From Shinella fusca (GTDB lineage: Bacteria; Pseudomonadota; Alphaproteobacteria; Rhizobiales; Rhizobiaceae), in the NCBI RefSeq assembly GCF_014203155.1, contig NZ_JACHIK010000010.1:1-64000 (forward strand): a DNA stretch of 64,000 nucleotides. Direction: 5' to 3'. The notes beneath the pieces were generated by a model. The model was given only the letters and a program-made list of their open reading frames with translations. It searched no databases and had not been told where the DNA came from. Positions 1 through 64,000 of this stretch are shown here, piece after piece (positions within the stretch are counted from its first letter, which is position 1; every line of letters starts with the position of its first letter). A program made the translations under genes and the position numbers.

Positions 1-18
1 TCACAAAACCACCCATAA

Positions 19-1707
<1,689 letters not shown>

Positions 1708-1716
1708 GGTCGATTC

Positions 1717-2637
1717 CTATTCCCTCTTGTCGGTTCGCCGTTTGCGGCGTTCTGTCTTTGCCCTCTTGCGGCTCTCGCTGCGAAGGTTGCGTAAAACCTC
1801 CTGCAGCCTACGGCTCGCTTCGACGGCGGTTGCGCGATTGTAATGCCGTTCCGCCGTCTGGAGGGTGGAGTGGCCGAGGATGTCGCGGATGATGCCGACG
1901 TGTTCAGGAGCATAGGTGGCAATCGACGTCGCTGCGATATGGCGGAAGGCATGAGGACGAAGGGTGAGTCCAAAGACGCGTTCTGTCAACAGGGCAAGCC
2001 CCGAGGTGAAACTGTCGATAGACATGGGATTGCCGCGCTGGCCGATCCACAAAGCATCGGAATTCTTGCGGCGCAGGAGGGCCGGGCGGTGAATGTCGAG
2101 ATAGCGCAGCATGAAGGGAACGAGCGGTTCGGGGAACGGCATGCGCCGTGCCTTTTTGTCCTTCATGTCTTCTGCCGCGAAGCACAGCGTTATGCCATGC
2201 TCCGAAACTTCGACATGCTTGCTGACGGTCATAGCCATAAGGGCACGGACCCTGACAGGCCGGGCGATCAGCAGGCCGACCATCAGCGCCTGGCGAAATC
2301 GCATGGCGTGGACCACCGGATCTGAAACGGGGCTGTCTTCCAGCCGGTTCAGGAGAGAAAGGCTCCACTCGAACAGCTCGGCAGCGGTGATCGGAATGGG
2401 CGGCTTCAACTGGTGCGGGTTGGATTGCTCATAGAGCGACCGCGCCGCATGGTAGAGCCAGGACCAATCGCCGTCCTTATCGAAACCCCTTGCGACAACC
2501 GCAAGTGACAGAACTTGGTTGGAGATCGGGCGGAGCTTGAGACGCTGCTTGCCCTCATCGATGAAGGCGCTCACGGCTTCCTTTGTGATGCGCTCAGTCG
2601 GGAGGAGGTCGAGACGATCAGGCTGGCTGCGATGCAA
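1717..2637 (-). pseudogene. Tyrosine recombinase, 5'-truncated
   Basis: The C-terminal catalytic part of a phage-type integrase is complete: the first catalytic Arg lies in RPVRVRAL, the HxxR box in HAFRH, and the last His/Tyr pair in LGHSTLQTAERHY. The N-terminal DNA-binding part is largely missing. The frame begins with a TTG only 13 bp from the insertion sequence edge at 2650 and meets a stop at that edge, so the original start was lost when the IS inserted or by an IS-linked deletion. No continuation of the frame is found on the far side of the IS, which favours deletion. The C-terminus is strongly basic. Residual activity is doubtful. Confidence 0.75.
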
Positions 2638-2649
2638 AAATGACAGCTA

Positions 2650-3482
2650 GGCTCAGGACCTATTAATTTGGCCTGAGGTGTGATTCACGGTATCCGATAG
2701 GAGGCCGTGATGAGTGATTTGTTTCTACTGAGTGAAGACCAGATGGCTCGGATCTCGCCGTATTTTCCTTTGGCACATGGCGTTCCGCGCGTCGACGATC
2801 GCCGTGTGATCAGCGGGATCGTCTATGTCATCAAGCACGGCCTGCAATGGAAAGACGCGCCAAAGGACTATGGGCCACACAAGACGCTCTATAACCGCTT
2901 CATCCGTTGGAGCCGCCTGGGTGTATTCGACCGCATCTTCGTGGCCCTGTCCGGTGACGGCCCGAAGCCCGAACGCATCATGATCGACGCCACACACCTC
3001 AAAGCGCACCGGACAGCCGCAAGCCTGCTCAAAAAGGGGATGTTCCCCGCCGTATCGGGCGAACCAAAGGCGGACTGAACTCAAAACTATACACTGTCTG
3101 CGACGGTGAAGGCCGCCCGATCATCATGCTGCTCAGCGAGGGGCAGATGAGTGACCATAGGGGCGCGCGCCTTGTGCTGGATGCCTTGCCGCCAGCCAAG
3201 ACGCTCATTGCCGACCGGGGCTATGACAGCACGCCGTTCCGAGACGCCCTACAGGCAAGAGGTATCGAACCTTGCATTCCCTCCAGCCGAAGCCGCAAGA
3301 TACAATACTCCTACGACAAGGTGCTCTATCGCCAGCGCCACAAGGTGGAGAACCTCTTCGCCAAGCTCAAGGACTGGCGCCGTATCGCAACCCGATACGA
3401 CCGATGCGCGCATACCTTCTTCTCAAGCATATGTATCGCCGCAACAGTCATCTTCTGGCTTTGATTTAAAAAGTCCTGAGCC
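2650..3482 (+). mobile_element. IS5-family (IS427-group-like) insertion sequence, 833 bp
   Basis: The ends are inverted: GGCTCAGGAC at 2650-2659 and its complement GTCCTGAGCC at 3473-3482, continuing as an imperfect match for about 20 bp. Both ends are flanked by TA (2648-2649 and 3483-3484) inside CTAG-like sites, fitting the TA target duplication usual for this group. One transposase is encoded in two overlapping frames. Length, ends and frameshift layout all fit the group, and the element appears intact. Confidence 0.92.
2710..3464 (+). CDS. IS5-family DDE transposase, -1 frameshifted
   Basis: The first frame (2710-3078) carries the N-terminal HTH-like part and the first catalytic Asp in MIDATHLKAHR. 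The second frame carries the second Asp in LIADRGYDS and the Glu in YRQRHKVENLFAKLKDW, ending at 3464. The frames join by a -1 slip at the A5G4 run near 3030-3040 (codons Leu-Lys-Lys-Gly), after which the reading continues without a stop. All three DDE residues are present, so the transposase is probably functional through programmed frameshifting, as is usual for the group. ATG at 2710 is used; an in-frame GTG precedes it by one codon. Confidence 0.9.
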
Positions 3483-3485
3483 TAG

Positions 3486-3883
3486 ATGCATGGCTCGCTT
3501 TCACCTTGCCCTCTGCTCCGATCCTCTTGGCCTTCGCTTTCGGCGCATCATCGATCATCGGACCATCCATGGCCTTCCTAGCGCCTTCATCGCGCTCGCG
3601 GCATATTCCTTCCGGGAATGCTCATAGTTTATGGTGCACTTCCGTTCTTGGGCATCCTCAAAGCGCAACCCTTTGCGCAGGCCGGCATTCGCGGAGCAAA
3701 CGCCGCGGTCGTCGGCATTTGGGTGCGGCGCTCTATGACCCGCTCTGGATCAGCTCCGTCTTCTTCTCGGTGGAATTTGCCCTGGCACTGGCAGGGTTTC
3801 TGCTGCTTACAGTCTGGAAAGCGCCGCCTTGGACAGTTGTCTTGCTCCTGGCCGGGTGTTCGGCTCTGCTCTCCTATTTCTAG
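3486..3883 (+). pseudogene. chrA: chrA chromate transporter, 3' remnant with frameshifts
   Basis: About 130 C-terminal codons of a CHR-family chromate efflux protein can be read by switching frames three times: GASSIIGPSMAFL, then AFIALAA, then PGMLIVYGALPF through NAAVVGI, then AALYDPLWISSVFF to a stop at 3883. The transmembrane character and the order of these blocks match the ChrA C-terminal domain. The gene lacks its 5' part, which abuts the IS end, and the multiple small indels show it has decayed for some time. Whether it belongs to the mobile element or to old chromosomal DNA cannot be told. Confidence 0.72.
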
Positions 3884-4003
3884 AAAATTCTGTTCCGAGA
3901 TATCGATTCACGAGTCTGCCCCCATCGATTGCAAAAGTCAGTTCTCCACTCTGTTCGACGTTGGCACGTCCGCCAATGCCGCCCATGGTCTCGACCTCTG
4001 CGG

Positions 4004-5041
4004 TCATATCTCCGAGGAAGGCGCACCGGGATACGCGCTTTCGCAAAGCTTGCTGCGGAAACTGTTGTCTCCTCCGTCGCCGTTCGAGGGGCCTCCACCA
4101 AATAGGTACCCCACCGGCTGCGGCCGCACGGTTCCTTCCTCGCGCAGGAGAAACAGCGCATCGAGGTGCAGACGGCGCGCGAGCTTGCCGCCGGATTCCG
4201 GACCGAGAACCATCAGCGCGGTCGCCCATGCGTCGGCTTCGGCGCAGGTGCGCGCAACGACGGTGACGGAGGCGGGAGGCGAGAGGAGGGGCGCGCCGCG
4301 ACGCGGGTCCATCGTGTGCGAAAGACGACGGTTTCCGACGTCGACCCAGTGCCGATAGTCGCCCGAGGTGGCCACCGCGGCATCCTGCAAGGCAAGGATC
4401 GAATATGGCGCCCGGCGCTCACGGTCCGGTTTCTCAACCGCGATGGTCCAGGGTTCGCCGTCCGGGCGCAGGCCGAGCGCCCGCATCTCGCCGTCGATAC
4501 CGACCAGTCCGGAAGCGATGCCGAAGTTGCGTAGCGTTTCGGCCAGCCGATCCACACCGTGGCCCTTGGCTATCCCGTTGAGATCGAGGGTGACCGGGCT
4601 ATCCTTTCTGATCCTGCGACATTCGAATTCCAGCTCAAGTACCTCATGGACAGGCCGGCGCGGAGCCGCAAACGCCTTCTGGACGAGATTCCGGTCGGCC
4701 GCTGCCGGGCCAAAACCCCAGGCATTCACCGCATCGCCGACGCCGATGTCGAAGGCGCCGCCGGAAGCGCGGCCGATGGCGAGCGACAGGCGCAACACCT
4801 CCATCAGCCGTTCCGGCACAGTCACCCATTCGCCGGCCGGAGCAGCATTGAGGCGCATCAGATCGCTGTCCGGCTTCCAGGTGGACATCTGCGCATCCAC
4901 TTCGTCCACCGCGGCCTGGAGCGCGCAGCGAACCGGTTCGGGGTCGAAGGGGGCCGGCCTGTAGAACAATGCCGACCAGCGCGTGCCCATCGTGGGTCCG
5001 CTCAGCGCGTATCGCCCGGGATCAATAGACATCTTCGACAT
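4004..5041 (-). CDS. apbE: FAD:protein FMN transferase (ApbE)
   Basis: This 345-residue enzyme transfers FMN from FAD to a Ser or Thr of exported redox proteins, acting on the periplasmic side. Family motifs are SGPTMGTRWSA near the start, DLNGIAKGHGVDRLAE in the middle and ATSGDYRHW plus SHTMDPRRG towards the end. ATG at 5041 is chosen because GGAAGGA lies 6 nt upstream; it overlaps the preceding reductase gene by 20 bp, implying translational coupling. No obvious lipoprotein or signal sequence is visible at this start. The neighbours (flavoreductase fusion and DUF2271 protein) supply a plausible electron donor and flavin acceptor. The last 20 residues are unlike the family core and may be a variable tail. 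Confidence 0.93.
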   Translation of the reverse strand: MSKMSIDPGRYALSGPTMGTRWSALFYRPAPFDPEPVRCALQAAVDEVDAQMSTWKPDSDLMRLNAAPAGEWVTVPERLMEVLRLSLAIGRASGGAFDIGVGDAVNAWGFGPAAADRNLVQKAFAAPRRPVHEVLELEFECRRIRKDSPVTLDLNGIAKGHGVDRLAETLRNFGIASGLVGIDGEMRALGLRPDGEPWTIAVEKPDRERRAPYSILALQDAAVATSGDYRHWVDVGNRRLSHTMDPRRGAPLLSPPASVTVVARTCAEADAWATALMVLGPESGGKLARRLHLDALFLLREEGTVRPQPVGYLFGGGPSNGDGGDNSFRSKLCESAYPGAPSSEI

Positions 5042-7229
5042 AGCGTCCTTCCGCTTTGAGCAGGTCGGGCGACAGGCCGATGGGTGCCAGAACGTCGGCG
5101 AGCGCGTCGGAGACCCCGGCTGCCATGCCGCGTCCGCCGCAAACCATGATTTTCGCCCCCTTTCGGACCAGCCTTGCGATTTCGGCGGCCTCCTCGCGTA
5201 AGGCATCCTGCACGTAGCGAGGCATCCGGCCGCGCGAAAAGGCCGTCGCGAGTTGCAGGAGGCGGCCTTCCCGCTGCCAGGCAGCCAGCTCTTCGGTATA
5301 GAGAAAGTCGCTATCAGGGTGACGCATCCCGAAAAACAGGTGGATCGGACGATGCCGCGCGTTGGCGCGCACGAAGCCGGCCAGCGGCCCGATCCCCGTT
5401 CCGGCGCCGATAAGGATCAGCGGCGCGCGCCCGCGGCCGGCGTGAAAGCCGGCATTGCTGTGCAGAAAGCCGTTTATGGTGTCGCCGACCTCCAGTTCGA
5501 GGAGCTGCCCCGAGCATAGACCGGCAGGGTGTTTCCTCACGACGATCTCGATGAAGCCGTCGCACCGTCCCGAGGCCAGCGAATAAAATCTCGGTACGGC
5601 CGAACCTGCGGGCAGGACGCCGAGCAGATCTCCCGCCGAAAAACGCCCGAAGCCGCCGCCTGCGAGCGCCCGCCACAGCGAAACCTTCGGCAAGGCGAAG
5701 CGCAGGATGGCCGTCGGCGCCTGCACCTCCGCTCCGTAATTGCGGCGTGAAACGAGCGTCAGGGAAAGGACGGCAGGCGGAACCGGCTGGTGGACGAGTT
5801 CCAGGTCGATGTCCATCGCCGCGCCGAGCAGCCGGCCCCAGCGGGCGAAATCCTGCGCCGACTGGCGGTCGATGCTGTCGAACGGCACCAGCATGCGCCA
5901 GCCCTTGGCTTCCGCCGTCTCGGCAATTGCCCGCGCGAAGGCGCAATAGGCGGGAAAGCTGCGGTCGCCAAAACCGAGAACGGCGAGGGGGATCGCGGGC
6001 GGAGCAGGAAGCGAGCGCAACCGGTCGATGAACCCCTTCGCCGAGGCCGGCGCATCGCCGTCGCCATAGGTGGCGGCGAGGATCAGGATGCGTTGCGCCT
6101 TTGCGTAACGCGCGGGATCGAAGGATGATATCGCCGCGACATGAACGGTCTGGCCCGCATTCGTCAGTGCGGCACGCAGCGTTGCGGCAAAACCCCAGGT
6201 GCTACCGCCCTCGCTGCCGACGAGGATGATCGTCTCGGCATGACCGGCGGTGACGTTGCCGCGAATGCGCGGCCTTGCGCGCCACCCTGAAAGCCAGAGG
6301 ATGAAGCCCGTCACAGCCATTGCGGGCACGCCAAGCGCCGTCAGCCCGAGGACGAGCCCGATCCAGGCGGCGCCTTGTCCGGTGTGAAGCATGTAGATGG
6401 TTTCGGAGACGCCTTGCCAGCCGGTCAGGTCGTTCCAGGCCAGCAGCGCGCCGGTGCCCTGATCGAGCGTTCCGGTGCCGCGATCGGTCTTGACCGTGAA
6501 GACGTCTGCCGCGTCATCGGGCGCTGGAAGCGACAGGCTGCGCAGTTCGGCAGCCGGCGTTTCCCTCAGGAAATCCATTGCCGCAAGCGATAGGCCGACA
6601 CGGCCGCTCGGGTTGGCCTGCATCGTCGATATTGCCGGCCCGTCGGGGAACAGGTCGAAGGTCGAAGCGGTCATCCATAGGCCGGTTGCGGAAGACAGCA
6701 GCAGACCGGCGACAGCCACGCGGGCGATTTCGACATGTAGCCGCCCCCAAAGCGGTCCGCGGAGCGGCATGAACCAGCGCCGCCAGCCGCCGGCCCTGCG
6801 CGCGACAAGAACGGTGCCGGACAGGGCGAGCAGCACCATGGCCGACGCTCCCGCCGCCGCCGCGATGCGGCCGCCGTCGCCCAGGAAGAGCGAACGATGC
6901 AGGTTGGTCAGCCACCGTTCCAACCGGTTCGGGTCGGCCGAAGCGATGCCCTGTCCGGTGACAGGATCGATGACCGCCGCCTGCGGCCTGCCGCCCTCGA
7001 CCCAATAGGCGGTGATCCGGCCCGACGGTGCCCGCCGGATCTGCTCGACCTGGGGATGGACGGCCTGGATTCGCTCCGCCAGATCGGCGATCGAAAGCGC
7101 GGTCGGGGTCTGCGGCGAGGACAGGCGCTCGGCGGCGGGGAACACCGAGAGGGCTGCGCCGCTCAGGCTGAGCACCAGCAGGAGAAGCGCAGCCAGGAGG
7201 CCCGGCCAGCGGTGAAGCGCGCGGATCAT
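5022..7229 (-). CDS. PepSY-TM / flavodoxin / FAD-NAD(P)H reductase fusion
   Basis: A 735-residue membrane flavoprotein. The N-terminal half has a PepSY-associated transmembrane segment at about 8-28, a periplasmic PepSY-type region and further membrane segments to about 330. A flavodoxin-like domain follows (about 335-480, with ILVGSEGGSTWGFA and LAATYGDGDAPASA binding loops), then a ferredoxin-reductase-like FAD/NAD(P)H domain (RFYSLAS for flavin and LIGAGTGIGPLAGF for the nucleotide), ending in EGRYVEDVY. It resembles a sulfite-reductase flavoprotein fused to a membrane anchor. It should move electrons from cytosolic NAD(P)H across the membrane. The gene starts 12 bp after the DUF2271 gene and overlaps apbE, so the three form one operon. 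The final acceptor is inferred, not shown. Confidence 0.9.
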   Translation of the reverse strand: MIRALHRWPGLLAALLLLVLSLSGAALSVFPAAERLSSPQTPTALSIADLAERIQAVHPQVEQIRRAPSGRITAYWVEGGRPQAAVIDPVTGQGIASADPNRLERWLTNLHRSLFLGDGGRIAAAAGASAMVLLALSGTVLVARRAGGWRRWFMPLRGPLWGRLHVEIARVAVAGLLLSSATGLWMTASTFDLFPDGPAISTMQANPSGRVGLSLAAMDFLRETPAAELRSLSLPAPDDAADVFTVKTDRGTGTLDQGTGALLAWNDLTGWQGVSETIYMLHTGQGAAWIGLVLGLTALGVPAMAVTGFILWLSGWRARPRIRGNVTAGHAETIILVGSEGGSTWGFAATLRAALTNAGQTVHVAAISSFDPARYAKAQRILILAATYGDGDAPASAKGFIDRLRSLPAPPAIPLAVLGFGDRSFPAYCAFARAIAETAEAKGWRMLVPFDSIDRQSAQDFARWGRLLGAAMDIDLELVHQPVPPAVLSLTLVSRRNYGAEVQAPTAILRFALPKVSLWRALAGGGFGRFSAGDLLGVLPAGSAVPRFYSLASGRCDGFIEIVVRKHPAGLCSGQLLELEVGDTINGFLHSNAGFHAGRGRAPLILIGAGTGIGPLAGFVRANARHRPIHLFFGMRHPDSDFLYTEELAAWQREGRLLQLATAFSRGRMPRYVQDALREEAAEIARLVRKGAKIMVCGGRGMAAGVSDALADVLAPIGLSPDLLKAEGRYVEDVY

Positions 7230-7241
7230 GACGCCCTCCGG

Positions 7242-7712
7242 CTACATCGAATAGGAAAAGGCGGCGATGTAGCGCCGTCCGGGCGCCCGGGTCCCCGCGC
7301 CGCTCGCCGTCAAGGGAACCGCGACCTCGCCGGGACTGTCGCGCATGTCTTCGACGGCAGCGTCGATATGCAGCGTATAGCCGGCGTCAAACAGCGCATC
7401 GGCGAGGTTGAGTGTGATTTCCAGCGTCCGTCCCGCGCCGACGCTGGCCCCCGTAATGCCGTTGATCTCGGCCACGTTGCCGCCGGTCGCCCGATACCAT
7501 CCTGTCAGATGCTCGTAGTATTTCGATTTGCCGCCAGCCATCCAAAGGCTGCCGACATAGGCGCCCTGCGCGTCGGTGACGTAGAGCGCGAGATAGGCGC
7601 CGTCGCCGCCGTAATTGCTCAGTGTCGTGGTGAGCGTGACGGGCCGGGCCATGGCAAGGCCCGGGAATGTCAGCGCCGTGCTCAGGGCAAGGGCTGAGAT
7701 AATGGATTTCAT
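7242..7712 (-). CDS. DUF2271 periplasmic protein, predicted FMN acceptor
   Basis: A 156-residue exported protein with a Sec signal peptide (about 1-22, ending AMA). It matches the DUF2271 family by its beta-rich body. The stretch NGITGAS at 84-90 fits the consensus around ApbE-modified residues (D/N-G-x-S/T-G-A-S/T), making Ser90 the likely covalent FMN site. Direct operon linkage to an ApbE enzyme and a membrane flavoreductase supports this. It would act as a periplasmic one-electron carrier. Family members elsewhere occur with PepSY proteins; the actual substrate of the system is not known to me. Confidence 0.85.
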   Translation of the reverse strand: MKSIISALALSTALTFPGLAMARPVTLTTTLSNYGGDGAYLALYVTDAQGAYVGSLWMAGGKSKYYEHLTGWYRATGGNVAEINGITGASVGAGRTLEITLNLADALFDAGYTLHIDAAVEDMRDSPGEVAVPLTASGAGTRAPGRRYIAAFSYSM

Positions 7713-7866
7713 AGTGGCTCCGCCTGTTCAATCGCGGGTCGCGAACGAAAATGTTCGGACCGGTTTGAGCGGATCAGGCCGGTCGATAGACGCCGCACCG
7801 ATCCGCTAAAGGCAACCTGAAGCGTGCGGCTGAGCGTTTCCTGACATTGTGCGGGTTCATGCTTCA

Positions 7867-7888
7867 GCTTGCCGTCAGGACGGCAAGC
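7867..7888 (-). promoter_or_regulatory. Inverted repeat upstream of the DUF2271 gene
   Basis: Arms GCTTGCCGTC (7867-7876) and GACGGCAAGC (7879-7888) are perfectly complementary with a 2-nt centre. It lies about 155 bp before the DUF2271 start and just beyond the large hairpin at 7901-7951. It could be a second termination hairpin or a regulator site. The short centre favours a DNA-level palindrome. Confidence 0.4.
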
Positions 7889-7900
7889 CGCGGAAAAGCT

Positions 7901-7951
7901 CGGCCCCGCCCCCGCCCCACATCGCTGCGATGTGGGGCGGGGGCGGGGCCG
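7901..7951 (-). terminator. Very long perfect hairpin after the cytochrome b gene
   Basis: Arms of 25 bp (7901-7925 and 7927-7951) are perfectly complementary around a single T. In the minus direction it lies 24 bp after the cytochrome gene stop and is followed by a short T-rich stretch (GAGCTTTTCC), so it probably terminates the two-gene PepSY/cytochrome transcript before the DUF2271 operon. Confidence 0.7.
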
Positions 7952-7974
7952 GAGAAGAAAAAGGGTCGTGTCGC

Positions 7975-8490
7975 CTAGCGCAGGCTCATGCGCCGCATCG
8001 TCCCGTCACGCCGAACGAACTGATGCCACAACGCCATCAGGGCATGCAGGCCGGCAAGAATGAGGATGAACGTTCCGGCATTCTCGTGCAGCTCGGCGAT
8101 GAGGCCGGGGCGGCCCTCGACCTTCGCCGCGATTGCCGGAAGCTCCACGCCGAGGAACGATATCGGCACGCCCATGCGCGATGCCGCGTACCAGCCGGTG
8201 ATCGGCAACCCGATCAGCAGCAGATAGAGCAGGCCGTGGCCGGCCTTTGCGCCGGTCGCAAGCCAGCCGTTCTGCCCATCGCCGGCGGGAGCGCCTTCGG
8301 CCAGCCGCAGAATCAGTCGCGGCACGACGAGCGCCAGCACCGCCAGCCCCAGGGTGAAGTGCAACAAGGGCGGGTCCTGCACCATCTCGCGGCCGCCCCT
8401 GGCGGTCAGCCAGGCACCGAGCACGAACAAGGCGGTCAGCCAGTGAATGAGGATCATGCCTGTCGAATAACGAAGGGAATTGCCGGACAT
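7975..8490 (-). CDS. Cytochrome b561-type di-heme membrane protein
   Basis: 171 residues with four predicted membrane helices (about 11-28, 44-62, 85-105 and 135-155). Histidines suited to heme ligation occur in LIHW (His16), LLHF (about 44), AGHGLLYLL and the helix-4 region AGLHALMALWH. Such proteins exchange electrons between quinol and periplasmic or membrane partners. It lies 45 bp after the small PepSY gene and shares its direction, and is separated from the DUF2271 operon by a strong hairpin. It probably gives the flavin module a link to the quinone pool; this role is inferred from neighbours. Confidence 0.88.
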   Translation of the reverse strand: MSGNSLRYSTGMILIHWLTALFVLGAWLTARGGREMVQDPPLLHFTLGLAVLALVVPRLILRLAEGAPAGDGQNGWLATGAKAGHGLLYLLLIGLPITGWYAASRMGVPISFLGVELPAIAAKVEGRPGLIAELHENAGTFILILAGLHALMALWHQFVRRDGTMRRMSLR

Positions 8491-8535
8491 CGTCTGCTTT
8501 CCTGCATCTGGGGTGAAATGGCGCCGCGCGGCCGG

Positions 8536-8937
8536 TTATTTCACGACGGTCTTCGGCCGTGAGCCCGCCTCGAACAGCCTGTTCGAGGGCAGGATGCCGG
8601 AGGCGCCGGTCAGGTCCGATCCGCTCGGTCGCTGCCTGGCGCGCGTGTGGTCGTCGTCATGCCTGTCCTTGCGTTTCATCTTGACGACCGAGAGCGTCGC
8701 CGGATCGATCCTGGCCTTGAATCGCCGTCCTGTTTCATCGACGCCCCTGATCTCGTAGCAGCCGTCGTCGATCTTGATCCGGCTCACCTGCCAGCCGCGT
8801 CCTTCCGCCATCTTCTGCACCGCCTCGCGCGGCTGCCACAGGCTCATGGGGACATGGCAATCGTCGTCGTCGGCCATCGCCGGACCCCAGCCGATCAAGG
8901 CCAGGAAGAGGGAGGCTATGGCAATGTGCTTCATCAT
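8536..8937 (-). CDS. Small exported PepSY-domain protein
   Basis: 133 residues with a signal peptide (about 1-22, AMA then an Asp run). A single PepSY repeat spans about 30-90: REAVQKMAEGRGWQVSRIKI followed by CYEIRGVDETGRR and DPATLSVVKMKRK. The C-terminal 45 residues look disordered. PepSY proteins are periplasmic and often accompany redox or protease modules. Two adjacent ATG codons are possible starts; the first is used. It is the promoter-proximal gene of the minus-strand redox cluster and faces the two-component system across a 140-bp intergenic region. Confidence 0.82.
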   Translation of the reverse strand: MMKHIAIASLFLALIGWGPAMADDDDCHVPMSLWQPREAVQKMAEGRGWQVSRIKIDDGCYEIRGVDETGRRFKARIDPATLSVVKMKRKDRHDDDHTRARQRPSGSDLTGASGILPSNRLFEAGSRPKTVVK

Positions 8938-9019
8938 GTCGTTTGTCCTGCATCATCGTTCATGTGCAGGAAAGGTGGCACTCGTTCCTGACGAATAGCT
9001 GAAGCCGTCACGCCTTGTC

Positions 9020-9037
9020 CGTCAGCCGGCTGACAGG
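9020..9037. promoter_or_regulatory. Palindrome between the redox cluster and its two-component system
   Basis: GTCAGCCGGCTGAC is a perfect 14-bp palindrome within the 140-bp divergent intergenic region. A related TTCCTGAC motif occurs here (about 8984) and again upstream of the DUF2271 gene (about 7839). These may be sites for the adjacent OmpR-type regulator; no experimental consensus is available to me. Confidence 0.3.
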
Positions 9038-9077
9038 TTTGCCGGCAAGGGTTCAGAACAGACAGGACGATGTGTTC

Positions 9078-9740
9078 ATGAGAATCCTTCTGATCGAAGA
9101 CGATACGATCCTCGGCGCGGCGATCCGCGACCACATCGCCGCCGACAACCATTCGGTCGACTGGGTGACGCGGCTCGACGCGGCCGGCGATCACCTCGAC
9201 AGCGCCGTTTACGATCTCGTCCTTCTCGATCTCATGCTTCCCGATGGGCGGGGCATCGCCTTCCTGCGCGCGCTGCGCCGCAGGGGTAGCGTGACGCCGG
9301 TCGTCATCCTGACGGCGCTGGACCAGATTTCCGACCGGATCGCCGGGCTGAATGCCGGAGCCGACGACTACATGACCAAGCCTTTCGATCTTTCCGAACT
9401 GTCGGCGCGGCTGAGCGCCGTAGCGCGCCGCTACAGCGGCAACCCGAACCCGCTGGTCGCCATAGGCAATCTCGAAATCGATCTGGCGGCGAGAACCGTC
9501 CTGCGCGACGGCCGGCCGGTCGATCTGACGGGACGCGAATGGGCGCTGTTCGAGGCTTTCGTCCAGCATCCCGGCCAGGTGCTGTCGAAGGGGCAACTGG
9601 AGGAGCGCCTTTATGCCTTCGGCGCGCAGGTCGAGAGCAACACCATCGAGGTCCATGTCAGCCGTTTGCGCAAGAAGCTGGGGCACGCCGTCGTCGAGAC
9701 GGTGCGCGGTATCGGCTATCGGCTGGGAAGCGGGCGATGA
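9078..9740 (+). CDS. OmpR/QseB-type response regulator
   Basis: 220 residues: a receiver domain (1-115; acidic pocket IEDD at 7-10, phospho-acceptor Asp51 in LVLLDLMLPDG, Lys in TKPF) and an OmpR-type winged helix (about 125-215, ending ETVRGIGYRL). ATG at 9078 starts the receiver domain exactly (MRILLIEDD); in-frame codons upstream to 9015 do not look like coding sequence. The gene overlaps the kinase start by ATGA. It is divergent from the PepSY/cytochrome/DUF2271 cluster, which it probably controls. Confidence 0.93.
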   Translation: MRILLIEDDTILGAAIRDHIAADNHSVDWVTRLDAAGDHLDSAVYDLVLLDLMLPDGRGIAFLRALRRRGSVTPVVILTALDQISDRIAGLNAGADDYMTKPFDLSELSARLSAVARRYSGNPNPLVAIGNLEIDLAARTVLRDGRPVDLTGREWALFEAFVQHPGQVLSKGQLEERLYAFGAQVESNTIEVHVSRLRKKLGHAVVETVRGIGYRLGSGR

Positions 9741-11074
9741 TCGGACCGCGAAGCCTGCAATGGCGCATTTCGCTCTGGATGGGGCTTGGCATCACCTTGC
9801 TCTGGGCATTTGCCGCAGCGGTCACCGCGCAAAAGCTGCGCCATGAGATGAACGAGGTCTTCGACAGCGCGCTCGAAGAAACCGGGCAGCGCCTGCTGCC
9901 GCTCGCCGTCCGTGATATCGTCGGCCGCGACAGCGACGATGATGCCAGCCAGAGCGTCGCGACGATGCGCGAGCACGACGAATACTTCACCTATGTCGTG
10001 CGGGACGGTGAAGGCCGGGTGCTGCTGCGCTCCCACAAGGCGGACCTCTCCGTCTTTCCGCCGTTCACCGGCATGGGTTTTGCGAATACCCGCACACACC
10101 GCATCTATTCCGATGCCGCCCTTCAGGGCACGATCACCATTTCGGTCGCCGAGCCGCTCGCGCGCCGCCGCGCGGTGGCACGGGACGCGCTGCTCGGCCT
10201 GGCGCTGCCGCTCGGCCTGATCGCTCCCATTGGGCTGGTCGGCGTCTGGGGCGTGGTGCGCCTGTCGATGGCGCCGCTCCGGCGTTTTCGGGCGCAAACC
10301 GAGGCGCGAGGCGCCGGCGACCTGACCCCGATTTCCACGGCGGACCTGCCGTCCGAAGTCCAGCCGAACGCGCAGGCGGTAAATCGTCTGATGGAGCGTC
10401 TCGGACGCACACTGGAAGCGGAACGCAGCTTCACCGCCAATGCCGCGCACGAGTTGCGCACGCCGGTAGCCGCCGCGCTCGCCCAGACGCAAAGATTGAT
10501 CATCGAAACGCCGGATGAAGCCGCGCGCAACCGGGCACGCGACATCGAGACGGCGTTGCGCCGGCTGTTCAGGCTGTCGGAAAAGCTGATGCAGCTCGCA
10601 AGGGCCGAGGGCGGACGGCTGCAGGCGGCCGAGCCGACCGATATCGCGGCCATCCTGCGCATGCTCGTCGGCGAAATGACGGAAAGCGCCGACGGTGCCG
10701 GGCGGATCGACCTTCAGCTCCCCGAGGCGCCGGTATCCTCGGACATCGATGCCGACGCCTTCGCCATCCTGGCGCGCAACCTGATCGAGAATGCGCTGAA
10801 GCACGGCGCCCGCCAGGCGCCGGTTCGCGTGGCTCTGTCGGCCGACGGCGCGCTACGCGTCGCCAATGCCGGGCCGGCCGTTCCACCCGATCTCCTCGCC
10901 CGTCTCTCCGAGCCGTATGAGCGCGGCCGCACGCAGGCCAGCGGCACCGGCCTCGGCCTTGCCATCGCCAAGGCGATCGCCGCGGGCACGGGCGGCAGGA
11001 TCGAGCTCACCTCTCCGCGGCCGGGGCATGACGACGGCTTCGAAGCGAGTTTCCGGATAGGCGGGAGAACCTGA
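9737..11074 (+). CDS. QseC-like sensor histidine kinase
   Basis: 445 residues: membrane helix at about 14-35, a periplasmic sensor region of about 115 residues, a second helix at about 150-175, HAMP linker, HisKA with phospho-acceptor His238 in ANAAHELRTPVAAAL, and a HATPase domain with LARNLIENALKHG and GTGLGLAIAKAI. It overlaps the regulator gene by 4 bp. Position next to a periplasmic redox cluster suggests it senses an envelope redox or metal signal; the ligand is unknown. Confidence 0.92.
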   Translation: MIGPRSLQWRISLWMGLGITLLWAFAAAVTAQKLRHEMNEVFDSALEETGQRLLPLAVRDIVGRDSDDDASQSVATMREHDEYFTYVVRDGEGRVLLRSHKADLSVFPPFTGMGFANTRTHRIYSDAALQGTITISVAEPLARRRAVARDALLGLALPLGLIAPIGLVGVWGVVRLSMAPLRRFRAQTEARGAGDLTPISTADLPSEVQPNAQAVNRLMERLGRTLEAERSFTANAAHELRTPVAAALAQTQRLIIETPDEAARNRARDIETALRRLFRLSEKLMQLARAEGGRLQAAEPTDIAAILRMLVGEMTESADGAGRIDLQLPEAPVSSDIDADAFAILARNLIENALKHGARQAPVRVALSADGALRVANAGPAVPPDLLARLSEPYERGRTQASGTGLGLAIAKAIAAGTGGRIELTSPRPGHDDGFEASFRIGGRT

Positions 11075-11139
11075 CGCTCGGCTATTTGAATCTATTCAAG
11101 GGCGCTGATCCGGAGGCCTCCCGGGCGGGCGGTACTCCC

Positions 11140-12162
11140 TCAAAGATTCTCCTTCAGCAAGACTTCGATGCGTATCCGTTCCTGCGATGCCAGAAGCTCG
11201 CGGTGATCGGCGCGGGCGCGCATGATGCGTAGCGCGCTGCGCACGGCGTGGCCGGGATCCTGGGCGATCACGGCGTCAATGCGCTCATCCATGAGGGCCT
11301 GCTCGCTGAAGGGGGTGCGCTCGTGTGCGACGACGGTGAGGGGGCGGGAGCCCTGCGCGCTCCAGACGGCGGACAGCGGCACGCGCGCCTCCGAGCTCAG
11401 CACATAGACCGCGACGGTATCGGGATTGTGCTGCAAGGTGCGCCGGATGATGAGGTCGGCACGGTTTGCGTCCGCATAGGTTTCGAGCGACGGCAGGGGG
11501 TGAAGATGCGGAAACTGCGCGTTGATGATGCTGTCGAAGCCGAGGCGGCGCTGGATGCTGTCGAGCGCCATCATGGTTTCGGCGACGACCATGATCTTGC
11601 CCGGCCGGTTTCCGATGAAGCGGCCGGCGATCTTGCCTGCGGTGGCGCCCGCGGCGAAGTTGTCGATGCCGACGTAGTCGGCGCGCTCCAGCCGCTCCTG
11701 GCCGGAGAGGAACTGCACGACCTTGACGTCGCGCTCGACGAGCCGCAGCAGCGCGTCGCGCACCTGGGGCGATTCCGGCGCCATGACCGCAACGCCGTCC
11801 AACGTATCGGCGCCGATGGCGGAGAGATACTTGGCGACGTGATGGGGATCGTTCATCGGGATCTGGGCGATCTCGACATCCGTGGAATCGGCGCGCAGGA
11901 TTTCCTTGGCCTCTCCCGCGCGGGCGATGAGCTCGGCCAGATACTGGTCGCCTGAGGTCGGCAGGACGAAGCGGAAGCTGTAGGTCTTGTTGCGTGCCAG
12001 CGCCACGGCGGCGGGATTGCGCACGAAGCCGATGCGCTCGATGGCCTCGGCCACTTTCCTGACCGCCTTCGGGCTGACGTTCGGCCGCTCGTTGAGAACG
12101 CGATCAACGGTGGCAAGGCTTACGCCGGCGGCTTCTGCCAGGTCTTTTGCGGTAGGCCGCAT
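11140..12162 (-). CDS. LacI-family transcriptional regulator
   Basis: 340 residues: N-terminal HTH (TAKDLAEAAGVSLATVDRVLNERP, residues 3-26) and a periplasmic-binding-like sensor domain of the type that binds a sugar or polyol. It is divergent from the importer/dihydroxyacetone kinase operon, and two palindromes in the 269-bp gap between them suit a LacI dimer-of-dimers. It is most likely the repressor of that operon, released by the imported substrate. It converges with the sensor kinase gene on its other side, with no clear terminator in the 65-bp gap. Confidence 0.92.
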   Translation of the reverse strand: MRPTAKDLAEAAGVSLATVDRVLNERPNVSPKAVRKVAEAIERIGFVRNPAAVALARNKTYSFRFVLPTSGDQYLAELIARAGEAKEILRADSTDVEIAQIPMNDPHHVAKYLSAIGADTLDGVAVMAPESPQVRDALLRLVERDVKVVQFLSGQERLERADYVGIDNFAAGATAGKIAGRFIGNRPGKIMVVAETMMALDSIQRRLGFDSIINAQFPHLHPLPSLETYADANRADLIIRRTLQHNPDTVAVYVLSSEARVPLSAVWSAQGSRPLTVVAHERTPFSEQALMDERIDAVIAQDPGHAVRSALRIMRARADHRELLASQERIRIEVLLKENL

Positions 12163-12231
12163 TCCACTCTCTCTTCAACGACGCAGGATCCAGATCGGAT
12201 TTCTCCAGCAAAAGCAGGTGAAAAGCAAGAA

Positions 12232-12280
12232 TTGGTGTGCGCACCTCAAAATTTGCTTGCATTGAGGTGCGCACCTCAAT
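12232..12280. promoter_or_regulatory. Paired LacI-type operators
   Basis: A perfect 20-bp palindrome, ATTGAGGTGCGCACCTCAAT, lies at 12261-12280. An imperfect copy, TTGGTGTGCGCACCTCAA, lies at 12232-12249. Their centres (12240.5 and 12270.5) are 30 bp apart, about three helical turns, so both face the same side of the DNA. The central CG step and length are typical of LacI-family operators. They sit between the regulator and the binding-protein gene. Confidence 0.85.
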
Positions 12281-12431
12281 ATGACTCCATGCGTGGCCGG
12301 CAGGAGGAATGCGCGCCACGAGGCGGTGCGGAGGAGACAGGCCCGCCGGGAAGTTGTTCCGCGCCATTGGCCCGCAAAGGGCGTTGTCAGCCTTCCGATG
12401 GGGTCGGAAGGCGAGGGAGGAGGTCCCCACC

Positions 12432-13766
12432 ATGAAATTTCGTCACGCAAGATTTTTCGCCGCTTTCGGTGCGCTTCTGGCGGCTGGCGCCGCGGGCACG
12501 GGGCAGGCGAGCGCCAAGGAGCTGACGCTCTGCTGGGCCGCCTGGGATCCGGCTAATGCGCTTGTCGAGCTCAGCAAGGATTTCGAGGCCAAGAGCGGCA
12601 TCAAGATGAAATTCGAATTCGTGCCGTGGCCGAATTTCGCCGACCGCATGCTCAACGAGCTGAATTCCGGCGGCAAGCTCTGCGACCTGATGATCGGCGA
12701 CAGCCAGTGGATCGGCGGCGCGGCGGAGAACGGCCAGTACGTCAAGCTCAACGATTTCTTCGACAAGGAAGGGATCAAGATGAGCGATTTCATTCCGGCG
12801 ACGGTCGTCGGCTATGCCGAATGGCCGAAGAATTCGCCGAACTACTGGGCGATGCCCGCCTTCGGCGACGTCGTCGGCTGGAGCTACCGCAAGGACTGGT
12901 TCTCCCGCCCCGAACTGCAGGCCGAATTCAAGGAGAAATACGGCCGCGAGCTGACCGTGCCGAAGACGTTCGGCGAGTTGAAGGACATCGCGCAGTTCTT
13001 CCAGAAGCGCGAGATCGACGGCAAGACGGTCTATGGCGCGGCCATCTACACGGAGCGCGGGTCCGAGGGCATCACCATGGGCGTCATGGACGTGCTCTAC
13101 AGCTTCGGCTTCAAGTACGAGAACCCCGACAAGCCCTATGAGCTTGAAGGCTATGTCAATTCGGCGGAAGCGGTGAAGGGCCTGGAGTTCTACAAGGAGC
13201 TCTACGATTGCTGCACGCCGCCCGGCCATTCCGACGCCTACATGTCCGAGGACATCGATGCCTACAAGTCGGGCCAGGTCGCGCTGCACATGAACTTCGC
13301 GTTCACCTGGCCGGGCATCAACGCCGACGCCAATGTCGGCGGCGACAAGTCGGGTTACTTCCCGAACCCGGCCGGCCCGGAGGGTGCTGCCTATGCGCAG
13401 CTCGGTGGGCAGGGCATTTCGGTCGTCTCCTCGTCGGAGAAGCAGGAGGACGCGCTCGCCTACATCAAGTGGTTCGCGCAGCCGGAAATCCAGCAGAAAT
13501 GGTGGCAGATGGGCGGCTATTCGGCACTCCTGAAGGTGGTCGAGGATCCGGGCTTTGCGACCAGCCAGCCCTATGCGCAGACGTTCCTCGATTCCATGGC
13601 CATCGTACAGGACTTCTGGGCCGAGCCGAGCTACGCCTCGCTGCTGCAGGCCGCGCAGAAGCGCTTCCACGACTATGTCGTCGCGGGCCAGGGCACGGCC
13701 GAGGACGCGCTCGACGGGCTCGTCAAGGACTGGACGCAGGTCTTCGACGACGAAGGCAAGTACTGA
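12432..13766 (+). CDS. ABC importer solute-binding protein (family 1, polyol/triose type)
   Basis: 444 residues with a signal peptide (about 1-32, ending GQASA). It is a cluster-1 type binding protein, rich in aromatic residues in the expected cleft. AGGGAGGAGG lies directly before ATG at 12432. It begins an operon of two permeases, a small membrane protein, two ATPases and a dihydroxyacetone kinase. The set resembles the rhizobial glycerol importer GlpSTPQUV in gene content, but the gene order differs and the kinase suggests a ketotriose, tetrulose or related polyol. The substrate is inferred from the kinase only. Confidence 0.9.
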   Translation: MKFRHARFFAAFGALLAAGAAGTGQASAKELTLCWAAWDPANALVELSKDFEAKSGIKMKFEFVPWPNFADRMLNELNSGGKLCDLMIGDSQWIGGAAENGQYVKLNDFFDKEGIKMSDFIPATVVGYAEWPKNSPNYWAMPAFGDVVGWSYRKDWFSRPELQAEFKEKYGRELTVPKTFGELKDIAQFFQKREIDGKTVYGAAIYTERGSEGITMGVMDVLYSFGFKYENPDKPYELEGYVNSAEAVKGLEFYKELYDCCTPPGHSDAYMSEDIDAYKSGQVALHMNFAFTWPGINADANVGGDKSGYFPNPAGPEGAAYAQLGGQGISVVSSSEKQEDALAYIKWFAQPEIQQKWWQMGGYSALLKVVEDPGFATSQPYAQTFLDSMAIVQDFWAEPSYASLLQAAQKRFHDYVVAGQGTAEDALDGLVKDWTQVFDDEGKY

Positions 13767-13812
13767 CGCCATCGGCCGGGCCCGCGCCTCCCAGCGGGCC
13801 ACGGCGCGGCCG

Positions 13813-13835
13813 GAGCCGGGGAGCTGCCCCGGCTC
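13813..13835 (+). promoter_or_regulatory. Intercistronic hairpin after the binding-protein gene
   Basis: Arms GAGCCGGGG and CCCCGGCTC are perfectly complementary with loop AGCTG. There is no T run. It lies 46 bp after the binding-protein stop and 33 bp before the permease start, so it probably protects the upstream mRNA and reduces downstream expression. Confidence 0.65.
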
Positions 13836-13868
13836 TGCCGCCGCCCATGCTGCTATAGGGGACTATCA

Positions 13869-14816
13869 ATGCTGAAATCATCCGTGGACCGGGTCGCCGA
13901 GGCGACGCCGCATGCCATCGCCGGACGTATGCGCGGCCTGTCCGACCGCACGCTCGCCTGGCTCTTCGTCGCGCCGTCGATCGTGCTGCTGCTGGCGGTC
14001 AATATCTTCCCGCTCATCTGGACGATCCGGCTGAGCTTCACCAATTTCCGGGTCAACCGGCCCAATGCCGCGGTCGAGTTCGTCGGCCTCAAGAACTACC
14101 TGAATATCCTGTCCGACCGGGATATCTGGCTGACCATGCAGGCGACGGCGCACTTCCTGATCTGGACCATCGTGCTTCAGGTCCTGATCGGTTTCGCGCT
14201 TGCCTATCTGATCAACAAGAAGTTCCGCGGCAACGACCTGTGGACCACGATCATCGTGCTGCCGATGATGCTGAGCCCGGCGGTGGTGGGCAACTTCTGG
14301 ACCTTCCTCTACCAGCCGCAGATCGGCCTCTTCAACTATGCGGTCGGCTTCCTGACCGGCGCGGACCCGTCCAGCTTCTCGATGATCGGCGACGTGGCGC
14401 TCGCCCCTTGGGCCATCGTCATCGTCGACACCTGGATGTGGACGCCCTTCGTCATGCTGATCTGCCTTGCGGGCCTGCGCTCCATTCCGCCGAGCATCTA
14501 CGAGGCGGCCGAATGCGACCGCGCCAGCAGGTGGCGGCAGTTCTGGACGATCACCATCCCGCTCGTCCTGCCCTTCCTGATGCTCGCCGTGCTCTTCCGC
14601 GGCATCGAGAACTTCAAGATGTTCGACCTCGTCGTGCAGCTCACCGGCGGCGGCCCCGGCTCGATCACCGAGCTTACCTCGATCAACCTCAAGCGCGAGG
14701 CCTTCGAGAAGTGGCGTACCGGCTATGCCTCTGCCTATGCCGTCATCCTCTTCGTCACGGTCTTCGGCCTCGCCTCGATCTACGTCAAGGCGCTCAACAA
14801 GGTGAAACAACGATGA
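13869..14816 (+). CDS. ABC importer permease, MalF/UgpA type
   Basis: 315 residues with about six membrane helices, the first at about 30-52. The cytoplasmic ATPase-contact loop is EAAECDRASRWRQFWTITIP. AGGGG precedes the start. The stop overlaps the next permease start by ATGA, indicating tight coupling. It forms the channel with the following permease. Confidence 0.92.
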   Translation: MLKSSVDRVAEATPHAIAGRMRGLSDRTLAWLFVAPSIVLLLAVNIFPLIWTIRLSFTNFRVNRPNAAVEFVGLKNYLNILSDRDIWLTMQATAHFLIWTIVLQVLIGFALAYLINKKFRGNDLWTTIIVLPMMLSPAVVGNFWTFLYQPQIGLFNYAVGFLTGADPSSFSMIGDVALAPWAIVIVDTWMWTPFVMLICLAGLRSIPPSIYEAAECDRASRWRQFWTITIPLVLPFLMLAVLFRGIENFKMFDLVVQLTGGGPGSITELTSINLKREAFEKWRTGYASAYAVILFVTVFGLASIYVKALNKVKQR

Positions 14817-15754
14817 GCAGCTATTCCGTCACCGAACCGTCGCTGCGGCAGAAATGGGTCGCGGGCATCCTGGTCGTCGGCTACGCGCTGATCACCATCC
14901 TGCCGCTCATCTGGATCATCGCCACGGGCTTCAAGACGCCCTCCGACGCCATCGCCTATCCGCCGAAAACCTTCTTCACGCCGACGGTCGAGGGCTACGT
15001 CAACGTCTTCACCACGCGCACCCGGCTTTCGCAGGAGCAGTTGCAGGCGCTCGGCGAGCCCACGACCTGGTACGACAAGCTGGTGCGCAAGGACGGGCTC
15101 GTCATTTCCGGACCCTCGCGCTTTGCCGAGCGCTTCACCAATTCGGTGATCATCGGCTTCGGCTCGACGGTGCTGTGCATCGTGCTCGGGACGGTGGCGG
15201 CCTACGCCTTCTCGCGCTTCAAGGTGCCGCTGAAGGACGATCTTCTCTTCTTCATCCTTTCGACGCGCATGATGCCGCCGATCGCCGTCGCCATCCCGAT
15301 CTTCCTGATGTTCCGCTCGCTCGGGCTCAGCGACACCCATGCCGGCATGATCCTGCTCTACACGGCGGTGAACCTGTCGCTCTCCGTGTGGCTGCTCAAG
15401 GGCTTCATCGACGAGATTCCCGTCGAATACGAGGAGGCGGCGCTGATCGACGGCTATACCCGCTTCCAGGCCTTCTACAAGGTCGTGCTGCCCCAGGCGG
15501 CGACGGGCATCGCCTCCACCGCGATCTTCTGCCTGATCTTCGCGTGGAACGAATATGCCTTTGCGGTGCTGCTGACATCCGGCAACGCCCAGACGGCCCC
15601 GCCCTTCATTCCCACCATCATCGGCGTCAGCGGCCAGGACTGGCCCGCCGTCGCCGCCGGTGCGACGATCTTCCTCGTGCCGGTCATGGTGTTCACCATC
15701 CTTCTGCGCAAGCATCTCCTGCGCGGCATCACCTTCGGAGCAGTCCGCAAATGA
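14813..15754 (+). CDS. ABC importer permease, MalG/UgpE type
   Basis: 313 residues. The first helix is at about 15-35, followed by a periplasmic insert of about 70 residues before helix 2, typical of MalG-type partners in polyol importers. The ATPase-contact loop is EEAALIDGYTRFQAFYKVVLP. ATG at 14813 overlaps the previous stop; the small membrane gene overlaps its own stop in turn. Confidence 0.92.
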   Translation: MSSYSVTEPSLRQKWVAGILVVGYALITILPLIWIIATGFKTPSDAIAYPPKTFFTPTVEGYVNVFTTRTRLSQEQLQALGEPTTWYDKLVRKDGLVISGPSRFAERFTNSVIIGFGSTVLCIVLGTVAAYAFSRFKVPLKDDLLFFILSTRMMPPIAVAIPIFLMFRSLGLSDTHAGMILLYTAVNLSLSVWLLKGFIDEIPVEYEEAALIDGYTRFQAFYKVVLPQAATGIASTAIFCLIFAWNEYAFAVLLTSGNAQTAPPFIPTIIGVSGQDWPAVAAGATIFLVPVMVFTILLRKHLLRGITFGAVRK

Positions 15755-15939
15755 CACGATTTTTCAACGGCCTCCTGCATTTCCGGCGCAAGGCCTGGGA
15801 AATGCTGGCCTCGGTGCTGATCGCGGCGGGCGTCGTCATGCTCATGCAGCCCTTCGCGCTCGCGCTCTATTCCTGGTCCTTCGTCGTAACCCTCCTCGGC
15901 ACGGTGATGTTCATCATCGTCAGCCATTTTCCGGAGTAG
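15751..15939 (+). CDS. Small two-helix membrane protein, GlpU-like
   Basis: A 62-residue protein with a basic N-terminus and two hydrophobic segments (about 18-34 and 40-58). It overlaps the preceding permease stop by ATGA and is followed 4 bp later by the ATPase gene. Its position and size recall GlpU of the rhizobial glycerol importer, a small membrane protein encoded with the permeases. Its function in either system is not known to me. The overlaps on both sides argue for a real translated gene. Confidence 0.78.
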   Translation: MTRFFNGLLHFRRKAWEMLASVLIAAGVVMLMQPFALALYSWSFVVTLLGTVMFIIVSHFPE

Positions 15940-15943
15940 GCCG

Positions 15944-17041
15944 ATGGCGCAAATCAGGATCCAGAACGTACGCAAGGAGTTCGGCGCCTTCACCGCCGTC
16001 CGCTCCTCCACCTTCACCATCGAGGACGGCGAGTTCTTCATGCTGCTCGGCCCTTCCGGCTGCGGCAAGACGACGACGCTGCGCATGATGGCCGGCCTCG
16101 AACTGCCGACCTCCGGCGAGATCTTCATCGACGGTGAGGAGGTCGGCATGAAGCCGGCGAGCCAGCGCGATATCGCCTTCGTCTTCCAGATGTTCGCGCT
16201 CTATCCGCATATGAACGTGCGCAAGAACATCTCCTATCCGCTCGTCAGCCAGGGCATGAAGCGCGAGGCGGTGAGCGCCCGCGTCGCGGACGTCGCCCGC
16301 ATCCTCAGGATCGAGCATCTTCTCGACAAGCCTGTCGGGGGCCTTTCCGGCGGCGACCGCCAGCGCGTGGCGCTTGGGCGCGCCATCGTGCGCCGGCCGA
16401 AAGCCTTCTTCATGGACGAGCCGCTCGGCGCGCTCGACGCGGAGTTCCGCGAGCACATGGCCGAGGAGTTGCGCGCGCTGCATGACCGCATGGGCGCCAC
16501 CACCGTCTATGTCACGCACGACCAGCTCGAGGCCATGCAGATGGGCGACAAGATCGTCGTCATGAACCATGGCGTCGTCGAGCAGTTCGGCAAGCCGCAG
16601 CAGATCTACGACTGGCCGGCGACGAAGTTCGTCGCCCAGTTCATCGGCTCGCCCTCGATGAACTTTCTCGACTTCGAGGGCATGATCGGCATCGGCGGCG
16701 ACAGCGTCGAGCTCGGCGGGGTCAAGGTCCACGTACCCGCCGCGCGGGAAGGCCGCGCCGGCCGCCTGACGCTCGGCGTTCGCCCCGAGCATGTGGCGTT
16801 CCGCGACGACGCCCCCTATCGCGGCCGCGTGAGCGCCGTCGAATATCTCGGCACGACGCAGATCGTTACCCTTTCGACGGAGCACGGCGACGTCAAGGCC
16901 CGTATCTCCTCGGGGCAGGCGGTGCGAGAGGAGGAGCTGGTCGGCCTCGATTTCGACGCGCGCACCCTCTCGCTCTTCGATGCGGAAAGCGGCAAGGTCC
17001 TCATTTCCGAGGGCAATGAAGGAGTGCTCGCCCATGGCTGA
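15944..17041 (+). CDS. ABC importer ATPase 1 (variant signature LSGGD)
   Basis: 365 residues: Walker A GPSGCGKTT, signature LSGGDRQR with Asp replacing the usual Gln, Walker B AFFMDEP, His switch in YVTHDQ, and a C-terminal regulatory domain of about 120 residues. It overlaps the next ATPase gene by 8 bp. Two different ATPases in one operon imply a heterodimer, as in the glycerol importer GlpS/GlpT. The LSGGD change is within a position that contacts nucleotide and may mark asymmetry between the two sites. Confidence 0.92.
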   Translation: MAQIRIQNVRKEFGAFTAVRSSTFTIEDGEFFMLLGPSGCGKTTTLRMMAGLELPTSGEIFIDGEEVGMKPASQRDIAFVFQMFALYPHMNVRKNISYPLVSQGMKREAVSARVADVARILRIEHLLDKPVGGLSGGDRQRVALGRAIVRRPKAFFMDEPLGALDAEFREHMAEELRALHDRMGATTVYVTHDQLEAMQMGDKIVVMNHGVVEQFGKPQQIYDWPATKFVAQFIGSPSMNFLDFEGMIGIGGDSVELGGVKVHVPAAREGRAGRLTLGVRPEHVAFRDDAPYRGRVSAVEYLGTTQIVTLSTEHGDVKARISSGQAVREEELVGLDFDARTLSLFDAESGKVLISEGNEGVLAHG

Positions 17042-18029
17042 GGTCGTGCTTGAAAACGTGACGAAACGGTTCGGCGCGACGGTCGCCCTCGACAATGTCT
17101 CGCTGACGGTGCCGGACGGCTCCTTCGTCGTCCTGCTCGGCCCGACGGGCGCGGGCAAGACGACGACGCTGCGCATGGTCTCCGGCCTCGACGTTCCCGA
17201 CAGCGGAGAGGTCTACATCGACGGCCGGCCGATGAAGGGCCTTCAGCCCGCCGAGCGCAATGTCGCCATGGTGTTCCAGCAATATTCGCTCTATCCGCAC
17301 CTCACCGTTCGCCAGAACCTGGAGTTCCCCCTGAAATCGCCTCTCCTGAAGACGCCGAAGGCGGCGATCGAGCGGAAGGTCCAGGAGGTTGCCGAGGTCC
17401 TGCAGATCGCCCACAAGCTGGAGAACAAGGCGACGGCGCTTTCGGGCGGCGAGATGCAGCGCGTCTCCATCGGCCGCGCATTGGTGCGCGATCCCAGGAT
17501 ATTCCTGATGGACGAGCCGCTGAGCTCGCTCGATGCGAAGCTCCGCGCGGACCTGCGCATCGAACTGAAGCGCATCCAGGCGAAATCCGGCGCGACGCTG
17601 CTCTACGTCACCCACGACCAGATCGAGGCGATGACCATGGCGACCCATGTCGGCGTGCTGAACGAAGGCAGGCTGGTGCAGTTCGGCTCGCCGCGCGAGG
17701 TTTACGAAGAGCCCGTCAGCATCTATGCCGCGACCCGCCTCGGCCAGCCGCGCATCAACGTGCTGCCGGCCGATCTCTTCGCCGGCGCGCCGGCGGGGGC
17801 GAAGAGCATCGGCCTTCGCCCGGAGCATATTTCGCAAGGCGAGGGCGAGGAGGCGCTGGTCAAGCGCGTCGAACATCTCGGCGACCAGACGCGCCTGCAC
17901 CTCACGTTCAAGCGGCACGACCTCATCACCGTCACCGACGCCCACACGCCGCTCCGGGGCGGTGAGACCATCCGGATCCAACCGTCGCGGCCGCTCTTTT
18001 TCGATGCCGCGGGCCTGCGTTTAGTTTAG
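17034..18029 (+). CDS. ABC importer ATPase 2
   Basis: 331 residues with Walker A GPTGAGKTT, signature LSGGEMQR, Walker B IFLMDEPLSSLD and His switch YVTHDQ. The C-terminal domain is shorter than in ATPase 1. ATG at 17034 is used because it starts the family domain (MAEVVLENVTKRFG) and overlaps the previous stop. Both nucleotide sites look complete in this subunit. Confidence 0.92.
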   Translation: MAEVVLENVTKRFGATVALDNVSLTVPDGSFVVLLGPTGAGKTTTLRMVSGLDVPDSGEVYIDGRPMKGLQPAERNVAMVFQQYSLYPHLTVRQNLEFPLKSPLLKTPKAAIERKVQEVAEVLQIAHKLENKATALSGGEMQRVSIGRALVRDPRIFLMDEPLSSLDAKLRADLRIELKRIQAKSGATLLYVTHDQIEAMTMATHVGVLNEGRLVQFGSPREVYEEPVSIYAATRLGQPRINVLPADLFAGAPAGAKSIGLRPEHISQGEGEEALVKRVEHLGDQTRLHLTFKRHDLITVTDAHTPLRGGETIRIQPSRPLFFDAAGLRLV

Positions 18030-18043
18030 GGAGAACAGCAACC

Positions 18044-19663
18044 ATGGCGCAATTCATCAACACGCGCGAAGATGTCGTCACCGAGGCGATCGACGGGGTC
18101 CTGGCCCTTTCGGGCGGCGCGTTGACGCGGCTCGACGGCTATCCGCATATCCGCGTCGTTCTGCGCAGCGACTGGGACAGGTCGAAGGTGGCGATCGTCT
18201 CCGGCGGCGGTTCTGGCCATGAGCCGGCCCATGTCGGTTTCGTCGGCAGGGGCATGCTGACCGCCGCCGTCTGCGGCGACGTCTTCGCCTCGCCCAGCGT
18301 CGACGCCGTGCTCGCCGGCATCCTGGCGGTGACGGGCCCGGCCGGATGCCTCCTCATCGTCAAGAACTACACCGGCGACCGGCTCAACTTCGGGCTTGCC
18401 GCCGAGCGGGCGCGCGCCTTCGGCCTCAATGTCTCGATGGTGATCGTCGGCGACGACATCGCGCTGCCCGACCTGCCGCAGGCCCGCGGCGTGGCCGGCA
18501 CGCTCTTCGTGCACAAGATCGCCGGCGCGCTCGCCGAAGAGGGTGCCGACCTCGATACGGTGACGGCCGCCGCCAGGCGCGTCATCGCCGGCACCCGTTC
18601 CATCGGCATGTCGCTCGATACCTGCCGCGTGCCGGGTTCGCCGAAGGAAGACCGCATTCCCGAAGGCAAGGCCGAGCTTGGCCTCGGGATCCATGGCGAG
18701 GCAGGCGTCGAGCAGGTGGATTTCGCCGGCGCGCGGGCGGCGGTCGCCACCATGGCGGAGCGGCTTTCCGCCGTCATGGGCGAGGGGCCGCATGTCGCGT
18801 TGATCAACAATCTCGGCGGTGCGTCGGTCCTGGAGATGTCGGTTCTCGCCCACGACCTCCTCGGCTCTGCGATCGGCGGCAGGATCACCCATGCCATCGG
18901 GCCCGCGCCGCTGATGACCTCGCTCGACATGCAGGGCTTTTCGGTCTCCGTCTTCCCCGCCGAGGCGGGTGAGCTGGCGCTTCTCAAAACCCCCGTGCCG
19001 ATTGCCGCCTGGCCCGGCGTCTCGGAGGTCCGGCCGATCGCGGTCGCGGCGTTGCCGGACGGCCTGACGCCGATCACGCCGATGCCGTCGAACCACGAGA
19101 TGACGCGCGCCTTCATCGTCAATTGCTGCAAGGTCCTGATCGCCGCCGAACCGGGCCTCAATGCGCTCGACGCCAAATCCGGCGACGGCGATACCGGCTC
19201 GACGCTGGCGGGCGCCGCCCGCGCGCTGATCAGCGCCCTCGACCGCCTGCCGCTCTCCGACCACACGCAGCTCCTGCGCGCCATCGGCCAGGAGCTGAGC
19301 CAGACGATGGGCGGTTCTTCCGGCGTGTTGCTCGCGATCTTCTTCGCCGCCGCCGGCGACGGCGCATCGAGCGGCCTGCCGATGCGCGAGGCGCTGCTTG
19401 CCGGCCTTGCCCGCATGCAGGAAATCGGCGGCGCGCGCATCGGCGACCGCACCATGGTCGATGCGCTCGCGCCCGCGCTCGAAGCGCTCGGCGAGAGCCT
19501 TTCCGCCGCCGCCGCGGCGGCCCGGAAAGGCGCGGACTTCACCGCGACCCTCACCCGCGCAAAAGCCGGCCGCGCCGCCTATGTCAACGCCAGGCAGCTT
19601 GAAGGTCACGTCGATCCCGGCGCCGAAGCGGTGGCCATCCTCTTCGAGCATCTGGCAACGTGA
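18044..19663 (+). CDS. ATP-dependent dihydroxyacetone kinase (DhaK-DhaL fusion)
   Basis: 539 residues. The N-terminal DhaK domain (1-330) has SGGGSGHEPAHVGF and His217 in GIHGEAGV, the residue that binds the ketone covalently. The C-terminal DhaL domain (about 355-539) has the ATP-binding acidic loop KSGDGDTGST. This is the soluble ATP-using form, not the PTS form. It is the last gene of the importer operon, 14 bp after ATPase 2 with a GGAG site. Substrates of the family include dihydroxyacetone, D-glyceraldehyde and erythrulose, so the imported sugar could be a triose, tetrulose or a compound converted to one elsewhere. Confidence 0.92.
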   Translation: MAQFINTREDVVTEAIDGVLALSGGALTRLDGYPHIRVVLRSDWDRSKVAIVSGGGSGHEPAHVGFVGRGMLTAAVCGDVFASPSVDAVLAGILAVTGPAGCLLIVKNYTGDRLNFGLAAERARAFGLNVSMVIVGDDIALPDLPQARGVAGTLFVHKIAGALAEEGADLDTVTAAARRVIAGTRSIGMSLDTCRVPGSPKEDRIPEGKAELGLGIHGEAGVEQVDFAGARAAVATMAERLSAVMGEGPHVALINNLGGASVLEMSVLAHDLLGSAIGGRITHAIGPAPLMTSLDMQGFSVSVFPAEAGELALLKTPVPIAAWPGVSEVRPIAVAALPDGLTPITPMPSNHEMTRAFIVNCCKVLIAAEPGLNALDAKSGDGDTGSTLAGAARALISALDRLPLSDHTQLLRAIGQELSQTMGGSSGVLLAIFFAAAGDGASSGLPMREALLAGLARMQEIGGARIGDRTMVDALAPALEALGESLSAAAAAARKGADFTATLTRAKAGRAAYVNARQLEGHVDPGAEAVAILFEHLAT

Positions 19664-19671
19664 AATACGAA

Positions 19672-19707
19672 CATCCCGGCCGCTGATCCGATACTGCGGC
19701 CGGGATG
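19672..19707 (+). terminator. Hairpin after the dihydroxyacetone kinase gene
   Basis: Perfect 12-bp arms CATCCCGGCCGC (19672-19683) and GCGGCCGGGATG (19696-19707) flank a 12-nt loop, 8 bp after the stop. There is no T tract, so termination may be imperfect or the hairpin may protect the mRNA end. Confidence 0.6.
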
Positions 19708-19929
19708 GAATGAAAGACGCTGCGCCTATCCTAGCGAACCTGATCGACCATGTGGAACAGCATCACGTCGATGGTCGGAAAGAGGTTCTGCCGCCCGATC
19801 AGTCGGATTTGCGCATCCACCGAAACACCGTCGGCTATTTCAGCCTTCAATGTTCCTTGCCCGCGACGGTATGCTGTGCTTCGTCAGAGCTTCTGATGAG
19901 ACGTACCGTTCCGAGCCGGATCTCGGACC

Positions 19930-20235
19930 TCAGATCCAGACGCGCTCGCGCCAGCAGCGACGGTGCCAGCGGCCGTGAATACGGGCACGGCGGCACACGC
20001 GGCGCCACACCCTGCGCCGGTGGTGGCGATGATGGCGGTGCCAATGTCCCCGGCGATGGCGGACATCCACTATATCCGGCCCGGAGCCTTCCAGGTCGCC
20101 CAGAATGCCGCTTCCGGAGCCGATGTCCCCGGGGTTGACGATGCCAGCCTGCACGATTTCCGGTTTGACTACCGAAGCCAAGGCCGCGGTGCCGGCCAGT
20201 CCAAGCAATCCGGTCAGAAACGATCGCCGATCCAT
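19930..20235 (-). CDS. Tat-exported small His/Arg-rich basic protein
   Basis: 101 residues. A twin-arginine signal (MDRRSFLTGLLGLAG) leads to a Gly/Ser-rich spacer and a C-terminal half extremely rich in Arg, His and Trp (RRGHWHRHHRHHRRR and similar). ATG at 20235 is chosen because GGAGGAG lies 5 nt upstream; an in-frame TTG lies four codons earlier. Proteins of this shape are common in Rhizobiaceae and are sometimes labelled protamine-like. The function is unknown. The His clusters could bind metal, and zinc- and cobalamin-linked elements lie nearby, but a structural or nucleic-acid-binding role is equally possible. Confidence 0.7.
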   Translation of the reverse strand: MDRRSFLTGLLGLAGTAALASVVKPEIVQAGIVNPGDIGSGSGILGDLEGSGPDIVDVRHRRGHWHRHHRHHRRRVWRRVCRRARIHGRWHRRCWRERVWI

Positions 20236-20363
20236 GCTCTCCTCCAATTTTGCGCCATACTTGGCGATTGAACGAAGAAGAGCCTGAATGGTTCCTGAAT
20301 GGTCCTGCGATGGACGGGCACGGGACCCGGAGCCGCTTGTGGGCTCCGGGTCCCGGCGCGGCT

Positions 20364-20528
20364 TCAGTGCGAAGCGCCGGAGCCTCCGACGGCGACGATG
20401 GCGAAGGGCCGGCCTTCGACGGCGATCGTGCCCGTTTCCTCCAGCGTTTCAGGATCGACGAGGCGGACGAGCGAATGGCGCGGATCGGTGATGGCGACCC
20501 TGCCGTCGGCCACCGCCAGCCGCGGACG
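20364..20528 (-). pseudogene. 3' remnant of an exported beta-propeller (AztD-like) gene
   Basis: The last 54 codons read RPRLAVADGRVAITDP, then LVRLVDPETLEETGTIAVEG, ending with a small-residue tail. This is the final blade of a YncE/AztD-like propeller. The upstream reading to the Zur-like boxes contains no other blade or signal peptide, so most of the gene (normally about 400 codons) has been deleted. AztD is a periplasmic zinc chaperone encoded with the zinc importer AztABC. The identification rests on one blade plus the zinc-type boxes, so it is tentative. Confidence 0.5.
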
Positions 20529-20632
20529 TTGTTGTGTGGATGCGCAGGCGGTTTGCCTGCCGCAGCACCGCTTTCCTTCCGAATCGATCGAAGCTGAGCT
20601 GAACGGATGATCGGGGCTTGCTCTCCATAGAA

Positions 20633-20678
20633 TTAATGTTATTACATTACTGAAATTCTCGGTACGTAATAACATTAC
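20633..20678. promoter_or_regulatory. Two Zur-like palindromes
   Basis: TTAATGTTATTACATTAC lies at 20633-20650 and GTAATAACATTAC at 20666-20678. They share TAATGTTATTAC in opposite orientation. Both resemble the alphaproteobacterial Zur box, an AT-rich palindrome of the form GTAATGTnATAACATTAC. They lie just upstream of the truncated propeller remnant and about 170 bp before the cobalamin riboswitch, so Zur could act on either direction. Confidence 0.55.
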
Positions 20679-20849
20679 AAAAGCGAATGCTGTCAACCCC
20701 GGAGCGGCCATGAACCGCAGCTTCATCAATTCGCCGGCGCGTGGGACGGCGAGCGTCGTCGACAGGGCACGCACCACCAAACGATGGACGCGCCTCCGCG
20801 GCGGTTTCATGTCCGGCCTTGACCAGCCGCCAGCTTCTCAATTAACTGG

Positions 20850-21060
20850 TCGCGACGGTTCCCCTACCCATGAGGCGGAGGGGAATAATAGGGAACACGG
20901 TGCGGACGACCCGCATGGGACCAAAACCGTGGCTGCCCCCGCAACTGTAAGCGGTTTGCCGTCCATCCTTGTGGCGCATAGCGCCATGCCACTGCGCGAT
21001 CCGCGCGGGAAGGCAGATGGACGGCGGATATCCGCAAGCCAGGAGACCTGCCGTCATCCA
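20850..21060 (+). ncRNA. Cobalamin (B12) riboswitch
   Basis: Conserved elements occur in order: the 5' GGTTCCCC stem, GGGAATAATAGGGAAC, a CGGTG element, CCCCCGCAACTGTAAGCGG, GCCACTG (about 20988) and the B12 box AGCCAGGAGACCTGCC (21037-21052). Together these define the adenosyl-cobalamin aptamer. It precedes a short leader ORF and a FecBCD-type importer operon on the plus strand, which should be repressed when cobalamin is plentiful. Confidence 0.95.
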
Positions 21061-21105
21061 TCGATCCATCGTCACGGGCGGGGAAGCCCGGAACAGGAGC
21101 ATGCA

Positions 21106-21189
21106 ATGAACATCACCAGCGCCTCGCGGCGTCGACTGACGCCGCCTTTTCCCCAATCCGTGGATCGTTCGATCGCAAGGACGGCTTGA
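21106..21189 (+). CDS. 27-codon leader ORF between riboswitch and importer
   Basis: ATG at 21106 has AGGAGC 8 nt upstream and the frame ends at 21189, giving 27 residues with an Arg-rich middle. The stop falls in the loop of the hairpin at 21177-21197. No family is recognised. The strong ribosome site immediately after the aptamer suggests this ORF, rather than the binding-protein gene, may be the direct target of riboswitch control, with the downstream gene coupled to it. It could be only a chance ORF. Confidence 0.4.
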   Translation: MNITSASRRRLTPPFPQSVDRSIARTA

Positions 21190-21197
21190 CCGTCCTT
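21177..21197 (+). promoter_or_regulatory. Hairpin between leader ORF and binding-protein gene
   Basis: Arms AAGGACGG (21177-21184) and CCGTCCTT (21190-21197) flank loop CTTGA, which contains the leader ORF stop. There is no T run, so it is not a standard terminator. A ribosome finishing the leader ORF would melt the stem. Confidence 0.5.
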
Positions 21198-21248
21198 CGC
21201 TTCGCCGTGCCGCCTTGCGCGGCTTTCAATCCGTATTCGGGGAAAATC

Positions 21249-22280
21249 ATGATATCGCTTTTCAAGACGCCGCTTCGAGCGGGCTTCCTTCTCGCGTCGC
21301 TGGCAACCGCCGTCCTTGCCGGTCACGCGCAGGCCGCAGAGACCGCCTATCCGCTGACCCTGCAGAATTGCGGCCGCCAGATCACCATCGACAAGGCGCC
21401 GACGAAGACCGTGTCGATCGGCCAGAGCAGCACCGAAATTCTCTATCTACTCGGCCTTGCCGACAAGGTCGTGGGCACCGCGCTCTGGGTCGGGCCGGTC
21501 CTCAAGGGCTATGAGGAGGTCAATGCCAGGATCGACCGCCTGGCCGACAATGATCCGAGCTTCGAAAGCGTGCTCGCCAGGAAGCCGGACCTCGTCACCG
21601 TTCAATTCCAGTGGCAGGTCGGCCCGGAAGGGGTCGTGGCCAGGCCCGAGCAGTTCGAGGAATTGGGTATCCCGGTCTACACCTCGCCGTCCGATTGCGT
21701 CGGCAAGGAAAACTCCGCCGCCAGTGACGGCGTGCGCCATCAGGTCTTCACCATGGACCTCGTCTATCGGGAGATCCGCGAGCTGGCGAAAATCTACAAC
21801 GTCCAGGACAAGGGCGAGGCCGTCGTCGCGGACCTCAAGGCGCGAGAGGCGGCGGCCCGGGCCAAGGTTGCTTCGGCCAAGGGAAAGCTCTCGGCGGTCT
21901 TCTGGTTCTCGAGCGCTGCGGATGCCGATCCCTACGTCGCGGGCAGGAACGGTGCGCCGGGATACATCATGTCGGCGCTCGGCATCGAAAACATCATCAA
22001 GACGGATGACGAATGGCCGACCGTCGGCTGGGAAACCATCGCCAGGGCAAACCCGACAATGATCGTCGCCGGGTCGATGGAGCGGCGGCGCTACCCGCTC
22101 GACAGCCTCGAGGCGAAGCTCGATTTTCTCAAGTCCGACCCCGTGGCCAGCCTGATGCCGGCCGTCGCCAAAGGCTACGTGTTCGATATGGATGCACAGG
22201 CGATGAACCCGACGATCCGCACGATCGAAGGCATTGAACTGCTGGCCGACAGCATCGCCAAAGCCGGCCTCGCCCAGTGA
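21249..22280 (+). CDS. FecB/BtuF-type binding protein 1 of the B12-riboswitch operon
   Basis: 343 residues with a signal peptide (about 1-29, ending AQAAE). It has the helical-backbone fold motifs of class III binding proteins (STEILYLLGLADKVVG near the N-terminus and NPTMIVAGS near the C-terminus). Two Cys, in NCGR and SDCVG, are conserved in the paralogue at 24955 and may form a disulfide. ATG at 21249 follows a purine-rich GGGGAAAA site and starts the signal peptide. Ligand candidates are cobalamin, a cobinamide or another metal chelate. Riboswitch control supports a corrinoid or cobalt link. Confidence 0.9.
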   Translation: MISLFKTPLRAGFLLASLATAVLAGHAQAAETAYPLTLQNCGRQITIDKAPTKTVSIGQSSTEILYLLGLADKVVGTALWVGPVLKGYEEVNARIDRLADNDPSFESVLARKPDLVTVQFQWQVGPEGVVARPEQFEELGIPVYTSPSDCVGKENSAASDGVRHQVFTMDLVYREIRELAKIYNVQDKGEAVVADLKAREAAARAKVASAKGKLSAVFWFSSAADADPYVAGRNGAPGYIMSALGIENIIKTDDEWPTVGWETIARANPTMIVAGSMERRRYPLDSLEAKLDFLKSDPVASLMPAVAKGYVFDMDAQAMNPTIRTIEGIELLADSIAKAGLAQ

Positions 22281-23305
22281 GCCGCGCAGCCCCATCGATC
22301 GGACGGGCGGGCGCGGCTTTCGCCGCGCTCGTCGTTCTTTTCGCCGCACTCTGGTTCGGCGCGGCAATCGGGGAAACGGCGATTCCGTTCTCCACCGTCG
22401 TTCAGACGATCGCGAACCGTTTGTGGGATGCGGGCTATCCGCTGGAGCCGATCGACGAGGGCATCGTCTGGAGCTACCGGCTGAGCCGCGCCGTGGTCGC
22501 GGCCTCCTGCGGAGCGGCGCTCGCGCTTTGCGGCGTCGTGCTGCAATCGCTGCTGCGCAACCCGCTGGCGGATCCCTATATCCTCGGCATTTCCGCCGGC
22601 GCTTCGACCGGCGCCGTCGGCGTCGCCATTCTGGGTATCGGCGCCGGCTTCCTGACCATGCCGCTCGGCGCCTTCTTGGGCGCTGTCGTCGCCTTCGCGC
22701 TGGTGAGCGTTCTGGCGTTGAAAGCGGGGCGCGGTACGGCGGCGATCATTCTGGCCGGTGTCGCCGGTTCACAGCTTTTCAACGCACTCACGTCCTTCAT
22801 CGTCACGAAGGCGGCGACGGCGGAGCAGGCGCGCGGCATCATGTTCTGGCTGCTCGGCAATCTTTCCGGCGTGCGCTGGCCGGATGCCTGGCTGGCGGTG
22901 CCGGCGGCGCTCGCCGGCCTCGTGGTCTGCCTTCTTCATGCGCGCGCACTCGATGCCTTCGCTTTCGGCTCCGAGTCTGCGGCCTCCCTCGGGATTTCCG
23001 TCCGCCGGACCTATCTGGTCCTCGTCGGCACTGCGGCGATGATGACAGCCGCCATGGTCTCGATCGTCGGGTCGATCGGGTTCGTTGGCCTCGTTATCCC
23101 GCACGCTGCGCGCATTCTTGTGGGCGTTCGCCACGGCGTCCTGCTTCCGGCCTCGGCGCTGGGCGGCGCGGTCTTCATGATTTTCGCCGACATCCTGTCG
23201 CGCACGCTCATTCCCGGGCAGGTTCTGCCGATCGGCGTCATCACCGCGCTTGTTGGCGCGCCGGCTTTCGCACTTATTCTCGGACAAAGGAGAACACGGG
23301 CATGA
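22277..23305 (+). CDS. FecCD/BtuC-type permease
   Basis: 342 residues with about ten hydrophobic segments and the family motifs RLSRAVVAASCGAALALCGVV, LLRNPLADPYILGIS and GSIGFVGLVIPHAARIL. ATG at 22277 overlaps the binding-protein stop. The protein is a homodimeric channel for large chelates such as siderophores or cobalamin. The next gene overlaps its stop by 4 bp. Confidence 0.93.
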   Translation: MSRAAPSIGRAGAAFAALVVLFAALWFGAAIGETAIPFSTVVQTIANRLWDAGYPLEPIDEGIVWSYRLSRAVVAASCGAALALCGVVLQSLLRNPLADPYILGISAGASTGAVGVAILGIGAGFLTMPLGAFLGAVVAFALVSVLALKAGRGTAAIILAGVAGSQLFNALTSFIVTKAATAEQARGIMFWLLGNLSGVRWPDAWLAVPAALAGLVVCLLHARALDAFAFGSESAASLGISVRRTYLVLVGTAAMMTAAMVSIVGSIGFVGLVIPHAARILVGVRHGVLLPASALGGAVFMIFADILSRTLIPGQVLPIGVITALVGAPAFALILGQRRTRA

Positions 23306-24123
23306 CACTTTCTGCCGAACGCGTCTCCTGGGCCGCCGGGGGGACGGAAATTCTCAAGGACGTCTCCCTCACGGTGGAGACGGGCGAGTTCCTCGGCATC
23401 ATCGGCCCCAACGGTTCCGGCAAGACGAGCCTGATGTCGCTTCTTGCAGGCATCCGCGCCCCGAAATCCGGCTCCGTCCTCCTCGATGGCGCGCCGATTG
23501 GATTGCTCGGCAGGCGCGCCGTCGCACGGCGCCTGGCCCTTGTCGAACAGCAGGCGGAAACCGGCGAGCGCATCACGGCGCGGCAAGCCGTCGAACTGGG
23601 CCGCACACCCTACCTCGGCGCGCTGTCGCCCTGGTCGCCAGAAGACGACCGGATTGTCGATGGCGCGCTGGAGGATGTCGACATGGCGTATCTGGCGGGC
23701 CGATCCTGGCACACCCTGTCCGGCGGCGAGCGGCAGCGCCTGCACATCGCCCGCGCGCTTGCGCAACAGCCGGAAATTCTGCTGCTCGACGAGCCGACCA
23801 ACCATCTCGATATCGGTCATCAGATCGGCCTGCTCGATCTGGTGCGGCAACAGGAGCTGACGGTCGTTGCGGCTCTGCACGATCTCAACCATGCGGCCCT
23901 GTTCTGCGACCGGATCGCGGTGCTGCAGGAAGGCCGCCTTGCCGGGCTCGGCGAGCCGCGCGAGGTTTTGACGGAGGAGCGCATCCGCACGGTGTTCGGC
24001 TTCGATGTCGAGATCGAGCAGGACGATGGGGGCATCTGCAACATCCGCTTCCTGACGCGGCGGACGCAGAAGCGCGCGCCGCGTGCACAAGGGCGCAGAA
24101 CCCTTTCCGCCATGGGGGCCTAG
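23302..24123 (+). CDS. FecE/BtuD-type ABC ATPase
   Basis: 273 residues: Walker A GPNGSGKTS, signature LSGGERQR, Walker B ILLLDEPTNHLDI, His switch in ALHDLNHA. A 25-residue basic C-terminal tail follows the core. It completes the importer with the genes on either side; the methyltransferase gene starts 4 bp after its stop. Confidence 0.93.
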   Translation: MTLSAERVSWAAGGTEILKDVSLTVETGEFLGIIGPNGSGKTSLMSLLAGIRAPKSGSVLLDGAPIGLLGRRAVARRLALVEQQAETGERITARQAVELGRTPYLGALSPWSPEDDRIVDGALEDVDMAYLAGRSWHTLSGGERQRLHIARALAQQPEILLLDEPTNHLDIGHQIGLLDLVRQQELTVVAALHDLNHAALFCDRIAVLQEGRLAGLGEPREVLTEERIRTVFGFDVEIEQDDGGICNIRFLTRRTQKRAPRAQGRRTLSAMGA

Positions 24124-24127
24124 GCCG

Positions 24128-24958
24128 ATGGAGATGCGCAATCGTGATCTGAAGGAAGACATCCGGGAATACTGGACGCGGCGCTCGGCGACCTTCGACC
24201 TCGCATTCGGCCACCGCATCCCGCCGGGCCCGGAACTGGACGCCTGGGCAGCGGCCGTGCGTCAGGCAATCGGCCCGGCGCCGCAAAGGGTGCTGGAACT
24301 TGCCTGCGGTACCGGCGAGGTGACCAACGTCCTGCTTTCCCTCGGCCATGAGGTGACGGCGCTTGATTTTTCCGAAGCGATGCTCGGCGTGGCGCGCGCC
24401 AAGCACGCCGGCAACGCGCGGGCCCGTTTCCTCCTGGCCGATGCCGAGCGGACGATGGAACTCGACCAGGCCTATGACGCGGTGATCTGCCGCCATCTCG
24501 TCTGGACGCTGACGGAACCGGAGCAGGCGCTTGCGGACTGGTTCCGCGTGCTGAAGCCCGGTGGAACGTTGCTGGTCTTCGACGGCGACTGGACAAAGCC
24601 GACGCCGATCGGGCGGATTGCGAGCCTGGCGGTCCGTGCGATCGAGCGCTTCATCGGCCATGACCCCTATTACGACGGGGCCATGAGCGAGAAGCATGCG
24701 GATATCATGACCCGCCTGCCATTCAGCGACGGGCTGACTGCAGAACGCGTGGAGCCTCTCGTTGCCGCCGCGGGTTTTGCGGATATCCGCTTTCCCTCCC
24801 ACCGGCCGATTGCGGCCGCACAGCGCCGCAATGCCGACCTCAGGAACAGGTTGCGGACGCGTTTCTACCGGCGCTTTGTCCTGACGGCATCTCGCCCCCG
24901 CGACATCGACGGCCCGGACCTGAACGCCCTCCCGCAAGCAGAAGGACGCTCGTCGTGA
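24128..24958 (+). CDS. Class I SAM-dependent methyltransferase in the B12-riboswitch operon
   Basis: 276 residues. SAM-binding motif I is VLELACGTGEVTNVLL (about 58-73), with the acidic motif II in ALDFSEAML and post-motif FRVLKPGGTLLVFDG. The C-terminal 100 residues form a variable substrate cap. It is most like UbiE/type 11 methyltransferases. ATG at 24128 is 4 bp after the ATPase stop, and the second binding-protein gene overlaps its stop, so it is a built-in member of the importer operon. Its substrate, small molecule or imported ligand, is unknown. A methyltransferase inside a chelate importer is unusual. Confidence 0.88.
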   Translation: MEMRNRDLKEDIREYWTRRSATFDLAFGHRIPPGPELDAWAAAVRQAIGPAPQRVLELACGTGEVTNVLLSLGHEVTALDFSEAMLGVARAKHAGNARARFLLADAERTMELDQAYDAVICRHLVWTLTEPEQALADWFRVLKPGGTLLVFDGDWTKPTPIGRIASLAVRAIERFIGHDPYYDGAMSEKHADIMTRLPFSDGLTAERVEPLVAAAGFADIRFPSHRPIAAAQRRNADLRNRLRTRFYRRFVLTASRPRDIDGPDLNALPQAEGRSS

Positions 24959-25974
24959 ACAAAGCCGGCGTATTCGTTTCAGTGGCCCTGGCCGCTTCCG
25001 CCACGTTCTTCTGCAGCGCGTCGGCCGGCGCCGGCCAGGAAACCCGATATCCGTTCTCGATCGAGAATTGCGGCCGGACGCTGACATTCGACAAGGCGCC
25101 GTCGCGTGCGGTTGCCGACGGCCAGAACTCCGCTGAAATTTTCTATCTGCTTGGCCTCGAGGACAAGCTGGTCGGTTCGGCGCTCTGGATCGGCCCGGTG
25201 CTCGAAGGCTTCGAGGAGGCGGATGCCCGCGTTCCGCGCATTGCCGAACTCGATCCGAGCTTTGAAGGAATTCTGGCAACGAAACCGGATTTCGTCGCCA
25301 CCCAATTCCAATGGCAGATCGGCCCGGAGGGCGTTGTGGCCTCGGTCGAGCAGTTCGAGGAGTTGGGCATTCCGGTCTATACGGCGCCGGCCGATTGCCA
25401 CTTGAAAGGCAGGAAGGCCGGGGACGAGCCGCCGACGTTCTCGATGGGCCTGATCTACCAGGAAATCGAGGAGGTCGCGCGCATCTTCAACGTTTCCGGC
25501 CGGGGTGCCGAGGTGATTGCCGCGATGAAGGCCCGTGAGCAGGCGGCGAAAGCCCGGATTGCGGCACTGACGAAAGATGTGTCCGCGGTCTTCTGGTATT
25601 CAAGCGCCAAGCTCAAGGGCGACCCTTATGTGGCGGGCAAGGGCGGCGTCCCGGCCTATCTCATGTCCGAACTGGGCATTGCGAACGTGGTCGCCAGCAA
25701 CGAAGAATGGCCGACGGTCGGCTGGGAGACGATCGCCAAAGCTGACCCCACCCTGATTGTCGCCGGCGACATGACGCGTCGGCGTTTCGAAGGCGACGAT
25801 CTCGCCGCAAAGCTCGATTTCCTCAAGAATGACCCGGTTGCGAGCAACATGGATGCCGTACGCCAGGGACGGATTGTCGAGATGAAGGTCCAGTTCATGG
25901 ACCCGACCATACGTACAATCCGCGGCCTCGAGATTCTCGCCGACGGCCTCGAACGCTTTGGCCTCGCCCGATAA
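24955..25974 (+). CDS. FecB/BtuF-type binding protein 2 (paralogue)
   Basis: 339 residues with a signal peptide (about 1-25). It is clearly related over its whole length to the protein at 21249, sharing SAEILYLLGL-type, FQWQIGPEGVVA, EWPTVGWETIAKA and MDPTIRTIRGLE blocks and both Cys (NCGR and ADCH). GTG at 24955 overlaps the methyltransferase stop. Two paralogous binding proteins with one permease/ATPase set suggest two ligands, such as the unmodified and modified forms of one chelate. Confidence 0.9.
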   Translation: MNKAGVFVSVALAASATFFCSASAGAGQETRYPFSIENCGRTLTFDKAPSRAVADGQNSAEIFYLLGLEDKLVGSALWIGPVLEGFEEADARVPRIAELDPSFEGILATKPDFVATQFQWQIGPEGVVASVEQFEELGIPVYTAPADCHLKGRKAGDEPPTFSMGLIYQEIEEVARIFNVSGRGAEVIAAMKAREQAAKARIAALTKDVSAVFWYSSAKLKGDPYVAGKGGVPAYLMSELGIANVVASNEEWPTVGWETIAKADPTLIVAGDMTRRRFEGDDLAAKLDFLKNDPVASNMDAVRQGRIVEMKVQFMDPTIRTIRGLEILADGLERFGLAR

Positions 25975-26064
25975 TGCCATTTTTCTCGCTTTTGGGATCG
26001 CTGATGCACCTGTCTTCCAGCAATGCGGAGCACCAAGAGCTTTGCATTCCTCCTATAGTAGAGA

Positions 26065-26095
26065 GGTGGTATATGCGGGGCTGTCCCATATACAA
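26065..26095. repeat. Inverted repeat between importer and hutC-like gene
   Basis: GTATATG and CATATAC flank an 11-bp GC-rich centre in the 121-bp gap between the convergent genes. CCATATACAAC recurs in the hutC-like/importer promoter at about 26931. It may be a regulator half-site or a weak bidirectional terminator. Confidence 0.35.
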
Positions 26096-26851
26096 CTAAG
26101 GTGTGGGCCTGGTGCCGCTGCGGCTTTCGAGGCGGTATCGTTGTCCCGGATAGATGATCCGGGTGGTGGAGACGATATTGCGATCCGACCAGGTCAGGCG
26201 CCGGATCATCAGGCAGGGCTCGGTTTTCAGGATCATCAGGAGCTTGCATTCCCAAGGCTGTGGGATCGTTGCCTCGACGACATGCTCGGAGCCTCTCAGC
26301 GGGGCGATGGCCGACAGGTACGCATTCGGCGTCGTGGCCGAAAAGTCCTGGCTGAGATAGTCGGGCGCAACGCCGGGATGCACGTAGCGGTCCTCTATCT
26401 GCACCGGCACCCCTTCCTCGCTGTGGACGATGAGGGAGTGGAAAACGGGAGCGCCGATTTCCAGCCCCAGGGCATCCGCGACATCCGGGGGCGCCGAGGC
26501 TTCCGCCAGCGTGACCACCCTCGCTTCGTGGGTGTGGCCCCGCTCCGCGATCTCCTCCGCGATGTTGCGGACCTCGAACAGGGTCGAGACACCCTTGCGC
26601 TCGGCCACGAAGGAGCCGATGCCCTGGATTCGAACGAGTTCGCCTTCGTTTGCAAGTTCGCGCAGCGCGCGATTGGCCGTCATCTTGCTGACGCCGAGCT
26701 CGGCCACCAACTCGTTCTCCGAGGGAACGCGATGCTTCGGCGGCCATTCCCCGCTGTGGATCCTGTCTAGAATGATCTGCTTGACGCCGACATAGAGGGG
26801 GGTCGTATCGTTCGCCGCCAGTTCGGTCCGCATTTCATTGATACGTTTCAT
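26096..26851 (-). CDS. GntR/HutC-family transcriptional regulator
   Basis: 251 residues: winged HTH at about 15-85 (VPSENELVAELGVSKMTANRALRELANEG) and a UTRA ligand domain to the end. It closely follows the histidine-utilisation repressor HutC. ATG at 26851 is preferred (GGGGA upstream); another ATG lies ten codons earlier. It faces the amino-acid importer and HAL-like operon and probably represses it. HutC responds to urocanate; here the inducer may be the product of the variant lyase. Confidence 0.92.
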   Translation of the reverse strand: MKRINEMRTELAANDTTPLYVGVKQIILDRIHSGEWPPKHRVPSENELVAELGVSKMTANRALRELANEGELVRIQGIGSFVAERKGVSTLFEVRNIAEEIAERGHTHEARVVTLAEASAPPDVADALGLEIGAPVFHSLIVHSEEGVPVQIEDRYVHPGVAPDYLSQDFSATTPNAYLSAIAPLRGSEHVVEATIPQPWECKLLMILKTEPCLMIRRLTWSDRNIVSTTRIIYPGQRYRLESRSGTRPTP

Positions 26852-26901
26852 CGTCGAATCCCCGGCATCGCGCCCGACCATCAAAAAACCGAATATCTAT
26901 C

Positions 26902-26935
26902 TTGCATAACATAAGTTTTATCCTATGGTACCATA
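26902..26935 (+). promoter_or_regulatory. Promoter overlapped by a HutC-type operator
   Basis: TTGCAT (26902-26907) and TATGGT (26924-26929) with a 16-bp spacer form a plausible sigma-70 promoter towards the importer. The perfect palindrome TATGGTACCATA (26924-26935) covers the -10 box, a layout expected for repression by the divergent GntR-type regulator. Confidence 0.6.
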
Positions 26936-27023
26936 TACAACCTCCCCAGAGCATTTGCGATGGCGGCAAGCCGGCGAAGATCGGCAGGCAACGGTAGTCA
27001 ACGAACTTCAGAGGGATTTTCAA

Positions 27024-27866
27024 ATGAAACTGCAGAAACTTATTCTTGCGGGCGCGGCTGCTTTGGCCGTGCTCTCTGCCCCGGCCTTCGCCAAGGACTG
27101 GAAGACGGCGACGATCACGCTCGAAGGCGCCTATGCGCCCTGGAACCTCACCAATGCCGACGGCACGCTCGGCGGTTTCGAGCCGGAGCTTGCCAAGGTG
27201 CTGTGCGAGCGCGCCAAGATCGAATGCACGCTGGTCGCTTCCGACTGGGACGGCATGATCCCGGCGCTGAATGCCGGCAAGTTCGACGTGATCATGGACG
27301 CGCTGTCGATCACCGAGGAGCGCAAGCAGATCATCGATTTCACCATTCCCTATGCCGCCACCCCGGCAGCCTTCGCGACGGCGGCCGACAGCCCGCTGGC
27401 CAACGCGGCCGGAACCGGCGCGACCGTCAAGATGACGCCCGGCGAGACCGGCGTGAAGGAAATCGACGCGCTGAAGGAGGCCTTCGCCGGCAAGACGATC
27501 GGCATCCAGGCCGCGACCGTCTATGCGAAATTCATCTACGACAATTTCGGCGCGAGCTCCGAGATCCGTGAATACAAGACGGGCGCCGAACGCGACCTGG
27601 ACCTCCAGAACGGCCGTATCGACCTCGGCTTCGACGACGCCGTCTATTTCGGCAATGCCTTTGCTGCCGCAAACGGCGCGCTCGCCTTTACCGGCCCGGA
27701 AATCGTCGGCCCGATCTGGGGCGAGGGCGAAGGTCTCGGCATTCGCAAGGCGGATACGGACCTGCGTGACAAGTTCAACGAGGCCATCAAGTCGGCGCTT
27801 GCCGACGGAACCGTGAAGGACCTGTCGATGAAGTGGTTCAAGGTCGACGTCAGCCCGGCGGAGTAA
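27024..27866 (+). CDS. Polar amino-acid-type binding protein
   Basis: 280 residues with a signal peptide (about 1-23, ending AFA). It belongs to the family 3 binding proteins for Lys/Arg/His-like ligands (LEGAYAPWNLTNADGTLGGF, SDWDGMIPALNAGKFDVIMD, ALSITEERKQIIDFT). An insert of about 25 residues after AATPAAF is unusual. It starts the operon feeding the HAL-like lyase and FAD oxidase, so the ligand is probably a histidine derivative. The start has GAGGGA 10 nt upstream. Confidence 0.92.
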   Translation: MKLQKLILAGAAALAVLSAPAFAKDWKTATITLEGAYAPWNLTNADGTLGGFEPELAKVLCERAKIECTLVASDWDGMIPALNAGKFDVIMDALSITEERKQIIDFTIPYAATPAAFATAADSPLANAAGTGATVKMTPGETGVKEIDALKEAFAGKTIGIQAATVYAKFIYDNFGASSEIREYKTGAERDLDLQNGRIDLGFDDAVYFGNAFAAANGALAFTGPEIVGPIWGEGEGLGIRKADTDLRDKFNEAIKSALADGTVKDLSMKWFKVDVSPAE

Positions 27867-27894
27867 GCCGCGCGATACGTCTTCGCGATCGAGG

Positions 27895-27916
27895 CCTCCG
27901 GCAACGCTGCCGGGGG
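27895..27916 (+). promoter_or_regulatory. Intercistronic hairpin after the binding-protein gene
   Basis: Arms CCTCCGGCA and TGCCGGGGG pair over 9 bp (one G-T) around loop ACGC, 28 bp after the stop. It probably separates high binding-protein expression from lower permease expression. Confidence 0.5.
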
Positions 27917-27961
27917 TCCGCGTCGCATTTGTCTTGATGCCGCAATCGACGGAAAACGGAC

Positions 27962-28687
27962 ATGGCAACCTTGGAACTGCTGGGCTTCGGCCAGAACGGG
28001 TGGGGCGCGCTGCTTCTGGTCGCCACGCTGATGACGCTCGCGGTGACGGCGACGGCGCTTTTGATCGGGGCCGTGCTCGGCACCCTGGTTGCGACCGCCA
28101 AACTCTCGGGCAACGTGCTTTTGGTCGGCCTCGGCAACGTCTACACGACCGTGTTTCGCGGCGTGCCGGAACTGCTGATCATCTATCTCATCTATTTCGG
28201 CGGCTCGTCGGCGGTCACCGCCGTCGGCCAGTGGCTCGGCTATGAAGGCTTCCTCGGCCTGCCGTCCTTTGCGGCCGGCGCGCTTGCGGTCGGCATCATT
28301 TCCGGCTCCTACCAGGCCGAAGTCTATCGCGGAGCGTATCTTGCCATCGCCAAGGGCGAGCTCGAGGCGGCCTCGGCCATCGGCATGAACCGCATGCTGC
28401 GCCTGCGCCGTGTCGTCATGCCCCAGGTGCTGCGCTACGCCATTCCCGGCCTCGGCAATGTCTGGCAGCTCACGCTGAAGGATTCGGCGCTGATCTCCGT
28501 CACCGGCCTTGCCGAGCTCATGCGCACCAGCCAGGTGGCGGCGGGCTCGACCCGGCAATATTTCCTCTTCTACATCGTCGGCGGTGTTCTCTATCTGCTG
28601 CTCACCAGTTTTTCGGACCGGGTCTTCAACCGCGCCGAGCGGCGCGCGAACCGCAGCATGCCGGCCGCAGCCATGGGGCAGGCCTGA
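27962..28687 (+). CDS. Amino-acid ABC permease (HisQ-like)
   Basis: 241 residues with about five membrane helices. The contact loop is [23 protein letters not shown], and the family motif is [15 protein letters not shown]. Its stop overlaps the next permease start by one base. It pairs with that permease to form the channel. Confidence 0.92.
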
Positions 28688-29394
28688 TGGATATCGCCTT
28701 CCTTTCCTCCGCGATGGTCACGCTCCTCAAGGCCGTGCCCATGACGCTTCTCCTGTTCTCGCTCTCGGTGTTCTTCGGCGGCCTTCTGGCGCTGGTGATC
28801 GTCACGATGCGGGTTTCCGGCAACCGGATCCTGTCCGGTTTCGCCAAGGGCTACATCTTCGTCTTCCGCGGCTCGCCGCTCTTGATCCAGATGTTCCTCG
28901 TCTTCTACGGGCTCGGCCAGTTCGGCGTCATCCGCTATTCGTTCCTGTGGCCGTTCCTGCGCGAGCCCGTCGTCTGCGCCGTCCTGTCGCTGGCGCTCTG
29001 CACGGCCGGCTATTCGGCGGAAATCTTCCGGAGCGGCATCCGTGCCGTCTCGCCGAAGGAGATCGAGGCGGCCCGTGCGATCGGCATGTCGGGCTTCCTG
29101 CTGGTCCGCCGCATCATCGCGCCCATCGCCTTCCGCCATGCGCTTCCGGCCTATTCGACGGAAATCGTGCTGATGATGAAGTCGACCGCGCTCGCCAGCC
29201 TCGTCACCGTCTGGGAAGTGACCGGCGTCGCCCAGCGGCTGATCTCGCAGACCTACCGGACGATGGAGGTCTTCCTCTGCGCGGCCCTTATCTATCTCGT
29301 GCTGAACTTCCTGATCCTGCAGGGCATGGCGCTGCTCGAACATTCGCTCTCCAAACATCGCCGCGCGGCCCCGCCGTCGGCCGTCAAAGCCTGA
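28687..29394 (+). CDS. Amino-acid ABC permease (HisM-like)
   Basis: 235 residues with about five membrane helices, [16 protein letters not shown] near helix 2 and the contact loop [22 protein letters not shown]. The start overlaps the preceding stop (TGATG). The ATPase gene begins 11 bp after its stop with GAGGGAG. Confidence 0.92.
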
Positions 29395-29405
29395 GGGAGA
29401 TCCCG

Positions 29406-30182
29406 ATGCCCGGCGTGACCCGCCTTTCCGTCCGCAATATCCGCAAGAGTTTCGGCAGTCACGAAGTGCTGAAGGGTATTTCGCTCGACGCCGAAGACGG
29501 CGACGTGATCTCGCTGCTCGGCGCTTCCGGCTCCGGCAAATCGACCTTCCTGCGCTGCATCAACCTCCTGGAGACGGCGACGGACGGCGAGATCTTCGTC
29601 GACGGCGAGCAGATTCGCATGGTGAGGAAGAACGGCCAGAGCCGGCCGGAGAGCCAGAAGCAGGTGGATCATATCCGCTCCGAGCTCGGCATGGTGTTCC
29701 AGAGCTTCAATCTCTGGTCCCACATGACGATCCTGCAGAACGTCATCGAAGGCCCTGTCCATGTGCTGAAGCGCCCGAAGGCCGAATGCATCGCCGAGGC
29801 GGAGGCGCTGCTCGATAAGGTCGGCATCGCCGACAAGCGCCATGCCTATCCCGCCCATCTGTCGGGCGGCCAGCAGCAGCGCGCGGCCATCGCCCGCGCG
29901 CTCGCCATGAAGCCCAAGGTCATGCTGTTCGATGAGCCGACCTCGGCGCTGGACCCGGAACTCGTCGGCGAGGTGCTGCGCGTCATGCGCGCGCTGGCCG
30001 AAGAGGGCATGACGATGCTCGTCGTCACGCACGAGATGAGTTTTGCGCGCAACGTCTCCAACCGCGTCGTCTTCATGCGCCAGGGCCTTGTCGACAGCAG
30101 CGGCACGCCGGACGACATGTTCGGCAGCGGCGCGTCGCCGGCTTTCCGCCAGTTCATCGGCCATTTCGGCGGCGAGCAATGA
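29406..30182 (+). CDS. Amino-acid ABC ATPase (HisP-like)
   Basis: 258 residues: Walker [10 protein letters not shown], signature LSGGQQQR, Walker [15 protein letters not shown], His switch [10 protein letters not shown] short insert after the Q-loop region ([12 protein letters not shown]) matches HisP/ArtP types. The stop overlaps the lyase start, tying import to catabolism. Confidence 0.94.
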
Positions 30183-31666
30183 GCGTCGTTCTCGACGGCG
30201 GACTGTCCTGGCGGGAGGTCGCGCGGATCGGGGCGGGGGAAACGCTCGTCCTCTCCGAGCGAGCCGTCGCCCGCGTCGCCCATGCGCGCAAGATCGTCGA
30301 TGCCATCGTGGCGGCCGGCATTCGCGCCTATGGCGTCAATACGGGCGTCGGCGCCCTTTCCGATACGGTCGTCGACGTGGCCTCGCAGAGCCGGCTGTCG
30401 CGCAATATCGTGCTCAGCCATGCCTGCGGCGTCGGCCCGCTCCTGCCGCCGCGTGCGGTGCGGTCGATCATCGCCGCGCAGATCGCCAATTTCAGCCACG
30501 GCCATTCGGGCGTGCGCCCGGCGGTCGTCAATCATCTCGCAGCCTTCCTTGCGCAGGACTGCATTCCCGAGGTGCCGTCCAAGGGGTCGGCGGGATATCT
30601 CACCCACAATGCGCATACCGCCCTCGTCCTGATCGGCGAGGGGCATGCCGTCGTGCGCGGCGAGCGGATGACCGGGCGCGAGGCGCTCGCCGCCATCGGT
30701 CTCGCGCCGCTGGTGCTGGAGGCCAAGGAAGGCTTGAGCCTTGTCAACGGCACGGCCTGCGCGACGGGGCTTTTCGCGCTCGCGCTCTCGCGTGCCGAGC
30801 ATCTGCTGCAATGGGCCGACGCGGTCGCCGCGCTCACGCTCGAGGCGGCGGGATGCCAGATGGCGGCTTTCGACGAGGCCGTTCTGGCGCTTCGCCCGTC
30901 CGCGGGGATTGCCCGGGTCGGCGCGACGCTGCGGGCGCGGCTTGCCGGCAGCGGCCTGATCGCCGCAGCGCTCGGCAGGCGCACGCAGGATGCATTGAGC
31001 CTGCGCGCCGTCCCCCATGCGCACGGCGCGGCCTGGGATGTGTTCGAGCAGGCCGGCGCGGTCGTCAATCGCGAGCTTGCTTCGGTCACCGACAATCCGG
31101 CCGTTTCCGGCACGCCGGAACATCCGCTCGTCTCCTCGCAGGCCCATGCCGTCGCGCCGGCACTGGGGCAGGCGGCCGATGGCCTGGCGATAGCGATTGC
31201 CCAGATCGCGGCGATGAGCGAGCGGCGCATGGACCGTCTGGTCAATCCGCTGGTCAGCGGCCTGCCGCCCTTCCTTGCCAGCGATGCCGGCAGCCATTCG
31301 GGCTTCATGATCGCGCAATATACCGCAACCGCGCTCAGCGCGGAGAACCGCCGCCTTGCGGCACCCGCCTCGACCGACGGGGGCATCACCTCCGGCCTGC
31401 AGGAAGACTTCCTCGCGCATCCGACGGCGGCGGCCAGCAAGCTGCACGATATCATCGACAATGCCGAACACATCCTCGCCATCGAACTGATGGCGGCGGC
31501 ACAGGCGCACGATTTCCTGGCAGGCAAGGGGAAGCGTGCCGCCGGCACGCAGGCCCTTTATTCCATGGTCCGCGAGAACGTCGCGCACTACGAGGACGAC
31601 CGGCCGCTCGGCGCGGATATCGAAACGCTGCGGGCCCTGATCGCCGGAGAAAAACCGGCAACGTAG
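30179..31666 (+). CDS. HAL-family lyase lacking the MIO triad (SAG instead of ASG)
   Basis: 495 residues, full family length. It aligns throughout with histidine ammonia-lyase: YGVNTGVG with Tyr51, [10 protein letters not shown] with Asn190, [11 protein letters not shown] with Arg276, [17 protein letters not shown] and LQED with Glu409. The MIO-forming loop, normally GSVGASGDLAPLAH, reads [14 protein letters not shown], with Ser137-Ala138-Gly139 where Ala-Ser-Gly cyclises in HAL and Tyr140 for Asp. Without the central Ser, the electrophilic MIO should not form as usual. A MIO-independent homologue, ergothionase, eliminates trimethylamine from ergothioneine, so a betaine-type histidine derivative is a credible substrate. 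It sits in an operon with an importer and a FAD oxidase. Classical HAL activity looks unlikely. Confidence 0.85.
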
Positions 31667-31680
31667 ACGGAGAAGACGTC

Positions 31681-32832
31681 ATGCCTGCGGAATTCGATCT
31701 CGCCGTCATCGGCCTCGGCGCCATGGGAAGCGCCGCGGCTTCATTTGCCGCCGCGTGCGGTGCGCGCGTTCTTGGCATCGAAGCGCATTTTCCCGCTCAT
31801 GCCCTCAGCTCTTCGCATGGCGACAGCCGGCTGATCCGGCTCGGTTATTTCGAGGACCCGTCCTATGTTCCGCTGCTGCGGCGCGCCTACGGGAACTGGC
31901 GGGCGTTGGAGGCGCGGTTGCGGGCGGAGATCCTCACCGTCACCGGCGTGCTCCAGATCGGCCGGCCCGACAGCAAGATCGTCAGCGGCACGAAGGCATC
32001 CTGCGACCTGCACGGCCTGGCACATGAAATCCTCGACAAGGCCGAGATGGCGCGGCGCTACCCGGCCTTCGCGCTGGAGGACGGCGAGATCGGGCTGCTC
32101 GATCCCCAGGGCGGCTACATCCGGCCGGAGGCGGCCATCATGGGCTATCTGAAGCTCGCGGCCGAAGATGGTGCGGAACTGCATTTCGGCGAGCGGGTGA
32201 CGGCGATCGAACCGGACGATAACGGTGTCGACATCCTCACGACGACCGGAAAATACCGGGCGCGGAAAGTGATCGTCGCGACGGGTGCGTGGATCGCCGA
32301 GCTTGTTCCGGAGCTTGCCGCCCAGGCCGTGCCGATCCGGCAGGTCGTCGCCTGGTATCAGCCGGAAGACGGTTTCGTCGCCCGGCCCGACCGGATGCCC
32401 TGCTTCCTGCGTGACGAGGGTGACGGCGGCTCCTATTTCGGTTTTCCGGCAATCGGGTTCGACGGCGTCAAGATCGGCCGCCATGCGCATTTCCGCGAGC
32501 CTGTCGATCCGGCCAAGCCCAATCCGCCGGTCAATAAGGCCGACACGGACCTGCTGGATGCCTTCGCCCGCAAGCGCCTGCCGAAGGCGGCCTCGGCGCG
32601 CCTGCGCGCCACGACCTGCCGCTACACGATGCTGCCGAGCGAGGATTTCCTGATCGACTTCAGCCCCCGGCATCGCAACGTCGTGGTATCGTCTGCCTGC
32701 TCCGGCCACGGGTTCAAGTTCACCAGCGTGGTCGGCGAGATCCTGAGCGATCTCGCGCTTGAGGGCGGTTCGGAACTACCGACCTCGCTTTTCACATTCG
32801 AGCGCCATTTCAGCGGCGGGGCCGCCCGATAG
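31681..32832 (+). CDS. Sarcosine oxidase/SolA-like FAD amine oxidase
   Basis: 383 residues. The N-terminal Rossmann motif is AVIGLGAMGSAAASF, followed by SSSHGDSRLIRLGYFED, the family fingerprint. The Cys in TTCRYTMLPSEDF aligns with the covalent FAD attachment Cys of monomeric sarcosine oxidase, and SGHGFKF binds flavin near the end. Family members oxidise secondary N-methyl amino acids. It starts 14 bp after the lyase, so it may demethylate or oxidise an N-methylated histidine relative. A quaternary betaine itself would not be a normal substrate. Confidence 0.88.
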   Translation: MPAEFDLAVIGLGAMGSAAASFAAACGARVLGIEAHFPAHALSSSHGDSRLIRLGYFEDPSYVPLLRRAYGNWRALEARLRAEILTVTGVLQIGRPDSKIVSGTKASCDLHGLAHEILDKAEMARRYPAFALEDGEIGLLDPQGGYIRPEAAIMGYLKLAAEDGAELHFGERVTAIEPDDNGVDILTTTGKYRARKVIVATGAWIAELVPELAAQAVPIRQVVAWYQPEDGFVARPDRMPCFLRDEGDGGSYFGFPAIGFDGVKIGRHAHFREPVDPAKPNPPVNKADTDLLDAFARKRLPKAASARLRATTCRYTMLPSEDFLIDFSPRHRNVVVSSACSGHGFKFTSVVGEILSDLALEGGSELPTSLFTFERHFSGGAAR

Positions 32833-33078
32833 CTGGAGATTTTACCAGGTTCGTTTGACGCTAGAGATCAGCAAGCCAACCAGCTAGAACTCCCTTGACT
32901 TGCAGATTGGCATGTATGGACGAGGTATTCTGCATCGCGTTTACTTACATCAAGGTCAAGCGAGAATGCTGAAGGGTGCAATCGAAACGCCGCTATACGG
33001 CAAAATATGATTAGTGGCCTGAAGAAACTCGAAACCTTCTCGCCGGCCAGGATCACCAGTCTTGATTGAGAGGAATCT
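32833..33078. other. 246-bp lower-GC intergenic region
   Basis: This stretch is visibly richer in A/T than its surroundings and holds no convincing gene on either strand. A TTGACT at about 32894 could be a -35 box, but no well-spaced -10 box is seen. It marks the left edge of a compositional island around the nuclease-like gene. Confidence 0.4.
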
Positions 33079-33804
33079 TTGATATCAGACCGTCCGACAC
33101 TTACTCAGGTCCAGATCATTCAGTCGCTTGCGGAGGCGTTGTCATGGTTTGAGAAAGAGATCAGCTGGGGCGTCAGTCCGGGCGAACTCAATCATCTTAC
33201 GGGACGCATCGGTGAGCTTTACGCCGCGATGATTAAGCGTGGGCAAATGGCACTGGATACAAACCAGCGCGGATATGATGTAGTATCGGCATCCAACGAG
33301 CGGATATCAGTCAAAACCGTCACGACATCGAACCATGTTAGCTTCAATCAGAACACCTTTCACCATGTGGATCGCATATTGGTGCTTCGGATAAATGTTG
33401 ATGAGGAGAAGGGTGTCTCCGTCGAAGAGTTGCTCGACATCGCAGCGCACGATGCGCAGACGCGCATGCGATCTCGAGATGGCAAGTTTATCTATTCAAT
33501 CGTTCAAGGGAGGCGGGAGGAGCGACCAGTCGAAGACTTGGAAATCACAGCTCTTGCGACCTACGCTAACCTTGAGATCGTCCAATACGAAAATGGCGCA
33601 ATCCGGATTCGTAGCCGCGGAGAAATCCAACCGGTCGTAGTCAAAGAAGTCTTGCGCCCGATAGCAACCGAGGTGGGTGTCGATCTATTTAACTCGAAGG
33701 GTGGATTGAAAAACACCCAGCAACTTGGAAGCGACATCATTCGTGCACTAAATGCCAGGATCGCCTCCGCGACGACTGGGGCTAGTCACACCAGCGCGTC
33801 CTGA
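33079..33804 (+). CDS. Orphan protein with PD-(D/E)XK nuclease-like core
   Basis: 241 residues with a TTG start at 33079 (AGAGGAA 5 nt upstream). Residues 42-80 contain the spaced set GRIGELYAA (Glu46), YDVV (Asp67) and ERISVKT (Ser77-Val-Lys79), which fits the E...D...(S/E)xK core of restriction-endonuclease-like folds. It resembles the DUF6998-type family, though I am not certain. The C-terminal half (about 170-230) may bind DNA. No methyltransferase or partner lies beside it. Codon use and base composition are more A/T rich than its neighbours, suggesting transfer. It could be a defence nuclease or a non-catalytic relative. Confidence 0.55.
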   Translation: MISDRPTLTQVQIIQSLAEALSWFEKEISWGVSPGELNHLTGRIGELYAAMIKRGQMALDTNQRGYDVVSASNERISVKTVTTSNHVSFNQNTFHHVDRILVLRINVDEEKGVSVEELLDIAAHDAQTRMRSRDGKFIYSIVQGRREERPVEDLEITALATYANLEIVQYENGAIRIRSRGEIQPVVVKEVLRPIATEVGVDLFNSKGGLKNTQQLGSDIIRALNARIASATTGASHTSAS

Positions 33805-34014
33805 AGTTTAGGGTCGTTGTCTGAACCGCCCACTAGAATCTTTCAGCCGCTCTCGGGGCACGCATACGAGTGCCGGTCTTTCAGCCCGGTTGGAGGGTCG
33901 GCGAGAGAGGTCCGCTTCTTCCACTCGACTATCTTAGCGCATCCCTCCATCGCTGCGAAAGGACCGCATCATCAAAGCCTGGGATCGGACAGCCACGACC
34001 TTGAGAGATCAGTC
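33805..34014. other. 210-bp intergenic region between convergent genes
   Basis: No gene, tRNA or strong terminator is visible. Composition moves back towards the high-GC background, so it probably holds the right edge of the island around the nuclease-like gene. Confidence 0.35.
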
Positions 34015-36750
34015 TTATCGGGCTCGTTTTGCACCGGAGGTCTTCGAAGGCATTGCCTTCAGCCTGATCTTGAAGATCGCGCCTTTGTTCTCGGCGCCCT
34101 CCACCCATATGTCGCCGCCGTGCTGGGCGACGATGCGTTGCGAGATGGCGAGTCCGAGCCCGGCGCCGTGCGGCTTGTCGGTCATCGTGTCCCCGAGTTG
34201 CCGGAAGCGCTCGAACACGACTTCCCGGTCTTCGGCCCGAATGCCCTTGCCATTGTCGGACACCGCGATCTCGAAGAACTCCCTCTCACGGCGGAGCGAA
34301 AGGTGAGCCTTGCCTGTTTCCGGCGGGGAGAACTTTACCGCATTGCCCAGCAGGTTGATGGTCACCTGCACGAGCCGGTCGTGATCGCCGAGGACGTGAG
34401 CCGGTTCCACCGCGATGTCGAGCGACAGGCCGACCCGGTTCTCGGCAAAGACCTGCCGCACGGCGGCGACCGATTCGCGGGCGACCTCGGCCAGATCGAC
34501 CTTGCTGTTGGCGACGGGCATCGATCCATTGGCCTCGATCTTCGACAGATCGAGCAGTTGATTGATAAGGCGCGTCAGCCGTTCCGATTCGTTGACGACG
34601 ATCTGCAGGAATTCCCGCCGCTCGCCATCGGTGATGCCGGCGTGGTCGCGAAGGATTTCCGAGAAGGCGCGGATCGAGGCGAGCGGGGTCCGCAGCTCGT
34701 GGTTCACCGTGACGACGAAGTCGTCCTTCAGGCGGTCCAGCACCTTCAGCCGCGCATTGGCAGCCCGCAACTCGGCGGTCGCGTTCTCCAGCTCGTACGA
34801 TTTTTCCTGGAGCTGCCGGTTGGCCTCGAACACCTTGGACGTCTCGTCGAGAATCCGCATGACCTCGTCCATGCCGAGCGGCTCTTCCTCGACGACGGCG
34901 CCTACGAGGACGCGCGCGGACGCCGCGCCGATGACGCCTGCCAGCAGCCGTTCGTAAAACAGCACCGTCTCGGCGTCGGCCCGCATCGTCGTGTCCGGAT
35001 CGACGCCGCGGGTGCGGGCGAAATTCGCATAGGCTTCGACGGCCTTCTCGCGGCCGACGAACCGTGCGGTCACGGTCATCAGATCGGGAACCAGCGCCGT
35101 GCGGCGCATGATCTGCGCCACCTCGCCGGAATCGACGGCATCGACGAACATCGTCGCGCGCGCCCTTTCCATCGGCCGCTGGTTGCCGACGAGCGAGACG
35201 GCCACGAAGGCGCCTATATTGGCGAACAGCGACCAGAAGGTGGCATGGGTGACGGGATCGAGGCCTCGCAGTCCGAACAGTTCATAGGGCTTCAGGAGCG
35301 CAATGCCGGCGGGGCCATGCGCGATGAACTCCATGCCCAGCGCGCCGGACCGCGCGAAGGACGGCAGCAGCAATGTGTAGCACCAGATGCCAAACCCCAG
35401 TGAAATGCCGGCAAAGGCGCCGGCCCAGGTGGCGTTGCGCCAATATATGCCGCCGAGGATGGCCGGCGCGAACTGCGCGACCGCAACGAACGACATCAAC
35501 CCGATCGACACCAGCGCGAACTGGGCGCTGTCGTGACGCATGTAGAGGTAGCCGAGCGCCATGATCGCGGCCATGGCCGCGCGGCGGATCCACAGAAGCA
35601 GTCGTGTCAGATCGGATTTCTCGGCAAGGCCGAGCCGCCTGACCCGCAGCAGCGCCGGCATCACGACATCGTTGCAGACCATCAGGCTCAGCGCGGTGGC
35701 CTCGACGACCACCATGCTCGCCGCGGCGGACAGGCCGCCGAGAAAGGCGATCAGCGCAAGCCACGGATGCCCGGTCAGATAGGGCAGGGCCAGCACGAGG
35801 CTGTCCGGATCGGTGTCGGGCGACAGTATGAGCCGTCCGGCGATGGCGATCGGCAGCACGAACAGGTTGATCGCAAGCAGATAGAGCGGAAACAGCCAGA
35901 GCGCCCGGTTGAGATGGCGTTCGTCGACGTTTTCGACCACCATCACCTGAAATTGCCGGGGAAGGCAGAAGATGGCGAGTGCGGCGAGCAGCGTCATGCT
36001 GATCCAGCTATAGCCGTAGGGCTGCGACGACCCGTCGAAAACGGCGCCGATGTCCGGCACCTGCGAGGCCTGTGCGAACAGGTCGCCGAATCCGTCGAAC
36101 AGCCAATAGACGACGAAGAGCCCGATCACCGTCAGGATGATCAGCTTCAGGATCGATTCGACCGCGACCGCCACGACCATGCCGGGATGATGTTCGCCCG
36201 GCCGGATGCTGCGGCTGCCGAACAGCATTGCGAAGATGGTCAGCACGATGGCGGCCCACAGGGCGCCGTCCGCCAGCACCGGTCCGTCTATGCCGGCTGC
36301 CGAGCCGCTGCTGCTCAGCGCCGCGAGCCCGTTGGAAATCGATTTGAGCTGCAGCGCGATGTAGGGAACGAGGCCGATCACCGCGATCGTGGTCACCAGC
36401 GCGGCGAGGCTGGCGCGTTTGCCGAAGCGCGCGCCGATGAGGTCTGCGATCGACGTGATGCGGTTGGCGCGGCTGATGCGCAGGATGCGGCGCAGCACCA
36501 GCGGCCCCAGGCAGAAGACCAGCGTCGGCCCGAGATAGATCGGCAGGAAGTCGAGGCCCGTCTGCGAGGCTTTGCCAACGCCGCCGTTGAACGTCCACGA
36601 GCTGCAATAGACGGCGAGCGACAGCGTGTAGACGACGCTGGAGCCGGTGAGCCGCGACAGCCGGTCCGATCCGCGCTCCACCGCCCAGGCAATCGCGAAC
36701 AGCAACAGCAGATAGGCGACGGCGATCGCGACGAGGACCGGCTGGCTCAT
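34015..36750 (-). CDS. Sodium:solute symporter-histidine kinase fusion (CrbS-like)
   Basis: 911 residues. Residues 1 to about 540 form a sodium/solute symporter domain with about 13 helices. A linker of about 110 residues and a coiled coil (about 660-700) lead to a HisKA domain (VTVNHELRTPLASIRAF) and a HATPase domain (INLLGNAVKFSPP, GAGLGLAISQRI). ATG at 36750 overlaps the small membrane gene stop by 4 bp. Proteins of this type, such as CrbS, sense small carboxylates or other solutes through the transporter domain. It is encoded opposite a regulator and importer that it probably controls. Confidence 0.92.
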   Translation of the reverse strand: MSQPVLVAIAVAYLLLLFAIAWAVERGSDRLSRLTGSSVVYTLSLAVYCSSWTFNGGVGKASQTGLDFLPIYLGPTLVFCLGPLVLRRILRISRANRITSIADLIGARFGKRASLAALVTTIAVIGLVPYIALQLKSISNGLAALSSSGSAAGIDGPVLADGALWAAIVLTIFAMLFGSRSIRPGEHHPGMVVAVAVESILKLIILTVIGLFVVYWLFDGFGDLFAQASQVPDIGAVFDGSSQPYGYSWISMTLLAALAIFCLPRQFQVMVVENVDERHLNRALWLFPLYLLAINLFVLPIAIAGRLILSPDTDPDSLVLALPYLTGHPWLALIAFLGGLSAAASMVVVEATALSLMVCNDVVMPALLRVRRLGLAEKSDLTRLLLWIRRAAMAAIMALGYLYMRHDSAQFALVSIGLMSFVAVAQFAPAILGGIYWRNATWAGAFAGISLGFGIWCYTLLLPSFARSGALGMEFIAHGPAGIALLKPYELFGLRGLDPVTHATFWSLFANIGAFVAVSLVGNQRPMERARATMFVDAVDSGEVAQIMRRTALVPDLMTVTARFVGREKAVEAYANFARTRGVDPDTTMRADAETVLFYERLLAGVIGAASARVLVGAVVEEEPLGMDEVMRILDETSKVFEANRQLQEKSYELENATAELRAANARLKVLDRLKDDFVVTVNHELRTPLASIRAFSEILRDHAGITDGERREFLQIVVNESERLTRLINQLLDLSKIEANGSMPVANSKVDLAEVARESVAAVRQVFAENRVGLSLDIAVEPAHVLGDHDRLVQVTINLLGNAVKFSPPETGKAHLSLRREREFFEIAVSDNGKGIRAEDREVVFERFRQLGDTMTDKPHGAGLGLAISQRIVAQHGGDIWVEGAENKGAIFKIRLKAMPSKTSGAKRAR

Positions 36751-36977
36751 TGCGGCGGCGTGTCCCTGCCGCCGTCGGCCGCCTGGCCTGCGCCGCGTTC
36801 GCAAATCAGGGCGATGGCGCCGATCACCAGCGCCCAGACGCCGAAGAAGTAGAGATAGAGTGCCGGTACGCCGAAGACGTATCCGGAGAAGAGATTGACG
36901 ATCGGCGGGTTGAGCAGCAGCACCCCGGCGCCGAACAGTGCCAGTACGCGATCCCGTCTTGCCGTTTTTCTCAGCAT
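36747..36977 (-). CDS. Small two-helix membrane protein beside the symporter-kinase
   Basis: 76 residues: a basic N-terminus, then hydrophobic segments at about 12-32 and 38-60 (FGVPALYLYFFGVWALVIGAI), and a polar C-terminus. It overlaps the symporter-kinase start by 4 bp and begins 14 bp after the receiver gene stop. Similar small proteins accompany CrbS-like kinases, so it is probably a subunit or stabiliser. Its function is not known. Confidence 0.8.
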   Translation of the reverse strand: MLRKTARRDRVLALFGAGVLLLNPPIVNLFSGYVFGVPALYLYFFGVWALVIGAIALICERGAGQAADGGRDTPPQ

Positions 36978-36991
36978 CCTTGCATCCGCCG

Positions 36992-37372
36992 CTACTCGGG
37001 CATCCGGGTGGACAGCACCGATTGCACACACGAGACCACATCGATGATGGCAAACGGCTTGGTGATATAGGCGTTCGCGCCCAGTTCCATGCCGACCCGC
37101 TGGTCCGCCTCGCCACCCTTGGCCGTCAGCATGATGATGCGGATATTTCCGTACGATCCGTTTGCACGCAACGCGCGGCACACGTCATATCCGTTGCCCT
37201 TGGGCATCATGACGTCGAGCAGGATGACGTCGGGCGGATCGCTGCTGACGGCAGCCAGCGCCTGCTCGCCATCGGCGACGATGCGCACGTCATAGCCTTC
37301 CTGGCGCATCAGGAAACCCAGGGCGCGCGATATGTTCGGATCGTCATCGGCGATCAGGACCGAAGCCGACAT
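36992..37372 (-). CDS. Single-domain response regulator (CheY-like)
   Basis: 126 residues, one receiver domain only: IADDDPN at the acidic pocket, phospho-acceptor Asp in VILLDVMMPKGNG (about 53) and Lys in ITKPF. ATG at 37372 starts the domain and has GGAGGAGG just upstream. It is the first gene of the minus-strand unit with the small membrane protein and kinase. With no output domain, it probably relays phosphate to the HPt domain of the divergent regulator or acts as a phosphate sink. Confidence 0.92.
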   Translation of the reverse strand: MSASVLIADDDPNISRALGFLMRQEGYDVRIVADGEQALAAVSSDPPDVILLDVMMPKGNGYDVCRALRANGSYGNIRIIMLTAKGGEADQRVGMELGANAYITKPFAIIDVVSCVQSVLSTRMPE

Positions 37373-37527
37373 GCCTCCTCCTCGGCCAGGAAATCGTTGC
37401 CGCGTGCCGGATGTCGGTTCGACGAACGCTCCTGGTCCCTGGCGAAATATGTAAACCTCTTGCTTTTGCCTCACAAGCCTTCCAAAATCCCAAGACAACC
37501 GGGGGGTGAAACAATCGGGCGAGTGAG

Positions 37528-38640
37528 ATGGTGAACCGCGCTTCCACGGCGGAGCCGGGAAAAAACGCTGCATTCGATGATGGAATGGCGTCCGCGTCGC
37601 CACGCGTTCTGGTCGTGGAAGATGATCGCGACGTCGCCGGGCTTGTCGGGCGGGAGCTGCGCGCGCTTGGCTTCACGGTCGACGTCATGGGTTTTGCCGA
37701 GGATGCGCTCGCTGCCGCGCGTGAGACGGAATACTCCCTGATGGTCGTCGATATCGGCCTGCCCGACCGTGACGGGCTCGAGCTTGTCCGCGAAATGCGC
37801 AAACGCTCGATTGCCGCCCCCATTTTGATGGTGACGGCGCGCGGCAAGGTGGAGGACAAGGTCAGCGGGCTCGCCAACGGCGCCGACGACTATCTGGTGA
37901 AGCCGTTCGCCGTTCCCGAGCTTCGCGCCCGGATTGCCGCCCTCTTGCGCCGGCCGTCGTCGATGAAGGACAATCGGCTGGTCGTGGCCAACATCGTCGT
38001 CGACCGCGATGCGCTCGAGGCGATCGTCGGCGGCGTCAGCGCGCCGCTGACGCGCAAGCAATTCCAGCTGCTTGAGCTGCTGGCCCGGCGCAAGAACCAC
38101 ATGACGCCGAAACGGATGATCGAAGAGGCGCTCTACTCGTTCAGCGACGAGGTGTCCGGCAATGCGATCGAGGCCCATATCTCCAAACTGAGGCAGGTTT
38201 TGCACTCCGTCGGCGCCGAGGCCAAGGTCGAGACCCGCCGCGGCATCGGCTACCGGCTGGTGGAAACGACCCGCTGCAACCAAATGATGAAGCGGCCGGG
38301 CCCGGCGGATCTCGCACGTCTCGACCCGGACGGGGCGTTTGCCGCGCGTCTTGCCGAAGATCGTCTTGCGCTCGCGCGTTTCGCGGACCTTCTCGAATAT
38401 AACCCGACCGATGACGATGTGCTGGCGGACCTCGAGAGCCTGGCGCACAGGCTTGTGGGCGCCGCCGGCACGTTCGGGTATCCCGAGATCAGCGAGGCGG
38501 CGCTGGCGCTGGAGAACGGCGTGCATGCGGCGCGCTCGTCCGTGCAATCGGGATATGCGGCTGCCGCGCCGTCCCTCGATTTGCTGATCGGTGCGATTGA
38601 CGCGGCGGTTCCGCCGACACGGCAAATCACGAAAAACTAA
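37528..38640 (+). CDS. Response regulator with receiver, winged helix and C-terminal HPt
   Basis: 370 residues: a receiver domain at about 25-145 (VVEDD, Asp in LMVVDIGLPDRDG, Lys in VKPF), an OmpR-type winged helix at about 155-250 (ETRRGIGYRL) and a C-terminal helical region at about 270-360 with LESLAHRLVGAAGTFGY. That motif matches the HPt phospho-His site (His307). An HPt fused behind an OmpR output domain is uncommon. The gene is divergent from the receiver/kinase unit. ATG at 37528 is used; a later ATG at codon 20 is possible. It probably activates the importer operon through the repeats at 38647. Confidence 0.85.
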   Translation: MVNRASTAEPGKNAAFDDGMASASPRVLVVEDDRDVAGLVGRELRALGFTVDVMGFAEDALAAARETEYSLMVVDIGLPDRDGLELVREMRKRSIAAPILMVTARGKVEDKVSGLANGADDYLVKPFAVPELRARIAALLRRPSSMKDNRLVVANIVVDRDALEAIVGGVSAPLTRKQFQLLELLARRKNHMTPKRMIEEALYSFSDEVSGNAIEAHISKLRQVLHSVGAEAKVETRRGIGYRLVETTRCNQMMKRPGPADLARLDPDGAFAARLAEDRLALARFADLLEYNPTDDDVLADLESLAHRLVGAAGTFGYPEISEAALALENGVHAARSSVQSGYAAAAPSLDLLIGAIDAAVPPTRQITKN

Positions 38641-38646
38641 CAAAAT

Positions 38647-38690
38647 TCAGTTTCGCGTCAGCTTTGTGTCAGGTTTCGATCAGTTTGCTG
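38647..38690 (+). promoter_or_regulatory. Four 11-bp tandem repeats, OmpR/PhoB-type operator
   Basis: Units TCAGTTTCGCG, TCAGCTTTGTG, TCAGGTTTCGA and TCAGTTTGCTG follow one another without gaps, with TCAG and TTT conserved at an 11-bp period. Direct repeats of this period are the usual layout for OmpR/PhoB-family dimers. They begin 6 bp after the stop of the OmpR-type regulator gene and lie about 160 bp before the binding-protein start. Confidence 0.75.
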
Positions 38691-38850
38691 CCGTTTATTG
38701 AAGCCTGGATTCAGTGGAGGAGCTGATCCTGCTCATTCCGGGTCGACGGCGCACGCCGTACGCCCTGTTGCGGGATTTGTCGAGGGAATTTTCCTCCATC
38801 GAGTTCTCAGGGCGGCCGGGAGGGCCGGTGTCTGAAACGGGAGGAAGTCT

Positions 38851-40194
38851 ATGTCTCGAATTTTGAATAGCGCGTGGACGCGCCGCCAGGCCTTGCTTGC
38901 CGGCGCGGGCGCGGCGGGTGCGGCAATGCTGCCGTCAATGCCGATCCTTGCATGGGCCGACGACAAGCCGCCGATCGGCACATGGCCGGCCGGCTCCGAA
39001 GGCGACAGCATCTATGTCGGCGCGGCCGTTCCGTTGACCGGCACCTATGCGGTGCAGGGCGCCGACGAGCTGAAGGGATGGGAGCTCGCCGTCGAGCACA
39101 TCAACACCAACCACGAGCTCATGAAAGCGATCGCGCCGAAGATCGACAACGGCCTTTTGGGCAAGAAGGTCCAGCTTCTTTCGGCCGACTCCGCCGCCAA
39201 GCCCAACAATGCGGTGCAGGCCGAACAGACGTTCATCAACCAGAACAAGATCGTCCTGATGACCGGGTCGACCTCCTCGGCCGTCGCGGTGGCGCTCAAC
39301 AAGTTCGCCCAGCGCGAAAAGATTCTCTACCTTGCCGGCATCTCCGGTTCCAACGACACCACCGGCAAGGACTGCGTGCGCTACGGCTTCCGCCAGGGCT
39401 TCTACGGGGAGATGGCCGCCAACGCGATCGGCCCGGTGCTGGTGAAGAATTTCGGGGAGAAGCGCAAGGCGGCGTTCATGACGCCCGACTACACCTACGG
39501 CCACACCACCACCAAGTCCGTCAACGACTACCTGACGCAGAAGGCCGGCTGGGAGATGGTCACCAATCAGGTGTCGCCGCTCGGCACGCAGGACTTCAGC
39601 CAGTATCTGACGAACATCGCCAATTCGGGCGCCGAGTTCCTGATCAACGTCAACTGGGGTCGCGACGCCGTGTTGTCGACCCAGCAGGCCAAGCAGTTCG
39701 GCATCCTGCCGACGATGACGCTGGTCATTCCCTACCAGATCCCGTTCCTCGCCAAGGAAGTCGGCCCGGACATCACCGCCGGCGTCTTCGCGGCGACCGA
39801 CTTCTGGTGGACGCTGGAGGACAAGTTCCCGCTGGCCAAGCAGTTCGTCGAGGTGTTCCAGCAGAAATACGGCTACCGGCCGGAATGGGGCGCGGAGAAC
39901 AGCTATGTCAGCTTCGCCCACTGGGCGCGCATGGTGACGGAAGCCGGCAGCTTCTATCCGCCGGATGTCATCAAGCAGTACGAAAAGGGCGAGACGATCC
40001 CCTCGCTGCTCGGCGATGTCCATTATCGCCCCGAAGACCATCAGTGCGTGCGCCCGGTCGTCATCGTCAAGGGCAAGGCCCAGTCCGAAATGAAGAACGA
40101 CGAGGATTTCTGGGAAGTGCTCGAAATGGTCGCGGGCGACACGGTCATCCAGGCGCCGGACGCCTTCGGCTGCCAGCCGGGCGACTATACCTGA
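38851..40194 (+). CDS. Branched-chain-type (HAAT) binding protein, Tat signal
   Basis: 447 residues. A twin-arginine signal (TRRQALLAGAGAAGAA) is followed by a type I periplasmic fold of the LivJ/AmiC class (GAAVPLTGTYAVQGADELKGWELAVEHIN). A late insert contains paired Cys (HQCVRPV and FGCQPGD). GGGAGGA lies 5 nt before ATG. It is larger than LivJ (about 370 residues) and more like binding proteins for amides, short carboxylates or alcohol-derived compounds. The ligand is unknown; the linked symporter-kinase probably senses the same compound. Confidence 0.9.
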   Translation: MSRILNSAWTRRQALLAGAGAAGAAMLPSMPILAWADDKPPIGTWPAGSEGDSIYVGAAVPLTGTYAVQGADELKGWELAVEHINTNHELMKAIAPKIDNGLLGKKVQLLSADSAAKPNNAVQAEQTFINQNKIVLMTGSTSSAVAVALNKFAQREKILYLAGISGSNDTTGKDCVRYGFRQGFYGEMAANAIGPVLVKNFGEKRKAAFMTPDYTYGHTTTKSVNDYLTQKAGWEMVTNQVSPLGTQDFSQYLTNIANSGAEFLINVNWGRDAVLSTQQAKQFGILPTMTLVIPYQIPFLAKEVGPDITAGVFAATDFWWTLEDKFPLAKQFVEVFQQKYGYRPEWGAENSYVSFAHWARMVTEAGSFYPPDVIKQYEKGETIPSLLGDVHYRPEDHQCVRPVVIVKGKAQSEMKNDEDFWEVLEMVAGDTVIQAPDAFGCQPGDYT

Positions 40195-40207
40195 GGCGCG
40201 ACAGTCT

Positions 40208-40230
40208 CCCCGCGGCCCAAAGCCGCGGGG
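40208..40230 (+). terminator. Hairpin between binding-protein and permease genes
   Basis: Arms CCCCGCGGC and GCCGCGGGG flank loop CCAAA, followed by GGTCGGTTTAT, 13 bp after the stop. It may act as a partial terminator so that binding protein exceeds permease. Confidence 0.65.
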
Positions 40231-40312
40231 GGTCGGTTTATATCCGGCCCGACGGCGGCGCGGGGGCGAGCCCCGCAAAAGTCCGGGCGGGCCATTACAA
40301 AGGTGGGGCGGC

Positions 40313-41188
40313 GTGGTCAACTGGGCGAATTTTATCTCGCAATGCTTCAACGGGCTTGTGCTGGGCGCGCTGCTGGCGCTGATCGCATCGGGCCTGACGA
40401 TCATCTACGGCACGCTCGGCGTGCTCAATCTCGCGCATGGCGCGATGTTCATGCTCGGCGGCTATGCCGGCTGGCTGGCCTACACCTATACCGATTCCTT
40501 CATAGCCGCGATGGTCGTCGGATCGCTGTTCGTCATGCTTGCCGGCGTCGTCACCGAGCGGTTGATCATCCGGCATTTCTATGCGCGGCCGCCTGAAGAC
40601 CAGTTGCTCGTCACCTTCGGCCTCGGCATCGTCTTCGTCGAACTGGTCCGCTTCTTCTTCGGCAGCCTGTCGCGTACGACCCCGCCGCCGGCGATGTTCC
40701 AGGGCATCACCAATCTCGGTTTCATGGTCTATCCGACCTATCGCCTCGCTGCGCTCGGCATCGTCGCGATCGCGCTGCTCGTCCTCTACTTCGTCCTCTA
40801 CAAGACGCGTCTCGGCATGATCGTGCGCGCCGGCATCGAGGATTCGGTCATGGTCGATTCGCTGGGCATCGATGTCTACAAGGTGTTCATGCTCGTCTTC
40901 GGCATCGGCGCGATGGCGGCCGGCTTTGCCGGCATCGTCAATGCGCCGGTGGTTTCGATCGCGCCCGATGTCGGGGAGGCGATCCTCGTCCAGACCTTCG
41001 TGGTCGTCGTGATAGGAGGCGTCGGGTCGTTCCCCGGCGCCATCATTGGCGGCCTCATCGCAGGAGAGATCATCTCGATCACCTCCATGTTCAACCCGGC
41101 CTATTCCTATGTCATGCTTTTCGTGGCGATGACGCTGGTGCTCGTGCTTCGTCCTCACGGACTGCTCGGCACGGCGGGCCGCGAATAG
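40313..41188 (+). CDS. LivH-type ABC permease
   Basis: 291 residues with about eight hydrophobic segments and the family blocks LALIASGLTIIYGTLGVLNLAHG and GIEDSVMVDSLGIDVYKVF. GTG at 40313 is the likely start (AAAGGTGG upstream). The LivM-LivG fusion gene follows 11 bp after its stop. Confidence 0.92.
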   Translation: MVNWANFISQCFNGLVLGALLALIASGLTIIYGTLGVLNLAHGAMFMLGGYAGWLAYTYTDSFIAAMVVGSLFVMLAGVVTERLIIRHFYARPPEDQLLVTFGLGIVFVELVRFFFGSLSRTTPPPAMFQGITNLGFMVYPTYRLAALGIVAIALLVLYFVLYKTRLGMIVRAGIEDSVMVDSLGIDVYKVFMLVFGIGAMAAGFAGIVNAPVVSIAPDVGEAILVQTFVVVVIGGVGSFPGAIIGGLIAGEIISITSMFNPAYSYVMLFVAMTLVLVLRPHGLLGTAGRE

Positions 41189-41199
41189 ACGCGGTCCCC

Positions 41200-43056
41200 A
41201 TGATCAGACAACGCCCCTACCTCATCGAACTGTTCGTCGTCATCGGCCTGTGCCTGGCGCCGTTCGTGCTCCCCTATCTCGGCTTTACGCCGAGCACCAT
41301 CAACCGCATCCTCATCTGGGGATTGCTCGGCATCGGCTTCGACCTGCTGTTCGGCTATACCGGGCTGCTCTCCTTCGGCCAGGCGGCCTTCTTCGGCACC
41401 GGCGGCATGTTCGCCGCCTACATGCTGACGGAGACGCCGATGGAAAACACCATCCTGGCGCTGTTCCTGGGCGCGGCCGCCGCCGGCGTCGTGGGCTATC
41501 TCGTCGGCCTGATCGCGCTGAGGCGCACCGGCATCTATTTCGCCATGATCACCGTGGCGATCGCCGAGGTCTTCTTCTTCGTCGAGTTCAATCCGCTGTC
41601 GGAATATACCGGCGGCGAAAACGGACTGCCGGGTGTTCCCACGCCGAACCTTTCGCTCGGGTTCACGACGATCGAGTTCGACTCGAACTGGACGATGTAT
41701 ATCTTCTTTGCCTTCTGGTATTTCGTCGGACTGGCAATTGCGTTGCGCATCGTGCGCTCGCCGTTCGGCCTGCTGCTGCGCGCCATCCGCGACAATCCGC
41801 TGAGGGCCGAGGCGCTCGGCCACAACATTCACGGATACAAGCTGTCGGTCTTTGTCATCGCCGCCATCTACACGGGCTTTGCCGGCGGCCTGCTCGGCAT
41901 GTTCCAGGGCTTCATGCCGCCCGATGCGTTCATGTTCGCAACGTCGGGCGAGATCGTCATGCAGACGGCGATCGGCGGCGCCGGCACGCTGTTCGGCCCG
42001 TTGCTCGGCGCAGGCGCATGGCTTTTCATGAGCGATTTCTTCCAGACCACGCTCAACCTCGGCGCCAGCTGGAAGCTCGTCCTCGGGATCGTCTTCGTGC
42101 TCCTGGTCTGCTTCCTGCGCCGCGGCCTCGTCGGCGCGTTCGTCGATCTCTATCACCTCGCGGCCGGCGAAAAGCGCAAGCACGAGCCGGTCGACGAAAC
42201 GACCGCCGGGACGGGCGCCGAAGTCGAGAACATGGCCGCGATTGCAAACCGCAGCGCCGAAATGCTCGCCCGCAAGCCGTCGAGCGAGAATGTCGGCGCC
42301 ATCCTGAAGGCAACGGGCCTGACCAAGAGCTATGGCGGCGTCGTTGCAAACAGCGACATCGACTTCTCGGTCGACTATGGCGAGATGCGCGGCATCATCG
42401 GGCCGAACGGCGCCGGCAAGTCGACCTTCTTCAAGATGCTCACCTGCGAAGTGTCGCCGACATCGGGCAAGATCGTGTTCGAAGGTCGCGACATCACCGG
42501 CCTCAGCGTGACCGACGTGTGCCAGTTCGGCCTGACCAAGAGCTATCAGATCAACCAGTTGTTCGAGCGGCTGACGGTGCGCGAGAACCTGTCCATCGCG
42601 GCGCTCGGCCTGCTGCGCGGCAAGTTCAAGCTCGACCTTTACAGGAGCCTGTCGGGCGTGCCGGGCCTCGATCACCAGGTCGAGGGCGCCGCCGCGCTGG
42701 TCAACCTGACCCGCCGCCTCGATACGCCCGTTTCCGAACTCGCCTATGGCGAGAAGCGGCGCCTGGAGATCGGGTTGGCGCTGGCGACCTCGCCCAGCCT
42801 GCTGCTGCTTGACGAGCCTCTGGCCGGCATGAGCCCGCAGGAGCGCGTGACCACCGTTGCACTGCTGAAGTCGATTGCGATCGGCCGCACCATGATCATC
42901 ATCGACCACGACATGGATGCGCTGTTCGAACTCGTCGGCAAAGTCACGGTGCTCCAGGAGGGCAGGGTCCTTGTCGAGGGCACGCCTGAAGAAATCAAGA
43001 ACAACCCCAAGGTCCAGGAAGCCTATCTTGGCGGCGTTGACGAGGAGATGGCATGA
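41200..43056 (+). CDS. LivM permease fused to LivG ATPase
   Basis: 618 residues. Residues 1-320 are a LivM-type permease (LLFGYTGLLSFGQAAFFGTG; contact loop AIRDNPLRAEALGHNI). A polar linker of about 45 residues joins a LivG-type ATPase (about 370-618: Walker A GPNGAGKST, signature LAYGEKRR, Walker B LLLLDEPLAGMSP, His switch IDHDMD). No stop or internal ribosome site separates them, so they form one chain. The fusion fixes 1:1 stoichiometry of these subunits. It is known elsewhere but is not the common arrangement. Confidence 0.93.
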   Translation: MIRQRPYLIELFVVIGLCLAPFVLPYLGFTPSTINRILIWGLLGIGFDLLFGYTGLLSFGQAAFFGTGGMFAAYMLTETPMENTILALFLGAAAAGVVGYLVGLIALRRTGIYFAMITVAIAEVFFFVEFNPLSEYTGGENGLPGVPTPNLSLGFTTIEFDSNWTMYIFFAFWYFVGLAIALRIVRSPFGLLLRAIRDNPLRAEALGHNIHGYKLSVFVIAAIYTGFAGGLLGMFQGFMPPDAFMFATSGEIVMQTAIGGAGTLFGPLLGAGAWLFMSDFFQTTLNLGASWKLVLGIVFVLLVCFLRRGLVGAFVDLYHLAAGEKRKHEPVDETTAGTGAEVENMAAIANRSAEMLARKPSSENVGAILKATGLTKSYGGVVANSDIDFSVDYGEMRGIIGPNGAGKSTFFKMLTCEVSPTSGKIVFEGRDITGLSVTDVCQFGLTKSYQINQLFERLTVRENLSIAALGLLRGKFKLDLYRSLSGVPGLDHQVEGAAALVNLTRRLDTPVSELAYGEKRRLEIGLALATSPSLLLLDEPLAGMSPQERVTTVALLKSIAIGRTMIIIDHDMDALFELVGKVTVLQEGRVLVEGTPEEIKNNPKVQEAYLGGVDEEMA

Positions 43057-43751
43057 GCCTGCTCGAAGTCGAAGGGCTGAACAGCTATTACGGCGACAGT
43101 CACATCCTGTTTGACGTCTCCATGCGTGTCGAGAAGAACGAGGTCGTCGCGCTCATCGGCCGCAACGGCGCCGGCAAGTCGACCACGCTGAAAAGCCTGA
43201 TGGGCGTGGTGCGGCCGCGCACCGGCAGCATCAGGCTCGAGGGCGAGGAACTGGCGGGCCGGAAGGCCCATGCCGTCGCGCGCCGGGGCATGCAGCTCGT
43301 CCATGAGGACCGGCGCATCTTCGGCAGCCTCAATGTCGAGGAAAATATCATCCTCGCCGGCCTGACCGCCGAGAACAGGTGGCCGCTCGACCGCATCTAC
43401 GAGATGTTTCCGCGCCTGAAGGAGCGCCGCACCAGCCGCGGCACCGACCTTTCCGGCGGCGAGCAGCAGATGCTGGCAATCGCACGCGCCCTCGTTCGCG
43501 ACCCCAGGGTCGTCCTGCTCGACGAGCCGTTTGAAGGGCTGGCGCCGGTGATCGTCCGCGACCTCATGCGCGCCTGCCAGGACCTGGCCAGGGCTGGCCA
43601 GACGATCGTGCTGGTCGAGCAGAACCTCGCGGCGACGCTCGCATTGGCCGATCGCGTCTACATCATCAACAACGGCCATATCGCCCATGAGGGGCCGGCA
43701 AGCGAACTGAAGAAGCAGCCGGAACTGCTGCAACGCTATCTCGGCGTCTAG
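43053..43751 (+). CDS. LivF-type ABC ATPase
   Basis: 232 residues: Walker A GRNGAGKST, signature LSGGEQQM, Walker B VVLLDEPFEGLAP, His switch VEQNLAA. ATG at 43053 overlaps the fusion gene stop by 4 bp. It ends the importer operon. Confidence 0.93.
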   Translation: MSLLEVEGLNSYYGDSHILFDVSMRVEKNEVVALIGRNGAGKSTTLKSLMGVVRPRTGSIRLEGEELAGRKAHAVARRGMQLVHEDRRIFGSLNVEENIILAGLTAENRWPLDRIYEMFPRLKERRTSRGTDLSGGEQQMLAIARALVRDPRVVLLDEPFEGLAPVIVRDLMRACQDLARAGQTIVLVEQNLAATLALADRVYIINNGHIAHEGPASELKKQPELLQRYLGV

Positions 43752-44129
43752 GACGGAGACGTCGATCAAACCATGATGTTGACTCGGATTTTCGGGCCGG
43801 GCTGAACAGCCGGCGCCTGTACAAGCGCCGGCATGCCACCCTTTGCCGCGGCATAGGCAAAATCGATGCCTTCCGACATCCTGGAGCGAGGGCTTTGCAG
43901 CGCGCGACATCAGGAAGGACCGGTCAAATGGCTTCCAATGGTGCTTTTCCATTTTTCCAGCGGCGCCGCGCCGAGTTGCATGAACGTGTCGAACGCAAGC
44001 TCGCCATTGTTGACGGGAAGGATCGAGCCGATCCAAGCCGAGTTGACGGAAAGCCTCGTCAACCGAGGCTTCGCTGGAAAGATCCGAGTGAATCTGTAAG
44101 CCGAATGGCCCGATAGAACGCGTGGAGCA
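43752..44129. other. 378-bp region without a convincing gene
   Basis: No intact gene is recognised. On the minus strand, about 43910-44100, two adjacent frames give peptide-like segments (SSEASVDEAFRQLGL and ILPVNNGELAFDTFMQLG) that could belong to one frameshifted gene remnant, but I do not recognise a family. No strong terminator follows the livF-like gene. Confidence 0.3.
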
Positions 44130-44639
44130 TCATATGTTCTCTCCGGCGCGGGATGGAGCCTCCGGTTGTTCCTTCACAGCATCGGCGAACTTGCGCATGA
44201 GCCGCACGAGTTCGTCGACGTCGTGGGTGTCCCATGTCTCGAAGATAGCGCGGGCGTAGCGTTCGCGCGCCGCGTCGATCCTGTCAGTCATCGCCTTGCC
44301 CTTCGGCGTGATCACAGCCTCGTTGACGCGGCGGTCGGCGGCGCTCTGCCGGCGCTCGGCAAGGCCGAGGCTTTCCAGCTTCGCCACCTGGCGGCTGACG
44401 GTGGTGTAGTCGCGGCCGGCCCGGTCGGCGAGTTCCACGATCCCGATCGGCCCGACCCGCTCGATCCCGACCAGCAGGGGAAACAGGGCGCGATCCAGCG
44501 CGATCCCGGCCTCCCGCACCATCTGCTCGTCGCGCTGCGGCCGGTTCATGACGCTGACGATGTCCATCAGCGCGCCGTGGAGCTGCCGAAGCAGGCGACT
44601 CTCGATATGTGTATTTTTCACATTTTTTCTTGACGGCAT
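44130..44639 (-). CDS. MarR-family transcriptional regulator
   Basis: 169 residues with the winged-helix core GIVELADRAGRDYTTVSRQVAKLESLGLAERR followed by the wing AADRRVNEAVITPKG. It is divergent from the flavin monooxygenase gene, with only 43 bp between them, and a perfect inverted repeat in that gap suits MarR binding. It probably represses both directions until a phenolic or drug-like ligand binds. Confidence 0.92.
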   Translation of the reverse strand: MPSRKNVKNTHIESRLLRQLHGALMDIVSVMNRPQRDEQMVREAGIALDRALFPLLVGIERVGPIGIVELADRAGRDYTTVSRQVAKLESLGLAERRQSAADRRVNEAVITPKGKAMTDRIDAARERYARAIFETWDTHDVDELVRLMRKFADAVKEQPEAPSRAGENI

Positions 44640-44649
44640 CTCGCCCTCC

Positions 44650-44665
44650 TATTATGTGCATAATA
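44650..44665. promoter_or_regulatory. MarR operator palindrome
   Basis: TATTATGTGCATAATA is a near-perfect palindrome (arms TATTATG and CATAATA around TG) in the middle of the 43-bp divergent gap, where it would cover both promoters. Confidence 0.75.
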
Positions 44666-44682
44666 CACACATGGAGACGGAC

Positions 44683-46203
44683 ATGACAAACGATTTTGCG
44701 GCAGATGTGCTCATCTGCGGCGCGGGAGCGGCTGGCCTGACGCTGGCGATCGAGCTTGCGCGGCACGGGATATCCTTCCGGCTGGTCGAAAAGCGCGGGG
44801 AGCCCTTCCACGGCTCGCGCGGCAAGGGCATTCAGCCGCGGACCCAGGAGATTTTCGAGGACCTTGGCATTCTCGACAAGGTCGCCGCCACGGGCGGCAC
44901 CTATCCGCCATTGCGTGTCTATCGTGACGATGGCGGCTGGACCGAGAAGGACAACCTCGAGCGCCAGGATCCGACGCCTTCGGAGCCGTATCATCTGGCA
45001 CTGATGATCCCGCAGTTCCTCACCGAGCGGATCATGCGGGAGCGATTGGCCGAGCTGGGCCATGAGGTCGAGTTCGGATGCGAGCTGGTCGGCTTCGAAC
45101 AGGGCGGGAACGGCGTCGAGGCGCGCCTTGCCGGGCCGGATGGCGAAGAGACCGTCCATGCGCGCTATCTCGTCGGCGCGGACGGCGGACGGAGCTTCGT
45201 GCGACATGCCCTCGGGGTCGCGTTCCCGGGCAAGACGCTGGGCGTGCATGCGATCGTGGCGGATGTCGAGCTGTCCGGGCTGGAGCGCGATGCATGGCAC
45301 CAGTTCAACGACGGCGACACGGAGCGGATGGTCGCAATCTGCCCGCTCGCAGGAACCGATCTCTTCCAGATCCAGGCCCCCGTCCCGCCGGACTGCGCGG
45401 TCGATCTCTCGGCCGAGGGGCTTGGGCTGATGGTCGGCGAGCGGACAGGCCGCCATGATATCCAGGTGCATTCGGTCGCCTGGGCTTCGGCCTACGCCAT
45501 GAACGCCCGGCTTGCCGATCGCTACCGCGTCGGCCGGGTGTTCCTCGTCGGCGATGCCGCCCACATACACCCGCCGACGGGCGGCCAGGGCCTCAACACC
45601 AGCGTGCAGGATGCCTATAACCTGGGCTGGAAACTGGCCGCCGTGCTTCGGGGCGCGGAGGCTCAACTGCTGGACACCTACGAGGCGGAACGGCGCCCGG
45701 TCGCGGCATCGGTGCTCGGGCTTTCGGTCCGCCTGCTCGATGCGCAAAAGCAGGGTGGGATGCGGCGCGGCCGCGAGGTGCGCCAGCTCGATATCGGCTA
45801 TCCGGGTTCGCCGCTTTCCCTGCAATTGTCCGAACGCGCAGGAAGCTTGCGCGCCGGGGACCGCGCGCCGGATGCCCCGATCCGGGGTGCGGCGGGCCAG
45901 CCGTCCCGGCTCTTCCAGCTGTTCCGGGGGCAGCATTGGACGCTGCTCGTCCATGACGCCGGGCTCGGGGCGGTCGCGTCCCGCCCGGGGCTGCATATCC
46001 ACCATATCGGCCCGCAAGGCGATATCGTCGACGCCTGGGGACATCTCCGCGATGCCTATGATCTGGCATCCGGCGAGTGCGTGCTGATCCGGCCCGACGG
46101 TTATGTCGGCGCGATCCTGAGCCTTGACGCAGAACGAACCGCAAAGCTCGAGCGCTATCTCGGCGACATGGGCGTGGGGCAAGGCGAAGGGGAGCCGAAA
46201 TGA
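44683..46203 (+). CDS. FAD-dependent aromatic monooxygenase (PheA/TetX type)
   Basis: 506 residues: N-terminal FAD motif ICGAGAAGLTLAIELAR, the DG motif YLVGADGGRS and the GD motif VFLVGDAAHIHPPTGGQGLN, then a C-terminal thioredoxin-like domain (about 390-506). It hydroxylates aromatic or polyketide-like substrates using NAD(P)H. ATG at 44683 has GGAGAC 6 nt upstream; an ATG four codons earlier is possible. It is followed, with 4-bp overlap, by a damaged quinone reductase and then an MFS exporter, so a detoxification cassette is likely. Confidence 0.92.
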   Translation: MTNDFAADVLICGAGAAGLTLAIELARHGISFRLVEKRGEPFHGSRGKGIQPRTQEIFEDLGILDKVAATGGTYPPLRVYRDDGGWTEKDNLERQDPTPSEPYHLALMIPQFLTERIMRERLAELGHEVEFGCELVGFEQGGNGVEARLAGPDGEETVHARYLVGADGGRSFVRHALGVAFPGKTLGVHAIVADVELSGLERDAWHQFNDGDTERMVAICPLAGTDLFQIQAPVPPDCAVDLSAEGLGLMVGERTGRHDIQVHSVAWASAYAMNARLADRYRVGRVFLVGDAAHIHPPTGGQGLNTSVQDAYNLGWKLAAVLRGAEAQLLDTYEAERRPVAASVLGLSVRLLDAQKQGGMRRGREVRQLDIGYPGSPLSLQLSERAGSLRAGDRAPDAPIRGAAGQPSRLFQLFRGQHWTLLVHDAGLGAVASRPGLHIHHIGPQGDIVDAWGHLRDAYDLASGECVLIRPDGYVGAILSLDAERTAKLERYLGDMGVGQGEGEPK

Positions 46204-46943
46204 AGGCCGCGATTGTTTCTGCTACCGGACGGCCCCCCGCTCTGGGCGAACTTGCCGCCCCCGTGGCGTCAGCAGGCGAGAGACTGATCCGGGTAGATAT
46301 CGCGGCGATCGCCAACCCCGGCATGTCCTCCTGGATTGCGCTGACCGAACGTCCCCGCCTGAAACCGGGCGAGACGGTGCTGGTCAACGGTGCCACCGGC
46401 ACATCGGGACGGCTTGCGGTCCAGATAACCAGGCTGCTTGGTGCGGGCCGCATCATAGCCACCGGCCGCAACGCCAAGGCGCTTGGCGAAGCGAGATCCC
46501 TCGGTGCCGATACGACGATCCAGCTCGGCGAGGATGCAGAGTGGCTTGAACATCGCTTCATGCAGGAATTGGCCCAAGGTATCGATATCGTGATCGACTA
46601 TCTTTGGGGTCCTGGCGCCGGGCGCCTGCTGATCGCTGCCGCCAAGGCAGGCCGGGACGCAGTGCCCATGCGTTTCGTTCAGGTCGGATCGGTGTCCGCA
46701 TCGGATATTACCCTGCCAGGTTCCGTCCTGCGCGCCTCGGCTATCGAATTGATGAGCAGCGGCCATGGCAGCGTGCCCGTCCCGCGCCTGATCGAAATCA
46801 CGGGCGAGGTCCTGCGTGCGGCCGTCCCCAACAATCTGGCGATCGCCTTCAAGCCGATGCCGTTCGCTGATTTCGACCGGGCATGGCCGCTGGACGATAG
46901 CACTTGCCGCACCGTGTTTGCCATGAATGCCGGAAGGACATGA
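46200..46943 (+). pseudogene. Zinc-type quinone oxidoreductase with in-frame internal deletion
   Basis: The frame is open for 247 residues, while family members have about 320. The first 33 residues match the N-terminus (MKAAIVSATGRPPALGEL), then RVDIAA runs directly into IANPGMSSWIALTER, a block normally about 75-80 residues further on. Most of the GroES-like catalytic domain is therefore missing. The Rossmann domain (VLVNGATGTSGRLAVQ) and C-terminus are intact. The reading frame is preserved, so an altered protein may still be made, but activity as a reductase is unlikely. It overlaps the monooxygenase stop by 4 bp. Confidence 0.7.
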
Positions 46944-46944
46944 A

Positions 46945-48159
46945 ATGACCGGTCGCTCCTTACCGGAGGGCGTTGCCAGCGAGAGGGAGAACCTCGACTG
47001 GTGGCTGATGCTGCCTCTCTTCGCTATCGTCAGCCTCTATGCTGCCGGTATCGGCGCGGTTCTACCCGTCCTGCCATTCTATTTGCGGGAGATGGGGGCC
47101 AGTCCGCTGGTCTTCGGCCTGGTCCTTGCTACGGAAGCGTTGAGCCAGTCCGCCGCATCGCCTCTGCTCGGCCAGCTTTCCGACCGTTTCGGGCGCAAGC
47201 GGGTTCTTCTGGCCAGCCAAGCCGTAGCTATCGTTAGCCTGCTGCTGCTCGCACTTGCGCAAAGCATTTTCACGGTCCTGCTGGCACGTTTCCTGTTCGG
47301 TTTCACGGCCGGCAACTTCTCGGCCGCAGCCGCCTATGCGGCGGACAACAGCTCGCCGACGACCCGACGCCAGGCGATTGGCGTCGTAAATGCCGGGCTT
47401 GGCCTCGGAGCGATCGTCGGTGCGGGTCTTTCAAGCATTCTGTCCGAAATCTCCTTGACCGCGCCGATCTACATGGCGCTGGCGCTGTCGGCTTCCGGCG
47501 TCGTCGTGACGGCCTTCGGCCTGAAAGGCGGCAAGGTGGCGGAACAGGCCAAGGGCGAGGCCGATCAGGCGAAAATCTCATTGCGGGCAATAACCAGCTT
47601 GCCGGTGATCCGTGTGCTCATCATCGTGATGCTCTGCCACTTCTTCGCGTATGGAATGTATACCTCGCAGCTCCCGATTTTTCTTGCTGACAGGTTCGTC
47701 TGGAATGGCCACGCGCTTGGGCCGCGCGAGTTCAGCTACATCATAGCGGCGGACGGCGTGATCAACATTTTCGTCCAGCTTTTCCTGCTCGGATGGCTCG
47801 GCCGGTTCTTCCCGGAACGTCGGTTGATCGTGCTGATATTTGCCCTCATCTGCACTGGTTTCGTCAGCGCGGGGTTGGCGAGCACGATCCCCGTCCTCGC
47901 CTTTGCCGTTCTCTGCATCAGCACAGGCGACGCTCTGGCAAAACCCACATATCTTGCAGCGCTGTCAGTCCATGTTCCGTCCGAGCGGCAAGGCGTCGTC
48001 ATGGGAACAGGGCAGGCACTGGTCGCCGTGACGGATATCACCTCTCCGGTTCTGGCGGGCTTCATCCTTGGTTTGGGCCTCTATGGAGCATGGATCGGCG
48101 CGGCGGTGGCAATCGCCGTTATCGGAGCTGCTATCGCGATAATCCGCCTTCCTCGTTAA
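46945..48159 (+). CDS. MFS drug exporter (TetA-like)
   Basis: 404 residues with about 12 membrane helices and motif A SDRFGRKRVLL in the loop after helix 2. The PVLPFYLREMGASPLVFG segment is typical of the DHA1/TetA group. ATG at 46945 follows a GGA site. The MarR regulator and monooxygenase in the same cassette suggest it exports the compound the monooxygenase acts on. Confidence 0.92.
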   Translation: MTGRSLPEGVASERENLDWWLMLPLFAIVSLYAAGIGAVLPVLPFYLREMGASPLVFGLVLATEALSQSAASPLLGQLSDRFGRKRVLLASQAVAIVSLLLLALAQSIFTVLLARFLFGFTAGNFSAAAAYAADNSSPTTRRQAIGVVNAGLGLGAIVGAGLSSILSEISLTAPIYMALALSASGVVVTAFGLKGGKVAEQAKGEADQAKISLRAITSLPVIRVLIIVMLCHFFAYGMYTSQLPIFLADRFVWNGHALGPREFSYIIAADGVINIFVQLFLLGWLGRFFPERRLIVLIFALICTGFVSAGLASTIPVLAFAVLCISTGDALAKPTYLAALSVHVPSERQGVVMGTGQALVAVTDITSPVLAGFILGLGLYGAWIGAAVAIAVIGAAIAIIRLPR

Positions 48160-48219
48160 GATGACATGCCAGCCTCCTCGGCGTGGTGCGCGCCTAGGAT
48201 AGGGCGTAGAAATGAACTA

Positions 48220-49236
48220 CTATCTGTAGCTGCTCGGGGAGTGGCCGTATCTCCTCTTGAAGGCGTTCGAGAAATACTGGCTCGAATTGAAGCCGCAGCT
48301 CAGTGCGATCTCCGTTACGCTGGTCTTGCGCGGGTCTTGCAGCAGGCGCGAGGCCTGCTCGAGGCGCAGGTGCTGGAGGTACTGGCGCGGCGCCATGTTG
48401 GTGAGCTTCTTGCAATGGTCGGCAAAGCGGGTGCGCGAGAGGCCGCATTCCTCCGCCATGCCCTCCAGCGACCAGTCCTCCTCCAGCGCCAGCGCGAGGC
48501 GGCGCAGGAAGATGGCGACGGTGTGCTGCGACGTCGAAAGGTCGGGGTCGAGGGTCGGCACCTGCTCGCTCATCCGGTCGATCAGGCTCAGCATCATCGC
48601 GTTGATCGCCACCTTCAGGCGCGTCTCGCCGTCCTCCGGGCTGCGATCCAGCAGGATGGAGGGGATCGCCTCGAAGGCGCGGCAGAGCTCGGCGCCGCCG
48701 TCCCAGACGGGCTGGTTGTTCTGCGTCAGGATCTCGCCGAGCCGCGTCGCCTCGTCCCTGGAGAAGACGAGCCAGTCCGGCCAGTCGGGCGTCTCGCTCG
48801 GCCGGCGCAGGCCCGCGTCGAGGATGATCCACAGGAGCCGGCTCGGCCCGACATTCGGATTGCCGATGGCATGGAGCTGCCAGGGGCGGATGACGATGAA
48901 CTGGCCCTGCTTGAGCGCATAGGTCCGCTCGTCCACGACGAGGTCGAGGCTGCCGCGGGCGAGATAGGCGATCTTGAAACCCTCGTTGCAATGCCGGCCG
49001 AGCCCCCAGGACTGGCCGTGGCGCGCATCCCAGAAGCCGACGGTGCGGATGCCCGGCAGGCGCTCGCCGAGCGAGGTGCCGGGGTAGCTGCCGCGCGTCC
49101 AGGCGTGCAGCTCGACCTCGCCGCGCCGGGCGGCGGCCTGCAGCTCCCTGCAGTTGTCGGCATACATGACGGAGTCCGGCTGGCGGAAGACGGAAGGCCG
49201 GCAACCGGCCGGCGAAATCACCGCATGTCTGTTCAC
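48220..49236 (-). CDS. AraC-family transcriptional regulator
   Basis: 338 residues. An N-terminal cupin-like sensor region (VELHAWTRGSYPGTS to LHAIGNPNVG) precedes a C-terminal double HTH (about 235-338: EGMAEECGLSRTRFADHCK and VTEIALSCGFNSSQYFSNAFKRRYGHSP). GTG at 49236 is chosen because GGGAGG lies 6 nt upstream; upstream frame sequence overlaps the divergent promoter. It probably activates the epimerase/sugar importer operon on the other strand. Confidence 0.9.
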   Translation of the reverse strand: MNRHAVISPAGCRPSVFRQPDSVMYADNCRELQAAARRGEVELHAWTRGSYPGTSLGERLPGIRTVGFWDARHGQSWGLGRHCNEGFKIAYLARGSLDLVVDERTYALKQGQFIVIRPWQLHAIGNPNVGPSRLLWIILDAGLRRPSETPDWPDWLVFSRDEATRLGEILTQNNQPVWDGGAELCRAFEAIPSILLDRSPEDGETRLKVAINAMMLSLIDRMSEQVPTLDPDLSTSQHTVAIFLRRLALALEEDWSLEGMAEECGLSRTRFADHCKKLTNMAPRQYLQHLRLEQASRLLQDPRKTSVTEIALSCGFNSSQYFSNAFKRRYGHSPSSYR

Positions 49237-49375
49237 GTCGCGCCTCCCAACACAAAACGACTTAAGAAATCTACCACTGTTGTCGTCCGCAAGAATTGCC
49301 GAGTCAAGCCTGCCATTGTGGCTCGTGTCGCGGATGCCGGTGGAAGAGGCCGGCGCGGCGAAGGGGAGGACATCC

Positions 49376-50236
49376 GTGAAAGTCGCATTCAACCTGCTCG
49401 TCATCGGCGCGGATATCGGCATGCAGCACGCGCGCCAGCTCGAGCGGCTGAAGGCGCTCGGCTACGACGCGGTGGAGGTTCCGGTCTTCTCCGGCAGGCA
49501 GGAGCATTATGCGGCGCTCGGCCGGCTCCTTGCCGATATCGGCCTGACGGCGGGCGCGGCGGCCGTCGCGACGCCCGAGGCGAACCCCGTCAGCCCCGAT
49601 CCGGCGGTGCGCGCGAAAGCGCGCGACCATCATCGCTGGATCGTCGACTGCACGGCGGCGATGAGCGGCGAGATCGTCGCGGGGCCCCTTCATTCGCCCG
49701 TCGGCGTCTTCACCGGCTTCGGGCCGACGGCGGCGGAAACGGGCCGCTGCGTGGAGGCGATGCGGGCGATGGCGGAATACGCGGCCCCGGCGGGCGTGCG
49801 CATTTCGGCGGAAGCGGTCAACCGTTTCGAATGCTACATGATGTCGACCATCGCTGAGGCGTCGGCCATCCACCGCGCCGTCAACCATCCCAACTACGGC
49901 TACATGTTCGATACGTTCCACGCCAATATCGAGGAGAAGGATCCGCCGGCAACCTTCGAGCGCTACCACGGCGAGATCAACCATTTCCATGTCTCGGAAA
50001 ACGACCGCGGCGTTCCCGGCTCCGGCCATGTGCCCTTCGCGGCGCATTTCGACGCGCTGCGCCGCTGCAACTACGACGGCTGGCTGACGGTCGAATCCTT
50101 CGGCCGGGCGCTGCCGGAGCTCGCCGGGGCGACCCGCGTGTGGCGCGATCTCTTCGACGATCTCGACGGCCTCTTTTCCCAGAGCATCGCCTTCATCCGC
50201 CGCGAATGGGCGGCGGCGGGAGAGCGGCTGGCATGA
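49376..50236 (+). CDS. Ketose 3-epimerase-like TIM-barrel isomerase
   Basis: 286 residues of the sugar phosphate isomerase/epimerase (xylose isomerase-like) fold. Metal and catalytic residues are seen in ISAEAVNRFE (Glu), YMFDTFHANIEEKD (Asp and His), HFHVSENDRG (His/Glu) and LTVESFG (Glu). This matches D-tagatose/D-psicose 3-epimerases. GTG at 49376 has AGGGGAGG 6 nt upstream. It begins an operon with a sugar importer, so it should process the imported ketose or an aldose relative. The exact sugar is inferred only. Confidence 0.88.
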   Translation: MKVAFNLLVIGADIGMQHARQLERLKALGYDAVEVPVFSGRQEHYAALGRLLADIGLTAGAAAVATPEANPVSPDPAVRAKARDHHRWIVDCTAAMSGEIVAGPLHSPVGVFTGFGPTAAETGRCVEAMRAMAEYAAPAGVRISAEAVNRFECYMMSTIAEASAIHRAVNHPNYGYMFDTFHANIEEKDPPATFERYHGEINHFHVSENDRGVPGSGHVPFAAHFDALRRCNYDGWLTVESFGRALPELAGATRVWRDLFDDLDGLFSQSIAFIRREWAAAGERLA

Positions 50237-51750
50237 CGGCCGCTCCCGCCCTCAGCATGTCCGGCATCAGCAAGGCCTTTCCGGGCGTGCGCGCGCTCGA
50301 TGGCGTCGATTTCGACTGCCTGCCCGGCGAGGTCCACGCGATCTGCGGGGAGAACGGCGCCGGCAAGTCGACGCTGATGAAGATCCTTGGCGGCAGCTAC
50401 CGGCCGGATGCCGGCGAGATCCGCCTCGCCGGCGCAAACGTGCATTTCACCCATCCCCGGCAGGCCGCCGAGGCGGGCATCTCGATCATCCACCAGGAAC
50501 TCAGCCTGCTGCCGCACCGCACCGTGGCGGAGAACATCTTCATGGGGCGCGAGATCGCCCGGCGCGGCATCCTCGACCGGGCGGCGATGCGCGAGACGGC
50601 CGCGGCGCTGCTTTGCCGCATCGGCGCGCAGATCGATCCGCAGGCGCCCGTCTCCTCGCTTTCCATCGCCATGCAGCAGCTCGTCGAGATCGCCAAGGCG
50701 CTGCTGCTCGACGCGCGCATCCTCGTCATGGACGAGCCGACGGCGGCGCTGGACGAACGCGACAGCCGGGCGCTGCTGGAGCTGGTCGGGACCCTTCGCG
50801 GGGAGGGCGTTTCGATCGTCTACATCTCGCACCGCATGCCGGAGGTCACCGCCATCGCCGACCGCATCACCATCCTCAAGGACGGAAGGAAGGTCTGGAC
50901 GCGGCCGCGCGAGGCCGCCCCGATCGGCGAGATCGTGCGGGCGATGGTCGGCCGCGACCTTGAGGATTTCTACCCGCCGCCGCCGGCGTCCCCGCCGGGC
51001 GCGGTGCTGCTTGCCGTGAAGGACGGCGCCAATGCCGCCCTGCGCGACATCGCCTTCGACGTGCGGGCCGGCGAGATCGTCGGCGTGGCGGGCCTCGAGG
51101 ATTCCGGCAAGGGCGCACTGGCGCAGGCGCTGGTCGGCGACGCGCCGTTTTCCGGCGGCACGGTCGCGCTGCGTGGCAGGCCGGTCGCCCTGCGCACGCC
51201 GCGCCAGGCGACGGCCGCCGGCATCGGCTACCTGCCGGGCGACCGCAAGCGGGAAGGGCTCGCGCTACGCCAGTCGGTGCGCGACAACGCGCTTCTGACC
51301 CTGCGCTCGATGGCCGGCCTCTTCACGCGGCCGGGGCGCGGCGCGTTCGCGCCCCGCGCCATCGACGGGAAGCTGCGCGACATGGATGTGCGCGCGGCGG
51401 ATTTCGGCCAGGAGATCGGCACGCTCTCCGGCGGCAACCAGCAGAAGGCGATCATCGTGCGCTGGCTGGCGCAGGCATCCGACATCCTCGTCTTCGTCGA
51501 GCCGACCCGCGGCATCGACATCGCGGCCAAGGCGGCGATCTACCGGACGATGCGCGCCTTCGCCGATTCCGGCCGCGGCATCGTCGTCGTCTCCTCCGAC
51601 ATGCCGGAGCTGATCGGCGTCGCCGACCGCATCCTCGTCATGCACCAGGGCGGAATCTCCGGCCAGTTGCCGCGGGGCGCCGGCGAGGAAGAGGTCATGC
51701 ATCTCGCCCTCGGCCTTGCGGATGCGCCGCAGCGGGAGGCGCGGGCATGA
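50233..51750 (+). CDS. Sugar ABC ATPase, two-domain RbsA/MglA type
   Basis: 505 residues with two nucleotide domains. The first has Walker A GENGAGKST, signature-region LSIAMQQ and Walker B ILVMDEPTAALDE. The second has the degenerate Walker A GLEDSGKGA, signature LSGGNQQ and a Walker B in which Glu follows Val (FVEPTRGID). Degeneracy of the second P-loop is normal for this class. It overlaps the epimerase and the next permease by 4 bp each. Confidence 0.93.
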   Translation: MTAAPALSMSGISKAFPGVRALDGVDFDCLPGEVHAICGENGAGKSTLMKILGGSYRPDAGEIRLAGANVHFTHPRQAAEAGISIIHQELSLLPHRTVAENIFMGREIARRGILDRAAMRETAAALLCRIGAQIDPQAPVSSLSIAMQQLVEIAKALLLDARILVMDEPTAALDERDSRALLELVGTLRGEGVSIVYISHRMPEVTAIADRITILKDGRKVWTRPREAAPIGEIVRAMVGRDLEDFYPPPPASPPGAVLLAVKDGANAALRDIAFDVRAGEIVGVAGLEDSGKGALAQALVGDAPFSGGTVALRGRPVALRTPRQATAAGIGYLPGDRKREGLALRQSVRDNALLTLRSMAGLFTRPGRGAFAPRAIDGKLRDMDVRAADFGQEIGTLSGGNQQKAIIVRWLAQASDILVFVEPTRGIDIAAKAAIYRTMRAFADSGRGIVVVSSDMPELIGVADRILVMHQGGISGQLPRGAGEEEVMHLALGLADAPQREARA

Positions 51751-52724
51751 CGACGGATATCGCAAAGAACAAGCCGGCCGCCCGGGGCCTGCCCGTCGCC
51801 GTGCTGCTCGCAGGCCTTTCCATCGGCTTCTTCGTCGCGGTCGCGCTTGCCACCGGCGAGGTGGCGCAGCTCGGCGGGCAGGGCATTGTCGGCCTTCTCC
51901 AGCGCATGGTGGCCCTTGGGCTCGTCGCGCTCGGCCAGACCTTCGTGATCCTCGTCGGCTCGATCGATCTTTCGGTCGCCGCGCTCATCAGCGCCGTCGC
52001 CGTCCTCGCCTCTCATGTCATGCAGGGCGATCCGGCGATGATCCTGCCGGCCATCCTGCTCTGCCTCGGCCTCTGCCTTGCGGTCGGCCTCGTCAACGGC
52101 GTGCTCGTCGCCTATGGCGGCATCAATCCGCTGATCGCGACGCTCGGCACGGGGCTCATCGTCCAGGGCGTGCTCGCCGCCTCCTTCGGCGCGCTGCAGG
52201 GCGCGGTGGCGCGGGAATTCCAGGTCCTTGCCTATGGCGGCGTCCTCGGCGTGCCCTATTCCATCCTGCTGCTCGCCGTCCTGTCGCTCGCGGCCGCCTT
52301 CGTGCTCGACCGCACGCTGTTCGGCGCGCGCGTCTACGCCGTCGGCGGCAATCCGGAGGGGGCGCGGCTCGCCGGCATCCGCACGGAGCGCGTCACGCTC
52401 TCGGCCCATGTGGTCGCCAGCCTGTTCGCCGGCGCGTCGGGGCTCTACCTCGCCGCCCGGCTGCAATCGGGCACGCCGTGGATCGGCCGCGACGGCATCT
52501 ACGACCTCGAATCCATCGCCGTCACGGTCATCGGCGGCACGATCCTGGCCGGCGGCAAGGGCGGCGTCGCGGGAACGCTGGCGGGCGTCCTGCTCTTCGC
52601 CAGCCTCGACGCGGCCTTCAACATGCTGGGCATCGACGCCTTCCTGAAACAGGTGCTGCGCGGGGCCATCGTGGTCGCTGCCGTCGCCATCCATGCCGTC
52701 CGCACGAAGGGGCACGTCGCATGA
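51747..52724 (+). CDS. Sugar ABC permease 1 (RbsC type)
   Basis: 325 residues with about eight membrane helices. Family blocks are TFVILVGSIDLSVAALIS, GGINPLIATLGT and YAVGGNPEGARLAGI. It overlaps the ATPase stop and the next permease start by 4 bp each. Confidence 0.92.
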   Translation: MTTDIAKNKPAARGLPVAVLLAGLSIGFFVAVALATGEVAQLGGQGIVGLLQRMVALGLVALGQTFVILVGSIDLSVAALISAVAVLASHVMQGDPAMILPAILLCLGLCLAVGLVNGVLVAYGGINPLIATLGTGLIVQGVLAASFGALQGAVAREFQVLAYGGVLGVPYSILLLAVLSLAAAFVLDRTLFGARVYAVGGNPEGARLAGIRTERVTLSAHVVASLFAGASGLYLAARLQSGTPWIGRDGIYDLESIAVTVIGGTILAGGKGGVAGTLAGVLLFASLDAAFNMLGIDAFLKQVLRGAIVVAAVAIHAVRTKGHVA

Positions 52725-53704
52725 GCCCGCTCCCGCAGACCTCGTCTCCCCTTCGCCGTCCGGCGCGCCTTGCCGTCAATGCCGGCCTCGTGATCTTCCT
52801 CGCGCTCTATGCGGCCATCGCCTTCCTCCAGCCGAACTATCTCGAGCCGGGCCTCTTCATGAACTTCCTGCGGCGGGCGGCGCCCCTCGTCATCCTCGCC
52901 TGCGGGCAGCTCTACGTCATCCTGACGGGCGGCTTCGATCTTTCCATGGGGGCGGTCGCGACGCTGGCGGTGCTCGCCGCCTCGATCCTCATCAACGGCG
53001 ATCCGGAGACGACCTGGGCGGTCATCGGTACGCTCTACGTCATGGGCATCGCGGTCGGCCTTGTGAACGGCCTCGTCGTCGCCTTCCTCAAGGTGCCCTC
53101 GATCATCGCGACGCTCGGCGCGATGCTCTCCGTCAACGGGCTGGCGCTCGCCTGGTCGGGCGGGGCGGCGCGCGGTGACCTGCCCGACAACTTCCGCAAT
53201 CTCGGCCGGCTCGTCTGGCGCGGCGTTCCCCTCGTCGGCACGCTGCCGCTGGCGGCCGTCGTCCTTGCCGGCTTCGTGGCGCTCGCCTGGTGGGGGCTCA
53301 ACGGCACGGTCTACGGCAAGCGGGCGCTCGCCGTCGGCGACAATCCGCGGGCGGCGGAGCTTGCCGGGACGCCGGTGGCGGCAACGCGCATCCTCGCCTT
53401 CGTGGTCTCCGCTGTCTCGGCGGTGACGGCCGGCATCCTGATCGGCGGCTTTTCCGGCGTCTCCGTCAATGCGGGCGAGGGGCTGGAGCTGCAGGCGATC
53501 GCCGCCTGCGTCATCGGCGGCGCGCAGCTTCTGGGCGGGCGCGGCTCCATCTGGAGCGCGGTGTTCGGGGCGCTCAGCCTCTTCGCGCTCTTCACCCTGC
53601 TCAATCTCATCGGCCTGCCGCAGGCGCTGCGCGACAGCATCCAGGGCGTGATCCTGATCGCCGCGGTGGGCGCCAGCCTGTGGCGCACCCGGCGGCGGAC
53701 CTGA
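52721..53704 (+). CDS. Sugar ABC permease 2 (RbsC type)
   Basis: 327 residues, related to the preceding permease (LYVILTGGFDLSMGAVATL, VPSIIATLGAML, LAVGDNPRAAELAG). Two different RbsC-type permeases imply a heterodimeric channel, rather than the homodimer of ribose importers. A short GCCGGC hairpin and GGAGGAGG separate it from the binding-protein gene. Confidence 0.92.
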   Translation: MSPLPQTSSPLRRPARLAVNAGLVIFLALYAAIAFLQPNYLEPGLFMNFLRRAAPLVILACGQLYVILTGGFDLSMGAVATLAVLAASILINGDPETTWAVIGTLYVMGIAVGLVNGLVVAFLKVPSIIATLGAMLSVNGLALAWSGGAARGDLPDNFRNLGRLVWRGVPLVGTLPLAAVVLAGFVALAWWGLNGTVYGKRALAVGDNPRAAELAGTPVAATRILAFVVSAVSAVTAGILIGGFSGVSVNAGEGLELQAIAACVIGGAQLLGGRGSIWSAVFGALSLFALFTLLNLIGLPQALRDSIQGVILIAAVGASLWRTRRRT

Positions 53705-53753
53705 CCGACCATCATCAACCGCCGGCGCGGCCGGCTTTCTGGAGGAGGAAGAC

Positions 53754-54884
53754 ATGACACTGAGGACACTTCTGGCGACGACGGTGGCGCTGACATTCGC
53801 CGGTCAGGCGCTGGCGCAGGACTTCAACGACCCGGCCGAGTTCAAGAAGCAGCGCGAGCAGCTTTCGATGACGCCGCAGGGGCCGGAAGGCCAGCCCTGG
53901 GCGCAGCATCTCGGCGACGGCATGGTCGATACGGCCAAGTACAGGAAGGACGGGCAGGTAACGCTCTGCTTCTCCAACGCCGGCGTCTTCAACCCCTGGC
54001 GCGTGGTCGGCCTCAACAACCTCAACGCCGAGGCCGAGCTGCACAAGGACCGCCTCAAGGAGCTGATCGTCGTCGATGCGGAGGGCAAGGACGACAAGCA
54101 GATCTCCGACATCGAGGCGCTGGTCAGCGGCGGCAAGTGCGACGCGCTGATCGTCTCGCCGAACACGACGGCGGCGCTGACGCCGGCCGTCGAGGCGGCC
54201 TGCGGCAAGCTTCCGGTCATCGTCTTCGACCGCGGCGTCAACACGTCCTGCCCGGTGACCTATATCCACCCGGTCGGCGGCTACGGCTTCGGCATCACCT
54301 CGGGCGAGTTCATCGCCAGCAAGCTGAAGAAGGGCGACAACGTGCTGGCGCTGCGCATCATGCCGGGCGTCGACGTGCTGGAGACCCGCTATTCGGCCGC
54401 CAAGACCATCTTCGACGAGGCCGGCATCAACGTGATCGGCTCGGAATTCACCGGCAGCGACCGGGCGAAGACCAAGTCCGTCGTCGAGGACTACATCAAC
54501 CGCGGCGAGAAGATCGACGCGGTCTGGATGGACGCCGGCGATACCGCAACGGCCGCGCTCGAAGCCTTCGAGGATGCAGGCCTGCCCTATCCCGTCATCA
54601 GCGGCGAGGACCAGCAGGACTTCCTGCGCAAGTGGCAGGCGGATAAGCTGACGGCGATCGGCCCGTCCTACCCGACCTACCAGTGGCGCACGGCCGTCAT
54701 CGCCGCGCTCGACGTCCTGGACGGCAAGCAGGTGCCGGGCCCCGAATGGGTCCTGCCGCAGCCCGCGATCACCGAGGACGTGCTCGCCGACTATGTCGAC
54801 GCGCGCATGCCGCCGCTGCACTACAGCCTCTGCGGCTGCCAGGAGCTGCCGGGCTACCCGGAGCGCTGGGGCGGCAAGAAGTAG
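53754..54884 (+). CDS. Sugar-binding periplasmic protein (RbsB-like, long form)
   Basis: 376 residues with a signal peptide (about 1-21, ending ALA). It has the two-lobed type I fold blocks CDALIVSPNTTAALTPAVEAAC and VIVFDRGVNTSCPV. It is longer than RbsB (about 295), with an N-terminal extension of about 45 residues and a C-terminal CGCQELPG. It ends the operon and is followed by a perfect hairpin. Strong GGAGGAGG lies before ATG. Confidence 0.92.
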   Translation: MTLRTLLATTVALTFAGQALAQDFNDPAEFKKQREQLSMTPQGPEGQPWAQHLGDGMVDTAKYRKDGQVTLCFSNAGVFNPWRVVGLNNLNAEAELHKDRLKELIVVDAEGKDDKQISDIEALVSGGKCDALIVSPNTTAALTPAVEAACGKLPVIVFDRGVNTSCPVTYIHPVGGYGFGITSGEFIASKLKKGDNVLALRIMPGVDVLETRYSAAKTIFDEAGINVIGSEFTGSDRAKTKSVVEDYINRGEKIDAVWMDAGDTATAALEAFEDAGLPYPVISGEDQQDFLRKWQADKLTAIGPSYPTYQWRTAVIAALDVLDGKQVPGPEWVLPQPAITEDVLADYVDARMPPLHYSLCGCQELPGYPERWGGKK

Positions 54885-54893
54885 GACGGCAGG

Positions 54894-54918
54894 GAAGGGG
54901 GCGCGCCGCGCCCCCTTC
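54894..54918 (+). terminator. Perfect hairpin ending the sugar importer operon
   Basis: Arms GAAGGGGGCGCG and CGCGCCCCCTTC are perfectly complementary about a single C, 10 bp after the stop, followed by AATTCG. It lacks a long T run but is very stable. Confidence 0.7.
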
Positions 54919-54979
54919 AATTCGATCGCGCGAAGCGCAGCATAAATCTGCCTATCGGTAGGCATGAGGCAGCGAAAAT

Positions 54980-55059
54980 CCTTGCAGATATTTGCAAGGT
55001 TTCTTGCGTGTTTCGTATTGACTGCAAGGAAATCTGCGGGAACAATCGCGCTTGCAAGG
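54980..55059 (+). promoter_or_regulatory. Three TGCAAGG motifs at exact 30-bp spacing, with an inverted copy
   Basis: TGCAAGG occurs at 54993-54999, 55023-55029 and 55053-55059. The first is also the right half of CCTTGCAgatatTTGCAAGG (54980-54999). The 30-bp steps place all copies on one face of the helix, just before the rpiR-type gene. They probably form the operator of that regulator. Confidence 0.6.
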
Positions 55060-55074
55060 AAACCTGTGAGCGCC

Positions 55075-55911
55075 ATGACCATCCTCGACCGTATCAAGGC
55101 CAAGTCCCGGAAGCTGACCGAGGCCGATCAGAAGCTGATCGCAGCCATGCTGGAGAACCGCGCGGAAGCCGCGTTCCTGTCCGGGCCGCAGCTTTCCCAG
55201 CGCGCCAGCGTGCATGAGGCGACGGCGACGCGGCTGGCGCAGAAGCTCGGCTTCAAGGGGTATCCAGACCTGCGCGCCGAGCTCCAGCGCGAGGTGCTGC
55301 TCGATCAGGACGCGGCAAACCGGATGCGCCGATCGGTCGAAAAGGTCGAGCACGGCGACTATCTCACCGACCTCATCGCTGCCGAGATCGCGGCGCTCGA
55401 AACGCTTGCCCGGTCCGTGCCGCAGGCGGATGTGGACCGCGCCGCCGACCTGATCTTCGAGGCGTGCCGCGTCTTCGTCTTCGGCCAGGGCCATGCCCAG
55501 TCCGTAGCCGGCTTCCTGCAGCGCCGGCTCGACCGCTTCGGCATGTCCACCGTTGCACTGACCGGCCGGGGGCGCGACATCGCCGAGCGTCTGGTCGGCA
55601 TCGGCGGCAACGATCTGGTGATCGCGCTCGCCTTCCGCAAGCAGCCGCAGAGCTACGGGCCGCTGATGCGCCACGCCGCCCGCGTGGGCGCGCGCACCAT
55701 CCTCATTTCGGATCTTGCCGGGCCGCTGATGGAGCCGGCGGCGGATCTCATGCTGGCCGCCCCGCGCGGGCGCTCGGGAAGCGAATTCCAGACGCCGACC
55801 ATTCCCTTCGCCATCGTCAACGGCATCGTGCTGACGATCGCCGGGCGGCATGAGCGGGAGGTCATCGGAAGACTGGAGAAACTGTCGGAGCTGTTCAACG
55901 ACTTCGATTGA
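55075..55911 (+). CDS. RpiR-family transcriptional regulator
   Basis: 278 residues: an N-terminal HTH_6 domain (about 1-75; LSQRASVHEATATRLAQKLGFKGYPDLRAEL) and a C-terminal SIS sugar-phosphate-binding domain (about 120-250; VFGQGHAQSVAGFLQRRL and ALAFRKQPQSYGPLM). ATG at 55075 starts the HTH domain; an in-frame upstream start at 54964 would translate the repeat region and is less likely. It precedes the importer operon in the same direction by 24 bp and probably autoregulates it, responding to a phosphorylated sugar. Confidence 0.9.
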   Translation: MTILDRIKAKSRKLTEADQKLIAAMLENRAEAAFLSGPQLSQRASVHEATATRLAQKLGFKGYPDLRAELQREVLLDQDAANRMRRSVEKVEHGDYLTDLIAAEIAALETLARSVPQADVDRAADLIFEACRVFVFGQGHAQSVAGFLQRRLDRFGMSTVALTGRGRDIAERLVGIGGNDLVIALAFRKQPQSYGPLMRHAARVGARTILISDLAGPLMEPAADLMLAAPRGRSGSEFQTPTIPFAIVNGIVLTIAGRHEREVIGRLEKLSELFNDFD

Positions 55912-55935
55912 CTGGGGAAAGTGGAGGAGGAAACC

Positions 55936-57057
55936 ATGTTGAAACGACTGTCCATGACCGTACTTGCCGCCTGCCTGGCGCTGCCGGCCGGCGCTCTCGC
56001 CGAGGATCTCGACGGCCTGACGCCGGAGCAATTGCTGCCGATCGCCAAGAAGGAGGGCAGCGTCACGGTCTTCTCCCTGTCGAGCCGCATCGCCAAGATC
56101 GAGAAGGCCTTCGAGGGCGCCTATCCGGGCGTCGACCTCATCGGGCTCGACATGAGCTCGACCAAGCAGATCGCCCGCGTGGAGGCCGAGCAGCAGGCCG
56201 GCGTCCATGCCGTCGACGTGCTCTATATTGCCGATACGCCCGTCGTCTTCTCCAAGCTGGTGAAGGAGAACCGCGTCGTCAACTATGTTCCCCCGCGCAT
56301 CGCCGGTGAGCTGGAGGATCGCTACAAGACGCCGCTGCTCACCCAGCGCCTTTCCACCAAGGTCCTGATGTACAACGAGAAGGCCTTCCCGGACGGCGCG
56401 CCCATCACCAACCTGTGGCAGCTCACCGAGCCGGAATGGCAGGGCCGGGTGCTGATGGTCGATCCGAGCCAGCGCGGCGAGCTGCTCGACCTCCTGACCG
56501 AGATATCGCTGCATTCCGACGAGATGGCCGCCGCCTACAAGGCGCTGTACGGCAAGGACATCGTCGTCGAGGACGGTCTCGAGGGCGCGGGCGACCAGTT
56601 CATCAAGGCGCTGTTCGAAAACGACCTGATCCTGCTTCCCAACAGCGACGTGCTCAACAAGTCTATCGGCGACGTCGACGCCAAGAACCCGCCCGTCGGC
56701 TTCGGCACCTATTCGGACCGCCGCGACAACGAGAAGGAGGGCTGGGCCCTGCAGGTGGCCAACGATGTCGCGCCGGCCAATGGCATCCTCTTTCCGGCGG
56801 TGCTGACCATCGCCGACAAGGCGCCGCATCCGGCCGCCGCGCGCCTCCTGATCGACTTCATGTTCGGCGACGATTCCCCGACGGGCGGGCCGGGCTTCGA
56901 GCCCTTCAACGTGCCCGGCGACTATGCCGTGCGCAAGTCGATCGCCGACGCCGCCGATTCCGTCAAGCTCGCCGACCTGAAGGCCTGGACGATCGATCTG
57001 GCCAAGACCGCCGCCGCCCGCGGGCGCGTCGCCGACCTCATCATCACGCTCCAGTGA
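55936..57057 (+). CDS. Iron/sugar-phosphate-type binding protein (AfuA-like)
   Basis: 373 residues with a signal peptide (about 1-23, ending ALA). It belongs to the family 1/Fbp-type binding proteins (KKEGSVTVFSLSSRIAKIEKAF, TNLWQLTEPEWQGRV). GTGGAGGAGG precedes ATG. AfuA, a related protein, binds hexose phosphates. The RpiR regulator and the phosphatase at the operon end support a phosphorylated ligand here, though metal or phosphonate ligands cannot be excluded. Confidence 0.87.
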   Translation: MLKRLSMTVLAACLALPAGALAEDLDGLTPEQLLPIAKKEGSVTVFSLSSRIAKIEKAFEGAYPGVDLIGLDMSSTKQIARVEAEQQAGVHAVDVLYIADTPVVFSKLVKENRVVNYVPPRIAGELEDRYKTPLLTQRLSTKVLMYNEKAFPDGAPITNLWQLTEPEWQGRVLMVDPSQRGELLDLLTEISLHSDEMAAAYKALYGKDIVVEDGLEGAGDQFIKALFENDLILLPNSDVLNKSIGDVDAKNPPVGFGTYSDRRDNEKEGWALQVANDVAPANGILFPAVLTIADKAPHPAAARLLIDFMFGDDSPTGGPGFEPFNVPGDYAVRKSIADAADSVKLADLKAWTIDLAKTAAARGRVADLIITLQ

Positions 57058-57064
57058 CGGAGCC

Positions 57065-57099
57065 GCATGCCGGCGCGCCTTGTCCGGGCGCCGGCATGC
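57065..57099 (+). promoter_or_regulatory. Intercistronic hairpin after the binding-protein gene
   Basis: Perfect 12-bp arms GCATGCCGGCGC (57065-57076) and GCGCCGGCATGC (57088-57099) begin 7 bp after the stop and end just before the permease GGAGGA site. It probably stabilises the binding-protein message and limits permease translation. Confidence 0.65.
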
Positions 57100-57113
57100 C
57101 CGGAGGATTTTCC

Positions 57114-58859
57114 ATGACATCGACTTCGCTTCTTGCGCCATCGGGCAGCCGGCTGCTCCGATCAGGCTTTCTCCTGCCGGCCGCCCTTGTCGTCATCGTC
57201 GCCGTCCTGGTGGTGGCGCCGCTTGCCCGCATCCTGCTGACGACGCTGACGCCGGAAGGCATGGCGGCATGGAAGGCGGTGCTCGCCAGCCGGCTTTCGG
57301 CGAACCTGTGGTGGTGGCCGCTGCTCGACACCATGGTGCTCGGCTTCGCCGTGGCGGGCGGCTGCCTGCTGATCGGCGGGTTCCTCGCCTGGCTGGTCGT
57401 GCTGACGGACGTGCCGGGGCGCCGCATCCTCGGCCTGATGGGATCGCTTCCCTACATGATCCCGAGCTTTGCCGCGGCGCTCGCCTGGGGCACGCTGTTC
57501 CGCAATTCCCGCCTCGGCGGGTCGGCCGGCTTCTTCGAGACGAACGGCCTTGCCATTCCCGACTGGCTCGCCTGGGGCCTCGTCCCGACGGCGATCGTGC
57601 TGGTCGCGCACTATTATTCACTCGCCTACACGATCATCGCCGCGGCGCTCGGCTCCGTCGGGGCCGATCTCGTCGAGGCGGGGCAGATGGCCGGCGCGAA
57701 GCGCCCGCGCATCTTCTTCGGCATCGTCCTGCCGGTGGTGACGCCCGCGCTTGTCGCGGCCGCCTCGCTCACCTTCGCCGGTGCGGTCGCCAATTTTGCC
57801 GCGCCCGCCCTCCTCGGCCTGCCGGTGCGCATGCAGACGCTTTCCACCCGCCTCTTCGGCATGATCGAGACGGGGCAGAATGAGCGCGGTTTCGTGCTCG
57901 CCCTGTTGCTGATCGTCGTCTCGGCGCTGTTCCTCTTCCTGTCCGACCGGCTCGTCTCGGGGCGCAGGGCCTTCATCACGGTCACCGGCAAGGGCGGGCG
58001 CACCAAGCGCTTCCCGCTCGGTGCCTGGCGCTGGCCGCTCTTCGCGCTCGCCGTCCTCATCGGCCTGCTCACCACCGTCCTGCCGGTGCTGGTGCTCGCC
58101 GCCTCGAGCCTCGCGCCGCAAAGCGGGGCGCTGTTCTCCAACTGGACGCTGCATTTCTGGATCGGCGAGGGCGGCGGGGAGATCGCGCAGGGCCAGGCCG
58201 GCATCTTCCGCAATCCCGTGCTCATCGACGCGCTGTGGACCACGATCCGCCTCGGCCTCGTCGTCGCCTTCACGACGATGGTGCTGGGCCTGGCACTCGC
58301 CTATACGATCGTGCAGCGCAAGGGCACCCTGCTCGCCACGGTCCTGAGCCAGCTCGCCTTCCTGCCGCTGCTTGTGCCGAGCATCGCCTTCGCGGCCGCC
58401 TATATCGCGCTCTACGGCGCGCCGATCGGCCCGCTGCCCTCGCTCTACGGCACCTTCGCGCTGCTGGTGATCGCGGCCTCGGCGCACAACCTGCCCTTCG
58501 CCGTGCAGTCGGGCCGCTCCGTGCTCGGCCAGATCTCGGCCGATATCGAGGAGAGCGCGCGGCTGACCGGGGCAAGCCTCGTGCGCCGCCTCTTCGCCAT
58601 CGTCTTCCCGCTGGCGATCCGCGGCCTTTTCGCGGGCGCGATCCTCGTCTTCGTCAAGATGGTGCGAGACCTCTCCTTGGTCGTCCTCCTGTTCACGGCC
58701 ACCTCGCCGGTGCTCAGCATGGTCGCCTATCGCTATGCGGTCGAAGGCTTCATGCAGTTCGCCAACGCCATCACCCTCGTCATCCTCGTGGTCTGCCTTG
58801 CGGCGTCGTTCCTCGCCCACAGTCTGCAGAACCGCGTCCAGAAATGGAAAGAGTCATGA
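57114..58859 (+). CDS. Fused double ABC permease (AfuB/FbpB type)
   Basis: 581 residues with about 12 membrane helices in two homologous halves. Each half has a contact loop: DLVEAGQMAGAKRPRIFFGIVLP and DIEESARLTGASLVRRLFAIVFP. One gene thus supplies both halves of the channel. ATG at 57114 has GGAGGA 7 nt upstream. It overlaps the ATPase start by 4 bp. Confidence 0.92.
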   Translation: MTSTSLLAPSGSRLLRSGFLLPAALVVIVAVLVVAPLARILLTTLTPEGMAAWKAVLASRLSANLWWWPLLDTMVLGFAVAGGCLLIGGFLAWLVVLTDVPGRRILGLMGSLPYMIPSFAAALAWGTLFRNSRLGGSAGFFETNGLAIPDWLAWGLVPTAIVLVAHYYSLAYTIIAAALGSVGADLVEAGQMAGAKRPRIFFGIVLPVVTPALVAAASLTFAGAVANFAAPALLGLPVRMQTLSTRLFGMIETGQNERGFVLALLLIVVSALFLFLSDRLVSGRRAFITVTGKGGRTKRFPLGAWRWPLFALAVLIGLLTTVLPVLVLAASSLAPQSGALFSNWTLHFWIGEGGGEIAQGQAGIFRNPVLIDALWTTIRLGLVVAFTTMVLGLALAYTIVQRKGTLLATVLSQLAFLPLLVPSIAFAAAYIALYGAPIGPLPSLYGTFALLVIAASAHNLPFAVQSGRSVLGQISADIEESARLTGASLVRRLFAIVFPLAIRGLFAGAILVFVKMVRDLSLVVLLFTATSPVLSMVAYRYAVEGFMQFANAITLVILVVCLAASFLAHSLQNRVQKWKES

Positions 58860-59956
58860 ACGCCCTTGCTGCCGGCGCCGCGGACGCCATCCAGATCCGC
58901 AACCTCGTCAAGCGCTTCGGTGCCTTCACCGCCGTCCGGAACGTCGATATCGCCGTGCCCGCCGGCTCCTTCCTCGTGCTCGTCGGCCCGTCCGGCTGCG
59001 GCAAGTCCACGCTGCTGCGCATGCTGGCGGGCCTCGAAAGCCCGAGCGAGGGCGAGATCGCCTTCGTCGGGCGCACGGTCTCCAGCGGGACGGGCGGGGT
59101 CATCGCCGATGCCGGCCGGCGCAATGCGGGCCTTGTCTTCCAGAGCTACGCGCTCTGGCCGCACATGACGGTGGCCGGCAATATCGCCTGGCCGCTGAAG
59201 GTGGCGAAATGGCCGCGGGAAAAGCGCGACAGGCGCGTGAAGGAAGTGCTTGCCCTGCTCGGCATCGACGCCCTTGCCGAGCGCTATCCGGCGGAAATCT
59301 CCGGCGGCCAGCAGCAGCGCGTGGCGATCGCCCGCACCATCGCGCCCGAGCCAAGCATCCTTCTCTTCGACGAGCCGCTCTCCAACCTCGATGCGAAGTT
59401 GCGCATCGAGATGCGCAGCGAGCTGATGCGCATCCACCGGGCGACCGGCGCCACCTCGGTCTATGTCACGCACGACCAGGTGGAGGCCATGACCATGGCG
59501 ACCCACGTCGCCGTGCTCAACAACGGCCGCGTCGAGCAGTTCGGCCGGCCCATCGACCTCCTGCGCGATCCGCAGACCGCCTTCGTCGCGACCTTCCTCG
59601 GCACGCCGCCGGCAAACCTGCTACCGGTGCGTCGCTCTAGTGAAACCCTCGTCTTCGGCGAGACGGCGCTGGCGCCGGCGGCCCTTTCCGGCGGCAGGGA
59701 CGACGTACAGCTTCTCTATCGCGCCGAGGATGTGAACGTGGGCGCCGTTGCCGGCGCGCCGACGCTGACCGCACGCTTTGCCGAGGCGGCCCCCATTGCC
59801 GGACGCACCATGGTGACGGCGATGGTGGGGGATTTGCGCATCACAGCCATGGCCGACGGCTATTTCACGGCAATGCCGGGCGACCCTCTCGCACTCTCGT
59901 TCATACGCACACCCGACGCGGTCTTCGCCGCCACTGGAGAAAGGATTCATCAATGA
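58856..59956 (+). CDS. ABC ATPase (AfuC/FbpC/PotA type)
   Basis: 366 residues: Walker A GPSGCGKST, signature ISGGQQQR, Walker B ILLFDEPLSNLDAKLR, His switch YVTHDQVEA, then a TOBE-type C-terminal domain. An acid-glycine insert (SSGTGGVIADAGR) lies before the Q-loop. It overlaps both neighbours by 4 bp. Confidence 0.93.
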   Translation: MNALAAGAADAIQIRNLVKRFGAFTAVRNVDIAVPAGSFLVLVGPSGCGKSTLLRMLAGLESPSEGEIAFVGRTVSSGTGGVIADAGRRNAGLVFQSYALWPHMTVAGNIAWPLKVAKWPREKRDRRVKEVLALLGIDALAERYPAEISGGQQQRVAIARTIAPEPSILLFDEPLSNLDAKLRIEMRSELMRIHRATGATSVYVTHDQVEAMTMATHVAVLNNGRVEQFGRPIDLLRDPQTAFVATFLGTPPANLLPVRRSSETLVFGETALAPAALSGGRDDVQLLYRAEDVNVGAVAGAPTLTARFAEAAPIAGRTMVTAMVGDLRITAMADGYFTAMPGDPLALSFIRTPDAVFAATGERIHQ

Positions 59957-60558
59957 GGCTCATCCTCATGCGTCACGGCGAAACGGCATGGAATGCCGAA
60001 CAGCGGCTGCAGGGGCAGGACAATTCGCTGCTTTCCGAGCGCGGCGTCGCCCAGGTCAAGCGCTTCCGTCCCTATGTCAAGGCGTTGCAGCCTGCCCGTA
60101 TCATCGCCTCCGATCTCGGCCGTACCCGCCAGACGGTGGCCCTGATCGGCCACCCCGACGCGCCCTCCGACAAGCGTTTTCGCGAATTGGACATGGGCGC
60201 ATGGACCGGCCGTCGCAAGCCCGACCTCATTGCCGAGCAGCCGGAGGACTATACGGCCTGGCGGGCGGGTACCTTCACACCCGACCGCAGCGAGACCTGG
60301 CTTGCCTTCCGCGCACGCGTTGCCGAGGGCGTGCGTGACTGGATGGCGCGCACGGAGGGCGATCTGCTTGTCGTGGCGCATGGCGGGGTGATCCGCGCCG
60401 TCTGCCACGAGTTCCTCGACCTGCCTCCCTCGCGCGTTGTGCCCGTAACCCCGGGAACCGCGACCATCCTGCATTTCCCAGGGCGCGACGGGCGTGCCGC
60501 ACAACTCGAAGGCTACAACATCGGTGCCGTCGCCCCCGATGTCTCGGTTGCCGATTGA
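59953..60558 (+). CDS. Histidine phosphatase (phosphoglycerate mutase-like)
   Basis: 201 residues. The catalytic RHG motif is LILMRHGETAWN (His8), with ASDLGRTRQT, the acid in FRELDMGAWTGR and the second His in VVAHGGVIRAV. It is most like GpmB/CobC-type phosphatases. It overlaps the ATPase stop by 4 bp and ends the RpiR operon, suggesting it dephosphorylates the imported or derived sugar phosphate. Confidence 0.9.
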   Translation: MRLILMRHGETAWNAEQRLQGQDNSLLSERGVAQVKRFRPYVKALQPARIIASDLGRTRQTVALIGHPDAPSDKRFRELDMGAWTGRRKPDLIAEQPEDYTAWRAGTFTPDRSETWLAFRARVAEGVRDWMARTEGDLLVVAHGGVIRAVCHEFLDLPPSRVVPVTPGTATILHFPGRDGRAAQLEGYNIGAVAPDVSVAD

Positions 60559-60926
60559 CGGGGCGGCCTGTTCAGGCGCCGGACAAAACTGTCCTATAGC
60601 AGACGCTTTTGTCCATGTCCGTCTCTCGTGTTCACCGAACGGCTCGAAGTGGGGGGCGATCTTGCCATTGTACCAATCGGTAGATCGTGGACCGGGAGGG
60701 CCCCTCACCTGCGAGCTTGCTTGTCGCTGAATGGGCAAGAGCGGCCTCCTGCCCATTGGCGCTTCTCGCCGATACCTTTGTCGGCGATGGCCGCACGGAA
60801 ACCTTCGATGGGGAAGTACGGCAGGCTGCGTTTCGGAATAACCTGCCTCGGCGATTGTCCGGCGAGAGTATCGCGCGCCGCTGATAGACCGAGCCTCAAG
60901 ACAGCGGCGCCCAGCGTGCGGGAATC
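60559..60926. other. 368-bp region, possible decayed recombinase fragment
   Basis: No intact gene is seen. On the minus strand, about 60625-60790, one frame reads ANGQEAALAHSATSKLAGEG then PSRSTIYRLVQWQ and stops, resembling the C-terminal HTH of a resolvase/invertase. Other frames give no recognisable domain. The resemblance is weak, so this is only a possible remnant. Confidence 0.3.
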
Positions 60927-61367
60927 TTAGTCCCTGACGGAGGCGACTATCAGAAGGATCAGCGCCAGCATGTTCAGAACGGCGCTTCCTGCATGTCCAT
61001 ATTCCCATTGTATGCGAAGCGCTTCCCAGTTCCGCGGGAGGGTCGTCCAGTTCCCGGTCGCCTTGTTCGCCGGGAAAACGAATGTCCAGAAGATCGCCTG
61101 AGTTCCGAGAATGGAAAGGCACGCCAACGCGGGAAGCAGATAGGATTGTCCGGCTCGATAGAGCAGGACCGCCAGCAGCAGACTGCTGAGAGCTGCGCCG
61201 ATGACGACGATCGCGAAAAGGTTCCACCCATCATATGCGCGCTGGCTGACAAGGTAGCCGGCGGCCTCGAGGCGCAATTTGTTGGGCATCGAGAAGAGAT
61301 GCGCGCCGGATGGAACCAGGGCGAGCGCGGCAAATACAATCGCTATCAGGCGGACTTTCGTCGTCAT
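60927..61367 (-). CDS. DUF1772-like four-helix membrane protein
   Basis: 146 residues with four hydrophobic segments (about 5-25, 50-68, 78-98 and 125-143). Characteristic blocks are LFSMPNKL, AYDGWNLF, IFWTFVFPANKATGNWT and NWEALRIQWEYGHA. Related proteins are called DUF1772 or anthrone-oxygenase-like, but no function is established here. It stands alone between the decayed region and the GntR gene. Confidence 0.8.
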   Translation of the reverse strand: MTTKVRLIAIVFAALALVPSGAHLFSMPNKLRLEAAGYLVSQRAYDGWNLFAIVVIGAALSSLLLAVLLYRAGQSYLLPALACLSILGTQAIFWTFVFPANKATGNWTTLPRNWEALRIQWEYGHAGSAVLNMLALILLIVASVRD

Positions 61368-61433
61368 ATCGCCCGAACGCGTTGAACCGCGGTGCGTTCC
61401 GTCACGGCGCCGAGACGGCCGGAAGGCGCATGC

Positions 61434-62132
61434 CTATTCGAAAAGGTCCGGGTTGTCGGCCTCGATCTGCGGCAGGTCGGCGAGGATGCCGTTGAGGTGG
61501 CGGCGCATGGCGGCCTCGGCCGCTCCCGCATCGCGCGTGTCGATGGCGGCGATGATCGCCTCGTGCTCGGCGATCAGCTTCGTCATGGAATCGGGATGGC
61601 GGAGCTGGAGGTTGCAGACCCGGTCCATATGCGCCTTGATGTCGGAGATGGCGTTCCAGGCAAGGCCGCAGCCGGCGCCCTCGGCGATCGCGATGTGGAA
61701 CTGCTCGTCCTCGCGGCGGAAGGCATTGTGGTCCTGCGCCTCCATCGCCGCTTTCTGGCGGGCGAGGATCGTGTCGATCCTGCGCCGTGTCCAGCCGTCG
61801 AAGGTCTCGCTGGCGCGGCGGGCGACGGCGGTCTCGATCGCCTCGCGCACGAAGCGCGCCTCCATCATCTGCCGCGCGGAGATGCGCACGACGACCGTGC
61901 CCCGGTTCGGGCGGATATCCACCAGCTTCGACTTGCCGAGTGCGATCAGCGCCTCGCGCACCGGCTGGCGCGATACGCCCATGCGCGTCGCGATCTCCTG
62001 CTCGGAAAGCCGCATGCCGGGGGCAAGCTCCAGCCGGATGATGGATTCGCGCAGGTCCCGCTCCACCTGCGCGGCCGCCGTCTCGCCGGTGTCGATCTTC
62101 ATAGATTCAAGGTTCATTTCTTTCGCCGCCAT
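61434..62132 (-). CDS. GntR-family (FadR/VanR-type) regulator
   Basis: 232 residues: winged HTH at about 20-85 (LSEQEIATRMGVSRQPVREALIALGKSKLVDI) and an all-helical FCD ligand domain with metal-site His residues (ARFVREAIE, EQFHIAIAEGAG, EHEAIIAAI, MRRHLNGIL). ATG at 62132 is used; a GTG lies one codon earlier. It is divergent from the aldehyde dehydrogenase gene by 108 bp and probably represses it. Confidence 0.9.
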   Translation of the reverse strand: MAAKEMNLESMKIDTGETAAAQVERDLRESIIRLELAPGMRLSEQEIATRMGVSRQPVREALIALGKSKLVDIRPNRGTVVVRISARQMMEARFVREAIETAVARRASETFDGWTRRRIDTILARQKAAMEAQDHNAFRREDEQFHIAIAEGAGCGLAWNAISDIKAHMDRVCNLQLRHPDSMTKLIAEHEAIIAAIDTRDAGAAEAAMRRHLNGILADLPQIEADNPDLFE

Positions 62133-62138
62133 CACGCG

Positions 62139-62177
62139 TTGACATCCAATTTAAACCACCATACAGTACCATACAAT
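62139..62177 (+). promoter_or_regulatory. Promoter with two tandem 10-bp repeats over the -10 box
   Basis: TTGACA (62139-62144) and TACAGT (62162-62167) with a 17-bp spacer form a good sigma-70 promoter for the dehydrogenase. The tandem repeats ACCATACAGT (62158-62167) and ACCATACAAT (62168-62177) cover the -10 box and are probable sites for the divergent GntR-type regulator. Confidence 0.7.
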
Positions 62178-62240
62178 TCAAGCCAACAGAAATCCGGCGG
62201 CTGAAAACCGGATGACGCAACAGGGAGAGGCGGGCACCGC

Positions 62241-63776
62241 GTGGCCGGCCTGAAGACGATATTGCTGACCAATTTCATTGCGCCCGATTCCCGTGATCCC
62301 CGCCTCGGCATTAAATCCCGCTACCGGATGCTTGTCGATGGCAAGTCCGTGGACGCGGCCTCGGGCAGGACCATCGACCGGGTGAGCCCCGGCCATGCCG
62401 GCGTCGTGGTCGGCACCTGGCCGGACGCCTCGGCCGACGACGTTCGCACGGCGATCGCCGCCGCGCGCCGCGCCTTCGATACCGGCCCGTGGCCGCGCAT
62501 GTCGGGCGCCGAGCGCTCGCGCCTGATGTTCAAGGTGGCGGACCTCATCCTTGCCCATCAGGAGGAGCTGGCGCTTGCCGAAAGCCTGGAGGTCGGCAAG
62601 CCGATTGCCCAGGCGCGCGGCGAGATCGGCTTTTGCGCCGACCTCTGGTCCTATGCGGCCGGGCAGGCGCGCGCACTCGAAGGCCAGAGCCACAACAATA
62701 TCGGCGAGGATCGCCTCGGCCTCGTGCTGCGCGAGCCGGTCGGCGTCGTCGGCATCATCACGCCCTGGAACTTCCCCTTCATCATCGCCTCCGAGCGCGT
62801 GCCGTGGGCCATCGGCGCCGGCTGCACGGTGGTGCTGAAGCCCTCGGAATTCACCTCCGGCACCTCGATCCGCATGGCGGAGCTGGCGCGCGAGGCCGGC
62901 ATTCCGGACGGCGTCTTCAACGTCGTCACCGGCTACGGCGATCCGGCGGGCCAGGTGCTGGCGGAAGACCCCGGCGTCGACATGGTAGCCTTCACCGGCT
63001 CCGTCCGCGTCGGCACGAAGCTCGGCGAGATCGCGGCGCGCAGCGTCAAGCGCGTCGGGCTGGAGCTCGGCGGCAAAGGCCCGCAGATCGTCTTCGCCGA
63101 TGCGGACCTCGATGCGGCGGCCGACGGCATCGCCTACGGCGTTTACCACAATGCCGGCCAGTGCTGCATTTCCGGCAGCCGGCTTCTCGTCGAGGAAGGT
63201 ATCCGCGATGCGCTGATGGAGCGCCTCGTCGATATTTCCCGCAAGGTCACCTTCGGCGACCCGCTCAACGAGCGTACGAAGATCGGCGCGATGATCTCGG
63301 AAGCGCATGCCGAGAAGGTGCATTCCTACGTCGAGGCCGGCGTCGCGGCGGGCGCGGAGCTGCTGCTCGGCGGCGAGAGGGTCGGCAGGGACGCCGGGCT
63401 CTATTACGCGCCGACCGTCTTTGCCGGCGTGACGCCCGACATGTCGATTGCCCGGGAGGAGATTTTCGGGCCGGTGCTCTCGACGCTGACCTTTAAAACG
63501 GCGGACGAGGCCGTCGCGATGGCCAATGCCACGGAGTTCGGCCTGTCGGCCTCGGTGTGGTCGACCAATCTGGAAACCGCGCTGCAGAGCATCCGCCGCA
63601 TCCGTGCCGGCCGCTGCTGGATCAACAGCGTGATCGACGGCACGCCGGAACTGCCGATCGGCGGCTACAAGAAGAGCGGCCTTGGCCGCGAGCTCGGCCG
63701 CTACGGCTTCGACGAATATTCCCAGTTCAAGGGCGTGCACGTCACGCTCGGGCGCCCGGCGCCCTGGTTCGCATAA
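62241..63776 (+). CDS. NAD(P)+-dependent aldehyde dehydrogenase
   Basis: 511 residues. The catalytic Cys lies in NAGQCCISGSR and the general base Glu in GLELGGKGP; ITPWNFPF and FTGSVRVG are the cofactor motifs. It is closest in style to betaine-aldehyde/gamma-aminobutyraldehyde-type dehydrogenases. GTG at 62241 is used, with a GGGAGAGG site somewhat far upstream. A GntR repressor lies divergently and an exported protein gene follows, so an importer for a precursor amine, alcohol or aldehyde may continue beyond the window. Confidence 0.92.
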   Translation: MAGLKTILLTNFIAPDSRDPRLGIKSRYRMLVDGKSVDAASGRTIDRVSPGHAGVVVGTWPDASADDVRTAIAAARRAFDTGPWPRMSGAERSRLMFKVADLILAHQEELALAESLEVGKPIAQARGEIGFCADLWSYAAGQARALEGQSHNNIGEDRLGLVLREPVGVVGIITPWNFPFIIASERVPWAIGAGCTVVLKPSEFTSGTSIRMAELAREAGIPDGVFNVVTGYGDPAGQVLAEDPGVDMVAFTGSVRVGTKLGEIAARSVKRVGLELGGKGPQIVFADADLDAAADGIAYGVYHNAGQCCISGSRLLVEEGIRDALMERLVDISRKVTFGDPLNERTKIGAMISEAHAEKVHSYVEAGVAAGAELLLGGERVGRDAGLYYAPTVFAGVTPDMSIAREEIFGPVLSTLTFKTADEAVAMANATEFGLSASVWSTNLETALQSIRRIRAGRCWINSVIDGTPELPIGGYKKSGLGRELGRYGFDEYSQFKGVHVTLGRPAPWFA

Positions 63777-63810
63777 CCGGCTGCCGCGAGGCGGTTCGGA
63801 GGAGGAAAAT

Positions 63811-63850
63811 CTCGGCTGGCGAAATCTTTGGTCGGAGCCCGCCAGCCGAG
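63811..63850 (+). terminator. Hairpin between dehydrogenase and next exported protein gene
   Basis: Arms CTCGGCTGGC (63811-63820) and GCCAGCCGAG (63841-63850) are perfectly complementary with a 20-nt loop. A second small stem, GGGTC/GACCC, follows. It may terminate the dehydrogenase transcript or shape the leader of the next gene. Confidence 0.5.
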
Positions 63851-63899
63851 ACTTGGGTCTTTTGGACCCGCATTGCACATCCAAAGGGAGGATACGCAA

Positions 63900-64000
63900 A
63901 TGAAATTGACCAGGTTGAAAGCCGCGGTTCTTGCCGCGGGCGTTACCACCATGCTCGCATCGACGGCGCTCGCCGCCGACGTGAAGGCGACGATGATCAT
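63900..64000 (+). CDS. Exported protein, probably a binding protein (partial)
   Basis: The first 33 codons are visible, cut by the window edge. They encode a signal peptide (MKLTRLKAAVLAAGVTTMLA, cleavage after ALA at about 26) and the beginning of a mature protein (ADVKATMII). AAAGGGAGG lies 8 nt upstream. The sequence style and the upstream dehydrogenase suggest an ABC solute-binding protein. Confidence 0.6.
   Translation, partial: MKLTRLKAAVLAAGVTTMLASTALAADVKATMI

Follow-up and report, generated by a model that had tools for sequence, protein, structure and literature searches.

The 64,000-nucleotide stretch of Shinella fusca DNA analysed here (the window; contig NZ_JACHIK010000010.1, positions 1 to 64,000) carries at 30179..31666 on the forward strand a gene for a lyase of the histidine ammonia-lyase (HAL) family that lacks the MIO triad and is proposed, from its PF00221 match, motifs, clade and fold model, to be a hercynine trimethylamine-lyase. 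The open reading frame is intact, encodes 495 amino acids and matches PF00221 with an E-value of 1.3e-142 in a profile search of the window. It is preceded on the same strand by the genes of an ABC importer. These encode a periplasmic solute-binding protein of family 3 (HisJ/ArgT-like, 27024..27866; PF00497, E 6.7e-35; signal peptide at ATG 27024; TIGR01096 score of 204 bits, under the cut-off of 256), a HisQ-like permease (27962..28687) and an ArtM/HisM-like permease (28687..29394), both assigned from open reading frames and profile searches, and a HisP-like ATPase (29406..30182; 344 bits with the HisP model, below the cut-off of 466). The stop of the ATPase gene and the start of the lyase gene overlap by four bases (ATGA). 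Downstream, at 31681..32832 on the forward strand, lies a gene for an FAD-dependent protein similar to monomeric sarcosine oxidase and N-methyltryptophan oxidase, which scores 420 bits with NF008425 (cut-off 257) and 270 bits with TIGR01377 (cut-off 480) and has 7exs as best PDB match.

Divergent from this operon, a HutC-type GntR/UTRA repressor is encoded on the reverse strand (26096..26848, with the start at ATG 26848 picked by eye). It reaches 289 bits with TIGR02018 (cut-off 220) and is one of three copies in the genome above this cut-off. The 12-bp palindrome TATGGTACCATA (26924..26935, no strand assigned) between regulator and importer is a weak candidate operator: among the 33 intergenic regions compared from related loci, nine contain a perfect palindrome of this type, each of them in a related alphaproteobacterium, and an extended pattern has one match genome-wide versus two for a reversed control pattern. 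Profile searches thus confirm the gene set that an earlier note on this DNA describes beside the lyase: a regulator of the HutC type, an ABC importer for polar amino acids and a gene resembling sarcosine oxidase. No hut genes were found within about 10 kb of the lyase gene in the window; the hut pathway of this genome is encoded on contig 13.

MIO forms from an Ala-Ser-Gly triad, and this triad is absent from the lyase. The respective site (30584..30607, forward strand) reads Gly136-Ser-Ala-Gly-Tyr140-Leu-Thr-His143, with Ser137-Ala138-Gly139 encoded at 30587-30595 and followed by Tyr140. To this extent the earlier description of a HAL-family open reading frame without Ala-Ser-Gly agrees with the profile search and the alignments. 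Its interpretation of Ser-Ala-Gly as an altered MIO triad has to be abandoned: in pairwise and multiple alignments, these residues align with the Ser-Val-Gly immediately preceding the triad of ordinary HALs (GSVG-ASG-DLAPLAH). GSVGASGDL of HALs corresponds to GSAGYL in the lyase, in which A-S-G-D has lost three residues and shows Tyr at one position. A point change is therefore rejected as the origin of the missing triad. Tyr140, which had been proposed to replace Asp, is present, and the alignment leaves two options for it, counterpart of Asp or of Ala. The motif GS[V/A]GYL is conserved in all of the 74 related loci examined, which are not independent (G003 and G020 are near copies); chance and a sequencing fault are rejected since every one of them carries the same deletion. 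Because the triad is deleted across the whole family, support for the MIO-less status of the lyase is stronger than first claimed, and the protein is unable to build MIO.

The remaining active site is largely conserved. Six of seven tested HAL active-site residues (Tyr53, His83, Asn195, Gln277, Tyr280, Arg283, Glu414) are kept, the exception being Tyr280, the position of which is occupied by Leu273 (30995..30997, forward strand). This Leu is found in 74/74 loci; among the aligned rows, the position is Tyr in 24/24 MIO-type proteins and Leu both in 38/38 members of the lyase family and in 4/4 other MIO-less proteins, namely the crystallised ergothionase and three further proteins. The 38 family rows all keep Y53, H83, Q277, R283, E414 and a conserved Met, 37 of them keep N195, and Tyr140 and His143 are invariant. 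The position of HAL Phe329 is occupied by a small residue. According to a passage in PMC11432326, Tyr and Glu of HAL are crucial for catalysis, while Asn, Gln and Arg position the substrate. In the fold model of the lyase, a monomer, residues 401-410, where Glu409 lies, are poorly modelled (mean pLDDT 65). Ten pairwise comparisons of five members of the genus give dN/dS values of 0.08-0.13, which indicate purifying selection and lead to the rejection of a pseudogene.

Compared with HutH from Pseudomonas putida (PDB 1b8f and mutants), the lyase has the same fold (fold model, TM 0.94 to mutant 1eb4) and is about 37% identical when the structures are aligned, and it shares Tyr53, His83, Asn195, Gln277, Arg283, Glu414 and hut neighbours. 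It differs in the deleted triad, in the exchange of Tyr280 for Leu, in the small residue at the Phe329 position and in its profile scores: with the HutH equivalog model TIGR01225 (cut-off 539.15), the lyase of the window reaches 462 bits and six other members 439-533 bits, so that 7/7 scored proteins miss the cut-off. L095, one of the seven members scored, passes the cut-off of the broader model NF006871 (549 vs 524). Ergothionase from Treponema denticola (PDB 6s7j), which has no MIO according to a passage in PMC13405746, also has the HAL fold (TM 0.91 to the fold model of the lyase, at rank 11), carries Leu at the Tyr280 position, and its leaving group is identical to the one proposed here. 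In contrast, its deletion comprises one residue instead of three, identity in the structural alignment is 30%, other pathway genes accompany it, and in sequence comparison with PDB entries it ranks below HALs and aminomutases. The lyase family forms a single tree group separate from both MIO-type HALs and ergothionase, in a quick tree that was rooted by choice on ergothionase and has long branches for ergothionase, L003, L097_B, L099_B, L160 and L112. Clustering of the Ser-Ala-Gly homologues with ergothionases, as had been considered, is thus not seen; pairwise comparison, PDB ranking and tree place them closer to HALs. Nor do they fall among ordinary HALs that carry Ser-Ala-Gly; their group is a separate one, and all its members are without the Ala-Ser-Gly triad. 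The differing deletions suggest that MIO was lost twice, separately in this family and in ergothionase, whereas the tree itself does not establish two losses.

The gene neighbourhoods connect the family to histidine degradation. A HutC match lies within 10 kb of 60/74 lyase genes, and core hut enzyme genes lie within 6 kb of 23/74; the lyase gene is located between hutF and hutI in L081, L082 and L099 and inside the hut cluster in L095 and L097. Importers of four types are encoded near 58 of the 74 genes, 38 belonging to family 3 and 20 being betaine-type (15 HutX/ProX-type, 3 OsmF-type, 2 BCCT). In 16 of the 74 loci, none of the four types was found within 6 kb; six of these are Mesorhizobium-type loci, in which a hut gene is also missing. 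The flavin oxidase is encoded near 14/74 lyase genes, always alongside a family-3 importer. A hydratase gene is found near 14 lyase genes, and the seven hydratases scored reach 950-1013 bits with HutU and 667-715 bits with two models for thiourocanate hydratase (cut-offs 930 and 880); judged by these scores, they are HutU. A hydratase in the HutU range is encoded in 34/34 other carrier genomes, thiourocanate hydratase above cut-off in only 13. An ordinary HutH-like enzyme is also present in 17 of 18 carrier genomes checked. In Salinicola, a BCCT gene is located directly upstream of the lyase gene in a hut cluster, and there is no HutH above cut-off among the three PF00221 matches. The second HutH of Sinorhizobium meliloti, annotated as histidine ammonia-lyase, belongs to the same family (L091, H14 at 60% identity) and is accompanied by HutC, HutF and a HutX-type importer; the HutXWV-type transporter of this organism takes up histidine and betaines. 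Public records name the lyase genes histidine ammonia-lyase, and several HutH paralogues in HutC regulons are mentioned in passages of PMC5343134, which make no reference to MIO. In a search of open-licence papers, none turned up that deals with the breakdown of hercynine or with a HutH paralogue lacking MIO.

Catabolism of a histidine betaine with a quaternary amine, as suggested in the earlier note, is supported because active-site residues are kept, hut operons and, in part of the loci, betaine-type importers are associated, and the exchange of Tyr280 for Leu is common with ergothionase. From the substrates listed there, ergothioneine is disfavoured, and the best fit is obtained with hercynine or one of its partly methylated relatives. 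We infer that the lyase is most likely a trimethylamine-lyase that converts hercynine (N-alpha-trimethyl-L-histidine, histidine betaine) into urocanate. Hercynine is favoured by the location of family members beside hut enzyme genes, by a hydratase in the HutU range in all 34 other carriers, by the BCCT gene next to the lyase gene in the Salinicola hut cluster and by the adjacent regulator scoring as HutC. It is weakened by the lack of hut genes in the roughly 10 kb around the lyase gene in the window and by the family-3 importer, found in the window and in 38/58 loci. A passage in PMC5343134 lists HutX-type transporters as histidine importers, which also counts against hercynine, as do the 16 loci with none of the four importer types and the poorly modelled region around Glu409. 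The ordinary HutH in 17/18 carriers fits a second substrate for the lyase, without naming which.

In the proposed pathway, the ABC transporter of the operon would bring in the substrate. The Tyr51/Glu409 machinery would then remove the beta-proton from hercynine, and trimethylamine, which is already a good leaving group, would depart without MIO, leaving urocanate. Leu273 and the small residue at the Phe329 position may make room for the trimethylammonium group, which the invariant Tyr140 may touch in place of MIO. The resulting urocanate would be passed on to the hut pathway encoded on contig 13. The operon would be controlled by the HutC-type repressor; urocanate is the HutC inducer. For the flavin oxidase, a role in converting mono- or dimethyl-histidine to histidine by demethylation is probable.

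An oxidase able in principle to remove N-methyl groups, encoded directly downstream of the lyase gene in the window and near 14/74 genes, would also fit a lyase whose substrate is not hercynine but another aromatic betaine or a histidine with fewer methyl groups (N-alpha,N-alpha-dimethyl or N-alpha-methyl). This is unlikely, as ordinary secondary or tertiary amines leave poorly without MIO. It is also opposed by the hut neighbours, which indicate an imidazole ring, and by His83 and Glu414 of HAL, kept in 38/38 rows, whereas a tyrosine-lyase-like protein of Salinicola has Gln at 414.

Similarly improbable is an ergothionase, which would release trimethylamine from ergothioneine (or from the sulfonate or S-methyl derivative) and leave an acid of the thiourocanate type, although both enzymes belong to one superfamily, are MIO-less and share the exchange of Tyr280 for Leu. 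Passages in PMC13405746 and PMC7653990 report ergothionase activity in Agrobacterium radiobacter and cite an ergothioneine sulfonate pathway for it. However, the same genome encodes on contig 1 an ergothionase-like HAL, with ergothionase as best PDB match, and within about 7 kb of it thiourocanate hydratase (1048 bits, cut-off 930), thiohydantoin desulfurase (600, cut-off 440) and ErtE (601, cut-off 520). This ergothioneine locus follows the same logic of lyase, hydratase and ring opening, but it is on another contig, and the lyase family accompanies true HutU where scored. In 21 genomes of the genus, the lyase gene is present in 12 and the ergothionase-like gene in 17, the former alone in two and the latter alone in seven; the two genes thus vary apart. 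The deletions of three residues and one residue differ as well. Ergothioneine as main substrate is disfavoured by the separate contig-1 locus, by 21/34 other carriers without thiourocanate hydratase above cut-off and by HutU beside the seven scored genes.

Equally doubtful are histidine deamination by the lyase in the absence of MIO and a purely binding or sensing role as a catalytically inactive HutH paralogue: HutC control, hut operons and a histidine-type importer in most loci and the apparent lack of another HutH in Salinicola would fit, but triad and Tyr280 are gone in 74/74 loci, 17/18 carriers retain an ordinary HutH-like gene, and active-site conservation and dN/dS of 0.08-0.13 oppose a dead enzyme.

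For the hercynine lyase, on balance the evidence makes it probable that a widespread proteobacterial family, mostly labelled histidine ammonia-lyase, consists of hercynine trimethylamine-lyases that lost MIO by their own route apart from ergothionase and provide dedicated hercynine utilisation plugged into the hut pathway. If so, a family recorded as histidine ammonia-lyase, including the second HutH of the legume symbiont S. meliloti, would catalyse a different reaction. Hercynine, which is made by fungi and mycobacteria en route to ergothioneine, would gain a catabolic route, and this route would be a bacterial source of trimethylamine. The family would represent a second path to the loss of a self-made cofactor that the leaving group had rendered superfluous, and a clean case for studying the role of MIO. 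Rhizobial HutX-type betaine transporters would have hercynine as a natural substrate, which would explain a "histidine" transporter in a betaine family.

The operon in the window is compact. A HutC-type repressor gene (26096-26848, minus strand) diverges from the genes of a polar amino-acid importer, comprising a family-3 binding protein, two permeases and an ATPase (27024-30182). These are followed by the HAL-family gene HAL* (30179-31666), its start codon overlapping the stop codon of the ATPase gene, and by a gene for a sarcosine-oxidase-like FAD enzyme (31681-32832). All members of the association described in the earlier note are thus present. A third HutC-type repressor over the cut-off is encoded on contig 4 of the same genome (17425-18072; loci L176 and L183), near genes for a CoA-transferase-like protein and for a polar amino-acid importer.

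In alignments, the MIO region of ordinary HALs reads GSVGASGDLAPLAH. Pairwise and multiple alignments show that the Ala-Ser-Gly triad is deleted in HAL*; the Ser-Ala-Gly stretch previously taken for an altered triad precedes it. GS[V/A]GYL and a Leu at the position of Tyr280 (HAL numbering) are found in all 74 family loci (the window, 25 loci from relatives' genomes and 48 from named genomes). A gene with at least 59% identity to HAL* is encoded in 28 of 201 genomes (its own and 200 relatives), and the next among the matches listed reached at most 42%. The best 80 loci from a scan of named genomes comprised 48 of the HAL* family and 32 others, 30 of which had a readable MIO motif (27 ASG, 2 CSG, 1 SSG). 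Family loci stem from Rhizobiales, Azospirillaceae, Thalassospiraceae, Sphingomonadaceae, Roseobacteraceae, Burkholderiales, Pseudomonas, Halomonas and Salinicola. A 49% match, annotated hutH, lies on the gammaproteobacterial plasmid NZ_CP046581.1 of Erwinia sp. E602.

In a tree built without the MIO columns, a branch with an SH-aLRT of 100 sets off the 38 HAL* rows, 24 MIO-type rows form a separate group (SH-aLRT 96), and a third group with long branches consists of ergothionase and the ergothionase-like protein of the own genome. Tyr53, His83, Gln277, Arg283 and Glu414 are conserved in 38/38 HAL* rows and Asn195 in 37. The Tyr280 position is Leu in all 38 and also in the four other MIO-less rows (ergothionase, the own-genome contig-1 protein, one Salinicola and one Aureimonas protein), and Tyr in 24/24 MIO-type rows. 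In the HAL* rows, Ala or Pro occupies the Phe329 position, and Tyr140 and His143 (HAL* numbering) are invariant. The fold was predicted with high confidence (mean pLDDT 94.0) except at residues 401-410 (65), and its closest structure is the HAL mutant 1eb4 (TM 0.94), whereas ergothionase ranks eleventh (TM 0.91). Values of dN/dS were 0.08-0.13 for ten pairs of genus members. Because the deletions differ, and from the tree, the sequences suggest that MIO was lost separately from ergothionase, depending on the root.

MIO-less relatives of HAL are already known in the form of ergothionase. No paper on the HAL* family was found in searches of an open-licence library, which does not exclude that one exists; among the matches listed from public plasmid records (40 of 491 records), those named, S. 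meliloti included, are called hutH or histidine ammonia-lyase. Two further MIO-less HALs were encountered. In Aureimonas endophytica (L099:18689-20224, minus strand; GSVGYLIATSH), the deletion equals that of HAL* in length, Leu occupies position 280, and the neighbours are CoA-transferase-like and 3-hydroxyacyl-CoA-dehydrogenase-like genes and an OsmF-type betaine importer; this protein may act as a lyase on a different aromatic betaine, whose acrylate would be activated with CoA. In Salinicola corii (L097:13963-15495; GSLGAADLAQLAQ), the gene adjoins an OsmF-type betaine importer and lies at a distance of 2.5 kb from HAL*.

The earlier note had proposed ergothioneine among the possible substrates, which is disfavoured, since a separate locus serves it in the own genome, the genes vary apart in the genus, and thiourocanate hydratase exceeds the cut-off in only 13 of 34 other HAL* carriers. 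The own genome encodes three PF00221 proteins: one, on contig 13, is an ordinary HutH (682 bits, cut-off 539), the second is HAL*, and the third, on contig 1, has ergothionase as its best PDB match. The contig-1 gene lies in an ergothioneine catabolic locus (L134:3230-10433; ca. 391.2-398.4 kb) with an adjoining thiourocanate hydratase (1048 bits, cut-off 930), thiohydantoin desulfurase (600, cut-off 440), ErtE (601, cut-off 520) and a dihydropyrimidinase-like amidohydrolase. By eye, genes resembling those of carnitine breakdown follow. Among 21 genus genomes, HAL* occurs in 12 (alone in 2) and the ergothionase-like gene in 17 (alone in 7). The 34 carriers (27 from the 201-genome search, 7 from named loci) all encode a hydratase in the HutU range, judged by scores of 666-701 bits against the thiourocanate model, one of them being split into two pieces. 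Of 101 genomes drawn evenly from the order, 51 encode any such hydratase and 3 encode one over the cut-off.

At least one of HutU, HutI, HutF, HutG and HutH is encoded within 6 kb of HAL* in 23/74 loci; within 10 kb, HutU occurs in 14, HutH in 10 and HutC in 60. The gene order is HutF, HAL*, HutI, HutH, HutG, HutU, HutD in L081 and L082, HutU, importer, HAL*, HutD, HutI, HutF, HutG in L095, and HutU, BCCT, HAL*, HutI in L097; in L099, 42 bases separate HAL* from the preceding HutF and 63 from the following HutI, after which come HutG, HutU and HutD. Seven of the 14 neighbouring hydratases were scored, reaching 950-1013 bits on the HutU model and 667-715 on the thiourocanate and S-methyl models, under both cut-offs. 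An ordinary HutH-like protein (>600 bits) was found by PF00221 search in 17 of 18 carrier genomes; the exception is a Salinicola draft genome, whose PF00221 proteins are HAL*, another MIO-less one and a tyrosine-lyase-like one (363 bits), none being a HutH over the cut-off of 539. By contrast with these loci, HAL* is isolated in L064-L069, from Mesorhizobium and a Rhizobiales isolate: the stretch examined contained neither a regulator nor an importer nor any hut gene.

The importer varies while the enzyme stays constant. One of four importer types, assigned by similarity to classified examples, lies within 6 kb in 58/74 loci: family-3 (38), HutX/ProX-type OpuAC (15), OsmF-type OpuAC (3) and BCCT (2). 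Ten of the 12 genus carriers were examined, with five family-3 and five HutX-type importers. Betaine transporter families account for three of the four types, but the commonest, family-3, is not betaine-specific, which counts against a betaine substrate. The sarcosine-oxidase-like gene occurs near HAL* in 14/74 loci, each with a family-3 importer.

Ergothionase expels trimethylamine without MIO, and the HAL* family, likewise lacking it, would be able to expel only groups that leave by themselves. Ring-binding residues of the HAL type, together with control by HutC and the hut genes nearby, point to an imidazole ring, and HutU rather than thiourocanate hydratase points to urocanate as the product. 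A histidine derivative with a trimethylamine leaving group that yields urocanate would be hercynine; the HAL* family thus probably releases trimethylamine from hercynine, forming urocanate.
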